This document shows, piece after piece, positions 1-64,000 of a DNA stretch of 64,000 nt. The DNA comes from Pseudanabaena mucicola str. Chao 1806. Lineage in GTDB: Bacteria > Cyanobacteriota > Cyanobacteriia > Pseudanabaenales > Pseudanabaenaceae. Below the pieces are notes generated by a model. The model had not been told where the DNA came from, did not search any database, and worked only from the letters and a program-made list of their open reading frames with translations. The translations under genes were made by a program, and so were the position numbers. The stretch is from positions 2,900,001-2,964,000 of the forward strand of contig NZ_CP097329.1 in NCBI RefSeq assembly GCF_030323025.1. Reading direction: 5' to 3'. Numbering within the stretch: the first letter of the stretch is position 1; every line of letters begins with the position of its first letter.

Positions 1-426
1 GTTACGAATTACGGGCAGTTGGCAGATGTACTGCGGCTCTAATACGCCACCCGTGCCAGAGCCTTGCATAGCGAGATCCATCATCAAGCCAAAGGCTCGC
101 CAGTCAATCACATTAGTGCTGGTGCAATTGTAAGAGCCTGAAAAGTTTTCGGGGCGATCAACCCATTCAGTGCCACCGACCCACAGCCAACGCCCAGAGG
201 TGAGGGACTTGAGCTGCTTTTGCATCTTGTCAATCAGGTCAGCTTGTTCTTGGGTCAGCTTACCTAGCTTTTTTAAACCTGTAAGTGTGCGATCGCATAC
301 CTCCGCCCAGCTTTCCCGCTTGTTATTATATTTGCGGCTATAAGTCCTGAAAAATACGGGATAAGCAGCAGGAGCGCTATCGGGAAACCTAACCTCTTTC
401 TGGAATCGTGTAAATTCTTGTACCAT
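1..426 (-). CDS. nrdJ: Adenosylcobalamin-dependent ribonucleoside-triphosphate reductase, N-terminal part (runs off left edge)
   Basis: The first 142 codons of a class II ribonucleotide reductase read leftwards from an ATG at 424-426 and leave the window open. The protein starts MVQEFTRFQKEVRFP and contains AAYPVFFRTYSR, SGRWLWVGGT, FSGSYNCTSTNV and DWRAFGLMMDLAMQGSGTG. I recognise this series as the N-terminus of the monomeric B12-dependent RTPR of cyanobacteria. The Cys in SYNCTSTN matches the first cysteine of the redox pair of the family. The enzyme makes dNTPs in the cytoplasm from NTPs without needing oxygen or iron. The active-site loop and C-terminal cysteines lie outside the window. 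Two palindromes lie just upstream, and a decayed copy of this same segment is found at about 1519-1818. Identification is from remembered family sequence; no search was run. Confidence 0.88.
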   Translation of the reverse strand, partial: MVQEFTRFQKEVRFPDSAPAAYPVFFRTYSRKYNNKRESWAEVCDRTLTGLKKLGKLTQEQADLIDKMQKQLKSLTSGRWLWVGGTEWVDRPENFSGSYNCTSTNVIDWRAFGLMMDLAMQGSGTGGVLEPQYICQLPVIRN

Positions 427-454
427 AACTCATAAAAATGTATTTGAGCATATC

Positions 455-506
455 ACACATATAGTGTTATGTTAACCATATAAAGCCTATCTAACACTAG
501 TAGTGT
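455..506. promoter_or_regulatory. Paired ACAC-N5-GTGT palindromes upstream of nrdJ
   Basis: Two inverted repeats with the same outer pattern lie 29 to 80 bases upstream of the nrdJ start. One is ACACATATAGTGT at 455-467. The other is at 494-506, inside a longer palindrome at 488-512 with perfect 12-base arms (TATCTAACACTA and its complement) around a single G. Their centres are 39 bp apart. NrdR, the usual RNR repressor, also binds paired palindromes in RNR promoters, but its consensus is 16 bp (ACAC-N8-GTGT), so these sites are at most NrdR-like. Confidence 0.4.
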
Positions 507-619
507 TAGATACCTTGATTTTAAAAATTTGAATAGCTCATGTTTAGCATTGTGTAAATAGACTCTCAAGTTAAGATAGAAAAAAGTTTTATTCAGTTGT
601 TTTGTTCTTTGGAAAGGTC

Positions 620-1186
620 ATGAGTACATTTAGCAGTATGTTGGAGCCTCTTGAGCCAACGAAGAAATTTATTCTTGGATTGCCTGAAAATCCTAGAGCT
701 AAACCCCTACAAAAAAGGCAAAAGCAGTGGCTATCAATTAATATTGGTTTGATGTCTCCAGATAATCTCTTGCGTTTCTTGGAAGCAATCAACAATTTAA
801 CGGATTCAATCGAAGAGTGGTGGGTAGAAATGCCTACTGAATTTTATGAGATTTTCAATAATCCTGCGCAGTCAGATCAACATAAGAAAGAGAAAATTAC
901 CTTTTGGCAAATGACTGGTATGATATTTTCCCTTACATGGGCATCTATAGTGTGTTTTAAAAATTTCTTTAAGTTATTTGATTCCACTGTGATTAGTTTG
1001 TTGGCTGCCATTGAGGAGCAAATTGCTATAGATGAAGCATCTGAGGATCTTATCCAAGTCACCTTGAATTCTGGGCAGGAGAAAACTGTTAAGATAAGGG
1101 AATTGCTCGAAGATAATAATCTAAAAGATAATATTCAGTATAAAAGAGAGGCATCAATCTCAATATTGCCAAGGCGTACAGCTTAA
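620..1186 (+). CDS. Hypothetical protein between two nrdJ 5' copies
   Basis: An open frame of 188 codons. I chose the ATG at 620 because GGAAAGG lies just before it; a TTG at 602 is the upstream alternative. I do not recognise the protein. It is mostly polar, with one hydrophobic stretch near residues 98-120 (GMIFSLTWASIVCFKNFF) that could be a single membrane segment. A charged C-terminal third follows (AIEEQIAIDEASEDL, then a Lys/Arg-rich end). It converges on and overlaps the last 27 bases of the leftward gene at 1160-1489. It sits between the intact nrdJ start and a decayed copy of it, which suggests arrival with that rearrangement. It could be a real accessory gene or a long chance frame. 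Confidence 0.5.
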   Translation: MSTFSSMLEPLEPTKKFILGLPENPRAKPLQKRQKQWLSINIGLMSPDNLLRFLEAINNLTDSIEEWWVEMPTEFYEIFNNPAQSDQHKKEKITFWQMTGMIFSLTWASIVCFKNFFKLFDSTVISLLAAIEEQIAIDEASEDLIQVTLNSGQEKTVKIRELLEDNNLKDNIQYKREASISILPRRTA

Positions 1187-1489
1187 CACTCTTACTTGTA
1201 GATCGTATTGAATATCGCAATAGTTCTGATTGTCTAAGTCTTCATCTTTTAGTGCGTAGAAAACTGTACAGCCAGTAAAAAGCTTAGTCTTACCGTTTTT
1301 TGCTCTGAAAGATCTATCCTCAATTCTTCTGCCAAGTTTGACATAAACATATAGACATCTAGTGTTGAGAGAAGATTTTGAGCTTCCTTTATTACTGCTA
1401 TTACTACGAACAACTCTTACTCCATAAACATATCCATCACTTTGAGCTTCCGTGAACTCTTCTTCAGGAATCTTGACATCTATGACCAT
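1160..1489 (-). CDS. Hypothetical protein, possibly beta-rich
   Basis: A leftward 109-codon frame with an ATG at 1487-1489. It begins MVIDVKIPEEEF and alternates short hydrophobic and polar residues, as in a beta protein (YVYGVRVVRS, RCLYVYVKLGRRIED). The middle is Ser/Asn-rich and three cysteines lie in the C-terminal half. No family is recognised. Its 3' end overlaps the convergent gene at 620-1186 by 27 bases. Its start abuts the decayed nrdJ copy, so its promoter would lie inside that remnant. The two overlapping orphan genes may form one small unit, but no function can be assigned. Confidence 0.45.
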   Translation of the reverse strand: MVIDVKIPEEEFTEAQSDGYVYGVRVVRSNSSNKGSSKSSLNTRCLYVYVKLGRRIEDRSFRAKNGKTKLFTGCTVFYALKDEDLDNQNYCDIQYDLQVRVLSCTPWQY

Positions 1490-1518
1490 AACTTAATTTA
1501 TTTCACTATCTACAATAT

Positions 1519-1818
1519 TTCTGAGCACTTAAGAAATTTTCGGGGCGAACAACTCATTTTGTACAACCCACCCACAGTCAATATCGGGAGATGCAGACTT
1601 TATCTGAATCCTTCATCTCTTAATCGATAAGGATAATGTTTGCTATCGAGCAGTTTCCCTAGTTTTTTAACCTGCAAGTGTGCGATCACTTACCTCCGCC
1701 CAGCTTTCCCGTTTATTATTATATTTGCGGCTATAAGTCCTGAAAAATACGGGATAAGCAGCAGGAGCGCTTTCGGGGAAACAAACTTCTGTTTTAAGAC
1801 GGGGAACTCTAGCACCAT
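1519..1818 (-). pseudogene. Decayed duplicate of the nrdJ 5' end
   Basis: Read leftwards, this stretch repeats the first ~95 codons of nrdJ at 136-426. SAPAAYPVFFRTYSRKYNN is encoded in both, and DNA similarity continues to about 1519 (TTTTCGGGGCGA in both). The copy is broken. The ATG at 1816-1818 is out of frame with the conserved part. One base is lost in the run after TLAG, giving an immediate stop where the intact gene reads TLTGLKKLGKL. Beyond that the similarity is patchy. It is therefore a remnant of a duplication, lying about 1.4 kb from its parent in the same orientation with two orphan ORFs between. Confidence 0.85.
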
Positions 1819-2113
1819 ATAGTACTTGTGCCTCTACAACATTATAGAGATCCAAGCTTAGCGCAAAAAATGCTTAAATCACTCTGCATTTAGTGTATTA
1901 ATTGTAAAGATAAACAGGTAATACGCTATTAGTAGTTTGAAGCACAATTTAGAGACCTGAAAATAATCCATGATTAAATTATTTTCAAGTTTGCCAAAGT
2001 CATGATTTCTTCAGTTGCTAATATCCTTTACCAACAAATTCTGATTATGCTATGATAAAAATTCTGCTAAAATATTGAACCGAATCACGCAGAAATTTTA
2101 GAGCCATAAACCC

Positions 2114-2362
2114 ATGATTAAGTTGAGATTAAAGCGATTTGGCAAGAAGTTTGAAGCCAGCTATCGCATTGTAGTTGTCAATAGCACCAGCCGCCGCGAT
2201 GGTCGTCCCCTTGCCGAGCTTGGTTTCTACAACCCACGTACCAAAGAAACCCAACTTGATGTACCTGCGATCGTTGATCGCATCAAAAAAGGTGCTCAAC
2301 CCACTGACACGGTACGTCGCATCCTCGAAAAAGCCAAGGTATTTGACCTCGTAAGTGCCTAA
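2114..2362 (+). CDS. rpsP: 30S ribosomal protein S16
   Basis: The 82-residue protein begins [21 protein letters not shown] and contains [17 protein letters not shown], the typical bacterial S16 sequence at normal length. S16 binds 16S rRNA early and is needed for assembly of the small subunit. The gene is followed after 3 bases by the KH-domain gene at 2366, an rpsP-khpA pairing common in bacteria, and both end at a strong terminator at 2741. An AT-rich upstream region of nearly 300 bases probably carries the promoter, but no clear -35/-10 pair can be singled out. Confidence 0.97.
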
Positions 2363-2365
2363 AAA

Positions 2366-2737
2366 ATGCCTGACTACAACGCCCTAATTAGTTTTTTGCT
2401 AAAGCCATTACTAACCTACCCAGAAGCACTTCGGGTAGATTTTGAGTCAAATAGCAAAAGTGATCGCGTCTGGATTAGAGTTGCATTCAATCCAGAAGAT
2501 CGAGGGCGAGTTTTTGGCAAAGGGGGACGAACAATTCAAGCAGTGCGGACAGTTGTGATGACCGCAGCCCAAGAATTTGGTCATAGTGCTAGATTTGAAG
2601 TTTTTGACCCAACTCCCAATGCAACCTCCGATGACTATCAAGATCGTAGCTCAGAGAATCAAGAACGCCAACAATTCCAAATCGAGCGTCCTCGGATTAA
2701 TGTTGAAAAACCGAAACGACGTGAAACCATTAACTAA
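2366..2737 (+). CDS. khpA: KH-domain RNA-binding protein
   Basis: A 123-residue protein with one KH domain. VWIRVAFNPEDRGRVFGKGG at about residues 31-50 carries the GxxG RNA-binding loop (GKGG), followed by the helix TIQAVRTVVMTAAQEFG. The tail after residue 80 is polar and rich in Gln, Glu, Arg and Lys, longer than in the minimal KhpA of about 75 residues. KhpA proteins bind RNA, often with KhpB, and in cyanobacteria have been linked to RNA localisation; that role is family knowledge. The ATG is 3 bases after the rpsP stop, so the two genes are translated from one message. Confidence 0.9.
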   Translation: MPDYNALISFLLKPLLTYPEALRVDFESNSKSDRVWIRVAFNPEDRGRVFGKGGRTIQAVRTVVMTAAQEFGHSARFEVFDPTPNATSDDYQDRSSENQERQQFQIERPRINVEKPKRRETIN

Positions 2738-2740
2738 AAT

Positions 2741-2772
2741 AAAGGGGTTGCTTAGCGACCCCTTTATTTTTT
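2741..2772 (+). terminator. Rho-independent terminator after khpA
   Basis: AAAGGGGTTGC, loop TTAG, CGACCCCTTT, then ATTTTTT. The stem has one G-U type pair and is followed by a T-run. It closes the rpsP-khpA message 15 bases before cinA. Confidence 0.9.
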
Positions 2773-2787
2773 GGTGAAAACAAGTAT

Positions 2788-4047
2788 ATGAAAGCAGGCG
2801 CGGAAATTCTTTGCATCGGAACAGAGTTATTACTGGGCGAGATTCTCAATAGTAATGCCCAATATTTAGCTCAACAGTTGGCTTTACTGGGAGTCCCACA
2901 TTTTTATCAAACCGTTGTCGGTGATAATCCTGTTCGCATTCATCAAGCTCTAGAAATTGCCGCTAGTCGCTCGAACTTAATCATTACTACTGGTGGTTTG
3001 GGACCTACACCCGATGATCTCACCACCGAGTCGATCGCCAATTTCTTTGATACCCCCCTCGAAGAGCGTCCTGAAATTTGGGAACGCATTCAGCAAATGG
3101 CAACACAAACTGGTCGCAAACTCACGGCAAACAATCGCAAACAAGCCTTGCTACCCAAGGGTGCTGAGATTTTACCTAACCCTGTGGGTACAGCTCCTGG
3201 CATGATCTGGGAACCCCAGCCCAATTTGTTAATTCTCACCTTCCCTGGTGTACCGAGTGAGCTATATCCGATGTGGGAGCATACGGCTGCCCGTTTGTTG
3301 CAAACCAGAAATTATGGGCAAGGCATATTTCACTCCAAAGTTTTGCTGTATTGGGGGATCGCGGAATCAGCATTAGCAACTAAGGTTAATCACTTATTTG
3401 ATCTTAAAAATCCTACGGTTGCGCCATACGCTAATTATGGACAAGCCAGACTCAGGATTACGGCAAGAGCCAATACTCAACAAGAAGCGATCGCCTTAAT
3501 TGCCCCCGTTGAAGCAGAAATTCGCGAACTCACAGGCGAGTTTTGCTATGGCACTGATGAGGACACCTTAGCCAGTGTGGCAGGTAAACTCCTCCAAGAA
3601 CGTGGACAAACCCTCGCCGTTGCAGAGTCCTGCACAGGCGGATGGCTAGGACAAACACTCACAGAGGTTTCAGGTAGCTCCAGCTATTTCCTCGGTGGCG
3701 TGATTAGCTATAGCAATGAAGTTAAAGTTGATTTGTTAAATGTTGATCGCCAAACTCTCGAGCAATGTGGAGCCGTTAGTGCGATCATTGCTAAACAAAT
3801 GGCGATCGGCGTTAAGTCAAAACTCAAATCTGACTGGGGCATTAGCATTACGGGGATCGCAGGTCCAACGGGTGGCACAGATACTAAACCTGTGGGGTTA
3901 GTTTACATCGGGATCGCTGATCCTCAGAGCAAAGTCGAGGCGATCGAGTTACGGTTTAGTCCCTCTAGAGGTAGAAATTGGATCAGAATGGCAACTGTAA
4001 GCTCAGCTTTAGATTTGTTTAGAAAAAGATTTGTTATGATTGAGTAA
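2788..4047 (+). CDS. cinA: CinA-family protein (nicotinamide-nucleotide amidase type)
   Basis: 419 residues, the usual length for full CinA. The N-terminal MoCF-like domain has AEILCIGTELLLGEILN, ITTGGLGPTPDD and PGVPSEL. The C-terminal domain from about residue 265 has AVAESCTGGWLGQ, GGVISYSNEVK and GISITGIAGPTGG, the PncC signature of NMN amidohydrolase. The N-terminal domain is related to ADP-ribose pyrophosphatases. The enzyme recycles NMN in pyridine-nucleotide salvage, and CinA has also been tied to competence in other bacteria. The gene starts 15 bases past a terminator and is followed 33 bases later by a 47-codon gene with its own ribosome site. Confidence 0.95.
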   Translation: MKAGAEILCIGTELLLGEILNSNAQYLAQQLALLGVPHFYQTVVGDNPVRIHQALEIAASRSNLIITTGGLGPTPDDLTTESIANFFDTPLEERPEIWERIQQMATQTGRKLTANNRKQALLPKGAEILPNPVGTAPGMIWEPQPNLLILTFPGVPSELYPMWEHTAARLLQTRNYGQGIFHSKVLLYWGIAESALATKVNHLFDLKNPTVAPYANYGQARLRITARANTQQEAIALIAPVEAEIRELTGEFCYGTDEDTLASVAGKLLQERGQTLAVAESCTGGWLGQTLTEVSGSSSYFLGGVISYSNEVKVDLLNVDRQTLEQCGAVSAIIAKQMAIGVKSKLKSDWGISITGIAGPTGGTDTKPVGLVYIGIADPQSKVEAIELRFSPSRGRNWIRMATVSSALDLFRKRFVMIE

Positions 4048-4080
4048 ATAAACCTAAATGATGATAGGGAGCCAAACATA

Positions 4081-4224
4081 GTGAAAGCGATCAAGAAAGC
4101 TCTGAAGGAGATCGGCGACATTCTAAATCGCGTTTTGGAAGCCCTTTTGGGACAAAACCAACCCCAACCTGAGTTGATTCCTATACCAGTAAGAAATAAC
4201 TCTCGACGCAACCATCACCATTAA
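4081..4224 (+). CDS. Small basic protein of 47 residues downstream of cinA
   Basis: A GTG-started frame with AGGGAG at 4066-4071, nine bases before the start. It begins MKAIKKALKEIGDILNRVLE and ends with PELIPIPVRNNSRRNHHH. The first half is an amphipathic helix and the tail is Pro-, Arg- and His-rich. I have a weak memory of similar short proteins (helix, LLGQ or LLGK, then an IPVPVR-like tail) in other cyanobacteria, but the role is unknown. The stop codon overlaps the first bases of a strong hairpin at 4221-4263. The good ribosome site, the terminator and the orderly composition argue for a real gene, co-transcribed with cinA or separate. Confidence 0.65.
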   Translation: MKAIKKALKEIGDILNRVLEALLGQNQPQPELIPIPVRNNSRRNHHH

Positions 4225-4263
4225 GGTATATAAGACTCGCGGTGCGAGTCTTATATACCTTAA
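4221..4263. terminator. Perfect 20-bp hairpin overlapping the stop of the 47-residue gene
   Basis: Left arm 4221-4240 (begins TTAAGGTATATAAGACTCGC), loop GGT, right arm 4244-4263, an exact complement. No long T-run follows on either strand, so it could terminate weakly in both directions. It also supplies the last bases of the IS630 remnant that begins at 4260 on the other strand. Confidence 0.6.
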
Positions 4264-4529
4264 CAGGGAATAGACTTAACATTTTCAAGAGACTGAAAGC
4301 GCAAAGTCAATAAAGAATCCAAAGCAGCTTTATGGGTAGTGCGCGAATTCTCAAGACAAGAAGCAATAGCAAATTTGAAAGAATCAAAATCAGGATAATA
4401 AACTGAGTAGAGATATTACTTTGTGACAAATTTCCAAAGGCGCTCAATCAAGTTTAAGTTTAAGGACATTAAAACGCTGCCTTCCCGTCCCAGAATTGAC
4501 AAACAAGCGTTCAAAACACCACAAAAAGC
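4260..4529 (-). pseudogene. Remnant of an IS630-family transposase
   Basis: Read leftwards the sequence encodes GTGRQRFNVL, then in another frame NLIERLWKFV, a stop, and YSVYYPDFDSFKFAIASCLE followed by DSLLTLRFQSLE. These are central and C-terminal stretches of the IS630 DDE transposase; the NLIERLWKF block carries the last catalytic Glu. About 80 codons are missing between RQRFNVL and NLIERLW, with a frame change at the joint and an internal TAA just after the WKFVTK block. No terminal inverted repeats could be fixed. The element is dead and probably old. Confidence 0.8.
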
Positions 4530-4923
4530 CTAAATAGGCTCCAAGGACAAAGAGGATAGCAAATCGATAATACTCAATAATTCCTTGTACCTTTCCATAT
4601 CAATTACCTCGTCAGTGACATTGGTGATGAGGATTGGTGATACTTCGACACCATGCTTTTCTTGCAACTGCTCGGTGACTGTGATTTCTGCTGTGCCAAA
4701 TTCGCTTTGCACTTTTTTCTGACTATAACCATTGCGACTGTTGGTTTGTCCTTCTGGTCTGGATTCATGTTTCTTCTACTCTAGATGAGTCGATAGTTCT
4801 GCTTCTAAGGCTCTCGCTCTACTAATGCGGTGGTTAGTTGTTTCAGGATTCCTCCTTCTCCGAATAGGTCAGATGGTGTTTTTCTTGCAACAATTCATTG
4901 AGTATTTCTTTGCGGATATTCAT
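4530..4923 (-). pseudogene. Remnant of an IS256-family transposase N-terminus
   Basis: From an ATG at 4921-4923 the leftward reading gives MNIRKEILNELLQE. In shifted frames it continues with LKQLTTALVERALEAELSTH, HESRPEGQTNSRNGYSQKK, QSEFGTAEITV and EKHGVEVSPILITNVTDEVI, which is the IS256/Mutator transposase N-terminus in order. At least two frameshifts and a stop are present, and everything after about residue 130, including the DDE core, is absent. It ends directly against the IS630 wreck at 4529, so one element probably truncated the other. The last 60 codons happen to stay open but are not a gene. Confidence 0.8.
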
Positions 4924-5283
4924 TGGTTTTACTGTTAGTTATTGTGTGCTTGGATTGTCTCTCTCCTTACATCCTAGACTTTACACTTTTCACTTTTCAC
5001 TCTCGCGCTTATCTCTATGGCTATTCCTATTCTCCTAAGTATATTTACTCAGTGCCTGTTTGATATGCTCCCGTGATGACTCGCAGTTTATACAGTTCAC
5101 TTCTTTCTTTGATTCTAAGATGAGTAAAGCTCATGAGGATCTCCTGATTGTTGTGATTATCATCAGATTATCCTTATGAGTCCCTTTAGGCAAAGATCTC
5201 TAGGCGTTACATTTCATCCTTGAATTTGGCGATTGTTACTCCCTATCCTTCATTCAACGTTAGTTCAACGAAAGCGAAAAATG
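4924..5283. other. Gene-free stretch with one imperfect palindrome
   Basis: No convincing coding frame. An imperfect inverted repeat with 19-base arms (about 15 matches) lies near 5132-5181, starting CTCATGAGGAT and ending ATCCTTATGAG. The stretch lies next to two dead insertion sequences and may include their eroded ends. Confidence 0.4.
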
Positions 5284-5829
5284 TTAATTCAGTCGATTAC
5301 GCCACTTAGCTAATTTATCTTTGATATCCCTATCGATGCGATTGCCTAACAAATTATTGGTATTTGCTTTTTGTGTTTTTTGCTGACTTTGAACCGATCG
5401 CAGAGTTGATTCTACTTCATTTTCTAGAGCCGTTGCCGATAGCCACTCCGCACCAAAGCCAACGGCAGTAAGTTGCTGAGCACGATCAGAAGTGACCACG
5501 ATAATTCTTTTTAAATGCCTGAGCGGATCGCGTCGGTATTTTCCACATTGACGCTCGATATAGGTATCCGCAGTTTCATTATGATCGGTGAAATATAATT
5601 TGAGATTTTTGGTAATCCTCTCAACTTTGGCAGGTGTAGCTTGTACATAGGCATCAAAGACTAATGTGGTCTTATAGCCGTGATAGGCACTAAAGTTGAC
5701 CATAGTTTCGGTTAAATGCGATCGCGCTACATCAAACCCCCGCAGATCACGAATTTCCTGCAAGTGCCGCCATAGACCAATTACGTTATAACCGTCCACC
5801 AACATAATTGGTGGATGTTCTAAAGACAT
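5284..5829 (-). CDS. NYN-domain (YacP/Rae1-like) putative ribonuclease
   Basis: 181 residues from the ATG at 5827-5829; a TTG nine bases upstream is possible. The start, LEHPPIMLVDGYNVIGLW, is the NYN-domain opening with the metal-binding Asp in VDGYNV. TTLVFDAYVQA, DHNETADTYIE (acidic cluster) and IIVVTSDRAQQ follow in the order of the YacP family. Rae1, the studied member in Bacillus, is a ribosome-associated endoribonuclease; chloroplast and cyanobacterial homologues are known but little studied. The gene stands alone on the minus strand beside the IS remnants. Confidence 0.88.
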   Translation of the reverse strand: MSLEHPPIMLVDGYNVIGLWRHLQEIRDLRGFDVARSHLTETMVNFSAYHGYKTTLVFDAYVQATPAKVERITKNLKLYFTDHNETADTYIERQCGKYRRDPLRHLKRIIVVTSDRAQQLTAVGFGAEWLSATALENEVESTLRSVQSQQKTQKANTNNLLGNRIDRDIKDKLAKWRNRLN

Positions 5830-5937
5830 TAAGATCAACCATTAGCTAAAGTTACCTATTCTAATTCTGACACTAGACTTTACAAATGTTGCGTTTCCTT
5901 TAGCACAAATATTTCTTGATCACACTGAGCAAGTAAT

Positions 5938-5999
5938 TACAGCCTATTGAGACTTTGAGTAGTACAGAGATATTTTTGAAAGTGGTGCAAAGCGCTGTA
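5938..5999. repeat. Palindromic repeat family E, copy 1
   Basis: Begins TACAGCCTATTGAGACTTTG and ends CAAAGCGCTGTA. Both outer ends read TACAGC inwards. It shares TTTGAGTAGTACAGA and ATATTTTTGAA with copies at 33870, 51722, 57892 (inverted) and 61214. Confidence 0.75.
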
Positions 6000-6067
6000 A
6001 CGTCAGTTTGAGATTTGCGTTAATCAGCTCTGCCTAACTCAAAAACAACAGAGAGTAGGTCGTTCGC

Positions 6068-6155
6068 TATAGCAATCCTAAATGGTTTGATGGAGCGCCC
6101 CTAAAGGATTGCGCTCCATCAAACCCAAAAATCTACAAATGGATTAGGATTGCTA
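6068..6155. repeat. Palindromic repeat family D, copy 1
   Basis: Starts TATAGCAATCCTAAATGG and ends GGATTAGGATTGCTA. The inside is a hairpin with arms GTTTGATGGAGCGC and GCGCTCCATCAAAC, then CCAAAAATCTACAAAT as in the other D copies. It lies between the NYN gene and the high-light-inducible gene, where 504 bases hold no other recognisable feature. Confidence 0.85.
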
Positions 6156-6333
6156 AATATAAGCGACTTACTCTCTAGCTTGATTTCACATCCTATATCA
6201 GATTAGGTAATGACTCTGATAGCTTTATCGAATCTACCCTAGGTAGTATGGTGTGTTAAGAAATATAAAGTATTATTAGTTCAAGCAAAGATTTTTAAAG
6301 TCTAAAAATCAAAAAACAAAGGAGATAATTGCA

Positions 6334-6480
6334 ATGTCTGACACTACAGAACCCAAATTTGGTTTTAACACCTTCGCTGAAACATGGAACGGTCGTCTTG
6401 CAATGCTTGGCTTCGTTATCGGTTTAGCGACAGAGTTGCTCACTGGTCAAGGTATTCTTTCCCAAATCGGCTTGCTATAG
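6334..6480 (+). CDS. hli: High-light-inducible one-helix protein (Hlip/SCP)
   Basis: A 48-residue protein with a good ribosome site (AAAGGAG at 6318-6324). It reads FAETWNGRLAMLGFVIGLAT, the single chlorophyll a/b-binding helix with the ExxNGRxAM motif that ligates chlorophyll, then ELLTGQGILSQIG. Hlips sit in the thylakoid membrane, bind chlorophyll and carotenoid, and protect photosystem II assembly intermediates during light stress. Length and motif are complete. A terminator follows at once. I found no clear HLR1-type element upstream. Confidence 0.93.
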   Translation: MSDTTEPKFGFNTFAETWNGRLAMLGFVIGLATELLTGQGILSQIGLL

Positions 6481-6489
6481 TTTTAATTT

Positions 6490-6526
6490 AAAAAAGGTGT
6501 CAGTGCTCAGCACTGACACCTTTTTT
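6490..6526. terminator. Bidirectional terminator between hli and the ATP-grasp gene
   Basis: AAAAAGGTGTCAGTGCT and its exact complement around a short loop, flanked by an A-run on one side and a T-run on the other. It can stop transcription from both convergent genes and overlaps the stop codon of the leftward one. Confidence 0.92.
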
Positions 6527-7355
6527 ATGTCTTTAAATATTCAAGAATTTTTTGAAAAAGTTGCACAATCGCTTCTTCGCCATTGTCCCGAATGAAAATA
6601 TCAAAATTTGGATGTGAGTTTGCTTCAATCAACCAGTAATTACCCTGATTATCAAAGGCAATATCTAAACCGACATAGGCGATCGCCATTTTCCGAAAAA
6701 TTGGTTTAATGAATTGATCGATCGCCTGTATAACTTGAGCATCGTTTACTTGTTTTGCGATCGCCCCTTCCCAATGCAATGGGCTGAGATTACCTGTAAA
6801 CAATGCTTGAGAAATATCCTTTTCGTATAAAACTATTTGCTCTTGATTAAGGCAAACAGAACGATATTCTTTAACAATATTGATAGGTTCCTGTACCAGT
6901 GCTACATAATCATAATTTTTACTATTAACGTTGAAAATATGATCTAAAGCCTTACGAATCTCTGGTAAATTTTCACATTTAAAAACGTTATTCCCACCCG
7001 ATCCTCGATTTCTTTTGATAATAACTGGTAACGCAAAACTTCTTTCTATCTCGTTAATGATTTTATCGATAGAAGGAAATTCTAAGTACTCTAAATACTT
7101 TTCATCACAGTAAGGAGAAATAAAAGATATCGTGCGCGGCATCTTCACCACATCTTGAAAGATTTGATAAAAATACTGCTTGTCTTTAAAGATTTCCGCA
7201 ACAGATTGCGGAGTTAAAGGTGTTGAGTAGTTAGTGAAATAATATTCGCGATCGTCAAATTTAACCTTAACCACATTCTGATTCGGATGTAAAATCTCGT
7301 AAGCAATAGATGATTTTTGGCAAGCCTGTATGAGCATTCTGATGTTAGTCAGCAT
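6525..7355 (-). CDS. ATP-grasp family ligase
   Basis: 276 residues. ATP-grasp landmarks are LPVIIKRNRGSGGNNVF (glycine-rich ATP loop, about residues 110-126), VALVQEPINIVKEYRSV, and near the C-terminus GLDIAFDNQGNYWLIEANSH, where Glu and Asn are the usual metal ligands. The family includes D-Ala-D-Ala ligase, RimK-type glutamate ligases and amide- or peptide-forming ligases of natural products. The substrate cannot be read from the sequence. The N-terminal 90 residues (AYEILHPNQNVVKVKF) look like the usual pre-ATP-grasp fold. It lies 25 bases downstream of the restriction-modification gene on the same strand, so they may share a transcript; no functional link is known. Confidence 0.75.
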   Translation of the reverse strand: MLTNIRMLIQACQKSSIAYEILHPNQNVVKVKFDDREYYFTNYSTPLTPQSVAEIFKDKQYFYQIFQDVVKMPRTISFISPYCDEKYLEYLEFPSIDKIINEIERSFALPVIIKRNRGSGGNNVFKCENLPEIRKALDHIFNVNSKNYDYVALVQEPINIVKEYRSVCLNQEQIVLYEKDISQALFTGNLSPLHWEGAIAKQVNDAQVIQAIDQFIKPIFRKMAIAYVGLDIAFDNQGNYWLIEANSHPNFDIFIRDNGEEAIVQLFQKILEYLKT

Positions 7356-7380
7356 GATTCTTTAATTCCATGATTATTCT

Positions 7381-10300
7381 CTAGACAAAGCGATCGCTGG
7401 TATAGGCTTTAATCGGTCTTGGCTTAACCGTCTGCCAAGGATAGCGCGGTTGCAATTTATTTAATGGAAAACTTGATAAACGGCTTTCGATATGGGCTTG
7501 CTCTTCTGCAGTGAGTTCAAACATTTGATAAATAGTTTGATCAATTTGGGCTAAAGCTCTAAAGAAATCGGCTTCCACTTCTTGAAAGTCAATCACTTTT
7601 TGTTTATAGGTTTGAATGACTTCAGCATAGTTATGGGGAACCACTAACTTCTGAATCACCGATTTAGAAATATATGTATCTTCTTCAGCAGTTAACATCA
7701 AAAGCTTATAAACTAGCTCAGCTAAATCTGCATTCAATAATTCTAAGAAAGATGAACCTGTGCGAATAAATTTACCGTCTAGTATTAGTTCTTCGGCTTG
7801 AATGTCTTCAGCAGTCCAATGTACTAAATTAAGCGCAAGCAAGCGATCGGTGATTCTATATCGTCTAGTTTGAATTAAGTTTTCAATTTCAGATAGCAAC
7901 CATTCATCAGGGTTATCTTTAGCGATCGTAGCTAGTCTTGACAACTGATTGTAATTATCAACCAAACTTTGCTCAACATTTGGATTTAGATTTTTTACCC
8001 AAGGCATAGCCTCAAGCACACGAGGATAAATATGAGATCGTGACGATCCCTCTAATACACCTGTTCTTAGTCTTATTAAGCAATAGAAACGAGCTAACTT
8101 ACTATTGATAAAAGCTACAACTGCTTTTTCGGAAACTCCATTAGTTTTCGGTAACGCAACAACAACACTATTACGAGCCGCAAGATCTTCTCTTTCAACA
8201 AGACAAGCAAACGGTGCTAGTGCCAACTCAGAAACAGCAATAAAGGATTTATGTTTTCTATCTCCCCAAATACTCAATTTTTGAGCGCCTTCAAGATTTA
8301 CCCAATTTTCGGGTTCTCCATGCCATCCCATCGCAATATCTCTACCAAGTATTACTTTGATTGAGCTATCGCCAATAGGATTTTCAGTAACTTGAGCGTC
8401 TCTACCTGCTTGAATGCCATAGGTAAACCAGAAAGGACGATTATTGCGGCTGAGTTGTGGCTCTACGGCTTCCTTTAATTCGACAATTTTACCGCGATCG
8501 TTGCTTGGATATAGTTTTTTGAGGATGGGAATATCTTTCGGTTTTAGCAATGGCAATAGATAGTTTCCCCATCGCCCTTCTGCCGAATCACTGAGATTAA
8601 TATCTGTAATTCTAGGACTGACTTTGGCATCAAAAAAATCTTTGTATTTAATCTTGACGGGGCGATCGCCATTTAATGAAGTTGAAGAAACTTGATCAGG
8701 TACATAAATCTCGATTTTGTCATTATCCTGAGCAGGAACCTTTTCGATAATCAACAACATCGGAATTACATTTGCATCCCAAATTTTGCCAGCAAACTCC
8801 AGCCAGACAATTTTTCTTAAGGAGGCTTGACGATTTGGGTATAGTAATTTCCAAACCTTAGCGGCTGCCTCTGAATTAGCATAGCCGCCGCTTACTACCA
8901 TTCCCAACCAACCGCCAGATTCCAGTGATTCCGTCAAGGCGCGATAGAGAAATACTAAACCAGTATCAGCATTTTGTCCCCAAATCTGATTCCATAAGCC
9001 CTTCATTTCATCGCCATACTTCACCCGTTCCGCACGAATATAGGGTGGATTCCCCACGATATATTTCCACTGTTGGCGATCTCGCTCAATCGAACCATCG
9101 GGAAAGAACTCCTCTCCTAGAAATGGAACTAAATCATCGTCCTTCAGCAGACTGTTTAAATTATAAATGTGAACTTTAGGGATATCTGTTGTTGATGGTT
9201 TGAACCGAATTAAAGCCCACATTAACTGAAAATGGCTAATAAAAGCGGCAAAGGGATTTAGGTCAAAGCCCCATACATTGGTTTGCAGATCTCTGACAAT
9301 CGGATCGTGAGAATCATCAATCGATATTCCTCTATTTCTGGATTCCTGTAAACAGCGATGGACATATCGCACTAAAAACGAACCGCTACCACAGGAAGGA
9401 TCGAGCAGTTTACCATCACCATGACTGAAAATTGTCTGTTCTAAAATCCAATCCACTAAGGCAGTTGGTGTATAAAACTCACCGAGGCGTTTGCGTTTGG
9501 CGGTTGGTAAAAAACTTTGATAGATATTGCCTAAAATTTCTTCCGATAAATCCGCAAAGTCGTAAGCATTAAATCGAATAATTAAACGTTGCAATGATTG
9601 ATCTAACTGACCATTAGTTTCATAGATCCAGTCAAATAGCCCCTGCTCAAACGGCTCATGATATAGCCGTCCTGCATCCTCAGCCACTAGTTGCACCAGC
9701 GCTTTAGCGTCTCCCGTCAAATAATCAACAAAATCTGCCCAGTCACGAGGTCCACCATTGGAAAGTTTGCGTTTTTTGGTTAATTCCAAATCCTCAACTA
9801 ATCGTAAAAATAATACTCGCGCCACTAACACCGCCACTGAGTCAGCAACAAATGATTCTCGAATCCGTTCTTTAATTTGATTGCTTTTGGCATTGATATC
9901 CCGTCCATATTGATCTTCAAATCGGGGCAGAATTTCTTCAAAAAGATGACGATGAAAATCAGATTTAAACTTTAAGCGGACTTTGGCACGGCGTTGAGCA
10001 TCTTGACTGGCATATACCAGATTCCGTTCTATTTCCTTTTCTTGATACTGAAATTGCGTATATTCATTGGCTAAGGCAGCGATCGCTTGTTCTGCGGCAA
10101 TCGTTAATTCTGTAAAACTAGCTTGTAAGTCTTGACGTAAGCGTTCAAGGGTTTGAGCATCATCCAATTTTAGATAAATATATGGCAGTTGACCTTCGAT
10201 AAATGTCGCCCATAGATTGTGATGGTTTGCCTGTTCGTAACTTAAAAATTTAAGTTTGTCCTGCAATTCACTAAAAGCTATCACTGTTAAGTCCAAAGGC

Positions 10301-10686
10301 TCTTCAATCCCGACAACCGCATCACCAGTCGGCAAAACTACCCAAAGATAATGCGCCGTCAGAAACAAAACATAGCGAGTCAAGCCTTCAACATACTTAG
10401 ATTTTTGATCCCACAGCTTGCGCCGACCATTCTCGGTAGTTAATTCTGCATCATCTTTTTTTAAATCTCCCACCACCCAAGCCATTTTCTCGGGCGTGAG
10501 CAATTTAATATCTGGATAGCCGCCAGTTACTTTATCTTCAGTCACTACACAATCTTTTGGATAGCGTAGCAATTCCGCTAAAAAATCACGCACATCGGGA
10601 TTGTAAGATCGCTCTGGACGATCCCAATTTAACGCTAGCCATTTGGTTAAAGGATTAGCTGTTTGCTTAGATGGTTTTTTATCCAA
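7381..10686 (-). CDS. Single-chain type IIG-like restriction-modification enzyme (Eco57I-type N6-adenine methyltransferase)
   Basis: 1101 residues. The N-terminus has PDIKLL (Asp59) and VVGDLKKD (Asp74-Leu-Lys76), a plausible PD-(D/E)xK nuclease site. The methyltransferase core has GEFYTP near 402 (motif X), LLDPSCGSGSFL near 427-438 (motif I, SAM binding) and GNPPYI near 545 (motif IV, catalytic NPPY of N6-adenine enzymes). After about residue 700, a TaqI/Eco57I-like target-recognition region follows (FWFTYGIQAGRD, VILGRDIAM). Cleavage, methylation and specificity in one chain is the type IIG plan. No BREX or DISARM partner genes flank it, so it is not a PglX. Both catalytic sites look intact, so it may be active; the target site is unknown. 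Confidence 0.85.
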   Translation of the reverse strand: MDKKPSKQTANPLTKWLALNWDRPERSYNPDVRDFLAELLRYPKDCVVTEDKVTGGYPDIKLLTPEKMAWVVGDLKKDDAELTTENGRRKLWDQKSKYVEGLTRYVLFLTAHYLWVVLPTGDAVVGIEEPLDLTVIAFSELQDKLKFLSYEQANHHNLWATFIEGQLPYIYLKLDDAQTLERLRQDLQASFTELTIAAEQAIAALANEYTQFQYQEKEIERNLVYASQDAQRRAKVRLKFKSDFHRHLFEEILPRFEDQYGRDINAKSNQIKERIRESFVADSVAVLVARVLFLRLVEDLELTKKRKLSNGGPRDWADFVDYLTGDAKALVQLVAEDAGRLYHEPFEQGLFDWIYETNGQLDQSLQRLIIRFNAYDFADLSEEILGNIYQSFLPTAKRKRLGEFYTPTALVDWILEQTIFSHGDGKLLDPSCGSGSFLVRYVHRCLQESRNRGISIDDSHDPIVRDLQTNVWGFDLNPFAAFISHFQLMWALIRFKPSTTDIPKVHIYNLNSLLKDDDLVPFLGEEFFPDGSIERDRQQWKYIVGNPPYIRAERVKYGDEMKGLWNQIWGQNADTGLVFLYRALTESLESGGWLGMVVSGGYANSEAAAKVWKLLYPNRQASLRKIVWLEFAGKIWDANVIPMLLIIEKVPAQDNDKIEIYVPDQVSSTSLNGDRPVKIKYKDFFDAKVSPRITDINLSDSAEGRWGNYLLPLLKPKDIPILKKLYPSNDRGKIVELKEAVEPQLSRNNRPFWFTYGIQAGRDAQVTENPIGDSSIKVILGRDIAMGWHGEPENWVNLEGAQKLSIWGDRKHKSFIAVSELALAPFACLVEREDLAARNSVVVALPKTNGVSEKAVVAFINSKLARFYCLIRLRTGVLEGSSRSHIYPRVLEAMPWVKNLNPNVEQSLVDNYNQLSRLATIAKDNPDEWLLSEIENLIQTRRYRITDRLLALNLVHWTAEDIQAEELILDGKFIRTGSSFLELLNADLAELVYKLLMLTAEEDTYISKSVIQKLVVPHNYAEVIQTYKQKVIDFQEVEADFFRALAQIDQTIYQMFELTAEEQAHIESRLSSFPLNKLQPRYPWQTVKPRPIKAYTSDRFV

Positions 10687-10755
10687 AATACTAATCTGGA
10701 AATTTACAAACTAATTTTACTGAAAAAACATGGATGGTGATCGCTAGTATGGACT

Positions 10756-13398
10756 TTAAGAATTACTGAGAACTTGTCTTAGTTGAGTTTCCGCAGCTTC
10801 TAGAGCTTCGGGTAACTTGCTCGCATCTTTACCACCTGCTTGAGCGAGGTTCGGACGACCGCCGCCGCCGCCGCCGCAGATTTTGGCGATCGCACCGATA
10901 AATTTGCCAGCTTGTAAACCTTTAGCATTGACCTCTTTGCTGAAGGAAGCAACCAAGGTTACTTTGCCATCTTCCGTAAAGGAGCCGAGAACTACAGCAC
11001 TGTTGCCGAGTTTTGCCGAGAGTTTTTCGGCAGCAGATTTCAATGCTTCGGCTTCAATATCAGGGAGTTGAGCTACCAAGACCTTGAAATCACCAACGGG
11101 TTTTGCTTCGGTCAGGAGGCTATCGGCTTTGACTAGGGCTAGTTGTTGCTTGAGAGTTTCCACTTCCTTTTGAGAATTTTTCAACTCGTTCTGCAAACCT
11201 GTAATCCGATCGCTAATTTCTTCGGGCTTGATTTTAAAGCGATCACTTAAGTCCTTAGTGATGTTGTCTCGAACCGTTAGATATTCTAGAACCGCTTGAC
11301 CTGCGATCGCTTCGATGCGGCGCACACCAGAGGCAACGCCAGTTTCAGAAATGATTTTGAATACGCCGATTTCGCTAGTGTTTTTAACGTGCGTACCGCC
11401 GCACAGTTCCATCGATACGTTAGGAATATCGATCACTCGGACTTCAGCGCCGTACTTTTCACCAAACATGGCGATCGCGCCTTTAGCTTTGGCTTGGGCG
11501 ATGGGTAATACTTCAATTACGGAGTCATAGGCTTCAGCAATCCAGTTATTGATTTGGAGTTCTATTTGCAGGATTTCTTCGGCTGTGACAGCCCGATTGA
11601 GATTAAAGTCAAAGCGGAGGCGATCGCTATCAACGAGAGAACCTGCTTGAGATATGTTGGAGTCAACGATTTTCTTCAGGGCTGATTGTAATAAGTGGGT
11701 AGCGGTATGGTGGGCTTGGATACGACGACGCTCGGATAAAGCAATTTGAGCATTGACGTTATCACCGACAGCAATTTCACCGCGTTCAATTTGTCCAATA
11801 TGGATAAATAAATCAGCTTGCTTTTGCACATCACTAACTTTAGCGATCGCTTCACCAATGGCGAGATAACCTGTATCCCCGACCTGTCCGCCAGACTCCG
11901 CATAGAAGGGAGTGCGATCTAGTACGATTTGGACTTTATTACCAGCGATCGCCTTTTGCGTCAGTTCGCCATTGACCAGAATTGCTTTAACTTTAGCAGT
12001 GCTACTAAGTTCTGTATAGCCAAGAAATTCAGTCTTACCTATTTCTTTGGCAATATTTACCCAGTTATCCTTAGCCAGTAAATCAATATCTTCATGGGCA
12101 GCTTGCGATCGCTCCTGTTGCTTCTTCATTTCTGACTCAAAGCCATCAGCATCAACCGTAAAACCTTCCTCTTCGGCAATTTCTTGAGTTAATTCCAGTG
12201 GAAATCCATAGGTGTCATAGAGGGTAAAAGCATCAACACCTGAAATGGTTTTGCTAGTCTTCACTTCAGGCTTAGCCAGAATCTCTTCTAACAACTTCTC
12301 ACCACGTTCTAGGGTTAGTAAGAAGCGAGTCTCTTCGATTTTGATTTCATCTTTGATCACATATTCTCTTTCGCGAGTGTTGGGATAAACTGACTGAGAA
12401 AGAGCGATCGCAACTTCGGCAACTTCGGAGGCAAATGTTCCTGAAATACCGATCAAGCGACCATGGCGTACAACTCGACGCAGGAGACGACGCAAAATGT
12501 AACCACGTCCAACATTAGAGGCATTAATCCCATCGGCAATCATATGGACAACTGAACGCACATGGTCGCCAATCACCTTGAGCGAAGTTTTAACTTTCTC
12601 ATCGCTCTTGTGGTAGTCAAGCCCTGCAATATCAGCAGCTTTTTTGATGATTGGGAAGATTAAATCGGTTTCGTAATTATTCGGAACGCCTTGCAATACT
12701 TGCGCCATCCGCTCCAAGCCTAAACCTGTATCAATATTCTGTTTCTTAAGAGGTGTGAGGTTACCATGACTATCACGATTCAATTCCATGAAGACAAGAT
12801 TATAAATCTCTAGGAAGCGTGAATCATCTTCTAAATCAATATGTTCATCACCTATTTCTGGATGGAAGTCAAAATAGATTTCTGAGCAAGGTCCACAGGG
12901 ACCAGTAGCCCCCGATGCCCAGAAGTTATCATCACCCATACACTGAATCCGATGGGCAGGAATACCGATCACATCGCGCCAAATTGCAAAAGCTTCTTCA
13001 TCGGTGTGATAGACGCTAACTATGAGGCGATCAGGAGGCAATTGATAAACCTGAGTGACTAGTTCCCATCCCCATGCGATCGCTTCTTTTTTGAAATAGT
13101 CACCAAAGCTGAAATTCCCCAACATTTCAAAAAAGGTATGGTGACGCGCCGTTCTACCCACATTCTCGATATCATTGGTACGGATACATTTCTGAGATGT
13201 GGTGGCGCGCGGCACTTCAGGCTCTTGCTGCCCTAAAAAAATCGGTTTGAATGGTAGCATTCCCGCGATGGTGAGTAATACGGTGGGATCGGCGGGGACA
13301 AGGGATGCGCTAGGTAGAACTTTGTGATTACGCTCTTCAAAGAATTTGAGGAATTTCGCACGAATTTCAGCACCAGAAAGGGAGGGGAGGCTAGCCAT
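10756..13398 (-). CDS. alaS: Alanyl-tRNA synthetase
   Basis: 880 residues, full length. Class II core: [20 protein letters not shown] at the start, [32 protein letters not shown] and GTGLGLERM-like [15 protein letters not shown]. The editing domain has HHTATHLLQ and CGGTH, the zinc-binding residues that clear mischarged Ser-tRNA. The C-Ala domain contains an uninterrupted glycine run ([10 protein letters not shown]) encoded by GCC/GCG triplets. The enzyme charges tRNA-Ala in the cytoplasm. It is transcribed leftwards ahead of the restriction-modification gene with a 69-base gap. The MASLPSLSG start has no strong ribosome site but fits family length. Confidence 0.98.
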
Positions 13399-13539
13399 GA
13401 ACTTATGATTTAGGGTTGGATTTCAAGATTTGGATAAAAAGCGATCGGTCGCTAAAAATCCGTAAACAATATTACGCATTAGCATAATTTTTCCATCTAG
13501 TATTATGCCACTAAGTTCAGGCTGTCGAGGCAATTCATG

Positions 13540-13739
13540 AACTGCCTGTATGGACTGTAAAATTTTGCAAAGACTGCATATCTTCCCAAGGCACATCAGG
13601 ATATACCAAAATATCAGGCAAAAGAATTGATTACCTCACGATGTTCTTGCAATAATGCGATCGCCTCCTCACAAGACAACACCCTGCTATTTGCATTTGC
13701 GTTTTCAAGAACACGATCAGCTAATTTCTTCTTGCAAAA
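13540..13739 (-). pseudogene. Possible small gene remnant (unidentified)
   Basis: Read leftwards, one frame gives KKLADRVLENANANSRVLSC and EEAIALLQEHREVINSF. A shift near 13625 continues as LPDILVYPDVPWEDMQSLQN. The two parts have protein-like composition but no shared frame and no clear start. I do not recognise a family; an antitoxin-like or other small accessory protein is possible. It ends against a family A repeat at 13740. Confidence 0.25.
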
Positions 13740-13834
13740 TTAGGACTTACGCAAACCGAACGAATTTATTAGGCTTGAGGTAGATGTGGTGCGGGCGAAG
13801 CCCGCACCACATCTACCCAATGCGTAAGTCCTAA
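13740..13834. repeat. Palindromic repeat family A, copy 1
   Basis: Outer arms TTAGGACTTACGCA and TGCGTAAGTCCTAA are exact complements. Next comes AACCGAACGAATTTATTAGG, then a hairpin with arms GAGGTAGATGTGGTGCGGGC and GCCCGCACCACATCTACC. It fills the space upstream of the SIMPL-domain gene. Confidence 0.92.
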
Positions 13835-13966
13835 TTAATTTCAATGATAAGGGCTATTTAGGAAATAATAGGGGAAACTTCGGGAATATGATAGTTGCGA
13901 TTTATTGCATCCCGTAACTAATTCCAACGCTCTGCGTCAGCTAACTTAGTGATACCTCACAAAGCT

Positions 13967-14722
13967 ATGCTGACAGAATCTCACGTCCCAACCCCCAGAG
14001 CATTTCCCCAACTATTTAGCGGAATGCTTGCCCTTGCGATCGCCCTAGTCGGTAGCGCTTATCTCGCCAGTAATGCCCTGCGATCGCTTAGGTCAAATGA
14101 CAACCTGACCGTAATTGGTTCCTCAACCCGTCCGATTCGTTCCGATTTTGTGATCTGGCGAAGTTCCGTTTCGAGTCAGCAAACCACACTGCCACTCGCC
14201 TACCAAGAACTTAAACGCCATTCCGAAAAGGTACAAGCCTACTTCAAGAGCAAAAATATTCCCAATGAAGCAATCACCCTGAGTGCGATCGATACGCAGC
14301 CGATTCCCGAAACCAATATTAATGGTGTGCAAACAGGTCGAACCATTGCCTATCGCCTCGTCCAACGTTTTGAAGTTCGTTCCAAAGATGTCGATGCCAT
14401 TACTGCGATCGCGCGATCAAGTACAGAATTGATTAATGATGGCCTACCTTTCATCTCTGAACCTGCGGAATATCTCTACACTGAACTTGGCAAATTGCGT
14501 GTAGATATGATTTCTGAAGCGACTAAGGATGCTAAAGCGAGGGGTGAAGCGATCGTCAATGTCTCAGGCAGTCGCCTCGGTACAATCCGCAAAGCCGAAA
14601 CCGACGTCTTCCAAATTACCGCCCGATATTCCACCGAAGTCAGCAACAGTGGAGCATACAACACCACCACCATCGACAAAGATATCCGCGCCGTAGTCGC
14701 GATTACTTTTGCAGTCGAGTAA
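13967..14722 (+). CDS. SIMPL-domain (DUF541) envelope protein
   Basis: 251 residues from the ATG at 13967; a GTG at 13949 is also possible. Residues 15-40 (FSGMLALAIALVGSAYLASN) are a membrane anchor or uncleaved signal. The SIMPL domain follows: NLTVIGSSTRPIRSDFVIW at the start, RTIAYRLVQRFEVRSKDVD in the middle, and EATKDAKARGEAIVNVSGS, a late motif of the family. SIMPL proteins are periplasmic or membrane-anchored, form ring-like oligomers in some species, and their role is poorly known. The gene is monocistronic, with a repeat upstream and a terminator right after. Confidence 0.88.
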   Translation: MLTESHVPTPRAFPQLFSGMLALAIALVGSAYLASNALRSLRSNDNLTVIGSSTRPIRSDFVIWRSSVSSQQTTLPLAYQELKRHSEKVQAYFKSKNIPNEAITLSAIDTQPIPETNINGVQTGRTIAYRLVQRFEVRSKDVDAITAIARSSTELINDGLPFISEPAEYLYTELGKLRVDMISEATKDAKARGEAIVNVSGSRLGTIRKAETDVFQITARYSTEVSNSGAYNTTTIDKDIRAVVAITFAVE

Positions 14723-14723
14723 T

Positions 14724-14753
14724 AAAAAAGGCAGCGCATTGCGCCGCCTTTTT
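14724..14753. terminator. Terminator after the SIMPL gene
   Basis: AAAAAAGGC-GCGC, short loop, GCGCCGCCTTTTT. The stem is GC-rich with A- and T-runs on either side. It also faces the convergent purB and may stop both. Confidence 0.88.
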
Positions 14754-14792
14754 AGCAGACAATAAAATTGTCAAAAAGCTAAAAGCCCAAAA

Positions 14793-16088
14793 CTAAATCC
14801 CCAATCTTTGGTAAATCTGATCAAGATTCTTCAGATGCTTATTGGGATCGAAACAAGCAGCTAACTCTTCATCAGAGAAAGTTTTCTTTACGGTTTCATC
14901 TTCGCTGATTAACTTACGGAAATCACCGTCGGTTTTATTCCATGCAAGGTGGGCAGCTTTCTGGACGATCGCATAGCTATCTTCACGGCTCAAGCCCTTA
15001 GTGACTAGTCCAAGCAACACCTGCTGACTGAATACCACACCACCATAACAATAGAGATTGCGCTCCATGTTGTGGGTATGCACCAACAGATTTTTGGTCA
15101 AGTCCGTGATTTCTCTGAGCATGAAGTGCGTGAGGATGCAGCTATCAGGAAGCAATACCCGTTCCGCCGCGCTGTGGGAGATATCACGTTCATGCCATAG
15201 CGCTACATTTTCTAGAGCCGTTGTCGCATAGCCACGCAATAAACGCGCCATACCTGTTAAACGCTCGGAACGGATGGGATTGCGTTTGTGGGGCATTGCT
15301 GATGAGCCTTTTTGTCCCTTGGTGAAATGTTCTTCTACTTCGAGGACATCGGTTCGCTGAAGGTTACGAATTTCGACGGCAAAGCGCTCGATCGATGCAC
15401 CAATCAGTGCTAGTACTTGCGAGAACTCGGCATGGCGATCGCGAGAAATTACCTGCGTTGATGCAGAGTCGGGCTGTAGTCCCAATTTTTGACAGGAGAT
15501 CGCTTCGATGCGGGGGTCAACATTGGCATAGGTTCCCACTGCACCTGAAATTTTACCGACAGCGATATTTTTACTTAAGGATAAAAGGCGATCGCGATGA
15601 CGCAACATTTCTGCTAACCAGCCAGCCAGCTTAAAGCCAAAGGTAATTGGCTCGGCATGGATACCATGCGTCCGACCCGCCATAATCGTGTAGCGATGTT
15701 GTTGAGCTTGGTAGCGAATCGCTTGGATCGCTTCTTCTAGCTGGGATTGGATGATTTCTAAACTATTAACTAATTGCACTGCGAGAGCCGTATCTAGCAC
15801 ATCGGAACTAGTCAAGCCGAGGTGAATATAGCGCCCTGCATCACCTACATATTCATTTACGTTGGTCAAAAACGCGATCATGTCGTGCTTGACCGTTAAC
15901 TCAATTTCATTAACGCGATCGGTATCAAAGTTTGCTTTCGCCTTAATTTCTTCGACGGCGTTAGCAGGAATATATCCTAGTTCTGCCTGAGCCTCGCAAA
16001 CAGCGATCTCAACTTGCAACCAAGTTTGGTATTTATGGTGATCGGTCCATAACCGACCCATTTCGGGTAACGTATAGCGTTCTATCAA
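14793..16088 (-). CDS. purB: Adenylosuccinate lyase
   Basis: 431 residues. The fumarase/aspartase superfamily signature GSSAMPHKRNPI is present, as are MIERYTLPEMGRLW at the start, LTSSDVLDTA, and GRTHGIHAEPITFG with the catalytic His. The enzyme acts twice in purine synthesis, splitting SAICAR and adenylosuccinate with release of fumarate. The start is a TTG at 16086-16088 with AAGAG upstream; no ATG lies near enough to give the full N-terminus. It is the single leftward gene between two terminator hairpins. Confidence 0.97.
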   Translation of the reverse strand: MIERYTLPEMGRLWTDHHKYQTWLQVEIAVCEAQAELGYIPANAVEEIKAKANFDTDRVNEIELTVKHDMIAFLTNVNEYVGDAGRYIHLGLTSSDVLDTALAVQLVNSLEIIQSQLEEAIQAIRYQAQQHRYTIMAGRTHGIHAEPITFGFKLAGWLAEMLRHRDRLLSLSKNIAVGKISGAVGTYANVDPRIEAISCQKLGLQPDSASTQVISRDRHAEFSQVLALIGASIERFAVEIRNLQRTDVLEVEEHFTKGQKGSSAMPHKRNPIRSERLTGMARLLRGYATTALENVALWHERDISHSAAERVLLPDSCILTHFMLREITDLTKNLLVHTHNMERNLYCYGGVVFSQQVLLGLVTKGLSREDSYAIVQKAAHLAWNKTDGDFRKLISEDETVKKTFSDEELAACFDPNKHLKNLDQIYQRLGI

Positions 16089-16159
16089 AACTTACGCTCT
16101 TGAAATAATCACAGTCTGTAATTATAGCAAGTTTTCTTAGCTATAGCTAAAACCCAAAA

Positions 16160-16192
16160 ATAGAAAGGCGGCGAATCGCGCCGCCTTTCTAT
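16160..16192. terminator. Terminator after yggT
   Basis: ATAGAAAGGCGGCG, loop, GCGCCGCCTTTCTAT. It overlaps the yggT stop codon and has the same GGCGGCG/CGCCGCC core as the hairpin at 14724. Confidence 0.85.
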
Positions 16193-16539
16193 TGAAGCAT
16201 TGTCAAAATGCCTTGCTGACCAAGCAACATTTCCCGCAAAAGGCTGAAAATACCGACACCGATTACAGGTGAAATATCAATGCCGCCGATCGGTGGGATT
16301 AATTTCCGTAGCACAAATAGCAATGGCTCAGTAGGAAATGTAATCAGGCTATAGGGAAATTGCTTGAGGGGAATCTGGGGATACCATGTCATCACGATGC
16401 GAAAGATATACATGAGGATAAGTATTCCCAACACTATGTTTAGTAATAAAGAGCTAATTGCGATCACGTCCACATTTGTAACCAATTGTAAAGATAGAGA
16501 AGTGAATTTTTGATGACGCGGCTTTACCGTGCTTTTCAA
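16189..16539 (-). CDS. YggT family membrane protein
   Basis: Up to 116 residues from a TTG start; a GTG start 23 codons in would give about 93 residues, nearer the family norm. Hydrophobic segment IAISSLLLNIVLGILILMYI is followed by FRIVMTWYPQIPLKQFPYSL, then TEPLLFVLRKLIPPIGGIDI. The latter two are the conserved YggT/Ycf19 blocks (WYP, P-L, PP-GGIDISP). YggT proteins have two membrane helices, and a cyanobacterial and chloroplast branch affects thylakoid or nucleoid organisation. The gene sits about 100 bases upstream of purB in the same direction, separated by the terminator at 16160. Confidence 0.88.
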   Translation of the reverse strand: MKSTVKPRHQKFTSLSLQLVTNVDVIAISSLLLNIVLGILILMYIFRIVMTWYPQIPLKQFPYSLITFPTEPLLFVLRKLIPPIGGIDISPVIGVGIFSLLREMLLGQQGILTMLQ

Positions 16540-17081
16540 AACTTAGTTCCTATTTTACAGTTACTGGTTTAGTTAAGAGATGGGCAGAGAATATCAAGGA
16601 AAAAAGCAAGGAATTTCCACATTGCTAAAGCAAAAAGGTGATCAAGAATGTTAGAGACACCACTAAGGCGGCTATGAGTCAATACATCCGATGGTTTGGC
16701 GAACTGATGGTTTGGGGATGGCGAATCTTGAGATTGAATAGATAAAACTTGATTATCTCTGTACGGCTAGTGACAAGTGTGACGCTCAAAAATAGTTGTC
16801 TTTTTCGCCTTTTTTCTATCCTGTAACGACCAATTTGTCTTAATCTCAAGCCAAGTCAATGACTTGCTCCAGGAGTTTGGTGTAACTAATCGTTAAGATG
16901 TGAGTCACAAATCTAATTTTCAAATCTAACTTTCAAAAATGCAAATCAAGTGGTCTTATGTGTTAGCACATAAATTTCATTAAAATTTTGATAGAACAGC
17001 AAATAAATTAGGTACGGTTTTTCGGTATCATAAGCATCAGATTAAAGTTAAATGTTAAATTTATATAAAGGGCGATAAGCA
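16540..17081. promoter_or_regulatory. Long leader region of gap2
   Basis: 542 bases without a convincing gene. A palindrome at 16956-16973 (TTATGTG, TTAG, CACATAA) lies 110 bases before gap2 and could be an operator or hairpin. A ribosome site AAAGGG precedes the gap2 GTG. A 23-codon frame at 16674-16745 starts MSQYIRWFGELMVWGW after AAGGCGGCT; its Trp-rich amphipathic character is notable but it is too short to trust. Confidence 0.35.
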
Positions 17082-18095
17082 GTGACTATTAGGGTAGCAA
17101 TTAATGGATTTGGACGCATCGGACGTAACTTTCTCAGATGCTGGGCAGGTCGTAAAGAATCAAACATAGAAGTAGTGGGACTTAACGATACTTCTGATCC
17201 TAGAACCAATGCTCACTTGTTGAAGTACGATTCCATGCTTGGCAAGTTTGATGCAGATGTTAGTGCAGATGACACTACGATTACTGTCAATGGCAAAACT
17301 ATCAAAACTGTTTCTGATCGTAATCCTGACAATTTGCCTTGGAAAGATTGGAATATCGATCTAATTATTGAGTCTACAGGTGTATTCATTGATAAGGTTG
17401 GGGCTAGCCGACATATCGGTGCAGGGGCAAAGAAAGTGCTCATCACTGCTCCTGGTAAAAATGAAGATGGCACATTTGTGGTTGGTGTAAACGAAGACAA
17501 GTACAACCATGATATCCATAACATCATTAGTAATGCTAGCTGTACCACTAACTGTTTAGCTCCTGTTGCCAAGATTCTCCAAGAAAACTTTGGCATTATT
17601 AAGGGCGTAATGACCACCACCCACAGTTACACTGGTGACCAACGCCTGCTGGATGCTAGCCATCGTGACCTTCGCCGCGCTAGAGCTGCAGCCTTAAGCA
17701 TCGTCCCAACCTCCACAGGTGCAGCCAAAGCAGTTGCTCTCGTACTTCCTGAGTTGGCTGGTAAGTTAAATGGTATTGCTTTGCGTGTACCAACACCTAA
17801 CGTTTCCGTAGTTGACTTTGTTGTTGAAGTTGAAAAACATACGATCGCTCAAGAAGTAAATGAAGCTTTCCGAGCTGCTTCTGAAGGTTCTCTCAAAGGT
17901 ATTTTGGAATACAACGAACTACCTCTTGTTTCCATCGATTACCGTGGTACTGACGCATCCTCTATTGTTGACGCTTCTCTAACGATGGTGTTGGGTGGTA
18001 ACTTGGTAAAAGTTGTTGCATGGTATGACAATGAGTGGGGTTACAGCCAACGTGTTGTTGACTTAGCTGAAGTTGTTGCTAAAAACTGGAAGTAA
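17082..18095 (+). CDS. gap2: Glyceraldehyde-3-phosphate dehydrogenase, photosynthetic type
   Basis: 337 residues from a [19 protein letters not shown] is the nucleotide-binding loop. [20 protein letters not shown] is the block that separates cyanobacterial Gap2 from glycolytic Gap1. [12 protein letters not shown] holds the catalytic Cys (near residue 154) and [20 protein letters not shown] the phosphate sites. Gap2 uses NADPH or NADH and works in the Calvin cycle and gluconeogenesis; with CP12 and phosphoribulokinase it forms a light-regulated complex. The gene stands alone. A family D repeat begins three bases after its stop and probably forms the 3' end of the message. Confidence 0.96.
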
Positions 18096-18097
18096 CA

Positions 18098-18188
18098 TAT
18101 AGCAATCACAAATGGTTTGTGGAAGCTCACCCCTTCGGGGTGAGCTTCCACAAACCCAAAAATCTATAAATGATTTAGGACTGCTATA
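18098..18188. repeat. Palindromic repeat family D, copy 2
   Basis: Starts TATAGCAATCACAAATGG three bases after the gap2 stop and ends GATTTAGGACTGCTATAG. The core hairpin has arms TTTGTGGAAGCTCACCCC and GGGGTGAGCTTCCACAAA around TTCG, a stable tetraloop, so it could double as the gap2 transcript end. Confidence 0.9.
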
Positions 18189-18211
18189 GTGATTTTCGGT
18201 ATTGCTAAATA

Positions 18212-18250
18212 GGTAAGGATGGGCAGCGCTTCGCGTCGTCCATCCTTACC
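18212..18250. repeat. Isolated hairpin
   Basis: GGTAAGGATGG and CCATCCTTACC enclose AGCGCTTCGCGT, itself a small inner hairpin. No T-run follows. Similar in style to the cores of the other repeats, but it lacks recognisable outer arms. Confidence 0.6.
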
Positions 18251-18310
18251 ACAATAAATCCTTTGCTTTTTAGGAATACCTGATTTTCAAGTCGATATGT
18301 AATTCCTATG

Positions 18311-18459
18311 TAACGTGAGTTCAGGTTAAGCTGGCAAGTTTTAAAAGCCCAAAAGTAAAAGCCTTGCTTAGCAAGGCTTTTACTTTTGGGCTTTGAGAGA
18401 GGGTTTGCGTAGCAAACCCTCTCTCAAAGCCTGTTTCAAATTATCCCGAACTCGCGTTA
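18311..18459. repeat. Composite palindromic element with two nested hairpins
   Basis: Outer arms TAACGTGAGTTCAGG and CCCGAACTCGCGTTA match at 13 of 15 positions. Inside are two perfect hairpins. One is at about 18344-18393 (arms include AGCCCAAAAGTAAAAGCC and its complement). The other is at about 18394-18425 (GAGAGAGGGTTTGC, GTA, GCAAACCCTCTCTC). It is the only copy in this window. The remaining bases up to 18878 hold only a weak hairpin with a T-run near 18513-18547. Confidence 0.75.
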
Positions 18460-18878
18460 TTTACTCCCAGATTGGAAATTGCAGTAAATTAAGTAAAAAA
18501 AGCAAATAGAAAAGAGAGGTGATAATCAAATCATCCTCTTTTTTTTATCGTAAATACAGCTATTTCGCTGATGTATAGGTATAGAAGGATGCAGTTAGAT
18601 TAGATATTCGTAAAAACATTGATCCTAAATGAGATGTAAATGGATTCGTTTGCGCTTAACTAGCAATAATGATGGATGCCTGAGTGTAACTGAATCCAAT
18701 CATACTGACAAACTTATTTAGGTTTGCTATAGCAAAATCACAACTGCGATTCTAATGACGACTTGTGAGGGAAAGTGAGCTATTTTAACAATCAAATTCA
18801 GTTGCTATTGTGGTAAGTAAATACCTCAATTTTTAATAAAAACAAGCACAAGGCGCTTTTTGGCAATCGGCAATCAAA

Positions 18879-20825
18879 ATGAAACTCCCCGCCCCTTTAG
18901 TTAATTTTGGTGCTTTCTGTAAATGTAATCATCAGCAACTAATTGCTGGTTTGATTACTCTATCAGTATCATTAGGAGTTCTAGTCTTACGGGACAATGG
19001 CGTTTTTAGGCAGATCGAGCTTTTGAGTTATGACAGTTTTATGCGATCGCAAATCAACGAACCAAGCGATCAACGTATTATCATAGTGGAGATTTCTGAA
19101 GCCGATATTCAAAGATTTCGTTGGCCATTTTCTGATCGGCTTTTTGCCAAACTTATTAATCAAATTGCATCAGCGAAACCCGCAGTAATCGGTATTGATA
19201 AATATCTTGATCTTCCTGTTCTGGATGGTAGAAATGAACTAGTTGAGGCAACTAAAAATGCAGGAAATGTCGTTAATATAACCTTTGAATCTGTAGATGG
19301 TAAAAGTAAAATTGAACCTGCTAAAGATCTCGCACAAATCAGTCGTCATGGATATGTCAATTTATCTATAGATAAAGGAGCCGTTGTACGTCGTTCTGCT
19401 ATTGCTGGAGATTATGGTTCATTTGCTCTGGAAATCACCCAGCTATATTTACAAAAATTGCATAGTAAGCAAATAGCTTTTAATCCAGATGCAATTCAAT
19501 TTATGGCAGGAAAACAGATTATTCCGCGAATGACTGCAAATTATGGAGCATATCGCAAGGAAGATGATAGTGGATATCAAGTAATGATCCGCTATCGCGG
19601 TAAACCACGGTCATTTCAACATATCAGGGCAAGTGATGTCATTGATGGAAAATTTACCCCAGATCAATTTCGCGATCGCGCTGTACTGATTGGCGTAACG
19701 GCGGAAAGTCTCAAGGATAGCTTTGCTACGCCCGTTACTGCTGATGAAGAGGTGATGTATGGAGTGGAGATTCATGCCAATATTGTCAGCCAGTTAATTA
19801 GCGCTACATTAGATGATCGCCAATTTATACAGGTTTGGTCAAATGTTTTTGAAAACCTCTGGATAGCAGTCTGGGCAATTATTGGCGGTGGACTTGCAAC
19901 CTTTAGTCCTAATGCTTTCAAAACTGTTGGGCTTTTAGTTACTCTTTCGATTAGTTTAACTGTTGGTAGTTATATTGCCTTTGCTCAAGCATTGTGGCTC
20001 CCTATCTTTCCTTCATTATTGGGGTTGATTTTAGCAAATGTGTTAGTCATGTCCTATCAACTTGCCATTCAGCAATCCGAGCGCAAAGTTTTGATGGGAA
20101 TCTTTTCGCGCCATGTTTCCAAAGAACTTGTAGATATCATTTGGAGTAATCGCGATAAATTTATGGAAGAGGGACGCATTACAGGACAAGAGGTGTATGT
20201 AACAGTATTGTTTACTGATATGCGGAACTTTAGTACGACTGCCGAAGCTCAAGCTCCAGGAGAAACCTTGAATTGGCTCAATAGCTATCTCGGTACGATC
20301 GCTAATGAAGTGTTAGCCCATGGTGGCATGGTCGATAAATATATCGGCGATGCAGTAATGGCGGTTTTTGGTGTCCCAATTCCCCATATCAATGAAACTG
20401 AGCGTACCCGTGATGCTCAATTGGCAGTTGAGGCAGCTTTAGCGATCGCCCGTAAACTCGCAGAAATGAATGATATTTGGGTTGCACAGGGATTACCACC
20501 AGTAACAACAGGTATTGGTATTAACTCTGGTAATGTGATTGCTGGTAGTTTAGGTAGTTCTGAACGCTTAGAGTATTCAGTTTTAGGAGATGCAGTGAAT
20601 ATCGCTGCTCGTCTCGAAAGTTTTAACAAAGAGGTGGATGGTGGACCGTACCATATTTTGATTAGTGAAGATACCCATCAGAGGTTAAATAATAATTTTA
20701 AGACTGAGTTTGTGGGTAAATATGCCCTCAAAGGTAAAAAGCAAGAGACAGAAATTTATCGAGTATTAGATATTCAGAAAAAGTCTAATCCCGCCATTCG
20801 ATCAGCTTCCTCAGAAATTACATAA
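18879..20825 (+). CDS. CHASE2-domain adenylate cyclase (class III)
   Basis: 648 residues. A first membrane helix near 22-40 is followed by the CHASE2 sensor (ELLSYDSFMR, PSDQRIIIVEISEADI, RAVLIGVTAESLKDSF), which is extracytoplasmic in this family. Further hydrophobic segments span about 325-395 (NLWIAVWAIIGGGLATF, TVGLLVTLSISLTVGSYI). The cyclase domain runs from about 435: VLFTDMRNFST (metal Asp), GGMVDKYIGDAVMAVFG (Lys and second metal Asp), and LEYSVLGDAVNIAARLE (transition-state residues). The Lys in VDKYIGD favours ATP over GTP. It should convert an external signal into cAMP; cAMP controls motility in several cyanobacteria. The signal is unknown, and no partner gene is adjacent. Confidence 0.92.
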   Translation: MKLPAPLVNFGAFCKCNHQQLIAGLITLSVSLGVLVLRDNGVFRQIELLSYDSFMRSQINEPSDQRIIIVEISEADIQRFRWPFSDRLFAKLINQIASAKPAVIGIDKYLDLPVLDGRNELVEATKNAGNVVNITFESVDGKSKIEPAKDLAQISRHGYVNLSIDKGAVVRRSAIAGDYGSFALEITQLYLQKLHSKQIAFNPDAIQFMAGKQIIPRMTANYGAYRKEDDSGYQVMIRYRGKPRSFQHIRASDVIDGKFTPDQFRDRAVLIGVTAESLKDSFATPVTADEEVMYGVEIHANIVSQLISATLDDRQFIQVWSNVFENLWIAVWAIIGGGLATFSPNAFKTVGLLVTLSISLTVGSYIAFAQALWLPIFPSLLGLILANVLVMSYQLAIQQSERKVLMGIFSRHVSKELVDIIWSNRDKFMEEGRITGQEVYVTVLFTDMRNFSTTAEAQAPGETLNWLNSYLGTIANEVLAHGGMVDKYIGDAVMAVFGVPIPHINETERTRDAQLAVEAALAIARKLAEMNDIWVAQGLPPVTTGIGINSGNVIAGSLGSSERLEYSVLGDAVNIAARLESFNKEVDGGPYHILISEDTHQRLNNNFKTEFVGKYALKGKKQETEIYRVLDIQKKSNPAIRSASSEIT

Positions 20826-20831
20826 CAATGT

Positions 20832-20928
20832 TGTAGCGCTTTTCAAGCAAGCGAAGTACAGATGGTTATGTCTACGCCTTCGGCATGGACATAACCATCT
20901 GTACTTTACTAGACTGATAAACGTTATA
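20832..20928. repeat. Palindromic repeat family C, copy 1
   Basis: Starts TGTAGCGCTTTTCAAGCAAG and ends CTAGACTGATAAACGTTATA. The core arms AGTACAGATGGTTATGTC and GACATAACCATCTGTACT are exact complements. It lies seven bases after the cyclase stop. Confidence 0.88.
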
Positions 20929-20931
20929 AAT

Positions 20932-21028
20932 TTAGGACTTACGCAAACCGAACGAATTTATTAGGCTTGAGGTAGATGTGGGTGCGGGCGAAGCCCGCAC
21001 CCACATCTACCCAATGCGTAAGTCCTAA
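20932..21028. repeat. Palindromic repeat family A, copy 2
   Basis: Outer arms TTAGGACTTACGCA and TGCGTAAGTCCTAA; core arms GTAGATGTGGGTGCGGGC and complement around GAA. Nearly identical to copy 1 apart from one extra G in the core that is matched by an extra C in the other arm. It directly follows a family C copy. Confidence 0.92.
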
Positions 21029-21042
21029 AATTAAGAGTTTTA

Positions 21043-21095
21043 ATAACAAGCACATAAAAAGCGACGCAATTCGTCGCTTTTTATGTGCTTGTTAT
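21043..21095. terminator. Long hairpin, probable terminator of the lipoprotein gene
   Basis: Perfect 24-base arms (begin ATAACAAGCACATAAAAAGC) around CAATT. It lies five bases after the stop of the leftward gene, with an AT-rich inner part giving a T-run on that strand. Confidence 0.75.
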
Positions 21096-21100
21096 GGAAT

Positions 21101-22879
21101 TTATTTGACTGACTTAGTTAACATCTTAACAGGAGTTGTAGAACTAGTCGAAAGATCGGTTACGACTGGAGCATTATCTGTAGACTTAGCTTCAGGTTGA
21201 ACATCTGTGTTTGCTTTTGTTGACTCAGTAGATTTTACCTCTGATTTCGTTACAGTCTGTTCTGAGGAATTTGTTCGTCTAAAATTAAAATTTTTGAGGT
21301 AATTCTTCAATCTATTTGATGTACCTTTGGTAACATCCTCAGATACTGCGTCAGATTTGGAATCTGACTGAGATTTTGTTTCTGTGGAAATTGGCTCTTG
21401 GGTTACTGGTTGACTAACTGGTTCCTTAGCTTGAGTGGGAATAGTATTGACTTTAACAATAGGTTTGACCTTAGCAGTCTCTACAGTAGGTGTGGAAGTG
21501 ACCAAGGGTATAGTCTTAAATTTTACAGGCTCTAATGTGGTCTTTACTACAGGTGTTGTCTTGCCTAGGATTGGAGTCACTTTAGCAGATGTTGTTAAAG
21601 GTAAAACCCTAGTAGGCTCTGGGGAAAATTTTACTGGCGCGATCGGCGTTGTTTTGGTGGGAGCAACAGTAGGAGTAACGGTTGTAGTTACTGTCTTTAC
21701 CACAGGAACGACAGGCTCTACCGATGTGGGAGCAGACTTATCAGCAGGTTTTACTTCTTCTGTCTTAACTGTGGATTGAGATGTAGCTGTTGGCACAGGT
21801 GATGCAGATTGAGGCGTTGCTTCCACTTTAGCAGGAGTCACAACTGGGGCAGGCGTTACGGGAACGGCGGTAGGAGTTGACGTAGGGGTAGAAGTGGGTG
21901 TTACATAATTTGGATCAACGATCGCTTCAATATTAGCAATCTTTTCGCCACGCACTAGACGGGATAGGGTATCAGTACCGTTGGGTTGGAAGTTAATCAC
22001 ATGAGCTGTGCTATTAAACACATTGGGAATTGCATCGCCATCATCTTCGAGCAATTCCAACTTGACCCAGTTTTTACCAGACTTCAATCCTTTTAAATAA
22101 ATTGGCTCCCAGCGATCAAAGGTAAAACTTTGACCATTAACCGTGGCACGTACTTGCCAATCATCAATAGTTGGTTCATCCTTTCCGAGTAAATGCAATG
22201 GTGCATTTTGAAGATAAAAATCCAACATGACTGGCTCTGCTCCATAGGTTCCGACAGGACGACTATAGGTAAGCAGAGGTATTTTGGTATCGGGAGTATT
22301 TTCGCCAGTCTTGGTTAAGACATTAAAGGAAACCTGTGCATAGGCTCCTTTGTTTTTAAAACTTTCATGCCAAGGACGAGAGGCAAAAGCTCGAATTGTA
22401 TGAGTTCCAGGAGAGAGATTGTCAAAGGTTGTGGTTTGGCTGAGATCGTAAAGAGCTTTGTATTCTTGGTTATCTAAGGTCACATGGATATGGGGACCTA
22501 GACTAAAGTCAGCATTTTTAAAAATCGGCAAATTTTTAACATCAAATTTCACGGCGACTTGATCACTATTAATTACCTCATCAGGTTTAGGGCTAACTAT
22601 ACTTACCTGTGGCTCGTAGCCATCTAGAAGCCGACTTAAACGCTGAATCTCTGTAGGTGGTGAAACTTCGACAATATTCGTAGTGACTGTCTCAACTTTT
22701 TTGACAGGGGCTTTAACTACGGGTTTATTGTCACCACCGCAAGCTGTGAGGTAAAAGCACAGGGCGATCGCCATTACCAAACTAGTTAACTTTTTCCAAG
22801 GAATATTTCGCCAATAAGTTTGAACTCTCGAAGTCTTTGGCTTGTCTTCGGGTTGGTTAGAGTTTGCGATCGCGCTCAT
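21101..22879 (-). CDS. Cyanobacterial lipoprotein with Pro/Thr/Val-rich tail
   Basis: 592 residues from the ATG at 22877-22879; a TTG five codons upstream is less likely. A basic leader and TSLVMAIALCFYLTACGGD form a lipoprotein signal with Cys47 as the lipid-bearing residue. Residues about 75-300 look folded, with beta-type repeats (VSIVSPKPDEVINSDQVAVK, LGPHIHVTLDNQEYKALYD, LSPGTHTIRAFASRPWHESF). This is an Ig-like arrangement I have seen in unnamed cyanobacterial envelope proteins. From about 310 onward the chain is low complexity (TPTSTPTSTPTAVPV and similar) for some 240 residues, with a short basic block (NRLKNYLKNFNFRR). The tail could span peptidoglycan or be a flexible stalk. No partner gene is evident; function unknown. 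Confidence 0.75.
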   Translation of the reverse strand: MSAIANSNQPEDKPKTSRVQTYWRNIPWKKLTSLVMAIALCFYLTACGGDNKPVVKAPVKKVETVTTNIVEVSPPTEIQRLSRLLDGYEPQVSIVSPKPDEVINSDQVAVKFDVKNLPIFKNADFSLGPHIHVTLDNQEYKALYDLSQTTTFDNLSPGTHTIRAFASRPWHESFKNKGAYAQVSFNVLTKTGENTPDTKIPLLTYSRPVGTYGAEPVMLDFYLQNAPLHLLGKDEPTIDDWQVRATVNGQSFTFDRWEPIYLKGLKSGKNWVKLELLEDDGDAIPNVFNSTAHVINFQPNGTDTLSRLVRGEKIANIEAIVDPNYVTPTSTPTSTPTAVPVTPAPVVTPAKVEATPQSASPVPTATSQSTVKTEEVKPADKSAPTSVEPVVPVVKTVTTTVTPTVAPTKTTPIAPVKFSPEPTRVLPLTTSAKVTPILGKTTPVVKTTLEPVKFKTIPLVTSTPTVETAKVKPIVKVNTIPTQAKEPVSQPVTQEPISTETKSQSDSKSDAVSEDVTKGTSNRLKNYLKNFNFRRTNSSEQTVTKSEVKSTESTKANTDVQPEAKSTDNAPVVTDLSTSSTTPVKMLTKSVK

Positions 22880-23064
22880 AAAAACTATGCTCAACTCACA
22901 TTACACAGGCAAATATACCGAAAAATGACCTCTTTGCTTATAAAGAAACTTCATTATTTATAAATCTATTTACAAAAGTGCTGTCTAGATTAGGTTTTCC
23001 ATAAATTGATTTATGCTAAAAACTGTTTCCTATCATCCTTTCACCGAAAGAGCTATTTTCGTCC

Positions 23065-23931
23065 ATGCAAGTACGCCGCCAATCTGAATTTGCCCGTCAC
23101 AAAGGTTATGAGATCGCCTCTATCACTGACGTTCCCCAAAATATCTTAGAAAAAATTGTCTGGCAAAAGGAGCGTGAGGTAGCGCAAATGTACGCCAACG
23201 AGTCGCTAGATGCGGTTAAAGCGAAACTAGTAAATGTGCAACCAGCACGAGATTTTTATGGCAGATTGCAAAATTCTCTTACCCATCCTGCCTTGATCGC
23301 CGAAGTCAAAAAAGCATCACCTAGCAAAGGTGTATTTCGAGAAGATTTTAATCCACAAGCGATCGCTAAAGCTTACGAAATTGGCGGAGCAAGTTGTCTC
23401 TCAGTATTGACCGATGCAGATTTTTTTCAAGGGGGTTTTGAAAATCTGCAATTAGTACGCCAGGTTGTTGATTTACCGTTACTTTGCAAAGAATTTATTA
23501 TTGATCCCTATCAAATCTATTGGGGGCGATCGCATGGGGCGGATGCCATTTTATTAATTACCGCAATTCTCACTGATGCCGATTTGTCTGAGTTACAAGC
23601 CTTAATTCATCAGTTAGGGATGACGGCTTTAGTTGAAGTTCATACTCAAGAGGAATTAGATCGGGTTTTACAAATTCCTGATGTGCGCTTAATCGGGATT
23701 AACAATCGCAATTTAGAAAATTTCGTTGTTGAACTTGAGCAGACCAAAGTTTTAATGGATAGATTAGATCCAGACACTAGAAATAAATATCTCTGGGTAA
23801 GCGAATCTGGTATTTATACCCGTCAAGATTTAGATTTTGTAAAAAATTGTGGTGCAAGTGCTGTATTGGTTGGTGAATCTTTAATCAAACAAGAAAATAT
23901 AAAAGAAGCAGTTAAAAGTCTAATCCTCTAA
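23065..23931 (+). CDS. trpC: Indole-3-glycerol-phosphate synthase
   Basis: 288 residues. PALIAEVKKASPSKGVFRED carries the catalytic Lys and the conserved SPSKG. Next are GGASCLSVLTDADFFQGGFE, PLLCKEFIIDPYQIYWGRSH, GADAILLITAIL and LIGINNRNLENFVV. All (beta/alpha)8 barrel catalytic blocks of TrpC are there. It closes the indole ring from CdRP in tryptophan synthesis. As usual in cyanobacteria, the gene is not in a trp operon. A family C repeat starts at the base after its stop codon. Confidence 0.97.
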   Translation: MQVRRQSEFARHKGYEIASITDVPQNILEKIVWQKEREVAQMYANESLDAVKAKLVNVQPARDFYGRLQNSLTHPALIAEVKKASPSKGVFREDFNPQAIAKAYEIGGASCLSVLTDADFFQGGFENLQLVRQVVDLPLLCKEFIIDPYQIYWGRSHGADAILLITAILTDADLSELQALIHQLGMTALVEVHTQEELDRVLQIPDVRLIGINNRNLENFVVELEQTKVLMDRLDPDTRNKYLWVSESGIYTRQDLDFVKNCGASAVLVGESLIKQENIKEAVKSLIL

Positions 23932-24026
23932 TATAGCATTTTTCAAGCAAGCGAGGTACACAGGTTGGTTTCCCCGACTTTGGCGGGGAAACCAACCTGT
24001 ACTTCACCAGACTGGTAAACACTATA
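23932..24026. repeat. Palindromic repeat family C, copy 2
   Basis: Starts TATAGCATTTTTCAAGCAAG directly after the trpC stop and ends CCAGACTGGTAAACACTATA. Core arms GTACACAGGTTGGTTTCCCC and near complement. It probably ends the trpC message. Confidence 0.9.
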
Positions 24027-24078
24027 ATTTTGGTAGGGATGGGGGCGCGGAACAACACATATTTTTATTTTAAATTTT

Positions 24079-24172
24079 TTAGGACTTACGCATTGGGTAG
24101 ATGTGGTGCGGGCTTTGCCCGCACCACATCTACCTCAATCCTAAGAAATTCCTTCGGTTTGCGTAAGTCCTA
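24079..24172. repeat. Palindromic repeat family A, copy 3 (inverted)
   Basis: Same outer arms as copies 1 and 2 but in the opposite orientation: the GGTAGATGTGG core comes first and the CCTTCGGTTTGCGTAAGTCC side second. It ends three bases before the stop codon of the leftward hydrolase gene. Confidence 0.9.
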
Positions 24173-24175
24173 TTT

Positions 24176-25108
24176 TTATAAAGTTTGGAGTATATTCTCT
24201 AATTTGGGAGTGTCTCTCCATCCTGTGTAGGCACTATAAATACATTGATCACATGAACCTTGCGCGTTTGTTACTTTTTCGCTGACAAATACATGCATCA
24301 CCTGTAATGAATTTTTCCATGTCCAGAGCTTTGTACCATCTGGATAGGTTTGGATTACCTTGGCATCAGCAAAGTTTTGATGATCAATTTCGGTGAGGTC
24401 GATCGCTCTTAGTTTGGCAATTAACAGAGAAGCTGTATTGATTGGGACTGTGGCAATTGTCGGGTTTGACCAAAATTGACTTACTGCGGTAGCAACTCTG
24501 GGATGATTTTTGAGAGTGGGATGGCGCAAATTATTGAGATAGACCAAACTAGCACGGTTAAATTGCGAACATCCTATGGGTACTGTGCCATCTGTATAAT
24601 TGCCAATATTACCCACGATTGATAGAGTTGGAACCTTCACGGCAATCGCTTCAGCAATCGAGCGACGATTTTTACCAAGATCGCGGGCAATTAGCGGAAA
24701 TAAGCGCAGTGGATCGAATAATCTGCCTAAATCAGAGCCGCCGACGGGTGAGCCAACTAGCACTAGGCTGTGAACTTTGTGCCACCATTCCTGATGACGA
24801 TTTAAAACTTCGAGCCAGATTAAGCCGCCCATTGAGTGACCAATAATGCGTAGGGGGAGATCAGGATATTGGGCGATCGCCTCTAATGCAATTCGTTCAA
24901 CTTTGTCGATTAATGGGGCGATTGTTAACCAAGTATTAATCCAACCTAGATCAGGTGTATAGATAGGAATATTAGTGCTTGAAACTTCATTTACTAATGC
25001 TTGAGCTAGGTAATAGATATCGTGGTATGTATCCGCCCATCCATGCTGTGCAAATAGTATGAAGTTTTGCTTTTTAGAGAAATCTTGCTGCGGGGCAGTG
25101 CTAGACAT
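24176..25108 (-). CDS. Alpha/beta hydrolase, lipase-like
   Basis: 310 residues. FILFAQHGWADTYHDIYYLA near the start gives the HG oxyanion motif. LRIIGHSMGGLIWLEVLNRH is the nucleophile elbow (Ser in GHSMGG). A late His in VMHVFVSEKV or HQNF would complete the triad, but I cannot place it with confidence. SLVLVGSPVGGSDLGRLFDP and VPTLSIVGNIGNYTDGTVPI resemble triacylglycerol lipase and esterase folds with an Asp after a strand. No signal peptide is seen, so it is probably cytoplasmic. Substrate unknown. It is flanked on its 3' side by repeat A3. Confidence 0.8.
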   Translation of the reverse strand: MSSTAPQQDFSKKQNFILFAQHGWADTYHDIYYLAQALVNEVSSTNIPIYTPDLGWINTWLTIAPLIDKVERIALEAIAQYPDLPLRIIGHSMGGLIWLEVLNRHQEWWHKVHSLVLVGSPVGGSDLGRLFDPLRLFPLIARDLGKNRRSIAEAIAVKVPTLSIVGNIGNYTDGTVPIGCSQFNRASLVYLNNLRHPTLKNHPRVATAVSQFWSNPTIATVPINTASLLIAKLRAIDLTEIDHQNFADAKVIQTYPDGTKLWTWKNSLQVMHVFVSEKVTNAQGSCDQCIYSAYTGWRDTPKLENILQTL

Positions 25109-25288
25109 GATTTAAGCTTAACTACCTTCTAATTCTAAAGCTACGATACATGATTGCTTTATCAAACTTGGTATCAACTTCTAGCTTTGTTACCTCCAAA
25201 TTTGAGTTTAGACTAAGCATTTACTTAAAACTCAAAAAATATTTCAATACTAATCAAAATCTCAATAGTCTGTAATTAAAAAACTTTG

Positions 25289-25369
25289 GGTAGTCATGCA
25301 ATGTAATTGTGTTGCGGGCGCGAAGCGCCCGCAACACAATTACTAAAAAAATTACTTTGCAGCACTATC
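25289..25369. repeat. Palindromic repeat family B, copy 1
   Basis: Starts GGTAGTCATGCAATGTAATT and ends GCAGCACTATC. The core arms TTGTGTTGCGGGCGC and GCGCCCGCAACACAA enclose GAA. The right end overlaps the last two codons of the leftward peroxiredoxin gene, including its TAG. Confidence 0.9.
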
Positions 25370-25931
25370 GAATTTTGATTGCCGTCATTCCTTCTTGCCA
25401 ATCAACTGGGCAAACCTCGTTTTCATGGATTTGGGTATGTTGAATTGCTTTCAGGGTACGCAGCGTTTCATCAATACTGCGTCCAAAGGCTAAGTTATTA
25501 ATCGTTGTGTGCTGGACGATTCCTGCTTTGTCAATTATAAACAATCCTCGAAAAGCTACACCTGTAGACGGATCAAGCACATTAAAAGCTGTGGCGATCG
25601 CCTTAGTTAGATCAGATACTAAGGGACATTTAATATCACCGCCCAGACCACCATCTGCAAGTGGGGTTTGAATCCATGCAAGATGAGCATATTTGCTATC
25701 AACAGAAATACCGATTACTTCCGTATTTAATTTAGTAAAGTCATCGTAGCGATTGCTAAAGGCAAGGACTTCGGTGGGGCAAACAAACGTAAAGTCAAGG
25801 GGATAAAAGAATAAAACAACATATTTATTCTTTTGGTAGCTAGAAAGTTTAATTTTGGTAAATTCCTGATCGACGACTGCATCTGCTTCAAAATCTGGTG
25901 CAGGATTACCGACTCGTAGGCATTCAAGCAT
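25365..25931 (-). CDS. 2-Cys peroxiredoxin
   Basis: 188 residues from the ATG at 25929-25931. [20 protein letters not shown] contains the peroxidatic Cys in the FVCPTE motif; [13 protein letters not shown] near the C-terminus holds the resolving Cys. [19 protein letters not shown] is also typical. The protein is a typical 2-Cys (Prx1/AhpC) enzyme that reduces peroxides with thioredoxin or NTR electrons. It stops at MTAIKIR, shorter than many relatives, and the TAG falls within the end of repeat B1, so the repeat may have trimmed or reset the C-terminus. A 15-base tandem direct repeat lies just upstream. Confidence 0.95.
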
Positions 25932-25955
25932 AAACAATTTAACCGATAAACCTAA

Positions 25956-25985
25956 TAAATTTGGTAAGTATAAATTTGGTAAGCA
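25956..25985 (-). promoter_or_regulatory. Tandem direct repeat upstream of the peroxiredoxin gene
   Basis: TAAATTTGGTAAGTA followed at once by TAAATTTGGTAAGCA (14 of 15 identical), 25 to 54 bases before the start on the coding strand. Adjacent direct repeats at this distance could be a binding site for a dimeric activator or repressor. No known consensus is recognised. Confidence 0.4.
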
Positions 25986-26138
25986 TTATGTTGCAAAATT
26001 CAACATCGTTCACAGATTTTTGAGTAATAAGCAAATAATCAAAGCTAAATTAGTAACGAATTAACCTGTGATTTGTTTCATTATGATTATTGGGCTTAGT
26101 GCTATTCTAGGAGCAGTTCAGCTTTCTAAGTTGCAATT

Positions 26139-26555
26139 ATGTCACCAGTAAATGAAGCTCATTCCGTGATCGCCAGTCTATCCAATCTTCATGGGGAATC
26201 AGCCCATATTACTGTAGAGAGACCTTGGGGATCATTTACTACGTTGGAGGAGGGGCGTGGTTACAAGATTAAGCGAATCGAAGTCAAACCAGGTCATCGC
26301 CTCAGTTTGCAAATGCATCATCATCGTAGTGAACATTGGATTGTAGTATCGGGTACAGCCAAAGTGACCTGTGCGGACAAAGAAACGATGATCAGTACAA
26401 ATCAATCGACCTATGTACCGAAATGTACCGCACATCGACTTGAAAATCCAGGTATTATTCCGCTAATTCTAATTGAAGTACAAAATGGTGAATATTTGGG
26501 TGAAGATGACATTATTCGCTTTCAAGATGACTATGCAAGACATGAGAAGAAATAA
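26139..26555 (+). CDS. Cupin, mannose-6-phosphate isomerase type II-like
   Basis: 138 residues. ERPWGSFTTLEEGRGYKIKR, then VKPGHRLSLQMHHHRSEHWI (His and Glu metal ligands of cupin motif 1), VVSGTAKVTC, and HRLENPGIIPLILIEVQNGE (motif 2). This is the C-terminal cupin domain of ManC/AlgA as a stand-alone protein, common in cyanobacteria. Members interconvert mannose 6-phosphate and fructose 6-phosphate, feeding GDP-mannose for polysaccharides. The guanylyltransferase half is not present in this window. Confidence 0.9.
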   Translation: MSPVNEAHSVIASLSNLHGESAHITVERPWGSFTTLEEGRGYKIKRIEVKPGHRLSLQMHHHRSEHWIVVSGTAKVTCADKETMISTNQSTYVPKCTAHRLENPGIIPLILIEVQNGEYLGEDDIIRFQDDYARHEKK

Positions 26556-26799
26556 ACATACAACAATAACCTAAATTTGTTGTCGCACCACACAAACATT
26601 TGTGCAATGATAAAAGAAAGCCCACTGTTTCCAGTGGGACTAGCATTTTTGTGTTGAGTGCGGATATCTTAGATCATTTTTTGGTCAAAGATATTAAGTT
26701 TTCTACCTGTTTAGGTGATTTTTCTGTGATTTTAGGTCACAAATTTTAGAGGATAAGTAGTAAAGCTCAGCGTTGCTACTTATCCTTTAGTTTATATAA
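26556..26799. other. Intergenic stretch with two hairpins
   Basis: No coding frame. A short hairpin CCCACTG-TTTC-CAGTGGG at 26621-26638 may end the cupin message. A second one pairs AGGATAAGTAG with CTACTTATCCT near 26751-26787. Confidence 0.4.
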
Positions 26800-26877
26800 C
26801 CTTCCTAAGTAGTTTGTGGAGTTGTACCACATTGGTATTTACCTCCACAAACCTAAAAATCTACAAATTACTTGAGA
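26800..26877. repeat. Palindromic repeat family D, degraded copy
   Basis: CTTCCTAAGTAGTTTGTGGAG on the left, then CTCCACAAACCTAAAAATCTAC and AATTACTTGAG. The CACAAACC(T)AAAAATCTACAAAT block is diagnostic of family D, but the TATAGC ends are lost. Confidence 0.65.
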
Positions 26878-26931
26878 CATTTTGCCATATATAGGCAAAA
26901 TGTCTCAGACATTTCATTATGACTCAAGAAG

Positions 26932-27249
26932 ATGACTGAAGAAGCTCAACTCCCATCTCCGTCTAACGAGACACCATCACCATTTAAAAATCTCACAGGC
27001 GCAGCGATCGCTGCCACGCTAGCCACTGGGCTCTACGCATTTACAAATATGGTAGCTCATAAGTTAGCAACTGCACCTCTGCAAACTACCAATACTCTGG
27101 CGAATCGTCTGTCTACCCTCGTCCGCACCATCCTATTGGCGCTTGGTTCAGGCATAACGATGATTTTTGCCGTAATTGCCTTGGGACTGGTATTACTAAC
27201 TTTTAAGCAGGTATTTATGGCTATTTTTAGCAAATCACAAGATCTTTGA
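26932..27249 (+). CDS. DUF3082 membrane protein
   Basis: 105 residues. A polar Pro/Ser-rich N-terminus is followed by NLTGAAIAATLATGLYAFTN and LVRTILLALGSGITMIFAVI running into ALGLVLLTF, probably two or three membrane helices. The order fits the cyanobacterial DUF3082 family, widespread in the phylum and of unknown function. Length is normal. A hairpin lies just beyond the stop, shared with the convergent oxidoreductase gene. Confidence 0.75.
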   Translation: MTEEAQLPSPSNETPSPFKNLTGAAIAATLATGLYAFTNMVAHKLATAPLQTTNTLANRLSTLVRTILLALGSGITMIFAVIALGLVLLTFKQVFMAIFSKSQDL

Positions 27250-27250
27250 T

Positions 27251-27280
27251 ATCAATGCGGCGCAAAGCTCCGCATTGATG
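27251..27280. terminator. Hairpin between convergent genes
   Basis: ATCAATGCGG and CCGCATTGAT around CGCAAAGCT. It fills the gap between the DUF3082 gene and the leftward oxidoreductase gene; there is no clear T-run. Confidence 0.6.
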
Positions 27281-27282
27281 AT

Positions 27283-29271
27283 TTACCATTCAATTAATAA
27301 ACCTTGCGATCGCAAATGAGTTTTTAAATCACTAATTTTGCCGCGATCCAGAATTGCTTGAGGTGTTAACGATGGATCATCTTGTAAGACAATCCAAGCA
27401 GCGGTTGCACCTGCGGCTGAGCCTGCTGCCCATTCGCCAACATGGATACGGGTTGCGCCATTAACAATATGACTAACTGCGATCGCCTTACCACCCATCA
27501 ATAAATTATCAATGCGTTGAGGAATCAAGCTCTCCAAAGGAAGAGTAATTGGACGAACTTTATCCTCATTAGCAGGTGCAGCACTTGGTGATTTCGATGG
27601 TTCCCAGTTGCGATAGCGGCAACCATGCATATCGATTGCATAATGGGTTAAGCCGATTGAAGTGGGACTAAAATTGCGACCACCAATCATATCGCGGCGA
27701 ATATCTTGCTCACGCATGAAAAATTCTTTTTGTCCATAGGCTTGACGACCCAAAATGCGCCGACCTTCGCGAATATAAGGATACATACTCAAACCAGAGT
27801 GGGTGGGCATAGGACTATCAGGTCCCGACATCAAGCGAAGGGGAAACTCAGGTGAAGCATATTTATCCATCAGCCATTCGGCAAATAGCAATGCGTGATT
27901 TTCACCATCCTTGAGGGCTGTGGTATTCAAGCCGCCTAACCAATTTTGTTGTTGTCCTGAATCACGGATTTGTTTATCCGTCAAAATCAAAGGGGGGTTC
28001 ATAATACCCCAATCGTTACCACGATTCCAGTTTACGACGGTCATATCACCTTTAGCAGGGATTGCCTTAAAGGGATCGTCCCGTTTTAGGCTAATAATAC
28101 GGCGATAGTTGAACACACTATTGCGTTCAAACATAGGAAATCTGCCCAAGTCATAGTCCTTGCGATGTTCTTCCCTCGAATAACCTGGCTGCACTTTGCG
28201 AAGTTCCTTAAGTGATCGCCCTCCGTCATCAGCAATTTTCAGAACAAAGGGGAATGTAAATGCTTGAGTACATTCAGGGTTATCAGCTACGGCATGGACT
28301 TCACCCGTTGTGCTAAAACCTTCTGCACCAAGACGATGGGGTAAGTTTGCCCATGCAATTAACTCTCCTGTATCGCTGGAGTCAATCACAATCATTTGCT
28401 TGCCTGCGGGAGCCTGTAAACGAATTGCTTTTTTATCGAAAGTCTCGTCAGAGTTCCAGTTAAACCAGCTTTTTAGTTCGCGAGATAGTCGACCTTGAGA
28501 TAAGTAATTTGGATCGCGAGGAGTCCTTTTCACGCCATGGATCGCTGTAATGCGATCGCCCTTATCGTTGAAACTGGCTCCCTTAAAAGCAACTTGTGTT
28601 TCCCATCGACTCTTAGGTGCAGAGCGCTGTGACTCACGCAAAAATTCTTCAGCGGCTAATTCTCCAGAGTAGGGAGTGAAGCAAAGATTTCCCACCCAGC
28701 AACTATTAGTATCTGCAACTACACTCCCAGGTTTTAAGTACGAATATTTTCTGGGTAAAGCAGGCTGACTAGCAATAATATTTTTAAAATGCGTCCAACT
28801 AAGAGGAAACTGCTGACGATAGCGCATGAGTAGGGATTCATCGATCGCACTGACTCCTTGGGAACTCACTTGTCCACCGAGCATAGGAGTTAATTCAATT
28901 AAACAGGTTGTTGCCCCAGTTTTCATCGAGTGATAAGCAGCAGCTACTCCTCCTAGAGATCCGCTAATGATCGCTACATCACATTCCCACACTTCCGCAT
29001 CATCAGGTGGCGGTGGAATTAAGTTGGGAAAGCCATTACGATCATATAGAGGTATTGCTGAGTTTGTATCTTGAGCTATCAGTTCATTAGATATTTTTTG
29101 CTGACCAATAATTTGCCAAGTTCTCGCAGCAGCTCCACTAAGTACTACACCCAAAAATAACATTCCTAAAATGTGGCGTAGTTTTGGTCTGAAAGCTATT
29201 TTGGTTTGAATATCTTCGGTCTGATCTTCGCGATCTTTAGTATTTTCTGATTTTTCTGTTTGATCGCTCAT
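27283..29271 (-). CDS. Membrane-anchored FAD-dependent oxidoreductase
   Basis: 662 residues. A charged N-terminus and LRHILGMLFLGVVLSGAAAR (about 31-50) form an anchor. The FAD-binding domain (FAD_oxidored type) follows: VWECDVAIISGSLGGVAAAY, a variant of GxGxxG reading SGSLGG, then CLIELTPMLGGQVSSQG. Late blocks PYIREGRRILGRQ, NLLMGGKAIAVSHIVNGATR and GEWAAGSAAGATAAW match the family, often annotated as xanthan-lyase-like or putative FAD oxidoreductase. The substrate is unknown. The anchor puts the catalytic domain on one face of the cytoplasmic or thylakoid membrane, or in the periplasm. The first Gly of the dinucleotide motif is Ser. Confidence 0.8.
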   Translation of the reverse strand: MSDQTEKSENTKDREDQTEDIQTKIAFRPKLRHILGMLFLGVVLSGAAARTWQIIGQQKISNELIAQDTNSAIPLYDRNGFPNLIPPPPDDAEVWECDVAIISGSLGGVAAAYHSMKTGATTCLIELTPMLGGQVSSQGVSAIDESLLMRYRQQFPLSWTHFKNIIASQPALPRKYSYLKPGSVVADTNSCWVGNLCFTPYSGELAAEEFLRESQRSAPKSRWETQVAFKGASFNDKGDRITAIHGVKRTPRDPNYLSQGRLSRELKSWFNWNSDETFDKKAIRLQAPAGKQMIVIDSSDTGELIAWANLPHRLGAEGFSTTGEVHAVADNPECTQAFTFPFVLKIADDGGRSLKELRKVQPGYSREEHRKDYDLGRFPMFERNSVFNYRRIISLKRDDPFKAIPAKGDMTVVNWNRGNDWGIMNPPLILTDKQIRDSGQQQNWLGGLNTTALKDGENHALLFAEWLMDKYASPEFPLRLMSGPDSPMPTHSGLSMYPYIREGRRILGRQAYGQKEFFMREQDIRRDMIGGRNFSPTSIGLTHYAIDMHGCRYRNWEPSKSPSAAPANEDKVRPITLPLESLIPQRIDNLLMGGKAIAVSHIVNGATRIHVGEWAAGSAAGATAAWIVLQDDPSLTPQAILDRGKISDLKTHLRSQGLLIEW

Positions 29272-30072
29272 AAACTTGCAATTAATACTTCAAGGTTTGC
29301 CTATTACAAAAACAGGGAAGTGCAGTTACATTCTACTTTTTCAAGATTATATTATATTGTTAATATATTGACACATTTCGCATAAAAAATTAGCTAACAA
29401 ATTTATCTCAAATCTTTTAACAAATATATAGATTTCTTTCTATTAAAAACATAGTAATAAACGATGAACTATTCCAAAATTGAGTATATTTAATTTATTC
29501 TTAGCCTGCTATGTAGCGTTTAATTCTTCAGATACCAGTCTGGTAAAGTACAAGTTGGTTTCCCTATCCAAGGCTGGGAAACCAACCTAAGTACCTTGAT
29601 TGCTTGAAAAACGCTATAGTGCGAGTAAGCGTTTGAATTAAATACAAGCAACTATATTAGTAATTTTTTGTCAAGGCAAATAGTATACAAATCCATTCTA
29701 ATACCAGAAAAAAGACTAATTTAGATAAGCTTAAATCAATTAAAGTTGAGAAAGAAATAACGTATTTGATGCAGTGCAAACACTGAAATTACTTAAATAG
29801 ATTAATTAAGGAAATAGAGAGAAATTTTGGAGATGATTTTAGTTACTCATTGTTTTTTTAGTCTAGTGAAGCACATTTTTTCCCCATCTGATTGAAAGTG
29901 CAAGCAATCCTAAAAAGCGATGAGGGCGGCTTCGGCTTCGTTCAGCTAATCATAAACTGCTGGCTACGCAAGATCGAAGCCAATAGTTCACAACTTTAAG
30001 GCTGCTATAACTGCTACATATGATTGCCACATATCACAATCTTTATTTCATCTTTGACCATTGCTCAGTTTG
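29272..30072. other. Long AT-rich intergenic region with repeats
   Basis: 800 bases without a credible gene. It contains repeat C3 (29512-29618) and a degraded family D-like element near 29902-30009: AGCAATCCTAAAAAG on the left, TTTAAGGCTGCTATAA on the right, and an inner GGCTTCGGCTTCG/CGAAGCC hairpin. Confidence 0.5.
29512..29618. repeat. Palindromic repeat family C, copy 3 (inverted)
   Basis: The left end TGTAGCGTTT with GATACCAGTCTGG and the right end CTTGATTGCTTGAAAAACGCTATA are the reverse complement of copy 2. Core arms AAGTTGGTTTCCC and GGGAAACCAACCT. Confidence 0.85.
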
Positions 30073-31614
30073 TTAACGATAAATTTTTTGACCAATGAAA
30101 GGTAACAGATTCTGGGCAAGGGTTACAGGATCAACCCCCATTTCCGTGCGTTGCTTCGTAAGCCATATCGCGGTTTGGGAATGCCATAGCGTTCCTGTGA
30201 TCGCCACATCATTAGCTGCCATACCTTGAGCTAATAACCCCCCAAGCATACCTGCTAAGACATCACCACTACCACCTCTCGCTAGGGCAGGAGTACTTTC
30301 AGGATTGATCCATACCTGTGATGAGGTGTTGTGAGGGAAAGCGATCGCTGTTTTTGCGCCCTTAAGTAAAATGGTGGATTGCGTTAGGGTTACGGCTTTC
30401 TGTAAAGCCTCTATGCGTTCCACTGTGCGTAATTCAGGAAATAGCTGACAGAACTCGCCCCAGTGAGGGGTCAGAATTACAGGATTTTTTCTACTTTGTA
30501 AATGGTCAAGCCCTGCGGTTTTATCCAGAAAGGCTAAAGCATTTAGACCATCGGCATCAAGGACTAAGGGGAGATCGCTATCGATAATTTGCTTGACAAC
30601 TGGTCTGGCTTCGAGAGATAGTCCACAACCACAGACGATCGCTTGATATTTCGCCAAATCAAGATTTGGTAGTTCGGCGATTGCCCCTGATGCGGTTTCT
30701 GGACAACCAATCACAATGGCATCAGGAACTTGGGCAAGAATCAGTGGTTTTAGAGAATGGGGAACAGCGATCGATAACATACCTACTCCAGTTGCTTTTG
30801 CACCCATCGCCGTAAGGAGCCCCGCCCCGCCATATTTTTGAGAACCGACAACTAGCAGTAAATGTCCAATTTCATACTTGTGAGCGATAGGGTTACGTGC
30901 TATTGGAAGACGATTGTGGAGTATCTGTGGTTCTATAAGCCAAAGAGAATGCTCCTCCCCTAATACCTGATTGATAAATTGCTCAGGAATGTCAAACCCA
31001 ATTCTTTCCAGTTTGCCAACATAGGGCGTAGCAGTTTCTGTGAGTAAACCACGCTTCCATAGTCCTAAACAGAAGGTATGGGTTGTCTGTAACGCCACTC
31101 CCATAATATCACCGCGATCAGTGTGAATCCCTGATGGTAAGTCAATACTGAGAACGGGAATTTGCCAGTTGTTGATTGTATGAATCGCGTTCGCAACATC
31201 CCCATTGATATCCCGTTCTAATCCAAATCCAAAGATGCCGTCAACAATCAAATCGCAATCCTGCAAGGCTTCTAGCTCCACAAAGGGAATTCCTAAGCTT
31301 TTGGCATAGCATCCATGTACTCGCGTTAAGGGTTTAGATTTGGCAAATGGTCTATAAATCTTGACCTGTCGCCCTTGATGATGCAGTTCTCGCGCTACTA
31401 CTAAGGCATCACCTCCATTATGTCCAGAACCAACTAGGATACCAATGCGCCTATAGTTCTGAGTAGGATATAGCTCTGTTAGTCTTTGGGTAATCCGTAG
31501 TGCCACCTTTTCCATTAATGCTGCCACAGGCATTCCTGCTTGGAAGATCAGATGTTCGATCGCTTGCATCTGATCAGCAGTAGCGATCGCTTGTGAAGAA
31601 AGGCAATCGATCAT
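30073..31614 (-). CDS. nnr: Bifunctional NAD(P)H-hydrate repair enzyme
   Basis: 513 residues from the ATG at 31612-31614; a longer start at 31671 would overlap the upstream gene by 44 bases. The N-terminal epimerase domain has ATADQMQAIEHLIFQAGMPV and GSGHNGGDALVVARELHHQG. The C-terminal ADP-dependent dehydratase domain has HLLLVVGSQKYGGAGLLTAM, VLDADGLNALAFL, LTPHWGEFCQLF and ALARGGSGDVLAGMLGG. Together they repair hydrated NADH/NADPH. The gene lies 13 bases downstream of the PP2C gene on the same strand, so it is likely co-transcribed. Confidence 0.94.
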   Translation of the reverse strand: MIDCLSSQAIATADQMQAIEHLIFQAGMPVAALMEKVALRITQRLTELYPTQNYRRIGILVGSGHNGGDALVVARELHHQGRQVKIYRPFAKSKPLTRVHGCYAKSLGIPFVELEALQDCDLIVDGIFGFGLERDINGDVANAIHTINNWQIPVLSIDLPSGIHTDRGDIMGVALQTTHTFCLGLWKRGLLTETATPYVGKLERIGFDIPEQFINQVLGEEHSLWLIEPQILHNRLPIARNPIAHKYEIGHLLLVVGSQKYGGAGLLTAMGAKATGVGMLSIAVPHSLKPLILAQVPDAIVIGCPETASGAIAELPNLDLAKYQAIVCGCGLSLEARPVVKQIIDSDLPLVLDADGLNALAFLDKTAGLDHLQSRKNPVILTPHWGEFCQLFPELRTVERIEALQKAVTLTQSTILLKGAKTAIAFPHNTSSQVWINPESTPALARGGSGDVLAGMLGGLLAQGMAANDVAITGTLWHSQTAIWLTKQRTEMGVDPVTLAQNLLPFIGQKIYR

Positions 31615-31627
31615 TGAGGAATTGGGC

Positions 31628-33535
31628 TTAGGAATTTGGGGACACAAACTTTTTGAAGTTAGCAGGTACATGCTGACGAATCCAATCTTTTACCTGTGGA
31701 AACTGCAAAGCTGCTAAGCCACTACCTAATAAGAGAGCAACCAAGATCAAAATAATCATGAAAGCTTTGTTAGTCTGTCTGGGCACTGCTAGTGTAGTTT
31801 TTGCTGATTCCAGATCACTATCACTCAAATTATCAGGTACGTCTATGGGTTCAAAAGATTCCGATTTATCAGCATTAGTAGTGGTTACTAAAGCACCTGC
31901 TACTGTATTGCCAGAATTGGGGTTATGCAAAATATCTTCAGAATCCACATTATCTTCAGCCCCTTCAGAAGAAGTTAACTGTTCATCTTCGCTTACTTGA
32001 TCCTCATTAGAATCGGCAGGTGCAAACCGACAACGCATCAAGGCAACCGTAATATTGTCGTGCCCATTCAGTTCATTGGCTTGATCAATGAGATTTTGAC
32101 AACTGAGGTTGAGAGGTTTGTCTTCAGTTAACACTGGGAGCAAATATTTGTCATAGATCTGCTCAACGCGCTCAAAATCACTTAACCCATCAGAGCAAAG
32201 TAGTAGCAGACAATCTTCGTCGATAAAGAATCTTTGCACCCTTGGTATTAGCATGTCAGAGCCTCTAGTGCCTAAGGCTTGAATCAACGCGCCGCCATCA
32301 ATGCGTTGTGAGGAATAGGCATAGAAGTTATAGCCCAAGGTAGTCTCACGAGTTGCTACGTCATCGTCAAGGGTGACTTGACGTAAATTATCTTTGCTAA
32401 TGCAATATAGTCTACTGTCACCTACATGAACCACATAGACTTCATTGCTAGGTTGCCCATTAGGGCGAGGAATTACTGCTAGCACCAAAGTGGTTCCCAT
32501 ACGTTGCTGGGCATGGCGTTGCTGTTGGTCGTTAATTGCTACAATTTGATTGTTAACAACACGAGCTACCATTTCTAACTGGGCGATAAATCCCTGAGAT
32601 GAGAATTCTGGATCATTCTCAGCTTGATTAAGGAGTGTTTTGAGTTGTTGTTCGAGGGTCTTGATTGCTAGTGAACTGGCGACTTCACCACCATCATGAC
32701 CACCAAGCCCGTCACAGACAATCGCGAGACGATCACGTAAACTCTCAGCCTGTACACTTCGTTTTTGGCGCTTAATGTCAGGATAGCAAGCATCCTCATT
32801 ATGATTGCGCTGTTGTCCTACATCAGTGGCACTGGCTACGCGCACGGTGAAGAACTGATTCTGCATCACCTTTAAGGTCAATTTATCGAGATAAGCGATC
32901 GCACTATTTACATCGTATTCACCTCGAGCCAAACTGTAGCAAAATTCAGCGATCGGTTCGGCAATTTCGGGTTTAGCCTGATCCAGCCACTTCACCCAAA
33001 TGTCTCCCAATTGCGAGATATGCACCGCCGATACATCCGCTTGCAATTCCAACAGGCGCACCCACATACCATCAACCCTCACCAACTGAGGTTCGATCAA
33101 AGTACGAGTCATATTTTGTTCAGCAAGTGGTTCCCAGAGGTTGAGGACTTGCCAGAGCAAATTAATTTGGCGTAAAGCGCAGGCTTGTCCCCAGATCTCA
33201 GCCAAGGTTGGACAAAGATTACCTTGGCGATCAATCGGAACATTTTCTAATAAAAATATTTCTGCAAGATTTAGCTCTTCACCCAGTAGCAGCAAACCAT
33301 AGGGACGAGGCAGATGCAGGCTCAATCGTGATAGCTTCAGGTAAGATACTACATAAGTCTGAAATTCAAGTGGTAGCTCAGGTAGAGTGAATGCATCGGT
33401 ATCCACAACAATTTGTGAGGATATTACACGATAGCGATTACCCAGTAAAGATGCAGGTGGGAAAGAATCGGTATCTAGTCCGACTGCCCAAAGATATTGC
33501 TGCTCAACTGCCGTAGCTTGCTCTTGATTTTCCAT
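31628..33535 (-). CDS. PP2C-type serine/threonine phosphatase, membrane-anchored
   Basis: 635 residues. Residues 1-230 are a non-catalytic cyanobacterial extension. The PP2C domain follows: ASATDVGQQRNHNEDACYP, LAIVCDGLGGHDGGEVASSL (metal Asp and DGxGG), EVYVVHVGDSRLYCI, LLLLCSDGLSDFE and GHDNITVALMRC, so all metal-ligand blocks are intact. An acidic linker of about 90 residues and one membrane helix (AFMIILILVALLLGSGLAAL) close the protein, with a short basic tail. It dephosphorylates Ser/Thr proteins, opposing Hanks-type kinases; its targets are unknown. It is the first gene of a two-gene unit with the NAD(P)HX repair enzyme. Confidence 0.93.
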   Translation of the reverse strand: MENQEQATAVEQQYLWAVGLDTDSFPPASLLGNRYRVISSQIVVDTDAFTLPELPLEFQTYVVSYLKLSRLSLHLPRPYGLLLLGEELNLAEIFLLENVPIDRQGNLCPTLAEIWGQACALRQINLLWQVLNLWEPLAEQNMTRTLIEPQLVRVDGMWVRLLELQADVSAVHISQLGDIWVKWLDQAKPEIAEPIAEFCYSLARGEYDVNSAIAYLDKLTLKVMQNQFFTVRVASATDVGQQRNHNEDACYPDIKRQKRSVQAESLRDRLAIVCDGLGGHDGGEVASSLAIKTLEQQLKTLLNQAENDPEFSSQGFIAQLEMVARVVNNQIVAINDQQQRHAQQRMGTTLVLAVIPRPNGQPSNEVYVVHVGDSRLYCISKDNLRQVTLDDDVATRETTLGYNFYAYSSQRIDGGALIQALGTRGSDMLIPRVQRFFIDEDCLLLLCSDGLSDFERVEQIYDKYLLPVLTEDKPLNLSCQNLIDQANELNGHDNITVALMRCRFAPADSNEDQVSEDEQLTSSEGAEDNVDSEDILHNPNSGNTVAGALVTTTNADKSESFEPIDVPDNLSDSDLESAKTTLAVPRQTNKAFMIILILVALLLGSGLAALQFPQVKDWIRQHVPANFKKFVSPNS

Positions 33536-33869
33536 GCAGATGTTAGTTACTTACCAAACTCAATAGTGAATATATTAGATGAAGCTGAGGTATGTCTAAG
33601 CCAGTACAGCAAGAACTGCAATGTGAATAGAAACTACAGTATTAAATGTTTGATCTATTTCTTCAAGAGGCATTTGGCTATTGTAGCGAAACCAAGTCAC
33701 AATTTTAGTGGATTTGGGTCTGTTCTGTGCCTTACCAATCTCCAAAAATAGCAATAGATATACAACTTGATACTGGATTTCTTTAGAATCTAGGTGTATG
33801 AAGTAATTAAACTCTTAATATCTATAGGAGTTTAATTTAACAATAAAAATTTAATACTTATTTAACACT
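33536..33869. other. Intergenic region upstream of the PP2C gene
   Basis: AT-rich, no credible gene. It should hold the divergent promoter of the PP2C-nnr unit; no distinct motif was recognised. Confidence 0.3.
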
Positions 33870-33975
33870 TACAGCCGATTGAGGCTTTGAGTAGTACTGA
33901 AATATTTTTAAAAAGGGCGTAAAGCTCCGTTTTTAAAAATATTTCTGGGATTTAAGTAGGCGCAAAGTGCTGTAT
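33870..33975. repeat. Palindromic repeat family E, copy 2 (full length)
   Basis: Starts TACAGCCGATTGAGGCTTTG and ends GGCGCAAAGTGCTGTA. The core arms AAATATTTTTAAAAA and TTTTTAAAAATATTT enclose GGGCGTAAAGCTCCG. This and the copy at 57892 are the longest forms; the others lack part of the core. Confidence 0.85.
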
Positions 33976-33985
33976 TTAATACTTG

Positions 33986-34066
33986 GGAAGTCATGCAATG
34001 TAATTGTGTTGCGGGCGCTTCGTGCCCGCAACACAATTACTAAATAAATTACTTTGCAGCACTACC
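33986..34066. repeat. Palindromic repeat family B, copy 2
   Basis: GGAAGTCATGCAATGTAATT, core arms TTGTGTTGCGGGC and GCCCGCAACACAA, and right end TTTGCAGCACTACC. It follows family E copy 2 after ten bases and lies upstream of hrcA. Confidence 0.9.
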
Positions 34067-34189
34067 AATACTTATTTTCATTATTTTTTATTGGAAATTT
34101 ATTTTGGCAGTTTACTTTCAATTTTTATCAAAAAATCTTTTTTTCTGCTTTTTAGTACTTTTTTAAACATAATTTCACCCTATGAGACT

Positions 34190-35254
34190 ATGAAAACACA
34201 ACTTACCCATCGCGAACAAAAAGTTTTGTGGGCAACCATTGATCACTATATTCAAACGGCAGAACCTGTTGGATCAAAGGCGTTAGTCTCAGAGTATGAC
34301 TTTGACATTAGCCCTGCCACGATCCGTAATGTAATGCATACATTAGATCGCAGTGGTTTGTTATATCAACCCCATACTTCAGCTGGACGTGTACCCTCAG
34401 ACTCTGGCTATCGCGTTTATGTTGATGAACTGATCGATCCTAGTAGTGAGCTAACTTACAGCACCCATCAGTTTATGGCAAGTAAAAGTGATCGACTTGG
34501 TAAGTCTAGCCTTGATGGGGTGCTACGCGATGTTGCCCAAATTTTAGCAACTTTAAGTGGCTGTATCGCTGTGATCACGTCTCCGAATATGCAAACTATG
34601 CGAATTCGGCATTTGCAATTAGTCATGGTCGATCAACGCAAAATTATGGCGATCGCTGTTAGCGATACTTACCACACTGCCTCGGTGACGATGGACTTGC
34701 CTAGCGAAACTCAACCTGAAGTTTTAGAAGGTGAACTAAATATTCTCAATAATTTTTTAAATGAACATTTACGAGATAAAAGCTGGACAGAACTTGGTAG
34801 TGCACTGCAATGGGATGATCTAGATCGGCAGTTTCTGCAATATGCGGTGTTATTACAGCAGTCTTTGCAGCAGTTGATGAAACTCTGTAATCGCACAGCT
34901 TTAGGGCAAATGTTTATTAGTGGCTTAACAGAACTATTACGTCAGCCCGAGTTTTCTAATCTACAACAGGTTCAGAATATTGTGCAACTTCTCGAAGCTG
35001 ATCGCGCTTCCCTAATGGCGTTAATTGTTGATCAATCACGATCTGCACATAATTCCGTGAGTATCTCCATCGGTTCAGAAATTTCCATCGAGCCAATCCA
35101 AAACTGTACTTTTATTTCCAGTACCTATCTCTGTGATGATAAGCCCGTTGGCACAGTCGGTGTTTTAGGTCCCACTCGTTTAGGCTATACCAGAGCGATC
35201 GCCTCAGTACAGGCGGCTGCTCTACATCTAACTGATGCAATTAGTAAATGGTAG
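34190..35254 (+). CDS. hrcA: Heat-inducible transcription repressor HrcA
   Basis: 354 residues from the ATG at 34190, giving the usual MKTQLTHREQKVLWATIDHY. The frame stays open upstream into repeat B2, but that part is not protein-like. The winged-helix N-terminus contains AEPVGSKALVSEYDFDISPA and TIRNVMHTLDRSGLLYQPHT with SAGRVPSDSGYRVYVDEL, the HrcA signature. HrcA represses groESL through CIRCE elements when GroEL is free. I see no CIRCE (TTAGCACTC-N9-GAGTGCTAA) near this gene or elsewhere in the window, so its targets lie outside. It is monocistronic. Confidence 0.96.
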   Translation: MKTQLTHREQKVLWATIDHYIQTAEPVGSKALVSEYDFDISPATIRNVMHTLDRSGLLYQPHTSAGRVPSDSGYRVYVDELIDPSSELTYSTHQFMASKSDRLGKSSLDGVLRDVAQILATLSGCIAVITSPNMQTMRIRHLQLVMVDQRKIMAIAVSDTYHTASVTMDLPSETQPEVLEGELNILNNFLNEHLRDKSWTELGSALQWDDLDRQFLQYAVLLQQSLQQLMKLCNRTALGQMFISGLTELLRQPEFSNLQQVQNIVQLLEADRASLMALIVDQSRSAHNSVSISIGSEISIEPIQNCTFISSTYLCDDKPVGTVGVLGPTRLGYTRAIASVQAAALHLTDAISKW

Positions 35255-35348
35255 TTGTCAAATCTCAGTCAGCATGTTTCTGGAAATCAATCGCCATAGC
35301 CAATTTGGTCTTATAAATGTTGCCTATAAAACAAGCTTCCTTTTTCTG

Positions 35349-35442
35349 TAGGGCTTACACAAAGCTAACAAACTTAATGATTTTTGAGTTAACGTGGCAT
35401 GGGCAAAGACCGTACCACATTAACTAGATGCGTAAATTCTAT
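35349..35442. repeat. Palindromic repeat family A, degraded copy
   Basis: TAGGGCTTACACAAAGCTAAC on the left and AGATGCGTAAATTCTATT on the right, with AACGTGG-CATGGGC and GACCGTACCACATTAA in the middle. The layout is family A with many substitutions, so this is an older copy. Confidence 0.7.
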
Positions 35443-35526
35443 TATTTATCAGGATAAGATGGGGCATGACTGCCTCTATTTCTATGTGTTACAAGAGTTA
35501 CGCAAATCGCTTAAGAATAGAATATG

Positions 35527-35581
35527 AAAACCTAATCTAAAAGTGGCTACTCGCAACGCTGCCCCTTCTAGATTAGGTTTT
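35527..35581 (-). terminator. Terminator of the bolA gene
   Basis: AAAACCTAATCTA and TAGATTAGGTTTT pair across a 29-base loop. The T-run on the leftward strand lies six bases after the bolA stop. Confidence 0.7.
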
Positions 35582-35586
35582 GATTT

Positions 35587-35850
35587 TTAAAGAACTTGAA
35601 CCTGCATCTTTTCCCATTGAGAAATGCTATAAGTTTTTAGTTGTAAGGCATGGATTGCGCCAGTATCGAGATGTTCTTGAATTGCACCATACACTAATTT
35701 GTGTTGCTTAATCATCGATAAACCTTCAAACTGATCAGCAACAACGATCGCCGTAAAGTGTTGACCATCATGATTAGGATCTTCAACCTGAACTTTGGCA
35801 TTAGGTAAAGCAGTACGAATTAATTCAGCAATGTAGTTGTGAGAAATCAT
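35587..35850 (-). CDS. BolA family protein
   Basis: 87 residues from the ATG at 35848-35850 (a TTG 15 bases upstream is possible). Typical BolA layout: MISHNYIAELIRTALPNAKV, then DPNHDGQHFTAIVVADQFEG with the conserved His and Asp/His region, and MIKQHKLVYGAIQEHL with the C-terminal motif around the invariant His. BolA proteins bind monothiol glutaredoxins through an Fe-S cluster and sense iron or redox state. No glutaredoxin gene adjoins. It is divergent from xth, with 90 bases between starts. Confidence 0.93.
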   Translation of the reverse strand: MISHNYIAELIRTALPNAKVQVEDPNHDGQHFTAIVVADQFEGLSMIKQHKLVYGAIQEHLDTGAIHALQLKTYSISQWEKMQVQVL

Positions 35851-35940
35851 GTTGGGCAAACTCAAAATTTACAAAATCTAATTTACAGAATCTATATTAG
35901 GCTGTTTACATTGTGCCATATTGCAACAGTAGGGAATTTA

Positions 35941-36732
35941 ATGAAAATCGCAACTTGGAATGTCAACTCAGTGCGTATAAGGATTAATCATGTTTGTGAT
36001 TGGTTACAAGCAAATTCTGATGTTGATCTGTTGTGTTTACAAGAGACCAAGGTCATTGATGAGGACTTTCCCCATCAGCCCTTTATTGATTTAGGCTATC
36101 AAACCTATATTTATGGACAGAAGTCTTATAACGGGGTAGCCATAATTTCGCGATCGCCTCTAGAAAATATTCAAACTGGCTTTGCATCGGTATTGGGAGA
36201 AATTGCTGAGCCTAGCCTAGATGAACAAAAACGTTTGATTGCGGCTAAGTTTGGCGATATCCAAATTGTGAATATGTATGTCCCTAACGGCTCGGAAGTC
36301 GATAGTGAGAAATATGCGTACAAGTTGTGCTGGCTGAAGCTCTTAAAGGAATATTTACAAACATTGCTCAGCGAAAATGCCAATATCCTGATTTGCGGCG
36401 ATTTTAATGTGGCGATCGCTGACATCGACATTTATGATCCCAAAGGACGTGAAAATAAGGTAATGTCTACGGATATTGAGCGAGAGGCTCTAACGGAAGT
36501 CTTGAATTTGGGATTTAAGGATGTATTTCGGAAGTTTAAAGCAGATAGTGGGTACTATAGCTGGTGGGATTATCGTTCAGGAGGTTTCTCGCGCAATCGT
36601 GGCTGGCGAATTGATTATCAATTTTTGACGGAATCTCTTTATGACAGGGCGACTGCTTGTGAAATCGATGTCGAGCCACGGAAACTGACTCAACCAAGCG
36701 ATCATACTCCCGTCATTGTGACTATTGATTAA
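35941..36732 (+). CDS. xth: Exodeoxyribonuclease III
   Basis: 263 residues from the ATG at 35941. MKIATWNVNSVRIRINHVCD, LLCLQETKV (catalytic Glu), YGQKSYNGVAIISRSP, NMYVPNGSE, ILICGDFNVAIADIDIYDP (Asp and Asn), GWRIDYQFLTESL (RIDY motif) and QPSDHTPVIVTID (catalytic His). All active-site blocks of the Xth AP endonuclease are complete. It incises abasic sites and acts as a 3'-5' exonuclease in base-excision repair. The frame remains open upstream, but the conserved N-terminus fixes the start. A pentapeptide gene follows 110 bases later. Confidence 0.96.
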   Translation: MKIATWNVNSVRIRINHVCDWLQANSDVDLLCLQETKVIDEDFPHQPFIDLGYQTYIYGQKSYNGVAIISRSPLENIQTGFASVLGEIAEPSLDEQKRLIAAKFGDIQIVNMYVPNGSEVDSEKYAYKLCWLKLLKEYLQTLLSENANILICGDFNVAIADIDIYDPKGRENKVMSTDIEREALTEVLNLGFKDVFRKFKADSGYYSWWDYRSGGFSRNRGWRIDYQFLTESLYDRATACEIDVEPRKLTQPSDHTPVIVTID

Positions 36733-36842
36733 ATATGATGATGTACGCTTTAATCAAAAAATTTTGCGGAAGAGCGATCCTTGGGGTCGAGATTCCACAA
36801 CTCAAAATATCTCCAATATCAAACTTTAAGAGAACTTTAGCT

Positions 36843-37292
36843 ATGAAATATCGCATCTATTCGGTGATCGCGCTACTTATCATTTTGCTTTTGTTTCCCT
36901 TACCAGCAATAGCCGCCAACCCTAGCCATATTGTTAAGTTACAAACTACAAAAATCTGCCAAGTTTGTGATTTAACTGGGGCATATTTACCTGTTAGCAA
37001 TCTAGACTATACATATATATTATCTTCTAATTTGAGTAGAGCTAATTTAATCGGCTCTAACATTACTTTCTCAAATCTGAGTCGCGCTAATCTGAGTGGA
37101 GCGAATCTCAGCTATGTTAATTTCAAGCATACGAAATTGTTACTCAGTGATTTTACCAATGCAATTTTTGATAAAACCGATTTGACCGAAGCCGATCTCA
37201 CTAGTGCAACTATATCCGAATCGCAACTTGCCAAAGCCAAGCTATGTAAAACAGTTTTGCCCGATGGATTAGTTTCCAATCGTGATTGTTAA
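36843..37292 (+). CDS. Secreted pentapeptide-repeat protein
   Basis: 149 residues from the ATG at 36843, which gives a clean signal peptide (YRIYSVIALLIILLLFPLPA, cleavage after AIA). The mature part has about ten A(D/N)LXX-type repeats: LSRANLIGSN, LSRANLSGANLSYVNFKHTK, TEADLTSATI. These form a right-handed quadrilateral beta helix. CQVCDLTGAYLP after the signal and two later cysteines (LCKTVL, NRDC) suggest one or two disulfides. Secreted cyanobacterial pentapeptide proteins sit in the thylakoid lumen or periplasm; their role is unknown. An earlier ATG at 36735 would bury the signal and is unlikely. Confidence 0.85.
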   Translation: MKYRIYSVIALLIILLLFPLPAIAANPSHIVKLQTTKICQVCDLTGAYLPVSNLDYTYILSSNLSRANLIGSNITFSNLSRANLSGANLSYVNFKHTKLLLSDFTNAIFDKTDLTEADLTSATISESQLAKAKLCKTVLPDGLVSNRDC

Positions 37293-37395
37293 ATATTTTC
37301 ATTCAAGATTGGAGCAATTCTCTTTGGCTATGGGTAATTAACGTAACATTTAGTTACAATAGGGTACTGACTAATTGCTAATTCCCCATAGCCCT

Positions 37396-38925
37396 ATGAC
37401 CCGTGACCTACGATCATTTCTCAAATTGCTCGAAGAGCGCCAACAACTACATCGTGTCAAAGCCCCTGTTGATTCTCAGTTAGAGATTGCCGAGATTAGC
37501 AATCGTCTCTTACAATCAGGTGGTCCTGCGCTGCTATTTGAGAATGTCAAGGGTTATAACGTACCAGTTGCCGTAAATTTGTTGGGTACAGTCGAGCGTG
37601 TTTGCTGGGCAATGGGGATGAAAGAACAACTGGAATTAGAAGTTCTAGGTGAGAAATTAGGCAAATTACAAAGCCCGAAACCACCGAAAAAAATTTCACA
37701 GGCGATCGAGTTTGGGAAGATTCTCTTTGATGTAGTCAAATCCCGTCCCCAGAAGTTACTTTTTGGGAATGCTCCTTGTCAAGAAGTGGTATTGCAAGGC
37801 GATGAAGTGGATCTTGATCAGATCCCCATTCTCAAACCCTATCCTAAGGATGGTGGTCGTGCAGTGACACTGGCGCTAGTCATTACTAAAGATGTGGAAA
37901 ACGGAATTCCGAACGTGGGGGTTTACCGTTTGCAGCAGCAGTCCAAAAATACGATGACGGTGCAGTGGCTGTCTGTGCGTGGTGGTGCGAGGCATTTACG
38001 CAAGGCGACAGAGGCGGGTAAGAAACTGGAAATTGCGATCGCGATCGGTGTTGATCCTGTCTTAATCATGGCAGCCGCAACACCAATTCCTATAGATTTA
38101 TCAGAATGGATTTTTGCAGGACTTTATGGCAATGAAGGTGTGCAGCTTACTAAATGCAAAACTATCGATTTAGAAGTGCCAGCTTTGGCCGAATATGTTT
38201 TGGAAGGAACGATTACCCCCCATGAAGTGGGAACCGATGGACCTTTTGGCGATCACATGGGTTATTACGGCGGTATCAATGATCAAGCGCCTCTGATTCG
38301 CTTTCATTGCATGACCCATCGCAAAGATCCCATCTATCTCACCACCTTTAGTGGCTTACCTCCCAAGGAAGAGGCAATGATGGCGATCGCCCTAAATCGC
38401 ATCTATACACCCATCCTCCGCCAACAAGTTTCGGAAATTACCGATTTCTTTTTGCCAATGGAAGCCTTGTCCTATAAAGCCGCGATTATTTCCATCAAAA
38501 AAGCTTACCCTGGACAGGCAAGACGTGCTGCCCTTGCCTTTTGGAGTGCTTTGCCTCAGTTTACTTATACCAAATTTGTGATTGTTGTAGATCATACGAT
38601 TAATATTCGCGATCCACGTTTAGTGGTTTGGGCGCTGAGTTCCAAGGTTGACCCTACTCGTGATGTGTTTATCCTGCCCGACAATCCCTTTGATTCCCTC
38701 GACTTTGCCTGTGAGAAGGAAGGGCTAGGCGGGCGGATGGGCATTGATGCTACAACGAAAATCTATCCTGAAACCGATCGCGATTGGGGTGATCCTTTGG
38801 AGAGTGATCCTACTGTGGCGGATATGGTGACAAGACGTTGGGCTGAATATGGATTAGCGGATATTAAGCTTGATGGAGCTGATCCTAATTTATTTGGTTA
38901 CAACATTAGGACTTACGCAAATTGA
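37396..38925 (+). CDS. ubiD: UbiD family decarboxylase, C-terminus supplied by a repeat
   Basis: 509 residues from the ATG at 37396. RDLRSFLKLLEERQQLHRVK, GVYRLQQQSKNTMTVQWL (prFMN and metal contacts), PFGDHMGYYGG, YLTTFSGLPPKEEAMMAIAL with conserved Glu, and DDPFDSLDF-like LPDNPFDSLDFACEKEGLGG. This is a prenylated-FMN decarboxylase, probably of 4-hydroxybenzoate-type intermediates in plastoquinone synthesis. The UbiX partner is not in the window. The last six codons (IRTYAN) and the stop come from the left end of repeat A4 (TTAGGACTTACGCA). The original C-terminus after about GADPNLFGYN has thus been replaced. Confidence 0.95.
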   Translation: MTRDLRSFLKLLEERQQLHRVKAPVDSQLEIAEISNRLLQSGGPALLFENVKGYNVPVAVNLLGTVERVCWAMGMKEQLELEVLGEKLGKLQSPKPPKKISQAIEFGKILFDVVKSRPQKLLFGNAPCQEVVLQGDEVDLDQIPILKPYPKDGGRAVTLALVITKDVENGIPNVGVYRLQQQSKNTMTVQWLSVRGGARHLRKATEAGKKLEIAIAIGVDPVLIMAAATPIPIDLSEWIFAGLYGNEGVQLTKCKTIDLEVPALAEYVLEGTITPHEVGTDGPFGDHMGYYGGINDQAPLIRFHCMTHRKDPIYLTTFSGLPPKEEAMMAIALNRIYTPILRQQVSEITDFFLPMEALSYKAAIISIKKAYPGQARRAALAFWSALPQFTYTKFVIVVDHTINIRDPRLVVWALSSKVDPTRDVFILPDNPFDSLDFACEKEGLGGRMGIDATTKIYPETDRDWGDPLESDPTVADMVTRRWAEYGLADIKLDGADPNLFGYNIRTYAN

Positions 38926-38999
38926 ACAAATTTATTAGGCTTGAGGTAGATGTTGCGGGCGAAGCCCGCACCACATCTACCTCAATGCGTAAGTCCTAA
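38906..38999. repeat. Palindromic repeat family A, copy 4, overlapping the ubiD end
   Basis: Outer arms TTAGGACTTACGCA and TGCGTAAGTCCTAA; core GAGGTAGATGTTGCGGGC, GAA, GCCCGCACCACATCTACCTC with three bases missing from one arm. Its first 20 bases are read as the last codons and stop of ubiD. Confidence 0.92.
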
Positions 39000-39037
39000 A
39001 CATAAATTAAGAGATGCGGAACTTCAGACCACCCTGT

Positions 39038-39424
39038 TTAGATTTTAGGGATTTTCAGATCGCCTTGCTCCATGCTTGCTAAAACATCACCAATTCCTTC
39101 TTTACCACTTAACTGCACAGATCGTAAGATTGCTAAACTATCTTCCAGTAACATCTCGACATCTATCGATTGATAATCTGGAAGATATGCAGGTAAGCGA
39201 CTTGTACCTTCTCCTAAGAGAATTGTCGCTCCATACCAATTGCGATTTTGGAGGTGATACAGACCGACAGCAATTTGTAAAATCCCTTGATAAAAAGCCC
39301 GATCACTTTGCCAAGCATCATTCCAAATCGCCTCTAAGGTATCGTGACAGGCGTAATAATCCCCATTATTAAACTGGAAGATCGCTTCAGCAAATAAAGG
39401 ATCGACGGTGTCTGCTTCAAGCAT
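39038..39424 (-). CDS. DUF309 protein
   Basis: 128 residues. FAEAIFQFNNGDYYACHDTLEAIWND carries the DUF309 motif (FN-G-Y--CHD-LE--W), followed by SDRAFYQGILQIAVGLYHL. The family is small, alpha-helical and has no fixed function, though the His/Asp/Glu pattern suggests metal binding. The ATG at 39422-39424 overlaps the stop of the preceding gene by eight bases, so the two are translationally coupled. It is the last gene of a three-gene leftward set. Confidence 0.88.
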   Translation of the reverse strand: MLEADTVDPLFAEAIFQFNNGDYYACHDTLEAIWNDAWQSDRAFYQGILQIAVGLYHLQNRNWYGATILLGEGTSRLPAYLPDYQSIDVEMLLEDSLAILRSVQLSGKEGIGDVLASMEQGDLKIPKI

Positions 39425-39938
39425 TGGCGCTTACTTGGTCTAATATTTGAGCTAATACATTGGCGATCGCTTGTTTTTGCTCAACGTCATATCCCCATTT
39501 TTCGAGAAAAGCAACATATTCACCAGTATTAGTGAGTGCTGCATCATAAACCTGTGTTGCAATTGTCCGCACTTCGGGAAGATCAACCTTCTCAATTAAA
39601 AGTGCAGTACGCTTAGACACGCGATTGGAACCTTCCGCTTGTTCCAAATTTTCTGCTCGGTGGTGGGTAATTGCCATGGCTGTGGACATGACCAAATTTT
39701 TGACAAGGAGTTCTGCGATCGCATGAGGATGCGCTTGCAAGGCACGAATGACGCTAGCATTAGGGGCATCAGCAAGTTGCCATTCGCCTGTCAATAAGCA
39801 GACAAAAAAACCACGTGCGCCATTAGTAGTTTGCACAAGTTCGGCAATTTGTAATTCTAGTTGAGTATCATCGAGATTGTGGCGCGACAGCAAATCTTCG
39901 GTATAGGCAATCGCTTCTTCAAAGGTGATATTTTTCAT
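39417..39938 (-). CDS. Conserved cyanobacterial protein of unknown function
   Basis: 173 residues from the ATG at 39936-39938, starting MKNITFEEAIAYTEDLL. It looks wholly alpha-helical: LELQIAELVQTTNGARGFFV, AIAELLVKNLVMSTAMAITH and IATQVYDAALTNTGEYVAFL. There is no signal or membrane segment. I recognise no domain. Its 3' end overlaps the DUF309 start by eight bases, and the gene upstream ends 23 bases before its start, so the three form an operon whose purpose is unclear. Confidence 0.75.
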   Translation of the reverse strand: MKNITFEEAIAYTEDLLSRHNLDDTQLELQIAELVQTTNGARGFFVCLLTGEWQLADAPNASVIRALQAHPHAIAELLVKNLVMSTAMAITHHRAENLEQAEGSNRVSKRTALLIEKVDLPEVRTIATQVYDAALTNTGEYVAFLEKWGYDVEQKQAIANVLAQILDQVSANA

Positions 39939-39961
39939 ATATGAATAGCTATACCTGAAAT

Positions 39962-40612
39962 TTAAATATGATCCAAGCAATGATTTGGTAAAAATGCTGT
40001 CCAGCCATTATCTAACTTGACACGGCAGCTAACACTAATCACCTGCTCAACAATCCCCTTATGATTAGCATATTGCTGACGATTGTCATTCACACAAACG
40101 CGATCGCCAACCTTGAAAGTTTTATTTTTCGTAGCTGCATCCTGTTTCCGATCAGAAAAACTGGGGATTTCCGCTTTTTTGGGAGTAGGTGCAGAATGAA
40201 AGGTTAGTGATGCGGCTTGTTGTCCATTGACTTGATAGTTATATCCCCTGCCCTGAATAAGCTGCAAACTCCCAATCTGGACATTAGCAAGATATTGAAC
40301 AAAATGATCAACGGATATTTCCATAATTTCGGCAAGATCTTCAAACATGACTGGATAGCTCCAATAATTTTCGCCAACTTGGAGATCCGCTAACTCTTTC
40401 CATGCATCAAATAGTTTTTGTCCAAATTGTGAGGTGAGATCCTCCGATGGCTTACCATAAAATTTGCTGCTAGCCGTTGAGGATGCATTACTGGATATCA
40501 GGGTTTCTAATGTTTTAAGCAGATTTTGTGCAACGCGATCACTTACCTCTGTCCTTGCTCGGAGATATTCGAGAATCTGCTCAAACAAAGATTCACTAAC
40601 ATTAACAGCCAT
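39962..40612 (-). CDS. Unrecognised protein with C-terminal SH3-like (KOW-type) domain
   Basis: 216 residues. Residues 1-130 are helical (LFEQILEYLRARTEVSDRVA, FDAWKELADLQVGENYWSYP). A polar linker follows (TPKKAEIPSFSDRKQDAATK). Residues 160-216 form a small beta barrel: FKVGDRVCVNDNRQQYANHK, GIVEQVISVSCRVKLDNGWT. The GDRVCV-N-HKGIVEQV pattern resembles KOW or SH3-like domains that bind RNA or protein. It is first in the three-gene unit with the 173-residue protein and DUF309. No function is assigned. Confidence 0.7.
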   Translation of the reverse strand: MAVNVSESLFEQILEYLRARTEVSDRVAQNLLKTLETLISSNASSTASSKFYGKPSEDLTSQFGQKLFDAWKELADLQVGENYWSYPVMFEDLAEIMEISVDHFVQYLANVQIGSLQLIQGRGYNYQVNGQQAASLTFHSAPTPKKAEIPSFSDRKQDAATKNKTFKVGDRVCVNDNRQQYANHKGIVEQVISVSCRVKLDNGWTAFLPNHCLDHI

Positions 40613-40779
40613 ATGACTACTCGCACTAATCTTTTCTAAGAAATCTAAAAAATACTTGTTTTCACGCTGAGCAGATGAAGGATACAGTTTTTTAGATAGC
40701 TTTTGGATATTCTCTAAAGTAACACCAATAAGTTAACACCAATTTGTCATTAGTCCTTATGTTGTAATTTTTTTACACT

Positions 40780-41478
40780 TCAAACATCCCTTTGGACTTG
40801 TCTAAGCCCAGCTTCCCAGTTTTTCGGTAAAGGTTCGTGACAAAGCTGATGAATTTCAGAGATGCGTTCAAATAGCCAAGGATAGTCAAGACGATAAGCA
40901 GGAATTAAGCCTAAGGGAGACAATAATGCTGCGGCTGCTAAGTCCGCGACACTAAAGCGATCACCTACTAAATAACCATCTTGCCAAAATTTACTTAATA
41001 AAGCGATCGCTTCATCGATTCTTTGTGCCGCCAATTTTGCTGAGCCTGCATTAATGCCATATTGCGATCTGACGATGGCAATTACAATCTGACTCATCCA
41101 CGAAGGATCAATATACTTACCTTCATGAGCACGAAATTGGTAATACACAAACCTTGTCGCCGTACCAATGGATTCATCAAAATAATCTTCCAATCGTAAT
41201 GCTTCTTGTTGTAGCAAATCATCTTCAAAATAAAGTGGGGGATTGGACTGATAAACTTCGAGAAAGCGAATAATTTCGGTAGAATCCGCAACTACAGCAG
41301 GACATTTTTTTTGTTGAGGCAGTAAAACGGGTACAGTATTCCTGCCTGACAATGGCTTAACCCTGAAAATATGTAACCCCGGAGTCAGATTTTCGACTTG
41401 ATAGGGAATTTGTTTATAGCCAAGCGCAAGCCTAGCTTTGCGGCAGTAGTGTGAAGTACTAAACTGTAATAAGAGCAT
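40780..41478 (-). CDS. Glutathione S-transferase family protein
   Basis: 232 residues from the ATG at 41476-41478. The N-terminal thioredoxin-like domain starts LLLQFSTSHYCRKARLALGY, with Ser/Cys at the glutathione site, and has NTVPVLLPQ and VVADSTEIIRFLE, the cis-Pro and E-S/T motif of GSTs. The C-terminal helical domain has YLVGDRFSVADLAAAALLSP, the conserved N-capping box Asp. The substrate is unknown; the CRKA form resembles GSTs with a Cys near the active site. A GTG start three codons earlier is possible. Its first bases overlap the end of another leftward frame. Confidence 0.9.
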   Translation of the reverse strand: MLLLQFSTSHYCRKARLALGYKQIPYQVENLTPGLHIFRVKPLSGRNTVPVLLPQQKKCPAVVADSTEIIRFLEVYQSNPPLYFEDDLLQQEALRLEDYFDESIGTATRFVYYQFRAHEGKYIDPSWMSQIVIAIVRSQYGINAGSAKLAAQRIDEAIALLSKFWQDGYLVGDRFSVADLAAAALLSPLGLIPAYRLDYPWLFERISEIHQLCHEPLPKNWEAGLRQVQRDV

Positions 41479-41707
41479 ATTGGTCACAGTTCATAGATGC
41501 CAATCTTTCACGAAGTGCTGGCGTAAGTATTTGCGAAAGTGCAAATTTCATAGTTTGGTTGATTGGAAAACGCCATATTTCTTTCCAGCTTACTGGTGAT
41601 TTCTGCATCAAATCTGTCCTAAAAGTTAACCATACATTTTTGCCATAGATCGCATAAACGAAACTTGCAAAGGTCAGTTTTGCTAATGATGTCCCATTTT
41701 TAAACAT
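41459..41707 (-). CDS. Hypothetical protein overlapping the GST gene
   Basis: 82 residues from the ATG at 41705-41707, with a possible longer start at 41764. It reads SLAKLTFASFVYAIYGKNVW and SWKEIWRFPINQTMKFALSQ. It is basic, with a moderately hydrophobic N-terminal third. Its last 20 bases overlap the GST start. No family is recognised. The overlap and the shared direction suggest a small gene coupled to the GST, but the frame could be accidental. Confidence 0.35.
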   Translation of the reverse strand: MFKNGTSLAKLTFASFVYAIYGKNVWLTFRTDLMQKSPVSWKEIWRFPINQTMKFALSQILTPALRERLASMNCDQYALITV

Positions 41708-41842
41708 GAAATCTGTGAAAAAGCTGAAAGACTTTAACTTCGTGTAAAGGTACAAGAAAAACAATCATCGTAATTGCTAAATCATGTAAATCATATGCTA
41801 TAGTCTCGACTAAATTTTTACAGTTTTAAGGTGCGATCACCT

Positions 41843-42610
41843 ATGCAAGCCAACTCAGTCTCTAAACCAACAAATCCTCCGTCTGGTTATCAGACCGCTC
41901 CATCTAGTTATCAGGCTTCAGTACCTGTGACTGTGTATCGAGAACTGGCTGCAGAGTTGCAATCGACTCAAGCAAAGCTATCTTTTTTTCAGTTACAAAA
42001 TGAGCAGCTAGCTAAGCAAAATCAAATGCTGTTGCAAGAGTTTGAAGCGATCGCCCAAGCTACGGATCGAGTGCAGTCGATTCTCACCCAATCAAATTTG
42101 CCAGAGTCTAAACTCTCAGAAGTTTTAGCAGGTATTCGGGCTTCTTCTCAGATTAATCCTGCTCCATCTCGTAGCAATCCACAGGGTCGCCCACCTGCGG
42201 CGAAACCACGTACTGCGGATAAACCTGCTCCAGCAAGCCCTCGCAAGGCTGCGGTACAGCAAACAACCAATGCGATCCAAGAAGCAATTTCTAGAGCTAG
42301 GCAACTTGCTACGGAGTCTGCACCACAAGCTGCTAGTGGACCAGTTTTAGGAGATACCTTGTATTACGATAGTTCTTTTGTTGCTTTTGATGCACCAACT
42401 TCCGCACCGAATCCTGCACCAATTCCTAAAGTATTACCGAAACTAGAAATTAGAGAAGAAGTATCGACTCGAACTCTCCGTAATGAAGCAACTGAAGAGG
42501 CTAGTGAATCCACAGGGTTAAGTGGATGGGTTTTGACCTTAACGATTATTGCGATCGTGCTAACTTCCTTTGGGGCTGGCTACTTGTTGATGCGCCCATT
42601 TGTGAAATAA
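41843..42610 (+). CDS. Tail-anchored coiled-coil protein
   Basis: 255 residues from the ATG at 41843. A Pro/Ser-rich start leads into a coiled coil of about 70 residues (YRELAAELQSTQAKLSFFQL, QNEQLAKQNQMLLQEFEAIA). A Pro/Ala-rich linker (RPPAAKPRTADKPAPASPRK) and an acidic region follow. One C-terminal membrane helix (GWVLTLTIIAIVLTSFGAGY) ends at LLMRPFVK. The layout is that of a cytoplasmic tail-anchored scaffold. I have seen similarly arranged unnamed proteins in cyanobacteria. It is monocistronic, with a perfect terminator next. Confidence 0.75.
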   Translation: MQANSVSKPTNPPSGYQTAPSSYQASVPVTVYRELAAELQSTQAKLSFFQLQNEQLAKQNQMLLQEFEAIAQATDRVQSILTQSNLPESKLSEVLAGIRASSQINPAPSRSNPQGRPPAAKPRTADKPAPASPRKAAVQQTTNAIQEAISRARQLATESAPQAASGPVLGDTLYYDSSFVAFDAPTSAPNPAPIPKVLPKLEIREEVSTRTLRNEATEEASESTGLSGWVLTLTIIAIVLTSFGAGYLLMRPFVK

Positions 42611-42623
42611 GCTTAAATACCTT

Positions 42624-42666
42624 CAGAAAAAAGACGGGGATGCTAAGCATCCCCGTCTTTTTTCTG
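42624..42666. terminator. Perfect terminator after the coiled-coil gene
   Basis: AGAAAAAAGACGGGGATGCT and its exact complement around AA, ending in CTTTTTTCT. It is a strong rho-independent signal and symmetrical enough to work on both strands. Confidence 0.93.
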
Positions 42667-42735
42667 TTTAAATTGAGTTGGTACAGCATAAATCGCTGTC
42701 ATCAAATCTCAATGTGCTGTAAGTTCAGAAGATTC

Positions 42736-43815
42736 ATGGATAGACGTAAGTTTCTAGTTTTAGGTGGTGCAGCGATCGCCTCCATTAGTGGATGTCAATT
42801 AGTGAATTCTTTTGATCAACGCGATCGCCTAAAAATTACAGGACTACTGGGGGCAATTCCAAGCAAGGTAATTAACCAATTTGAAACTGCATCGCAACTC
42901 AATATAGAGTTCAAAGCTGAGAATTTACCATCGAAACTTTGGCAAGAGTTACAAAACTATCCAAATTCTCCAGATAAAGCTCCACATCTGACGAGCCTTG
43001 GTGATGCTTGGTTAGATCTAGCGATCACACAGTCATTAATAAAGCCAATTGCTCCTAACTTATTAGCCCAAATTCCCCAATGGCAGAAACTTAGCCCCAT
43101 TTGGCAAAAAAGTGTAACTCGTAACAATCAAGTATGGGGCATTCCCTATCGTTGGGGCGCAGCAGCGATCGCTTATCGTAGCGACAAACTCAAATTTGAG
43201 ATTACGCAATGGGCTGACCTTTGGCGATCAGAACTGAAGCTGAAATTGACCTTACCCGATGATGCTCGTGAAGTGATTGGGCTTGTCTTAAAAAAAATTG
43301 GTCAATCCTATCAGCAGGAAAACTTAGCAGAAAATCAGGAAATCTTTGCTAGGTTGACCCAAGAACTTAAAAGTCTCCATTCGCAAGTTTTAACCTATAC
43401 GTCCGATAACTACTTACAGTCTCTATTAGCGGATGATTCTTTAGTGGCAGTCGGTTGGACGAGCGATATGTATAAAGCACAACGCCAAAACCCTAACCTA
43501 AAAGTAGTAATTCCACAAGAAGGAACATCACTATGGAGCGATATGTGGGTAATGCCAACGGGAGATGCGCCAGTCTCAGCCGCCGCATGGATGAATTTTT
43601 GCCTGACCCCTGCGATCGCGGCTCAAGTTACTGCTTTAACCGATGCCGTCAGTCCCTCTAGTGAACTTGATCAAGTGCCTGCGAGTGTCAAAGCTGATCC
43701 TATCAAATTTTTCCCGCAAGAGGTGCTAGCGAAGAGTGAAATACTCACGCCATTGTCGCAGCCTACAATCCAGCAATACAAAAACCTGTGGACAAAAATG
43801 CGATCTGCGATCTAG
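42736..43815 (+). CDS. Tat-dependent solute-binding lipoprotein (PotD-like)
   Basis: 359 residues from the ATG at 42736. MDRRKFLVLGGAAIASISGC has twin arginines and a lipobox (ISGC, Cys20), so export is by Tat followed by lipidation. The rest fits a type II periplasmic binding protein of the spermidine/iron group: LTSLGDAWLDLAITQSLIKP, WGIPYRWGAAAIAYRSDKLK, LTLPDDAREVIGLVLKKIGQ and AVGWTSDMYKAQRQNPNLKV. Polyamines are the usual ligand, but ligand residues cannot be assigned by eye. No permease or ATPase genes adjoin, so it is an orphan binding protein. Confidence 0.83.
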   Translation: MDRRKFLVLGGAAIASISGCQLVNSFDQRDRLKITGLLGAIPSKVINQFETASQLNIEFKAENLPSKLWQELQNYPNSPDKAPHLTSLGDAWLDLAITQSLIKPIAPNLLAQIPQWQKLSPIWQKSVTRNNQVWGIPYRWGAAAIAYRSDKLKFEITQWADLWRSELKLKLTLPDDAREVIGLVLKKIGQSYQQENLAENQEIFARLTQELKSLHSQVLTYTSDNYLQSLLADDSLVAVGWTSDMYKAQRQNPNLKVVIPQEGTSLWSDMWVMPTGDAPVSAAAWMNFCLTPAIAAQVTALTDAVSPSSELDQVPASVKADPIKFFPQEVLAKSEILTPLSQPTIQQYKNLWTKMRSAI

Positions 43816-43878
43816 CTATTTGCATTATGCTCTGCACGAGGCAAATAGCCCAAAGCTGACACTAATTTAGACATGATG

Positions 43879-44919
43879 CTAATTATCTTTATTATGGTCT
43901 TTGCGTTTGCGCCATTGAAGCTTATTAATCACAGCTTTTTGTAAACATTCCTCAACGATAAACGGAGCATTGCGCCAATCAATATCATCACGTTGTAGAA
44001 TCCATCGCATTTGCTCTAGGGCTTCCTCTAGCTCTGCTTCAAAACGTGCGAGAGGCAATGGCGATTTGTGTAATTTTGGGGTCTCGACACAGATAGTGAT
44101 TGCCTCATTGAGGATTTCAACTACTTCTTTACCGTAAACATCCCTTGCCCGAAATCGTAATTCTTGATATCCCTTCTCTGTAGTGGCATACATCGTGGGG
44201 AGTCGATTTAATACATAGGCAGTGACTTCACCTAAATCAACCGTTTCCGCGATCGCAGGATGTAGCTTTTGAATTTGATGATAGGCAAGGGAAAGGACTA
44301 GCTTTTCTAAAACATTACTGAACCGATAATTAACGTCCACCATATATGTTTGGAAATCTTTTGCCTTTTGAGTATCTTGATCCAAACTTGTTGCGTTTCT
44401 TGTCTGTCTGCCTTTCCAAGAAATTTCAGGAAGTTTTCGATCAACAACGTTGTCATCTGTGCCTGCGTTCACATCACGCTTACCCAACTCCATATGAGTA
44501 TTATTAACTAAGCTCTTGAGCTTGATCGTAATCAAAGCATTTTCCAATGCTGAGGGAATATCTAACCAAGAAGCATTTTCAGCTCCTAAAATGTGTTGGA
44601 GTTCGGCAAGAGATCTGGCATGATTGGTATCTTCTTGGGATGGTAAAGGTCGGGAATCTCGCAAAGCATCAGGCTTAATGCTATTCAGACCGCGACGCAC
44701 GGCTGACTCTATCTGTGAGCGCATTTCTATCGCGGCTTTTTGGCGTTGTCGCATCCATCCTGATTTGGATGTTGCATACATTGGAGGTAGTCGATTGAGT
44801 GCATATGCTGCAATTTCGCTGACATTAATCTGGTCTCGTCGATATTGTGGTAGGTGCGAAATTTGAAAATCGATTTCCTTAATCACCAATGCTTCAATGG
44901 CATTCTTGCAACTTTGCAT
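43879..44919 (-). CDS. Protein with two tandem ComFB domains
   Basis: 346 residues from the ATG at 44917-44919, with GGGACGG upstream. Two related domains are visible. The first (about 4-85) has NAIEALVIKEIDFQISHLPQ and AYALNRLPPMYATSKSGW at 38-55. The second (about 200-325) has NVLEKLVLSLAYHQIQKLHP and AYVLNRLPTMYATTEKGY at 234-251. Between them is a polar linker of over 70 residues. The AY-LNRLP-MYAT motif is the ComFB (late competence) signature. Cyanobacterial ComFB-type proteins have been reported as receptors of cyclic dinucleotides, including c-di-GMP. Single-domain forms are usual, so a tandem one is uncommon to my knowledge. It is alone on its strand. Confidence 0.85.
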   Translation of the reverse strand: MQSCKNAIEALVIKEIDFQISHLPQYRRDQINVSEIAAYALNRLPPMYATSKSGWMRQRQKAAIEMRSQIESAVRRGLNSIKPDALRDSRPLPSQEDTNHARSLAELQHILGAENASWLDIPSALENALITIKLKSLVNNTHMELGKRDVNAGTDDNVVDRKLPEISWKGRQTRNATSLDQDTQKAKDFQTYMVDVNYRFSNVLEKLVLSLAYHQIQKLHPAIAETVDLGEVTAYVLNRLPTMYATTEKGYQELRFRARDVYGKEVVEILNEAITICVETPKLHKSPLPLARFEAELEEALEQMRWILQRDDIDWRNAPFIVEECLQKAVINKLQWRKRKDHNKDN

Positions 44920-45462
44920 ATCAAGCCGTCCCAAACCTAATATGAAACTTTAATATTACTAAATTTAGAAAATAAACAATTTGATTATAGCAATAATTTT
45001 TGCTTTCTAATGGCTATGTAATTAGCCCATTAGAAATAGCTATAATTACTTGGTATTCTAAGTAGTATTTATTTATATGTAATCCATTTTCTCTATAAGA
45101 GTTTTCGATACCAAGGCAATCCCAAATCAAATGTGAGTGATAGGGCTTTGCTCAGTGATCTATAAACTGATTGTCGAGTGAATTTGGTATCGATGATTTT
45201 ATAACTTATTTAAGAAATTCTATAGATACATTTTGATAGTTACTCAAAAACTATGAATTATTTAAAATTACTAGTTACTAAAGTAGTCGGGTAGATTATT
45301 ACATTTTAAACTAGATTTTAAAGTAAATTTCTAAAAATTCAAACATCATAACAACATGATCTAAAGTCACTGATGGGATCAAGCATTTTATGGCATTTCC
45401 ACTGCTCCAAATTAAAGGAATAGTTGTTGTACTTGTATTATTAAAGATATAGTTCAGAGGCT
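44920..45462. other. AT-rich intergenic region
   Basis: 543 bases with no credible gene. A hairpin pairs TTTCTAATGG with CCATTAGAAA near 45005-45032. CTTGGTAT near 45050 and ATACCAAG near 45109 form a distant inverted pair. A 20-codon frame at 45390-45452 is not convincing. Confidence 0.35.
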
Positions 45463-45705
45463 CTATTTACTGCGATCAATTCGATAGAGCCATATCATTA
45501 AAGCTAGGACACCAATTTGGAGCATAAGGTTTCCTAAATTGGCTTCTAGCTCTCCATTGCCTGCAATCAACTTTGCTAAAAAAACAATTGCACCAATTAG
45601 TCCAGAGCCTGCAAAAGCAATGTATATAAATATGCGTAGACCACGGTAAGGTGATTTAGTTTCACGCCTGAGCTTTTCGTATTGTTGGGGATTGAGCTTT
45701 GACAT
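45463..45705 (-). CDS. DUF3493 membrane protein
   Basis: 80 residues from the ATG at 45703-45705 (a TTG four codons earlier is possible). MSKLNPQQYEKLRRETKSPY, then RGLRIFIYIAFAGSGLIGAI running into VFLAKLIAG, and a second helix LMLQIGVLALMIWLYRIDRS. The KSPYRGLRIFIYIAF-GSGLIGA block matches DUF3493, a family of cyanobacteria and plastids related to LPA1/REP27-type photosystem II assembly factors. With two membrane helices it is probably in the thylakoid. A stripped copy of repeat C lies 47 bases upstream. Confidence 0.82.
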   Translation of the reverse strand: MSKLNPQQYEKLRRETKSPYRGLRIFIYIAFAGSGLIGAIVFLAKLIAGNGELEANLGNLMLQIGVLALMIWLYRIDRSK

Positions 45706-45751
45706 AAATTTTGACAATAAAAGTCAACAAAAACTTTGTGATCATTGTCTC

Positions 45752-45801
45752 ATAGCACTTTTCAAACAATTCTCTGTACTTAGCTAGACTGGGAAACAAC
45801 A
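45752..45801. repeat. Palindromic repeat family C, copy lacking the core hairpin
   Basis: ATAGCACTTTTCAAACAATT joined almost directly to TGTACTTAGCTAGACTGGG and AAACAACATAA. These are the two outer parts of family C with one core arm and the loop gone. Confidence 0.6.
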
Positions 45802-45843
45802 TAAATGACTCAGGTAATTGTTAGCATTACCTAAGTCATTTAT
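45801..45843. terminator. Terminator of pgl
   Basis: ATAAATGACTCAGGTAAT and ATTACCTAAGTCATTTAT pair with one mismatch around TGTTAGC. The hairpin overlaps the pgl stop codon. Confidence 0.75.
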
Positions 45844-46556
45844 GGTTGTTTTTGATTCATAGCAGTCCGATCGCATAGCCAAATCGTGTTACCAGTGATT
45901 AAACGTGAAGGATATTGATTGGCATCACCATTAGGTGCTAGCACAGCCTTGAGAGCTTTAGCTTTAGCTGCTCCCTCAATCATAAAAATAATTTCTTTAG
46001 CCCGATTAATGAGCGGTACTGTCAAGGTGATCCTTGGCTGCCCATCTTTTGAGCCAACTGTGACAAGGCGATCGCCAACCTTCAGTGCTGGGGTGTGGGG
46101 AAATAACGAAGCAGTATGTCCATCGTCACCCATTCCTAGTAAAACCAAATCAAATTGAGGAAGCTCACCTGCACTCACTCCAAAAAATTCTTGAATATGT
46201 TGCTCGTATTGGGCAGCAGCGATCGAAGGATCATCTTTGTCCGTCGGTATCCCGTGAATATTTGCCGCAGGGATAACTACGCGATCGAGCCATGCTTGGC
46301 GGGTCATGCCCTCATTGCTTTGGGGATCTGTGACAGGGACATAGCGCTCATCCCCCCAAAAAACATGTACCTTTGACCAATCCCATTCCTTACAGGCTAA
46401 GAGTTCATATAAAACCTTAGGGGTACTACCACCTGCGGCGACAATGGTAAATCTTTCACCCTTAGTGATTGCCTGATCATAGGCGATTTGACATAGCATT
46501 AATGCTCGATTGGCAATTTCTGCGCGATCATTCCAAATTTCTACTTGCCTAGCCAT
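45840..46556 (-). CDS. pgl: 6-phosphogluconolactonase
   Basis: 238 residues from the ATG at 46554-46556. ERFTIVAAGGSTPKVLYELL is the substrate-binding loop; WSKVHVFWGDERYVPVTDPQ and FDLVLLGMGDDGHTASLFPH are the other two Pgl signatures. Length is normal for the SOL/DevB type. It hydrolyses 6-phosphogluconolactone in the oxidative pentose phosphate pathway, the main route of sugar use in the dark in cyanobacteria. zwf and opcA are not adjacent. The gene is monocistronic. Confidence 0.95.
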   Translation of the reverse strand: MARQVEIWNDRAEIANRALMLCQIAYDQAITKGERFTIVAAGGSTPKVLYELLACKEWDWSKVHVFWGDERYVPVTDPQSNEGMTRQAWLDRVVIPAANIHGIPTDKDDPSIAAAQYEQHIQEFFGVSAGELPQFDLVLLGMGDDGHTASLFPHTPALKVGDRLVTVGSKDGQPRITLTVPLINRAKEIIFMIEGAAKAKALKAVLAPNGDANQYPSRLITGNTIWLCDRTAMNQKQP

Positions 46557-46604
46557 AATTCTAACGATACCTCTCAAAAATGGGTAGTGCTAAAGATAGC
46601 AGTT

Positions 46605-46662
46605 TTTTTATATTAGGAATGGTGACTCTTTGTGTCACTCTTCTTACTTCCTAATATAAAAA
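46605..46662. repeat. Isolated long hairpin upstream of pgl
   Basis: Arms TTTTTATATTAGGAA and TTCCTAATATAAAAA are perfect. Inside, GTGAC and GTCAC pair as a second stem. It lies 49 bases before the pgl start and could be part of its leader or a repeat of another family. Confidence 0.55.
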
Positions 46663-46690
46663 TCTATGTTTTGATGACATTACAAATCGC

Positions 46691-46783
46691 TAGCGTTTAC
46701 CAGTCTGGAGAAGTACAGCTTGTTTTTGCCGCCAAATGCGGGGAAAACAAGCTATGTAGATCCCTTGCTTGAAAAATGCTATA
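46691..46783. repeat. Palindromic repeat family C, copy 4 (inverted)
   Basis: Left end TAGCGTTTACCAGTCTGG, right end CTTGCTTGAAAAATGCTATA, core arms AGCTTGTTTTTGCCGC and GCGGGGAAAACAAGCT. It lies in the 500-base gap between pgl and the 69-residue gene. Confidence 0.85.
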
Positions 46784-47068
46784 TACAGGGATCTCTACAA
46801 TCGCTGATCGAGTCTACTTAAGACGAGCGAATTTAGGTTGAATTAAAGACAGGTTTTGTGTAGATATTTGTAGAGATTTCTTGAGACACTAAAATCATAA
46901 AACCTCTGCCAGCATGATTTCTAGGCTATCTTGGTACTGTCAGCTATCTCAATCAATCTTGGGGGAGGTGTTTTTTATTTCATTTTGTGTGAATTTTGAC
47001 AGTACTAACATAGAAATGTATTAACCTAATAGAATGTTAGGAAAATATTAAGGTTAAGGTAAATAAAC

Positions 47069-47278
47069 ATGTCACCTGCTATTGTACGCCTTTTCTGGGA
47101 CTCAGTTAACCAAGCACACCCTAATCACCTTTTGAATCTTGATGACGACGGTCTCATGAGATGGTTAGTTGATCAAGTCAAACAACGCTCTGCTCTTGAT
47201 TCTCACCAGCAAAGTGATCTCAGTCACTACATTAGCGATCGCCTACCACTAATTCGTGAAATGGCTTATCAAAACTAA
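47069..47278 (+). CDS. Small conserved-type protein of 69 residues
   Basis: It begins MSPAIVRLFWDSVNQAHPNH, then LNLDDDGLMRWLVDQVKQRS and LSHYISDRLPLIREMAYQN. It is helical, acidic in the middle, with no membrane segment. The pattern resembles short unnamed cyanobacterial proteins, but I cannot name a family. A purine-rich stretch (TAAGGTTAAGG) precedes the ATG. It is monocistronic, with 215 bases before asnS. The 285 bases before it hold no recognisable feature beyond a possible promoter. Confidence 0.7.
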   Translation: MSPAIVRLFWDSVNQAHPNHLLNLDDDGLMRWLVDQVKQRSALDSHQQSDLSHYISDRLPLIREMAYQN

Positions 47279-47493
47279 GCCTGTTAACCCTATTTTCAAG
47301 TTAATTTGTAAGCTAATGTCAAGCTTTAATTACTAGGAAATTTTTTCTAAATGGGGACATCTAGGATTTTCTATCGATGTCATGCTCTGAAGTGCTAGGA
47401 TACTTGCCTGAGCTTTGTAATCATTAATTTCACCGATTAATTTCATAGCTCCATAACCTATTCACAGTTATCTCTAGCGGTTATTTCTAGCGT

Positions 47494-48894
47494 ATGACAT
47501 CTGCAAGAATTATTGACCTGTTACGTGGTGGTCAGATTAATGGCTCCTACACAATTCGTGGTTGGGTGAGGACTAAGCGAGAAGGTAAGGGAATATCCTT
47601 CTTGGAGTTAAATGATGGCTCATCGCTACAAGGGCTACAAATTGTCTTACCTCAAACAATTGATGGCTATGAGACGCAAATTAAACAAATAACTACAGGT
47701 GCATCCATTGAGATATCGGGGACTCTTGTGGAGTCTATGGGAAAAGGTCAAAGGGTGGAAATGCAGGCTACAGCGATCACTATATTTGGTACTGCCGATC
47801 CTGAAACTTATCCTTTGCAAAAAAAACGTCACTCGATTGAATTTTTACGGACGATCGCCCATTTACGACCACGTACCAATATATTTGGGGCAGTGTTTCG
47901 GGTCAGAAATGCCTGTGCTTTTGCCATCCATAAATTTTTCCAAGAGCGTGGTTTTTTGTGGGTGCATACACCAATTGTGACTGCGAGCGACTGTGAAGGT
48001 GCTGGTGAAATGTTTGGTGTGACTACTTTTGACTTAAATAAATTGGCGACATCTGGCAAGCCTGTGGATTTTTCGCAAGACTTTTTTGGTAAGCCTGCCT
48101 TCTTGACTGTCAGTGGTCAGCTAGAGGCAGAAATCATGGCTATGGCATTTTCCAATGTCTATACTTTTGGTCCCACCTTCCGTGCTGAAAACTCGAATAC
48201 ATCGCGTCACCTTGCTGAATTTTGGATGATTGAGCCAGAAGTTGCCTTTTGCGATCTTGAAGGCGATGCCGATCTTGCCGAGGATTTCCTCAAGTATATT
48301 TTTAATTATGTTTTGAAAACTTGCCCCGAAGATATGGAGTTTTTCCAAGAGCGGGTAAATAATCAGGTGATGGCAAATGCTCGCAAGATCGTCGATGAAA
48401 AGTTTGAGCGGATTACTTACACTGAAGCGATCGCGATTCTCGAAAAAAGCAGCAAAACTTTTGAGTTTCCTGTGTCGTGGGGCTTGGACTTACAATCGGA
48501 GCATGAACGATTTCTGGCGGAGGAGCATTTCCAAAAGCCCGTCATTGTAATGGATTATCCCTTGGGCATCAAGGCATTTTATATGCGTGTAAATGATGAA
48601 TCGTCAAGCGATCGCCAAACCGTAAGAGCTATGGATATTCTTGCGCCTGGGGTTGGTGAGATCATTGGTGGTTCGCAGCGTGAGGAGCGCATTGAAGTTT
48701 TGGAAGCCAGAATTCGCAGTGTGGGACTCAATCCTGAGGATTACTGGTGGTATCTTGATTTACGTCGTTATGGCACTGTTCCACACGCTGGATTTGGCTT
48801 AGGTTTTGAGCGTTTAGTACAGTTCATTACAGGTATGGGCAATATCCGTGATGTAATTCCATTTCCACGTTTTCCCCAAAGTGCAGAATTTTAA
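47494..48894 (+). CDS. asnS: Asparaginyl-tRNA synthetase
   Basis: 466 residues. The OB-fold anticodon-binding start has [20 protein letters not shown] and [15 protein letters not shown]. The class II core has [60 protein letters not shown] and, at the end, [16 protein letters not shown] with motif 3. DCEGAGEMF distinguishes AsnRS from AspRS. It charges tRNA-Asn directly. It is monocistronic, ending at a hairpin shared with guaD. Confidence 0.97.
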
Positions 48895-48921
48895 ATAAAT
48901 GGCGCTACGCGCCTTTTATTT
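48891..48921. terminator. Hairpin between asnS and guaD
   Basis: AAATAAATGGCGC, TAC, GCGCCTTTTATTT. It lies between convergent genes, overlaps both stop codons and has A/T-runs on both sides, so it can serve both. Confidence 0.82.
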
Positions 48922-50250
48922 TTGGTGGACTAATTCACCCATAATGTAGGTGGCAGCGATCGCCCGATCATCCCCCATAATCAGCGTGGCAAATAACTGA
49001 TCAGATATTTCTGAGAGGGTGAGCGGATTCTCTAGATCGAATGGTTTGTTTCTCAAAGCCATAATTGGTGTCGAGCGAAGATTCAGTACTACAAAATCAG
49101 CTTCCTTCCCAACCTCGAAATTTCCTAACTTATCTTCAAGGCATAAGGCTATTGCGCCGCCCAATGTAGCAAGAAATAAAGCTTTGAATGGGGATAATTT
49201 TTGCGATCGCAACTGAGCAACTTGATAGGCGGCGCAAGTAGTCTTTAAAATTGAAAAACTTGTTCCAGCCCCCACATCAGTACCTAGCCCTACTTTTACA
49301 GGAGTTTCTTGTGACTTTGCCTTTTCAATTTTAAAAAGCCCACTTCCCAAAAACATATTTGAAGTTGGGCAAAAAGCAATCGCTGCTTTTGCCTCAGATA
49401 GTCTCCCGAATTCCTGATCAGTAAGCTGTACCCCATGAGCAAAAACCGATCTTTCTCCAACCAAACCCGCTTGATCATAAACATCTAAATAACCAGCACT
49501 CTCAGGAAAAACTTCCGCAACATAAGCAACTTCTTTGACATTTTCTGATAGATGCGTATGCAAATACAGATCAGGAAACTCAGTCAATAGTTTGCAGACA
49601 TTACTTAACTGCTCTGGGGATGACGTTACGGCAAAACGAGGGGTGACTGCATAGAGTAAGCGATCGCATTTATGCCATTTCTCGATTAACTGCTTTGTTT
49701 CTATGTAAGATGACTCGGCAGTATCGATCAAAAAGTCTGGGGCATGGCGATCCATCATCACTTTCCCCGCAATCATTCGTAAATTACGTTGCTGTGCTTT
49801 TTCAAAAAAAGCATCCGTCGATTGTGGAAATACAGTTGTAAAGACTAGAGCCGTAGTTGTGCCATTTCGCAATAACTCATCCAAAAATATCGAGGCAATT
49901 TTCGCAGCATAATTGCGATCAGCAAATTTGCGTTCAGTCGGAAAAGTATAGGTACTTAACCATTCCAACAACTGCTCACCATAGCAAGCAATCATTTCTG
50001 TTTGAGGAAAATGAATATGCGTATCGATAAATCCAGAAACGATCAGGCGACCAGGATAGTTAGTAATAGGCAGATCTCTATATTTATCTTGGAGATCTGC
50101 ATAATTCCCTAACTCCTTAACCTTGCCCTGTTCGAGTACTAACAAACCATCAGGAAAATATCGAATACAACTAGCTTCTGGGGCATAAAATGGATCGGCG
50201 ATCACATCTAAAAAACTAGCTCGAAATCCTTTGATGATTTGATTTTGCAT
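48916..50250 (-). CDS. guaD: Guanine deaminase
   Basis: 444 residues. The amidohydrolase metal motif is VSGFIDTHIHFPQTEMIACY. Further blocks are LLEWLSTYTFPTERKFAD, LYLHTHLSENVKEV (His), RSVFAHGVQLTDQEF (His), AAIAFCPTSNMFLGSGLF and VKVGLGTDVGAGTSFSIL (Asp). HFPQTE and FCPTSNMFLGSG are specific to GuaD within the superfamily. It hydrolyses guanine to xanthine and ammonia with zinc, in purine salvage or nitrogen recovery. It is monocistronic, facing asnS. Confidence 0.95.
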   Translation of the reverse strand: MQNQIIKGFRASFLDVIADPFYAPEASCIRYFPDGLLVLEQGKVKELGNYADLQDKYRDLPITNYPGRLIVSGFIDTHIHFPQTEMIACYGEQLLEWLSTYTFPTERKFADRNYAAKIASIFLDELLRNGTTTALVFTTVFPQSTDAFFEKAQQRNLRMIAGKVMMDRHAPDFLIDTAESSYIETKQLIEKWHKCDRLLYAVTPRFAVTSSPEQLSNVCKLLTEFPDLYLHTHLSENVKEVAYVAEVFPESAGYLDVYDQAGLVGERSVFAHGVQLTDQEFGRLSEAKAAIAFCPTSNMFLGSGLFKIEKAKSQETPVKVGLGTDVGAGTSFSILKTTCAAYQVAQLRSQKLSPFKALFLATLGGAIALCLEDKLGNFEVGKEADFVVLNLRSTPIMALRNKPFDLENPLTLSEISDQLFATLIMGDDRAIAATYIMGELVHQK

Positions 50251-50364
50251 AAATGAGTTATAGTTCGTAATCTTGATACAGCAAAATAAATTGACTGCTG
50301 TGAATGAACTAACAATCTTTTATGATTTTGGCTCTTATCGTAGTCGCAAAAAGTACAGTTACGA

Positions 50365-50988
50365 TTAATGGGCAAACACATCTGCATAGCCGAGCAAGTC
50401 TAAATATACGATTGTAGGAATATGAGCAAAGCAAGCCTTGGCTAATTCGTAGCGATTTTCACGCATTAACATATCGATCAGTTTGCGATATACAGGCAAA
50501 AGATAGCAAACATCATTAGCTGCGTACTTCAATTGATCCTCAGATAGTGCTTGTACATTACCCCAGTCCGATGATTGAGAGGTTTTATCAAGTTCTACCT
50601 TTTCTAATTCGCGAACAAGTTCCTTTAGTCCATGTTTGTCAGTGTATGTTCTTGCTAATTTGCTCGCAATTTTCGTACAGAAAATCGGATGGGTGGCAAT
50701 TCCCAGATGGGCTTCCATCATGGCGACATCAAATCTGGCAAAGTGAAACACCTTAGTTATCTCAGGTGATTCCATTAAGTACTTCAGGTTGGGGGATTCT
50801 TTGATGCCTAGCCCAATTCTGACCAAGCTCACAATTTCAGCATCATTACAAATTTGGATTAAACAGAGGCGATCTCGCCTAGGAATTAAACCCATCGTCT
50901 CCGTATCAACTGCGATCGCTTCACAACTGAGGTATTCTTGTAGGGTTTCAAAATCAATATCATTATCAAAAATTTTAAAAGCTGGCAT
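50365..50988 (-). CDS. RNase D-like 3'-5' exonuclease
   Basis: 207 residues. The DEDDy catalytic residues are visible: AIAVDTETMGLIPRRDRLCL (Asp, Glu), KVFHFARFDVAMMEAHLGIA (Asp) and LKYAANDVCYLLPVYRKLID (Tyr and Asp). It is the short form without HRDC domains, unlike E. coli RNase D. Such proteins trim RNA 3' ends, probably tRNA or small RNA precursors. No neighbour suggests a partner; it is transcribed leftwards 115 bases from guaD. Confidence 0.93.
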   Translation of the reverse strand: MPAFKIFDNDIDFETLQEYLSCEAIAVDTETMGLIPRRDRLCLIQICNDAEIVSLVRIGLGIKESPNLKYLMESPEITKVFHFARFDVAMMEAHLGIATHPIFCTKIASKLARTYTDKHGLKELVRELEKVELDKTSQSSDWGNVQALSEDQLKYAANDVCYLLPVYRKLIDMLMRENRYELAKACFAHIPTIVYLDLLGYADVFAH

Positions 50989-51167
50989 CTTAATATTTAG
51001 TTTAGATTCTTGAGATTAGTGATAGCAAAGTTATACAGCTTATATAACGTCTATGTACCTTATTTGGCAAATTTATGGGACTTAAAATAATTTGCAGTAA
51101 GTACAATTGAAACTTTGCAATAATTTTAGTGATTGCTGAGGAATGTTAGATATAGTAATAGATTTAA
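50989..51167. other. Left part of the 825-base gap before the 455-residue gene
   Basis: AT-rich, no gene seen. The full gap 50989-51813 also contains repeats D3 and E3; the stretch 51257-51721 between them shows no coding frame or recognised signal. Confidence 0.35.
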
Positions 51168-51256
51168 AGCAGTCCTAAATCATTTGCAAATTTTGGTGTT
51201 TGTGGAAGCGCATCCTGAAGAGGTGAGCTTCCACAAACCATTTAAGATCGCTATAG
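51168..51256. repeat. Palindromic repeat family D, copy 3 (inverted)
   Basis: AGCAGTCCTAAATCATTTGC on the left and CCATTTAAGATCGCTATAG on the right, reverse of copy 2. Core arms TTTGTGGAAGC and GCTTCCACAAA. Confidence 0.82.
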
Positions 51257-51721
51257 TTTGATTTATTCTTCTTAGAAACTCCCAGTTAATCTAGTAATAT
51301 TTAGGTAACTGAGATAGTAGTATTGTTCTTAGATTCAATGTAAAGTTTACTTATTATAAAGAACTTGGAATTCCTTTTCTCTCTTGCTAGTTTAACTCAT
51401 CATTGCAAATTTTTTAGGCAAATACATTGATTGAGTAAATACCTGTTTATTTACTGTAAGGTGGCTATATTACTTATCTTAAGCAGTATGCCATCACTGT
51501 CTAGTAGTAAATTTAGCGAAGTTTTTTGTCATAACCACATAGCTAGCGTCAAAATTAAAAAGTAGTAAACTTAAACTTTTGCAAAACATATACTATTTTA
51601 GTATCATAAAAACTTTAGTATAACTCCTATACAATACAAAAATCTTTTAAATGAATTTTTGCTTCAATCCATCAAGACATCCTTTGTTGATTAGTATAAT
51701 ATTGATCAAACCTAAAGCCTC

Positions 51722-51774
51722 AAGAGGCTTTGAGTAGTATAGAAATATTTTTAAATAAGTGCAAAGTGCCGTAA
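51722..51774. repeat. Palindromic repeat family E, shortened copy
   Basis: GAGGCTTTGAGTAGTATAGA, AATATTTTTAAATAAG and GTGCAAAGTGCCGTA. The two ends of family E are joined with the second core arm missing. Confidence 0.7.
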
Positions 51775-51813
51775 TGTTTAAGATATTTTACTGTTGCTTA
51801 GGAATGTATCGGT

Positions 51814-53181
51814 ATGGAACAGTTTTATAACCAATATGAATCTGAATATTTTCAAGAAGAAGTTACAGATATAACTTCGGGTAGTCTTGAGAAAGCCCAA
51901 CAGCATATCTACAGTTTCTTTTTGACAATTATTAAGCATTATCAAGTTGAAGATATTTTAAGGCAATTTGAAAGACTGTTTATTAATTATGGAGAGATTG
52001 ATAATGTTGAGGTCTATAATGCCTTAGGCGAAATTATATTTTATAACAAAGAATATGAGTTTAAAAATATACTTTTGCGCTGTTGCTATATTCTTAATAA
52101 CAACTGGGCACTCAATGGTAACATTAGTGCCTGTCAGAAATTAGTTGATCTATTTTTATCTCATTCTATTAGTCTCCCTACAAAGATTAATAAACTCAAG
52201 AAACTAAGGCAGTGGTTGCAAAATTTTATTCAATCCGATGAGTATAAAACTTTGCGATCGCTATCAGGACGATCAGTTGTAAACAAAAACTATCATAATT
52301 GGAGTGAAAGGTTTTCCTCTTATTTACTAATCTCTGAATATACAGATTTTAATAAGTCACCAGAACAACGCCAATATGCAGGAACTTTGGCTCGTAAAAT
52401 CAAAAAGCAATTTAAATTTGATTTAGCTCTATATACAGCTCGGATTGAGTCTAAAACGGGATCTGCTAGTCAGCGTCAAAATCCGACTACGTTAGGAGAT
52501 GGGGTGCTAATTTTAATTAAAAAAATATTGAATAAGCGCGGAAATGAAGACTTAAGGTCGCTAGCTAAGAGATTCCGCGCCCAAGTTGATGACGTGACTT
52601 TTGCAGAATTTAAAGATTATCTACTCGATTATTTAGGTATTTCACGAAATGACTTTGAGATTCCTGAAATTATGCGCCTAACAGTTGTCCAAAAATTTAG
52701 TCGTTTTCATGAACATCAAAATGACCAATTTATGACGGTTAACTTATTTAACGTAGCTTGCAATCAAGTTTTACGATATCTACTGTTAAATGAGCGCCGC
52801 CAGCCATCTGAGCTTTTACAGCTGTCATTAGAAAGCAATAACTTACTTAGATATGTAGTCTTATTACTGAAAGTTGTACTGATCTGTCCTAAGAGTCGTT
52901 TGTATTTAGAAAGTTACATCGCAGAATTAATCAAGTTTTATAGTAGCTATGATGAAGTTGAATGCCGATGCTTTATTGTTTTTTTAGATATGTTAAATGT
53001 CACATTAGCAATTTTTGATAAAGATACAGACTACAGTTTAGTGAAAATGAAGAATCTAGAAAATGACTTCACTGACATAAGTTTGGAAAACTATCGTATT
53101 TTTTCACAGTCAAAGAGTTTAGAGAATTTAATTAGTCAACAGTTAAATGAGCAGGATTCAACCAAAACTTTAATTTCTTAA
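51814..53181 (+). CDS. Large protein of unknown function (455 residues)
   Basis: The ATG at 51814 opens MEQFYNQYESEYFQEEVTDI. The protein looks alpha-helical throughout and soluble: VEDILRQFERLFINYGEIDN, KINKLKKLRQWLQNFIQSDE, LARKIKKQFKFDLALYTARI and VVLLLKVVLICPKSRLYLES. A Gly/Ser-rich turn (SKTGSASQRQNPTTLGDGVL) divides it near residue 225. Codon use is slightly more AT-rich than its neighbours. I do not recognise a domain. HEAT-like or cyanobacterial-specific helical repeats are possible. It has no operon partner. Confidence 0.75.
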   Translation: MEQFYNQYESEYFQEEVTDITSGSLEKAQQHIYSFFLTIIKHYQVEDILRQFERLFINYGEIDNVEVYNALGEIIFYNKEYEFKNILLRCCYILNNNWALNGNISACQKLVDLFLSHSISLPTKINKLKKLRQWLQNFIQSDEYKTLRSLSGRSVVNKNYHNWSERFSSYLLISEYTDFNKSPEQRQYAGTLARKIKKQFKFDLALYTARIESKTGSASQRQNPTTLGDGVLILIKKILNKRGNEDLRSLAKRFRAQVDDVTFAEFKDYLLDYLGISRNDFEIPEIMRLTVVQKFSRFHEHQNDQFMTVNLFNVACNQVLRYLLLNERRQPSELLQLSLESNNLLRYVVLLLKVVLICPKSRLYLESYIAELIKFYSSYDEVECRCFIVFLDMLNVTLAIFDKDTDYSLVKMKNLENDFTDISLENYRIFSQSKSLENLISQQLNEQDSTKTLIS

Positions 53182-53258
53182 ATTTTGATTTAGTCTTTTG
53201 CTATTAGGAAAATTAGATAACTTTTGAGAAAGTACTACGAAGCGGCACTTTTCAAAAA

Positions 53259-54299
53259 TTATGAAGATTCAATCCATTCAAAGAAGCGGTTCCATGCCCA
53301 CCAACGATCATGATCGCCATATTGATGTTGACATTTTTTGCTACTTACATAACCAACATGCCCTCCATATTTGGTGACCATCAGTTTTATCGCAGGGTTA
53401 GATTGAGCAATTTTTTCTAAGTCAGCCACAATTGATGGGTCAAACATCGGATCGTCTTGGGCATAGAGAATGAATGTTGGCTTTTGTATGTGTGGCATAA
53501 AATACAAAGGACAACTAGCATCGTAATATTCCTCGACAGTGGAAAATCCTAACTTGGCAATGGTCAACTCGTGATCAAATCCCCAAATACTATTAGCTCT
53601 CTCTACTGCCTTTCGATCAATTGCTTTAGGATGCATTTTAGCCATACCTCTTGCTAATTTCTTTAGTTCACGAGCGATCGCTTTTTCTAAGAATCTCCCT
53701 AATTCATCTTTTACCAAATAAGTAAGCGATCGATTAGAGTCCACACTAGGACAAATTACTGCAACACCTGCAATATCCGTAGAGGTAATTGCCAAATCAC
53801 TACCCCAATTAGAGATTGTCTCACCAGCATTAATTCCCCATAGCGCTAATTGTCCACCGAGCGAATATCCTGTTAGCCAAAAAGGTGAAGGACATCCTAT
53901 TTTTTTTGCAGTATCAGCAATATGAATAAAATCTTCACCTTCATAGATTCCATCCGATGTCAATGTTGGAGAAAGCTCGGCGGTTTTGCCATGGGCACGC
54001 CAATCAAATAAAACTACGGCATATCCTTTGGCAAAAGCCTTGCGACCGAGAATTTTGAGAAACCATTGATTATCGAGATCGCCTGTAATGCCATAGGTTC
54101 CTACTATAGTTCCTTTCGCATTGGCGGGAATTGCATATTTACCAAAAATGGGAACTCCATTTGCACCTATAAAAATATGCTCTTGATAAATAGGTTCTGG
54201 TTCAACTGTAAAGTTTTCCCACTTTTGGCTGACTCTTAAAGCTACATATAGAGTCATCATCAAGCCGTTAGTCAGATGCCAAGGGGGGGTGTAGAGCAT
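53259..54299 (-). CDS. YheT-like alpha/beta hydrolase
   Basis: 346 residues from the ATG at 54297-54299, giving MLYTPPWHLTNGLMMTLYVA. An upstream extension to 54410 is open but runs into a repeat. GTIVGTYGITGDLDNQWFLK is the oxyanion region with Tyr-Gly in place of His-Gly, FDWRAHGKTAEL follows, WLTGYSLGGQLALWGIN has the nucleophile Ser, FILYAQDDPMFDPSIV the Asp and TKYGGHVGYVSSK the His. This is the COG0429 (YheT/ABHD1) pattern. These proteins are esterases of unclear substrate, often membrane-associated. It is monocistronic. Confidence 0.88.
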   Translation of the reverse strand: MLYTPPWHLTNGLMMTLYVALRVSQKWENFTVEPEPIYQEHIFIGANGVPIFGKYAIPANAKGTIVGTYGITGDLDNQWFLKILGRKAFAKGYAVVLFDWRAHGKTAELSPTLTSDGIYEGEDFIHIADTAKKIGCPSPFWLTGYSLGGQLALWGINAGETISNWGSDLAITSTDIAGVAVICPSVDSNRSLTYLVKDELGRFLEKAIARELKKLARGMAKMHPKAIDRKAVERANSIWGFDHELTIAKLGFSTVEEYYDASCPLYFMPHIQKPTFILYAQDDPMFDPSIVADLEKIAQSNPAIKLMVTKYGGHVGYVSSKKCQHQYGDHDRWWAWNRFFEWIESS

Positions 54300-54362
54300 G
54301 TATGGGTTCTCATAATTTAAATGATTGCATTTTGAAATTATTACTGTAGAGTACCAACGTAT

Positions 54363-54423
54363 ATACAGCGTTTTGCAGTTTTGTGAAGTAAAGGTTTGTT
54401 TCCTCGCCAAAGGCAGTGCTATA
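54363..54423. repeat. Palindromic repeat family C, partial copy
   Basis: TACAGCGTTTTGCAGTTTTGTGAAG, core GGTTTGTTTCC, then CAGTGCTATA. One flank of the core is missing. It lies upstream of the YheT-like gene, in its possible 5' leader. Confidence 0.55.
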
Positions 54424-54615
54424 GGATTTAGGAAATTAGAATATTAACAACTTAGTAGCTAAATATACTTCATAGCCAAGTAAAAACGAAATATTTAAGG
54501 CTAAGTAGACTATAGATTTTTACTAAATGCATTACATATTTGAACTCTAATCCATACGCTCAAGAGTTAAGATATTGATTGGTTCGTAGATGCGGTTTCT
54601 GGGTTTCCCAAATCA

Positions 54616-55467
54616 ATGGCTGTTAAACTTGCGCTGGATGAAAAACAAGAAATACTTCGCCTTTACCGCGACTCTGACGCGACAACTGTTAACTTGGCGA
54701 AGCAGTTTGGCATTAGTACGAGTACAGTTTCACGACTGCTACAGGAGCTAATTCCTGCTGAGGAATATCGACAATTAGTAAGCCAAAAACAGGCTAAAGG
54801 GAAAAGAGGATCGCGATTAAATAACGATCTTGGCAGTTTTCAGGTAAATCAACTTGCATTGATTCCTGACGATTTGTCAATTATTCCCAATGAGACTAAC
54901 AACTTTGAGCAAGGTGAAGAAACGGCGATCGCAATGGATGACCAGCAGATAAACGACAATCTCGATATGACAGTAGGCGAATTTGAAGACATAGATCTAG
55001 ATGATGCAGATCTAGATGATGATGACGAATCCGAAGATGATCTAGTCGATGAAGATAATCTTGACCTGAGTGAAGATGAGCTAGATTTCTCCGAAGATGA
55101 TACAGAATCTAGCTTAACAATGTTTGCTGATTTGCATGGTACTCACAGTGCTAGTGATCGCCTTGAGATTTTGCCATTAGAAGAAGCTGATTTACCCGTG
55201 ATTTGCTACATAGTTGTTGATCGCATTGCCGAGATTATCACTCGTCCTCTTAAGGATTTTAAAGATCTAGGTGCAATCCCTCCCGAAGAGTCACTGTCCA
55301 GGACCATCCCCATTTTTGATAACCATCGAGTAGCGCGACGTTTTTCACACCATAATCAGCGTGTGATCAAATTTCCTAGCGATCTCATTCATGTTACGCG
55401 CCCTAAACTCGTACAGAAAGGTATTACCCGCATTCTTTTTAGCGGTCAAGTATATACACTCAATTAA
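54616..55467 (+). CDS. HTH protein with long acidic linker
   Basis: 283 residues. The N-terminal helix-turn-helix (about 8-50) reads KQEILRLYRDSDATTVNLAK, QFGISTSTVSRLLQELIP. A run of about 60 mostly Asp/Glu residues follows near 115-170 (DIDLDDADLDDDDESEDDLV). The C-terminal half (LEILPLEEADLPVICYIVVD, IPIFDNHRVARRFSHHNQRV) looks folded and ends in TRILFSGQVYTLN. The DNA-binding head resembles Hin-recombinase or homeodomain-like HTH. The whole is a cyanobacterial type I cannot name. It is followed after 24 bases by the SirB1-like gene and may be co-transcribed with it. Confidence 0.78.
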   Translation: MAVKLALDEKQEILRLYRDSDATTVNLAKQFGISTSTVSRLLQELIPAEEYRQLVSQKQAKGKRGSRLNNDLGSFQVNQLALIPDDLSIIPNETNNFEQGEETAIAMDDQQINDNLDMTVGEFEDIDLDDADLDDDDESEDDLVDEDNLDLSEDELDFSEDDTESSLTMFADLHGTHSASDRLEILPLEEADLPVICYIVVDRIAEIITRPLKDFKDLGAIPPEESLSRTIPIFDNHRVARRFSHHNQRVIKFPSDLIHVTRPKLVQKGITRILFSGQVYTLN

Positions 55468-55491
55468 TTCTCAATCAATTACTTAGTTATC

Positions 55492-56322
55492 GTGTTAAGT
55501 CTTCCCCCAGCGAGGCAAAAATTTTGGCAGATTGCCCATACACCTGATTCTGAGATGACCATTACCCATTTGCTCGAAGGAGCATTGGCGATTGCATGGG
55601 AAGAATATCCCAAGATGGATCTCGGTCATTATCGAGAAATTTTGGAACAGATGGCAGATGATTTGCAGCTACGTCTCTCCAAAACCCATTATCCTCTCAG
55701 GATAGTTCAAGAGATCAATCAATACCTATTTATTGAAAAAGCTTTTCGTGGCAATGATACAGACTATTACAATCCCTGTAATAGCTTCATTAATGATGTT
55801 CTAGATCGTCGCCTAGGCATTCCTATATCATTATCAATTATTTATATGGTAATAGGCGATCGCCTTGGATTTCCGATCGAAGGAATTAGTTTTCCAGGAC
55901 ATTTTATAATTCGTCCTCAACATCCCGATCTCGAAATTTTTATTGATCCCTACAACCAAGGAGACATTTTATTTCCCGAAGATTGCGAGGATAAATTAGC
56001 GCAGCTATACGGGCAAAGAGTTCCTCTTCAGCCAGAATATCTAGAACCTGTCAGCGTTCGCCGCATTCTTGACCGTTTACTTAATAATTTAAAACTAATT
56101 TATTTGCGTCGCCATGAAACCAACAAAGCATTAGCGTCTATTGAGCGATCGCTAATGTTGAACCCCAATGTCCCAACTCAATGGCGTGATCGAGGCTTAA
56201 TCTGTTACCAGCTCGAACGCTTTACCGAATCAAGAATAGATCTCGAAAACTATCTACAACATATCCCCTACGCTGAGGATAGCCAAGTTATTATGCAGTT
56301 AATTAGAGAGATGCAAAATTAA
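55492..56322 (+). CDS. SirB1-like transglutaminase-fold protein with C-terminal TPR
   Basis: 276 residues from a GTG. LLEGALAIAWEEYPKMDLGH, NSFINDVLDRRLGIPISLSI, GDRLGFPIEGISFPGHFIIR and IFIDPYNQGDILFPEDC are the SirB1 blocks. The catalytic Cys of true transglutaminases is replaced (SFINDVL) but His in GHF and Asp in IDP are present. The last 80 residues are a TPR-like pair (LASIERSLMLNPNVPTQWRD, RGLICYQLERFTESRIDLEN). The family is widespread; its function is unproven. It follows the acidic HTH gene closely. Confidence 0.9.
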   Translation: MLSLPPARQKFWQIAHTPDSEMTITHLLEGALAIAWEEYPKMDLGHYREILEQMADDLQLRLSKTHYPLRIVQEINQYLFIEKAFRGNDTDYYNPCNSFINDVLDRRLGIPISLSIIYMVIGDRLGFPIEGISFPGHFIIRPQHPDLEIFIDPYNQGDILFPEDCEDKLAQLYGQRVPLQPEYLEPVSVRRILDRLLNNLKLIYLRRHETNKALASIERSLMLNPNVPTQWRDRGLICYQLERFTESRIDLENYLQHIPYAEDSQVIMQLIREMQN

Positions 56323-56335
56323 ATCTAGAGCTAAG

Positions 56336-57439
56336 CTACTTAATACGAGGTAGACGTAAAACATTTTGTTTTTTAGATAAAGGACTGAGCAGTTTGTTTA
56401 AAGCGCGAAGTTGTTCAGGAGTTCCCATCGAAATTAGGACATCCCCCTGCAAAATTTCGGTATTTCCATCAGGTCCTGCAATGACATCACCATCAGCACG
56501 CCGAATTGCTAATACTAAAGCTCCCGTTTGCGATCGCAAACTCGCTTTTTTTAAGGACATCCCAACATAACTCGGCTCATCAATGCGGTATTCCTCAATA
56601 TAAAAGGAGCGATTTGAGCCTGCAATAATGCCATCTACAAAATCCATTACCTGCGGACGTAATGCTACTGCTGCCATGCGCTTACCACCTGTAATATATG
56701 GGGAAATGACCTCATCAGCTCCACCTCGACGCAGCTTTTTCATAGACTCTTCAGTGCTTGCTCGCGCGATCGTCCGAATGTCAGGATTTAAGGTTTTGGC
56801 TGATAATACGGTGTAGAGATTTTCGGCATCAGATGGCAGTGCTGCCACAATGCAAATAGCACGATCAACTCCTGCTAGGATTAAGGTATTGTCAAGAGCC
56901 GCATCACCTTGTACCGCTGGATAGCCCTCCTGTTCAGCCTGATCGATCATCACAGGATCGCTATCAATCACGACAAATGGAATGCTCCCCTCAGCTGCAA
57001 ATTCGGCGCTCACCTGTCGCCCCGTTCTCCCAAATCCACAAACAATGTAATGTTTGTCGAGTGATTCCATAACTTTTCTCTGTCGCCTTGCCTGAAGAAT
57101 ATTATAAATATGACCATTGGCGATTGCTGATGTAAACTGTGCTGCGATATAGCTAATGCTAATTACCCCCATCACAATCAAAGTCAATGTAAATATGCGC
57201 CCTTCTAAACGTAAAGGATTGGTTTCCCCATAGCCAATTGTGGCAAGGGTAATGATCGTCATATATAGAGAATCAAACCAACTCCATCCTTCAATCCAGT
57301 GATATCCTAGGGTTCCAATTATCACTAGAGCGATTAAGATCCCCACATTCACCAGCAAACTACGCTGATATTGCAATAACTCACGCTGTAAAACAATTGG
57401 CTGTAACTGTTGGTAGTTTAGATAAATCTTGGGAATCAT
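56336..57439 (-). CDS. Two-helix potassium channel with RCK domain
   Basis: 367 residues. Two membrane helices (SLLVNVGILIALVIIGTLGY and IFTLTLIVMGVISISYIAAQ) flank the pore loop SLYMTIITLATIGYGETNPL with the K+ selectivity filter TIGYG at 67-71. RCK-N from about 130 (YIVCGFGRTGRQVSAEFAAE, IDSDPVMIDQAEQEG) is a Rossmann fold and RCK-C ends the protein (GALVLAIRRADGDVIAGPDG). This is the MthK or TrkA-N/C channel plan, cytoplasmic ligand gating with Ca2+ or nucleotide. It is monocistronic, convergent with the SirB1 gene 14 bases away. Confidence 0.95.
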   Translation of the reverse strand: MIPKIYLNYQQLQPIVLQRELLQYQRSLLVNVGILIALVIIGTLGYHWIEGWSWFDSLYMTIITLATIGYGETNPLRLEGRIFTLTLIVMGVISISYIAAQFTSAIANGHIYNILQARRQRKVMESLDKHYIVCGFGRTGRQVSAEFAAEGSIPFVVIDSDPVMIDQAEQEGYPAVQGDAALDNTLILAGVDRAICIVAALPSDAENLYTVLSAKTLNPDIRTIARASTEESMKKLRRGGADEVISPYITGGKRMAAVALRPQVMDFVDGIIAGSNRSFYIEEYRIDEPSYVGMSLKKASLRSQTGALVLAIRRADGDVIAGPDGNTEILQGDVLISMGTPEQLRALNKLLSPLSKKQNVLRLPRIK

Positions 57440-57747
57440 ATATCTATACTGTTGTAGCCTGTAAGTAATTTAACTAAGAACTCAATTACAAAAATGTTAG
57501 GCTGCTTATAGCAATACTAATTGGGATTAGAATTAATATTCTCAAAGGTGTTTTGGTCATTAGACAAGTATGACAGCAGAAATACCTTCAGGCATCACAC
57601 AGGCTAATCGTATTGTTACTGTATTTTTTACCGATGTTGCGCCAGATTAACTTTGAATTTATTACGCTATTGCTCCAAGTTTTTAGGTATTCCCCATGTA
57701 TACATCATCTTAATTCGCAAATATCATGTGATGAGTGCAGTATAGCG
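57440..57747. other. Intergenic region with a possible gene fragment
   Basis: A 26-codon frame at 57570-57650 begins MTAEIPSGITQANRIVTVFF and ends TDVAPD. Its composition is protein-like, so it may be a remnant of a longer gene. No other feature is seen before the family B repeat. Confidence 0.25.
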
Positions 57748-57842
57748 GTAGTGCTGCAAAGTAATTTTTTTAGTAAGTAGCTCAACTTAATTGTGTTGCG
57801 GGCGATTTGTGCCCGTAACACAATTACATTGCATGACTACCG
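57748..57842. repeat. Palindromic repeat family B, copy 3 (inverted)
   Basis: Starts GGTAGTGCTGCAAAGTAATT and ends ATTACATTGCATGACTACC. Core arms AATTGTGTTGCGGGC and near complement GCCCGTAACACAATT. It is the reverse orientation of copies 1 and 2. Confidence 0.9.
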
Positions 57843-57891
57843 AGTATAGCAACTCTACCGAAAGAAGATCCAATTGATCAATTTAATGGTC

Positions 57892-57996
57892 TGCAACGCT
57901 TTGTGCCTACTTAAAATCTATAAATATTTTTGAAAGCGGCGCAAAACAATACTTACAAAAATATTTCTGTACTATTTAAAGCCTCAATTGGCTGTA
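57892..57996. repeat. Palindromic repeat family E, copy 4 (inverted, full length)
   Basis: Starts GCAACGCTTTGTGCC and ends AAGCCTCAATTGGCTGTA. Core arms AAATATTTTTGAAAGC... and ...TTACAAAAATATTT. It is the reverse of the copy at 33870, and it sits 35 bases before the rsmD start. Confidence 0.8.
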
Positions 57997-58031
57997 TCTT
58001 TTTCTAATCATTTAATCTAGATCGAAGATCT

Positions 58032-58571
58032 ATGTCTATTCGCATTAAGGGCGATCGCGCAATTAAAACTCCAACAGGACTATCTACACGTCCAACACCA
58101 AGTAAGGTGAGAGCAGCAGTCTTTAATATTTTGCAAAGTCGTATCTATGGTGCAAATTGGCTAGATATTTGTGCAGGATCAGGAGCAATGGGAGCCGAAG
58201 CTTTGGTGCGGGGAGCAAATCGAGTTGTAGGCATTGAATTATCCGCGATCACTTGTCGAATTATAAAGGAAAACTGGCAGAAAGTTGCAAATTCAGAACA
58301 GATCGTGCAAGTGATCAAGGGTGATGCTGTGAAGATTTTGCCAAAACTACAACCCCAATTTTTTGATCTAGTTTATTTTGATCCACCTTACCAAAGTGAT
58401 CTGTATCAACCAGTTCTCAAAGCCTTATCTCCTTTATTGACCGATGATGCCATTGTCATTGCTGAGTGTGATCGTTTACGTCCACTGCCTGATGTAATGG
58501 ACTCTTTGGTTTGTAGTGATCGCCGCCAATATGGACAAACAACTTTAACCTTTTATAAGCTTTCGAGTTAA
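58032..58571 (+). CDS. rsmD: 16S rRNA (guanine966-N2)-methyltransferase
   Basis: 179 residues. TGLSTRPTPSKVRAAVFNIL (RsmD-specific RPT-KVREA-like block), WLDICAGSGAMGAEALVRGA (SAM motif I), and FDLVYFDPPYQSDLYQPVLK (motif IV, DPPY for N2-guanine). It modifies G966 in the small-subunit P site. Length and order are normal. It is monocistronic. Confidence 0.96.
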   Translation: MSIRIKGDRAIKTPTGLSTRPTPSKVRAAVFNILQSRIYGANWLDICAGSGAMGAEALVRGANRVVGIELSAITCRIIKENWQKVANSEQIVQVIKGDAVKILPKLQPQFFDLVYFDPPYQSDLYQPVLKALSPLLTDDAIVIAECDRLRPLPDVMDSLVCSDRRQYGQTTLTFYKLSS

Positions 58572-58650
58572 AAAAGACAAGATAAACATTGATAAACTCA
58601 CAGTCTCTCAATTCCTACTAGCAAAGATGCCCCTCGCGCCATCTTGATCG

Positions 58651-58752
58651 ATGATGAAGATTAAGGCTCTACAAAGCAACCCCGATAAAGTTGATTTGGT
58701 CAAGGATAAAGTTCAAGCTCTGCAAGATGAAGTGTACCGTTTACAAAAATAA
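58651..58752 (+). CDS. Very small coiled-coil ORF or gene remnant
   Basis: A 33-codon frame reading KIKALQSNPDKVDLVKDKVQ then ALQDEVYRLQK, a short amphipathic helix. The 30 bases upstream, in another frame, give SIPTSKDAPRAILIDDED, which is also protein-like, so this may be a broken gene. There is no clear ribosome site. Confidence 0.25.
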   Translation: MMKIKALQSNPDKVDLVKDKVQALQDEVYRLQK

Positions 58753-58766
58753 GCCCTAAACTAAAA

Positions 58767-58812
58767 GGTAGTCATGCAACACAATTAATAAAAAATTGTC
58801 CTGCAGCACTTC
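58767..58812. repeat. Palindromic repeat family B, copy lacking the core hairpin
   Basis: GGTAGTCATGCAA joined to CACAATTAATAAAAAATTG and CTGCAGCACTTC. Compared with copy 2, everything between the first CAA after ATG and the CAACACAATTA of the second arm is missing. That is a clean deletion between CAA triplets. Confidence 0.75.
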
Positions 58813-58873
58813 TTTCAGTTTAAATGTCACACAGTATACCGACTTAATGTATTTTTATATTGTATTTAATTGT

Positions 58874-58887
58874 ATAGAACGTTCTAT
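58874..58887. promoter_or_regulatory. Perfect 14-bp palindrome upstream of the OsmC-like gene
   Basis: ATAGAAC directly followed by GTTCTAT, 17 to 30 bases before the ATG. A symmetric site this close to the start suits a repressor. GAAC/GTTC half sites occur in LexA-type boxes, but no spacer is present here, so the regulator is unknown. Confidence 0.4.
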
Positions 58888-58903
58888 TTAAATCATAAAA
58901 GCA

Positions 58904-59443
58904 ATGACACAAACTGCTACCGCCTCGGTTATTACCCCTTTACGACCAGTCAGCAAAGATGGATTAGAAGCTCTTGCGGCTAAAGCTAAGTCCAATCCTA
59001 ATGTAATTGGCACATTAAAAGTTAAAACCGTCTGCGAAGGTCAATTCCGCAACCTTACCTACGTTCGTAATTTGCCAGAGCATGTAATTGACGAGCCACC
59101 AACTTTGCTTGGACAGGACACGGCTCCGAATCCTTCCGAAGCTTTACTTGCTTGTCTTGGCTCTTGCCTATCCGTTGGGATTCATGCCAATGCAATTATG
59201 CGCGGTATTACTCTTTCTAAGCTAGAGTTGCATTTAGAAGGAGATATTAATATCACTGGTGTTTGGGGAATTGGTGATCTCTCCGAAAAGCGTCTTGGCT
59301 TCAGTGCTGTGCGCGTTAAAGTCGATATTGAGTCTGATGCAACCATAGAGCAGTTAGCAGAACTTCTAGAACATGCTAATTACTGGTCGCCAGTAGCCAA
59401 TACTTTCCGTAATCCCGTTGATATGCAAGTTTCCCTCGCATAG
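58904..59443 (+). CDS. OsmC/Ohr family protein
   Basis: 179 residues. LLGQDTAPNPSEALLACLGS and CLSVGIHANAIMRGITLSKL contain the first catalytic Cys in the SCL context. The second Cys normally found later in Ohr/OsmC (as in CP-) is absent; the C-terminal part reads HANYWSPVANTFRNPV, where SPV stands where CPV is expected. This is therefore an OsmC-like protein with one cysteine, perhaps not a hydroperoxidase. Such single-Cys forms are often linked to sulfur or organic peroxide metabolism. The following acyl-CoA-dehydrogenase gene is 137 bases downstream. Confidence 0.85.
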   Translation: MTQTATASVITPLRPVSKDGLEALAAKAKSNPNVIGTLKVKTVCEGQFRNLTYVRNLPEHVIDEPPTLLGQDTAPNPSEALLACLGSCLSVGIHANAIMRGITLSKLELHLEGDINITGVWGIGDLSEKRLGFSAVRVKVDIESDATIEQLAELLEHANYWSPVANTFRNPVDMQVSLA

Positions 59444-59448
59444 AAATC

Positions 59449-59487
59449 AAATTAATGTTGCCGTGCTTTGCACGGCAACATTAATTT
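59449..59487 (+). terminator. Terminator after the OsmC-like gene
   Basis: AAATTAATGTTGCCGTGC, TTT, and the exact complement. It has an 18-base stem. A T-rich end follows on both sides. Confidence 0.82.
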
Positions 59488-59580
59488 CCATAAAACAATC
59501 ACAGTAAGCGTTTTAAGTTTGATGTTGCTTATTGCAACGTCAAAACTGCAACACCCCAAAAATCTAGAGAGAGTTAAACC

Positions 59581-60720
59581 ATGCAAGCTAGTGAAATAAG
59601 TTGCAAAACTTCTCCATCAGAAATGCTTACTGATGGAATGTTAATGCAGAGTCTCAAACAGGCGATCGCCCAAAAATTAGCGCCTCAAGTTAGCCAGATC
59701 GATTTGCAAGGTGTTTACCCTGAAGAATTTTTGCGGCATATTGGCGGATTAGGTGCATACGCTCAGTGCGTAGCACAGAAATATGGCGGTACTGGTAGTG
59801 GGGTATTACCTGCCTTAAAGTCGATCGAAATGGTTTCCGCAACTTGCTTAAGTACAGGATTTATGACTTGGTGTCACAATGCCTGTGCTTGGTACTTACA
59901 AAATAGTGATAATCCATTTTTAAAAGAACAAATTTTACCACAGGTCGCTAGGGGGGAATTTCTATCGGGAACAGGGCTTTCTAACCCGATGAAACACTTT
60001 GCTGGTATTGAGAAAATTAAAATTATCGCCACTCCCTGCAAAGGTGGCTACATTCTTAATGGCACTTTGCCTTGGGTTTCTAATATTGGCGATCAACATC
60101 TATTTGGCATATCCGCTCAAATAGAAGGAACCGATGACTATCTCATGGCGATCGCCCAAGGGGGAATGCAGGGTTTAGAACTGAAGCAAGATGTGCATTT
60201 TATAGCTTTAGAAGGAACTAATACCTTTAGGTGTTTATTTCGCAATGCGTTCATTAGCCACGATTGGATTTTAGCTTCACCCTGTGATCACTATGTAGAA
60301 TATATCAAACCAGGATTTATCTTAATGCAGGTGGGTATGGGTCTGGGCTTGGCTCAGAACTGTATTGAGCTAATGCGGAGAATTGATAAGAGTAAAGCTC
60401 ATGTGAATCAATTCCTTGACGATCGCCCTGAAGAATTAGAAAGTGAATTGGAAACCCTGCGCCTCAAATCCTATCGTTTGGCTGAGGCGATCGGGCATGG
60501 TCAGCAGCTAGTCAGCAAGGAGATTTTGCGCGAAGTCGTGGAGGCAAGGGCTACCGCGTCAGAGTTATCATTACGAGCTTCGCAATCTTTAATGCTCCAT
60601 GCTGGGGCGATCGCCTATGTTCATGGCAGTGTGTATGAGCGCAGATTACGCGAGTCTTATTTTGTGGCAATGGTAACACCAGCCCTCAAACATTTACGCA
60701 AAGTCTTAGCATCAATGTAG
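59581..60720 (+). CDS. Acyl-CoA-dehydrogenase-like flavoprotein
   Basis: 379 residues. It has the fold of acyl-CoA dehydrogenases: IGGLGAYAQCVAQKYGGTGS, FLSGTGLSNPMKHFAGIEKI (FAD-binding), GGYILNGTLPWVSNIG, then the C-terminal four-helix bundle (QVGMGLGLAQNCIELMRRID, ASELSLRASQSLMLHAGAIA). The usual catalytic Glu is not evident. Members near transport genes of the NrtA/SsuA type include DszC- and SfnB-like monooxygenases for organosulfur compounds, a possible role here. A small hairpin (TTTGATGTTGC, TTATT, GCAACGTCAAA) lies in its leader. The ABC operon follows about 790 bases later. Confidence 0.82.
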   Translation: MQASEISCKTSPSEMLTDGMLMQSLKQAIAQKLAPQVSQIDLQGVYPEEFLRHIGGLGAYAQCVAQKYGGTGSGVLPALKSIEMVSATCLSTGFMTWCHNACAWYLQNSDNPFLKEQILPQVARGEFLSGTGLSNPMKHFAGIEKIKIIATPCKGGYILNGTLPWVSNIGDQHLFGISAQIEGTDDYLMAIAQGGMQGLELKQDVHFIALEGTNTFRCLFRNAFISHDWILASPCDHYVEYIKPGFILMQVGMGLGLAQNCIELMRRIDKSKAHVNQFLDDRPEELESELETLRLKSYRLAEAIGHGQQLVSKEILREVVEARATASELSLRASQSLMLHAGAIAYVHGSVYERRLRESYFVAMVTPALKHLRKVLASM

Positions 60721-60740
60721 TCCATTAACCAAATTATGCC

Positions 60741-60785
60741 AAGGCACAAAATAGCGTATCTATATTTGTGCCTTAAAAGTTTTTG
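60741..60785 (+). terminator. Probable terminator of the flavoprotein gene
   Basis: AAGGCACAAA and TTTGTGCCTT pair across a 14-base loop, followed by AAAAGTTTTT. Confidence 0.65.
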
Positions 60786-61041
60786 ATATATCAGAAGTTA
60801 ACTTAATACTCTTGTTATTTTATAATCAATAAATTTCTGATGATTTGGCAAAGCTATCTCGTCAGGAACTCATTGATTACTTTAAAACGAGACTCTAATA
60901 CTTTATATGATTAGTTTCTATTTAACTTGTGAGATTTGGATACAATTAAAGAATCACTTATAAGCAGATTATAAATAATTACTAGCCTTACTTATTTACC
61001 ATGTAAATAAGTAAGAACACTCAATTAAATATTTGACTAAA

Positions 61042-61130
61042 TATAGTATTCCTAAATCATTTATAAGTTTCTGAGTTTGTGGAGCTATACCTTGAAAGAA
61101 TAAGCCTCAACAAACTATTTAGTAATGCAT
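61042..61130. repeat. Palindromic repeat family D, degraded copy
   Basis: TATAGTATTCCTAAATCATTTATAAG, GAGTTTGTGGAGC, then CAACAAACTATTTAGTAATGC. It has the family D layout with many changes. Confidence 0.65.
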
Positions 61131-61213
61131 AAAGCCAATAAATATAAGGATAAACATCAGATGATTTATACAAAATCACTTTATGTTTAATTTTAGTAAC
61201 TTAATCCCAAAAG

Positions 61214-61282
61214 TACATCCTGTTGAAGCTTTGAGTAGTACAGAAATATTTTTGAGTTTTAAGTAAGCACAAAGCGCTGTAT
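61214..61282. repeat. Palindromic repeat family E, copy 5
   Basis: TACATCCTGTTGAAGCTTTG, TTTGAGTAGTACAGAAATATTTTTGA, then AAGCACAAAGCGCTGTA. The second core arm is missing. Confidence 0.75.
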
Positions 61283-61383
61283 CAAATATTAGATATTTTA
61301 GATAAATATTTTAGAATTATTTTTTAAATTTATTCTTAATCTTATTTTTTGCTCTATTAATTTAGGTCAATAGCAAATATTTC

Positions 61384-61426
61384 GTATATGACTATACCGA
61401 TTATATACTCCTTAAATTGTTACAGT
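61384..61426 (+). promoter_or_regulatory. NtcA-activated promoter
   Basis: GTA-TATGACTA-TAC at 61384-61397 is an exact match to the NtcA consensus GTA-N8-TAC. It is followed after 23 bases by TACAGT at 61421-61426, an exact TA-N3-T -10 box. This spacing (site centred near -41) is that of class II NtcA-activated promoters of nitrogen genes in cyanobacteria. Transcription would begin about 75 bases before the ATG at 61509. Confidence 0.8.
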
Positions 61427-61508
61427 AATTAAAGCTAAGTTTTTATTATTTGTCATCACTCTCAATATCTCAATAACTATTCATTAATCAACTTAGGTAT
61501 AATCACCA

Positions 61509-61781
61509 ATGACATCTACGTTAATGGAACAGATAGTCGCTTCGGCGGTAGGAAATAATCAACTTGGCAGCGATAACTACGTTTATTCTAGTACCAAAAT
61601 ATGCACTTCTAATTTGCCAAGTGCTTGCCCTTGTGGCAGGTTCCATAACATTGATGAACATCAAAGAGTTATGGAAGGAATGCCAGAAGATCCTGCGGAA
61701 CTAATTAGTGATCTCATAAGGATGGGACATTATTCTGATCGTGCTCAATTGTTGGCGCAGTCTTGGAAACCAATGCAATGA
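61509..61781 (+). CDS. Small protein preceding the ABC binding protein
   Basis: 90 residues, MTSTLMEQIVASAVGNNQLG at the start. The middle has SACPCGRFHNIDEHQRVMEG, with two Cys and two His (CPC-G-x-x-H, and an EH) that could bind a metal. The end is helical (DPAELISDLIRMGHYSDRAQ). No family is recognised. The stop codon overlaps the ATG of the next gene as ATGA, so the two are translated together. The NtcA promoter ahead drives both. It could be a chaperone, regulator or metal-binding accessory of the transport system. Confidence 0.7.
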   Translation: MTSTLMEQIVASAVGNNQLGSDNYVYSSTKICTSNLPSACPCGRFHNIDEHQRVMEGMPEDPAELISDLIRMGHYSDRAQLLAQSWKPMQ

Positions 61782-63178
61782 AAGCTGACCTCTGGCAACT
61801 CTTAGAGCAGGGCGCATTTGCTAACGCCACCGAAAGTCAAAAGCGGATCTGCTATGACCTGATCAAAATGGCGGGTGGTGTTGAAGAAGCATTTAGTGCA
61901 GCATTTGGACCTCAAGCACAGGAATTCTTCACCGATGCCATTCAGTCTAGTACTTTCCGTCGTCGCGAATTTTTGATTAAAGTGGCTGCTGCTGCTGCTG
62001 TAGTCACCCTCACAGGTTGCCCTTCTTCTCCACCTCCTGAAACTCCTTCTAAAGCACCAACCACCAATACGCCTAATCCTCCTGCAGCAAATATCGAGAA
62101 AGCCAACCTTAAGGTTGGCTTTTTGCCAATTACCTGTGCTACACCGATTATTATGTCGGAACCATTGGGATTCTATTCCAAATATGGCTTAAAGGTGGAA
62201 TTGGTTAAGATGCCTAGTTGGGCAGCAGTTCGGGATTCGGCGATCGCTGGTGAATTGGATGCTTACCATATGCTCTCACCGATGCCCATCTCGATGTCTT
62301 TAGGCTTAGGTTCCACTGCTTTTCCTGTCAAATTAGCCAGTATTGAGAACATCAATGGACAAGCAATCGCTGTAGCCAAGCAACATCTAGGTAAGGTAAA
62401 GGAGGCAAAGGACTTTAAAGGCTTTAGTATTGGAGTCCCCTTCGCCTACTCCATGCACAACTTGCTCCTACGCTACTATCTTGCTGCGGGTGGCTTAAAC
62501 CCTGATAAGGATGTCCAAATTCAGGTAATTCCGCCGCCAGATGCGATCGCCAAAATGACCGCAGGGCAGCTAGATGCATTTCTACTGCCAGACAACGTTG
62601 CTCAGCGAGCCGTTTTCAACAAGATTGGCTTTATCCATCTGTTAACCAAAGATCTCTGGGCTGGACATCCTTGCTGCGCCTTTGCCGCTAACCAAAAATG
62701 GATTGATACCAACCCCAACACCTATCGCGCTATTAATAAAGCGATTATTGATGGTGCAGGCTATGCCAATAGTCCGAAAAATCGTGAAGAAATTGCCAAG
62801 GCGATCGCAGGTAAAAACTATCTCAATCAACCTGAACCTGTATTGAAAGCTGTTCTCACAGGCAAGTTTGAAGACGGACAAGGCAATACTCTTGATATTC
62901 CTGATCGTGTTGGTTTTGATCCCTATCCTTGGAAGAGTTTCGCAAAATGGATTTCTTCTCAGTTTGTACGCTGGGAACTCATGCCTAAGGACAAGGCAGA
63001 TTACAAATCTATTGCCGAACAAATCTATCAAACTGATTTGGCTCGCGAATTAGCGAAGGAGCTAGGTCAATCTCCCGCCACTGAAACCGAGCGTATTGAG
63101 AAACTCAAATTTGATACTTTCGATCCAGCCAAACCCGAAGCCTATATCGAAGAGCAGATCAAACAGTTTAAGGTCTAA
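61778..63178 (+). CDS. NrtA/SsuA-type ABC solute-binding protein with long pre-Tat region
   Basis: 466 residues from the ATG at 61778. A 60-residue soluble-looking segment (WQLLEQGAFANATESQKRIC) precedes FRRREFLIKVAAAAAVVTLT and GC, a Tat signal with a lipobox Cys81. No start codon lies between it and the RRR motif except at residue 31. After a Pro-rich linker the binding domain reads LKVGFLPITCATPIIMSEPL, PSWAAVRDSAIAGELDAYHM, SIGVPFAYSMHNLLLRYYLA and HPCCAFAANQKWIDTNPNTY, as in the NrtA/CmpA branch (nitrate, bicarbonate) and its relatives. NtcA control suggests a nitrogen compound; the actual ligand is unknown. Confidence 0.9.
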   Translation: MKADLWQLLEQGAFANATESQKRICYDLIKMAGGVEEAFSAAFGPQAQEFFTDAIQSSTFRRREFLIKVAAAAAVVTLTGCPSSPPPETPSKAPTTNTPNPPAANIEKANLKVGFLPITCATPIIMSEPLGFYSKYGLKVELVKMPSWAAVRDSAIAGELDAYHMLSPMPISMSLGLGSTAFPVKLASIENINGQAIAVAKQHLGKVKEAKDFKGFSIGVPFAYSMHNLLLRYYLAAGGLNPDKDVQIQVIPPPDAIAKMTAGQLDAFLLPDNVAQRAVFNKIGFIHLLTKDLWAGHPCCAFAANQKWIDTNPNTYRAINKAIIDGAGYANSPKNREEIAKAIAGKNYLNQPEPVLKAVLTGKFEDGQGNTLDIPDRVGFDPYPWKSFAKWISSQFVRWELMPKDKADYKSIAEQIYQTDLARELAKELGQSPATETERIEKLKFDTFDPAKPEAYIEEQIKQFKV

Positions 63179-63219
63179 ATCTAAAAAATATGTGCTTATA
63201 GCTGTAACTCAGCCATACC

Positions 63220-63252
63220 AACTTCAGAAATGGCGTAGCCATTTCTGAAGTT
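63220..63252 (+). terminator. Hairpin between binding protein and permease genes
   Basis: AACTTCAGAAATGGC, GTA and the exact complement, followed by AAAAACC. It has no T-run, so it is more likely an RNA-stability or attenuation element than a full stop. Confidence 0.5.
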
Positions 63253-63328
63253 AAAAACCTGACTGGGTTTGGGATGACAAGCTTTTTGGTTAATATAACA
63301 ACATTTTTAGAGAACCTTTAGAGAACCG

Positions 63329-64000
63329 ATGAGCTATTTTTCTTCAATACCAAAATCAAAACCACGCGCTAATCCGATCATGGCAGCAATTCAGCGTGTG
63401 CTACCTACCCACGATTATCAAGCTTTTGCGCTCTTTTTATTGATCCTAGCCACGATCTTAATCTTCTGGGAATATGGTGCGACTTCAGGATGGTTTTCTC
63501 CATTGATGCCATCCGCTAAAAGTACTTTCACGGATTTTTGGAGCTGGGTTTCTAAGCCATTTTATGTCAAGGGAACCAATGATAAAGGCATTGGTTGGCA
63601 TCTTATTACTAGTCTGCGCCGTGTGGCGATCGGCTTTAGTGTGGGTGCAGCGATCGCCATTCCTTCAGGAATTGTTATCGGTCTATTTCCCGTTGCATCC
63701 AAAGCCTTCGATCCCTTTATCCAAATTCTCAAACCCGTCTCACCCCTAGCTTGGCTGCCAATTGGCTTAGGGCTACTTCAAGATTCGGAAAGTACCGCCA
63801 TATTCGTAATTGCGATTACGAGTCTCTGGCCAACACTGATTAATACTAAATTCGGTGTCAGTAGCGTTGACCCAACTTATTTGGAAGTAACCCGCACCCT
63901 TGGCGCTTCGCAATGGCGGACAATTACCAAGGTCATCCTCCCTGCGGCAGCTCCGAGCATTGTCGCAGGAATGCGAATCAGTGCAGGGATTGCTTGGCTC
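63329..64000 (+). CDS. ABC transporter permease, NrtB/SsuC type (runs off right edge)
   Basis: The first 224 codons from the ATG at 63329. A hydrophobic helix (AFALFLLILATILIFWEYGA) starts the membrane part. SLRRVAIGFSVGAAIAIPSG, FDPFIQILKPVSPLAWLPIG and FVIAITSLWPTLINTKFGV are permease helices, and EVTRTLGASQWRTITKVILP then AAAPSIVAGMRIS is the EAA loop that contacts the ATPase. The protein is nearly complete; only the last helices lie outside. It works with the preceding binding protein, and an ATPase gene is expected just to the right. Confidence 0.94.
   Translation, partial: MSYFSSIPKSKPRANPIMAAIQRVLPTHDYQAFALFLLILATILIFWEYGATSGWFSPLMPSAKSTFTDFWSWVSKPFYVKGTNDKGIGWHLITSLRRVAIGFSVGAAIAIPSGIVIGLFPVASKAFDPFIQILKPVSPLAWLPIGLGLLQDSESTAIFVIAITSLWPTLINTKFGVSSVDPTYLEVTRTLGASQWRTITKVILPAAAPSIVAGMRISAGIAWL

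What the first reader, a model, noticed from the sequence alone, without database searches (positions are those of the whole stretch)
61384..64000. NtcA-driven uptake operon with a new small Cys/His protein
Seen: exact GTA-N8-TAC, 23 bases, TACAGT; then a 90-residue protein with CPCGRFH and EH, coupled by ATGA to an NrtA-type binding protein and a permease. Known: NtcA activates nitrogen uptake genes with this promoter layout. Inference: a nitrogen transporter, not necessarily nitrate, with a dedicated small accessory protein.
Basis: partly seen in the sequence, partly recalled or inferred. Interest (0 to 1): 0.65.

Follow-up and report, generated by a model that had tools for sequence, protein, structure and literature searches.

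The report
Split cyanate-uptake gene with unnamed domain
The supposed new small protein is the front end of a cyanate-uptake gene that a one-base loss has split in this cyanobacterium; that front end is a conserved but so far unnamed protein domain in its intact relatives.

Summary
The promoter motif, the 90-residue CPCGRFH frame, the ATGA overlap and the NrtA-type protein are all there. The reading 'operon with a new small accessory protein' is not right. The 90-aa and 466-aa frames are two pieces of one gene, cynA, the binding protein of the cyanate ABC transporter. In 386 sampled genomes of the phylum, 29 of 30 CynA copies are one frame of 531-595 residues with the Cys/His stretch at the front; only the window's is split. 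A genome of the same species, 99.8% identical, has the gene whole; the window lacks one base of a short G run. Just past the window an insertion sequence cuts off the end of cynB, before cynD and cynS (cyanase). ABC-type cyanate uptake is probably lost in this strain. The NtcA-type promoter holds up: GTA-N8-TAC in 34 of 75 cynA upstream regions, 3.4 expected. What remains of interest is the front domain: about 110 conserved residues with a Cys/Cys/His/His set before a Tat/lipoprotein signal, with no family match found. It should stay in the cytoplasm and be cut off on export; its role is not known.

The parts
61384..61397 (+). GTA-N8-TAC, NtcA-type operator
   Evidence: conserved before cynA in 34 of 75 loci against 3.44 expected
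61421..61426 (+). TACAGT, -10-like hexamer 23 bases after the operator
   Evidence: box plus hexamer in 19 of 75 loci against 0.42 expected
61509..61781 (+). 5' fragment of cynA (the '90-residue protein'): variable N-tail and first half of the N-terminal domain, with CPCGRFHNIDEH
   Evidence: fused to the binding protein in 26 of 27 loci read and in the same-species genome
61763..61768 (+). place of the one-base deletion that splits cynA
   Evidence: alignment with the same-species genome
61778..63178 (+). 3' fragment of cynA: second half of the N-terminal domain, Tat/lipoprotein signal, substrate-binding domain; frame open from a TTG at 61763
   Evidence: NMT1_2 E 2.2e-73
61958..62020 (+). 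RRREF...TLTGC, internal Tat-type signal with lipobox
   Evidence: read from the sequence; RR motif in 80 of 80 loci
62093..63175 (+). cyanate-type substrate-binding domain
   Evidence: 61-91% identical CynA in 28 other genomes of 386 searched
63329..64000 (+). cynB, permease; runs off the window and is cut after 256 residues by a 1256-bp insertion sequence just outside it
   Evidence: 285 residues in the same-species genome

Best explanation
This is a cyanobacterial cynABDS operon (cyanate ABC transporter and cyanase) behind an NtcA-type promoter, in a Pseudanabaena genome where two of its genes are broken. A one-base deletion splits cynA into the 90-aa and 466-aa frames, and an insertion sequence removes the end of cynB. 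In intact relatives CynA is one protein: variable N-tail; a helical N-terminal domain of about 110 residues with a Cys/Cys/His/His set; a Tat-type lipoprotein signal; the binding domain. Likely mechanism: at low nitrogen NtcA switches the operon on; CynA folds in the cytoplasm and leaves by Tat; signal peptidase II cuts at the lipobox, so that the lipid-anchored binding protein ends up outside and the N-terminal domain stays inside on the signal helix; CynB and CynD import cyanate and CynS turns it into ammonium and CO2. The N-terminal domain most likely holds or checks CynA before export (about 40%), or else acts as a cytosolic regulator of uptake (about 20%). In the window strain the ATGA overlap may let ribosomes restart and make a binding protein with half the domain, but the cut permease probably stops uptake. 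Shown: gene identity by sequence, the split, the insertion, conservation and purifying selection of the domain. Inferred: NtcA control, export route, topology, cleavage, role of the domain, loss of uptake.
For: The Cys/His stretch and the binding protein are one frame in 26 of 27 homologous loci read. CynA copies and the domain coincide: 30 CynA copies in 29 of 386 genomes, each with the domain; the one further genome with the domain is the broken remnant G289. A same-species genome aligned over 5,509 columns with 9 mismatches and one gap, at the split, and has one 556-aa frame. The run is longer in 10 of 11 genus loci (L125 was not matched by my pattern). Control: of 14 indels in 58,574 aligned bases, the only uncompensated one inside a window frame of 90 aa or more is this one. 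The insertion sequence in cynB is absent from the same-species genome and has 15 full copies in the window's genome. Cyanase follows, and cynS lies near cynA in 11 of 14 other neighbourhoods. Domain pN/pS is 0.105 in 8 genus sequences. Promoter footprint.
Against: The same-species genome is, it seems, a metagenome assembly, and no reads were seen, so the deletion could be an assembly error. The indel control counts only frames still at least 90 aa long in the window; a gene broken more badly would be missed. 41 of 75 cynA upstream regions lack the exact operator. The substrate is inferred from the gene neighbourhood; no binding or uptake data. Three of 14 other neighbourhoods lack cynS (a contig end, a remnant, a second copy). 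Cleavage and topology rest on motifs only; three loci (L010, L111, L112) lack the lipobox cysteine.
Confidence: 0.88

Rival explanations
1. The missing base is a sequencing or assembly error; cynA is whole in the organism and only cynB is broken.
For: One base in a short G run is a common kind of error; the relatives are whole; no reads were available.
Against: It is the only uncompensated indel in a frame of 90 aa or more in 58,574 aligned bases, and a second, unrelated lesion sits in the same operon. Even if true, the small protein is not a separate gene.
Confidence: 0.2
2. The split is functional: the 90-aa protein works as a free accessory subunit, coupled by ATGA to a shortened binding protein.
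For: Clean ATGA overlap; the Cys/His motif is unchanged in the small frame.
Against: No other split copy among 30 CynA copies; the cut falls inside the conserved domain; cynB is broken as well.
Confidence: 0.04
3. It is a transporter for another substrate (nitrate, nitrite, sulfonate) that happens to lie near cyanase.
For: NrtA and CmpA are the nearest solved relatives; PMC6627978 states that the S. elongatus cyanate transporter also carries nitrite (passage seen).
Against: cynB, cynD and cynS follow in order in the genus and beyond; the ATPase has no NrtA-like extra domain; NrtA/CmpA-type paralogues in the genus are only about 35% identical.
Confidence: 0.06
4. Programmed frameshifting joins the two frames.
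For: The two frames overlap for several codons.
Against: Relatives are in one frame and need no shift.
Confidence: 0.02

Closest known systems
cyanobacterial cynABDS cyanate uptake operon (S. elongatus PCC 7942; original papers seen only as references in PMC6627978 and PMC4973221)
   Same: Same gene set and order by sequence; cyanase domain; listed as an NtcA target in a table of PMC13421787 (passage seen)
   Different: cynA frameshifted, cynB cut by an insertion sequence. Whether the S. elongatus CynA has the N-terminal domain was not tested here; no paper found mentions the domain
NrtA and CmpA, binding proteins for nitrate and bicarbonate
   Same: Homologous binding domain (PDB 2g29, 2i48); Tat-type start in paralogues of the genus is recalled, not tested
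   Different: Their similarity to CynA starts near the signal or after it; the N-terminal domain has no counterpart in the matches
NrtC and CmpC ATPases with a NrtA-like regulatory domain
   Same: Also put an extra domain on an uptake system of this superfamily (8w9m, 682 aa)
   Different: Here the ATPase CynD is 292 aa with only ABC_tran; the extra domain is on the binding protein and is unrelated by sequence
compact Cys/His metal-binding motifs such as zinc knuckles (recalled)
   Same: Four closely spaced possible ligands, C-x1-2-C-x3-H-x3-5-H in 82 of 88 rows
   Different: No convincing Pfam, NCBIfam or PDB match; metal binding untested

Membership tests
cynABDS cyanate uptake operon | NMT1_2-type binding protein, permease, ATPase and cyanase in one direction | tested here: met
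   two of the four genes are damaged
cynABDS cyanate uptake operon | high-affinity cyanate transport | not testable with these tools
   needs uptake or binding assays
NtcA regulon | GTA-N8-TAC about 22-23 bases before a -10 hexamer, conserved before orthologues | tested here: met
   exact operator in 34 of 75 orthologous regions
NtcA regulon | NtcA-dependent, ammonium-repressed transcription | not testable with these tools
   needs expression data in this strain
separate small accessory protein of a transporter | own gene, conserved as a free-standing ORF | tested here: not met
   fused in 29 of 30 CynA copies in 386 genomes, split only in the window
NrtABCD nitrate transporter | NrtC-type ATPase with a NrtA-like C-terminal domain | tested here: not met
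   the operon's ATPase is 292 aa with ABC_tran only
Tat-exported lipoprotein | RR-x-F motif, hydrophobic stretch, lipobox cysteine | tested here: met
   RR motif in 80 of 80 loci. Lipobox in 106 of 110 loci: 101 by pattern and 5 that the pattern missed, read by eye; three lack it and one is broken. Some genomes occur twice among the 110
Tat-exported lipoprotein | export and cleavage | not testable with these tools
   needs fractionation or tagging
metal-binding Cys/His domain | four ligands that bind metal | tested here: inconclusive
   motif conserved, with a Cys-for-His change in four picocyanobacterial rows; no metal data; fold search gave nothing usable

The most novel reading that the evidence does not exclude
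CynA of cyanobacteria carries an undescribed cytosolic Cys/His domain in front of its export signal. Each export event leaves this domain inside the cell on the signal helix, where it binds metal and reports or limits cyanate uptake, for instance by touching the ATPase CynD or PII; it would do for cyanate uptake what the extra domain of NrtC/CmpC is thought to do for nitrate and bicarbonate.
Probability: 0.2. Interest if true: 0.65.

Novelty: new variant of a known kind. Interest (0 to 1): 0.35.

Why it matters
The operon in the window is a known kind, damaged, so the headline claim falls. The by-product is a conserved domain without a family entry in the libraries searched, on the cytoplasmic side of an export signal in a nitrogen-uptake protein of freshwater and marine cyanobacteria, small-genome picocyanobacteria included. 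If it regulates, it would give a handle on how cyanate uptake is tuned to nitrogen supply. It also shows that a frameshift with an ATGA overlap can pass for a coupled new gene.

Tried and rejected
Considered and rejected: nitrate transporter (no NrtC-type ATPase in the operon, cyanase present); guanidine transporter (a recalled idea, dropped when cyanase was found; Rfam at gathering score gave only a tmRNA in nine loci); a natural two-gene arrangement; a generally noisy assembly.

Led nowhere: family and PDB sequence searches with the domain (best E-values 0.026 in Pfam, 0.0051 in NCBIfam over 88 members, 0.89 in the PDB). The domain model has modest confidence (88 sequences, mean pLDDT 75.7, pTM 0.43); Foldseek's best E was 8.1 and VIA-align gave one row (Z 2.3, rmsd 8.1, 73 aligned), so nothing follows about its fold. 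The full-length model left the N-terminal 190 residues at block means of 64 or less. Literature: eight searches of an open-licence library listed no paper on the domain; I saw listings, and passages of seven papers, and read no paper whole. Kamennaya and Post 2011 is not held.

Rows dropped: the domain alignment A3 has 88 rows from 111 candidate loci. Five were not extracted (L007 broken; L123 and L157 run off their contigs; L136 has the motif but missed my pattern; L155 has an internal deletion) and 18 were removed as over 95% identical to another. Extraction asked for C-x1-2-C, so counts of the two cysteines lean upward. Three rows (L154, L188, L191) come from a second copy in the locus. One search left out 5 of 80 loci. 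One search listed the best 80 of 178 relatives. One search used aligned pieces of 1,000 bases or more.

Full report
The NtcA-type box (61384-61397), the 23-base gap and TACAGT (61421-61426), the 90-aa frame with CPCGRFH and EH (61509-61781), the ATGA overlap and the NMT1_2 binding protein (61778-63178) are as described. The box alone is weak evidence, since the window holds 17 copies of GTA-N8-TAC against 8.26 expected.

The small frame is a gene fragment. The 90-aa protein matched 27 of 386 genomes of the phylum, at 28 places; 26 of the 28 lie in one open frame of 531-595 residues, the other two being the window (92) and G289 (127). Reading 27 loci gave 26 fused proteins; the 27th, G289, is a remnant with frameshifts and without the other cyn genes nearby. 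A profile of the domain found it in 30 of 386 genomes. The binding domain, at E 1e-90 or better, found 30 CynA copies in 29 of 386 genomes. Compared genome by genome, each of these 30 copies has the domain, and the one extra genome with the domain is G289. The window's copy is the only one of the 30 that is split.

The cause is a one-base deletion. Its cynA is one 556-aa frame. In 10 of 11 loci of the genus the run has the longer length; in L125 my pattern found no match. As a control for a noisy assembly I aligned 58,574 bases of the window to the same-species genome: of 14 indels, three lie in window frames of 90 aa or more, namely a mutually compensating pair in one frame and the cynA deletion. 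The control cannot see genes too broken to leave 90 aa. An assembly error at this one place remains possible, because no reads were available.

A second lesion lies just past the window edge. The permease frame ends after 256 residues, where a 1256-bp insertion sequence with a DDE transposase sits; the same-species genome has an uninterrupted 285-aa cynB. The element has 15 full copies, shown as 100% identical, among 25 matches in the genome, so it has probably been moving recently. Downstream, cynD and cynS are open, with ABC_tran and cyanase domains; the genome has one match to the cyanase family. Two independent lesions in one operon suggest that ABC-type cyanate uptake has been lost. That is inference, since uptake was not measured.

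The promoter claim gains support. In 75 cynA upstream regions (420 bases before the first Cys codon; 5 of 80 loci too short), 34 have GTA-N8-TAC against 3.44 expected, and 19 have the box plus a -10-like hexamer against 0.42; 41 of 75 lack the exact box. The loci are related, so these numbers overstate independence. In print, a table of PMC13421787 lists cynABDS as an NtcA target (passage seen), and PMC4973221 reports the S. elongatus cyn genes rising in nitrogen starvation (passages seen).

The N-terminal domain is the part worth keeping. It lies before an internal RR-x-F signal: the motif is in 80 of 80 loci. A lipobox cysteine is found in 106 of 110 loci (101 by pattern, 5 missed by the pattern and read), is absent from L010, L111 and L112, and G289 is broken; some genomes occur twice among the 110. 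The domain is translated and under selection: in 8 sequences of the genus (28 pairs) pN/pS is 0.515 for the tail before it, 0.105 for the domain, 0.214 for signal and linker and 0.057 for the binding domain. Of 88 rows, 82 have C-x1-2-C-x3-H-x3-5-H, 4 picocyanobacterial rows have C-x-C-x2-C-x6-H, and 2 are other variants (selection of rows). A Cys in place of a His is what a metal site would allow, but metal binding is not shown. No convincing family or structure match was found. NrtA/CmpA-like paralogues and solved relatives align mostly from near the signal onward. With a Tat signal in the middle, the domain should stay in the cytoplasm and be cut from the exported protein. A role in holding CynA before export, or in regulating uptake, is inference; PMC6603209 says that PII is likely involved in control of the S. 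elongatus cyanate transporter (passage seen).

Noticed in passing
window 58904-59443 (OsmC-like) and 59581-60720 (acyl-CoA dehydrogenase-like); L029:11885-12523 (TetR); L126, L132, L148, L156, L188, L192: An OsmC-like gene, an acyl-CoA-dehydrogenase-like gene and a TetR gene lie near cynA well beyond the genus; the dehydrogenase-like gene is within the fetched stretch in 24 of 80 loci. A link to cyanate or a related compound is possible but untested.
   Followed up: partly
L156, L176, L188, L191, L192: Two CynA-like genes, both with the N-terminal domain, lie close together with a PAS-type and a response-regulator-like gene (named by eye) between them; the first follows the dehydrogenase-like gene, the second precedes cynB.
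   Followed up: partly
L146, L163, L169, L170, L180, L190: CynA-like genes with the N-terminal domain but without cynB, cynD or cynS above my cut-offs in the fetched stretch.
   Followed up: no
L085 (G289) and L155: G289 keeps a frameshifted cynA remnant without the other cyn genes nearby; L155 has a shortened N-terminal domain with an internal deletion.
   Followed up: partly
L029:9097-10352 (just past the window's end): A 1256-bp insertion sequence with a DDE transposase and 15 full copies in the genome, absent at this site in the same-species genome.
   Followed up: partly
window, whole: GTA-N8-TAC occurs 17 times against 8.26 expected; 1 of 100 shuffles reached that. The other sites were not examined.
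   Followed up: no
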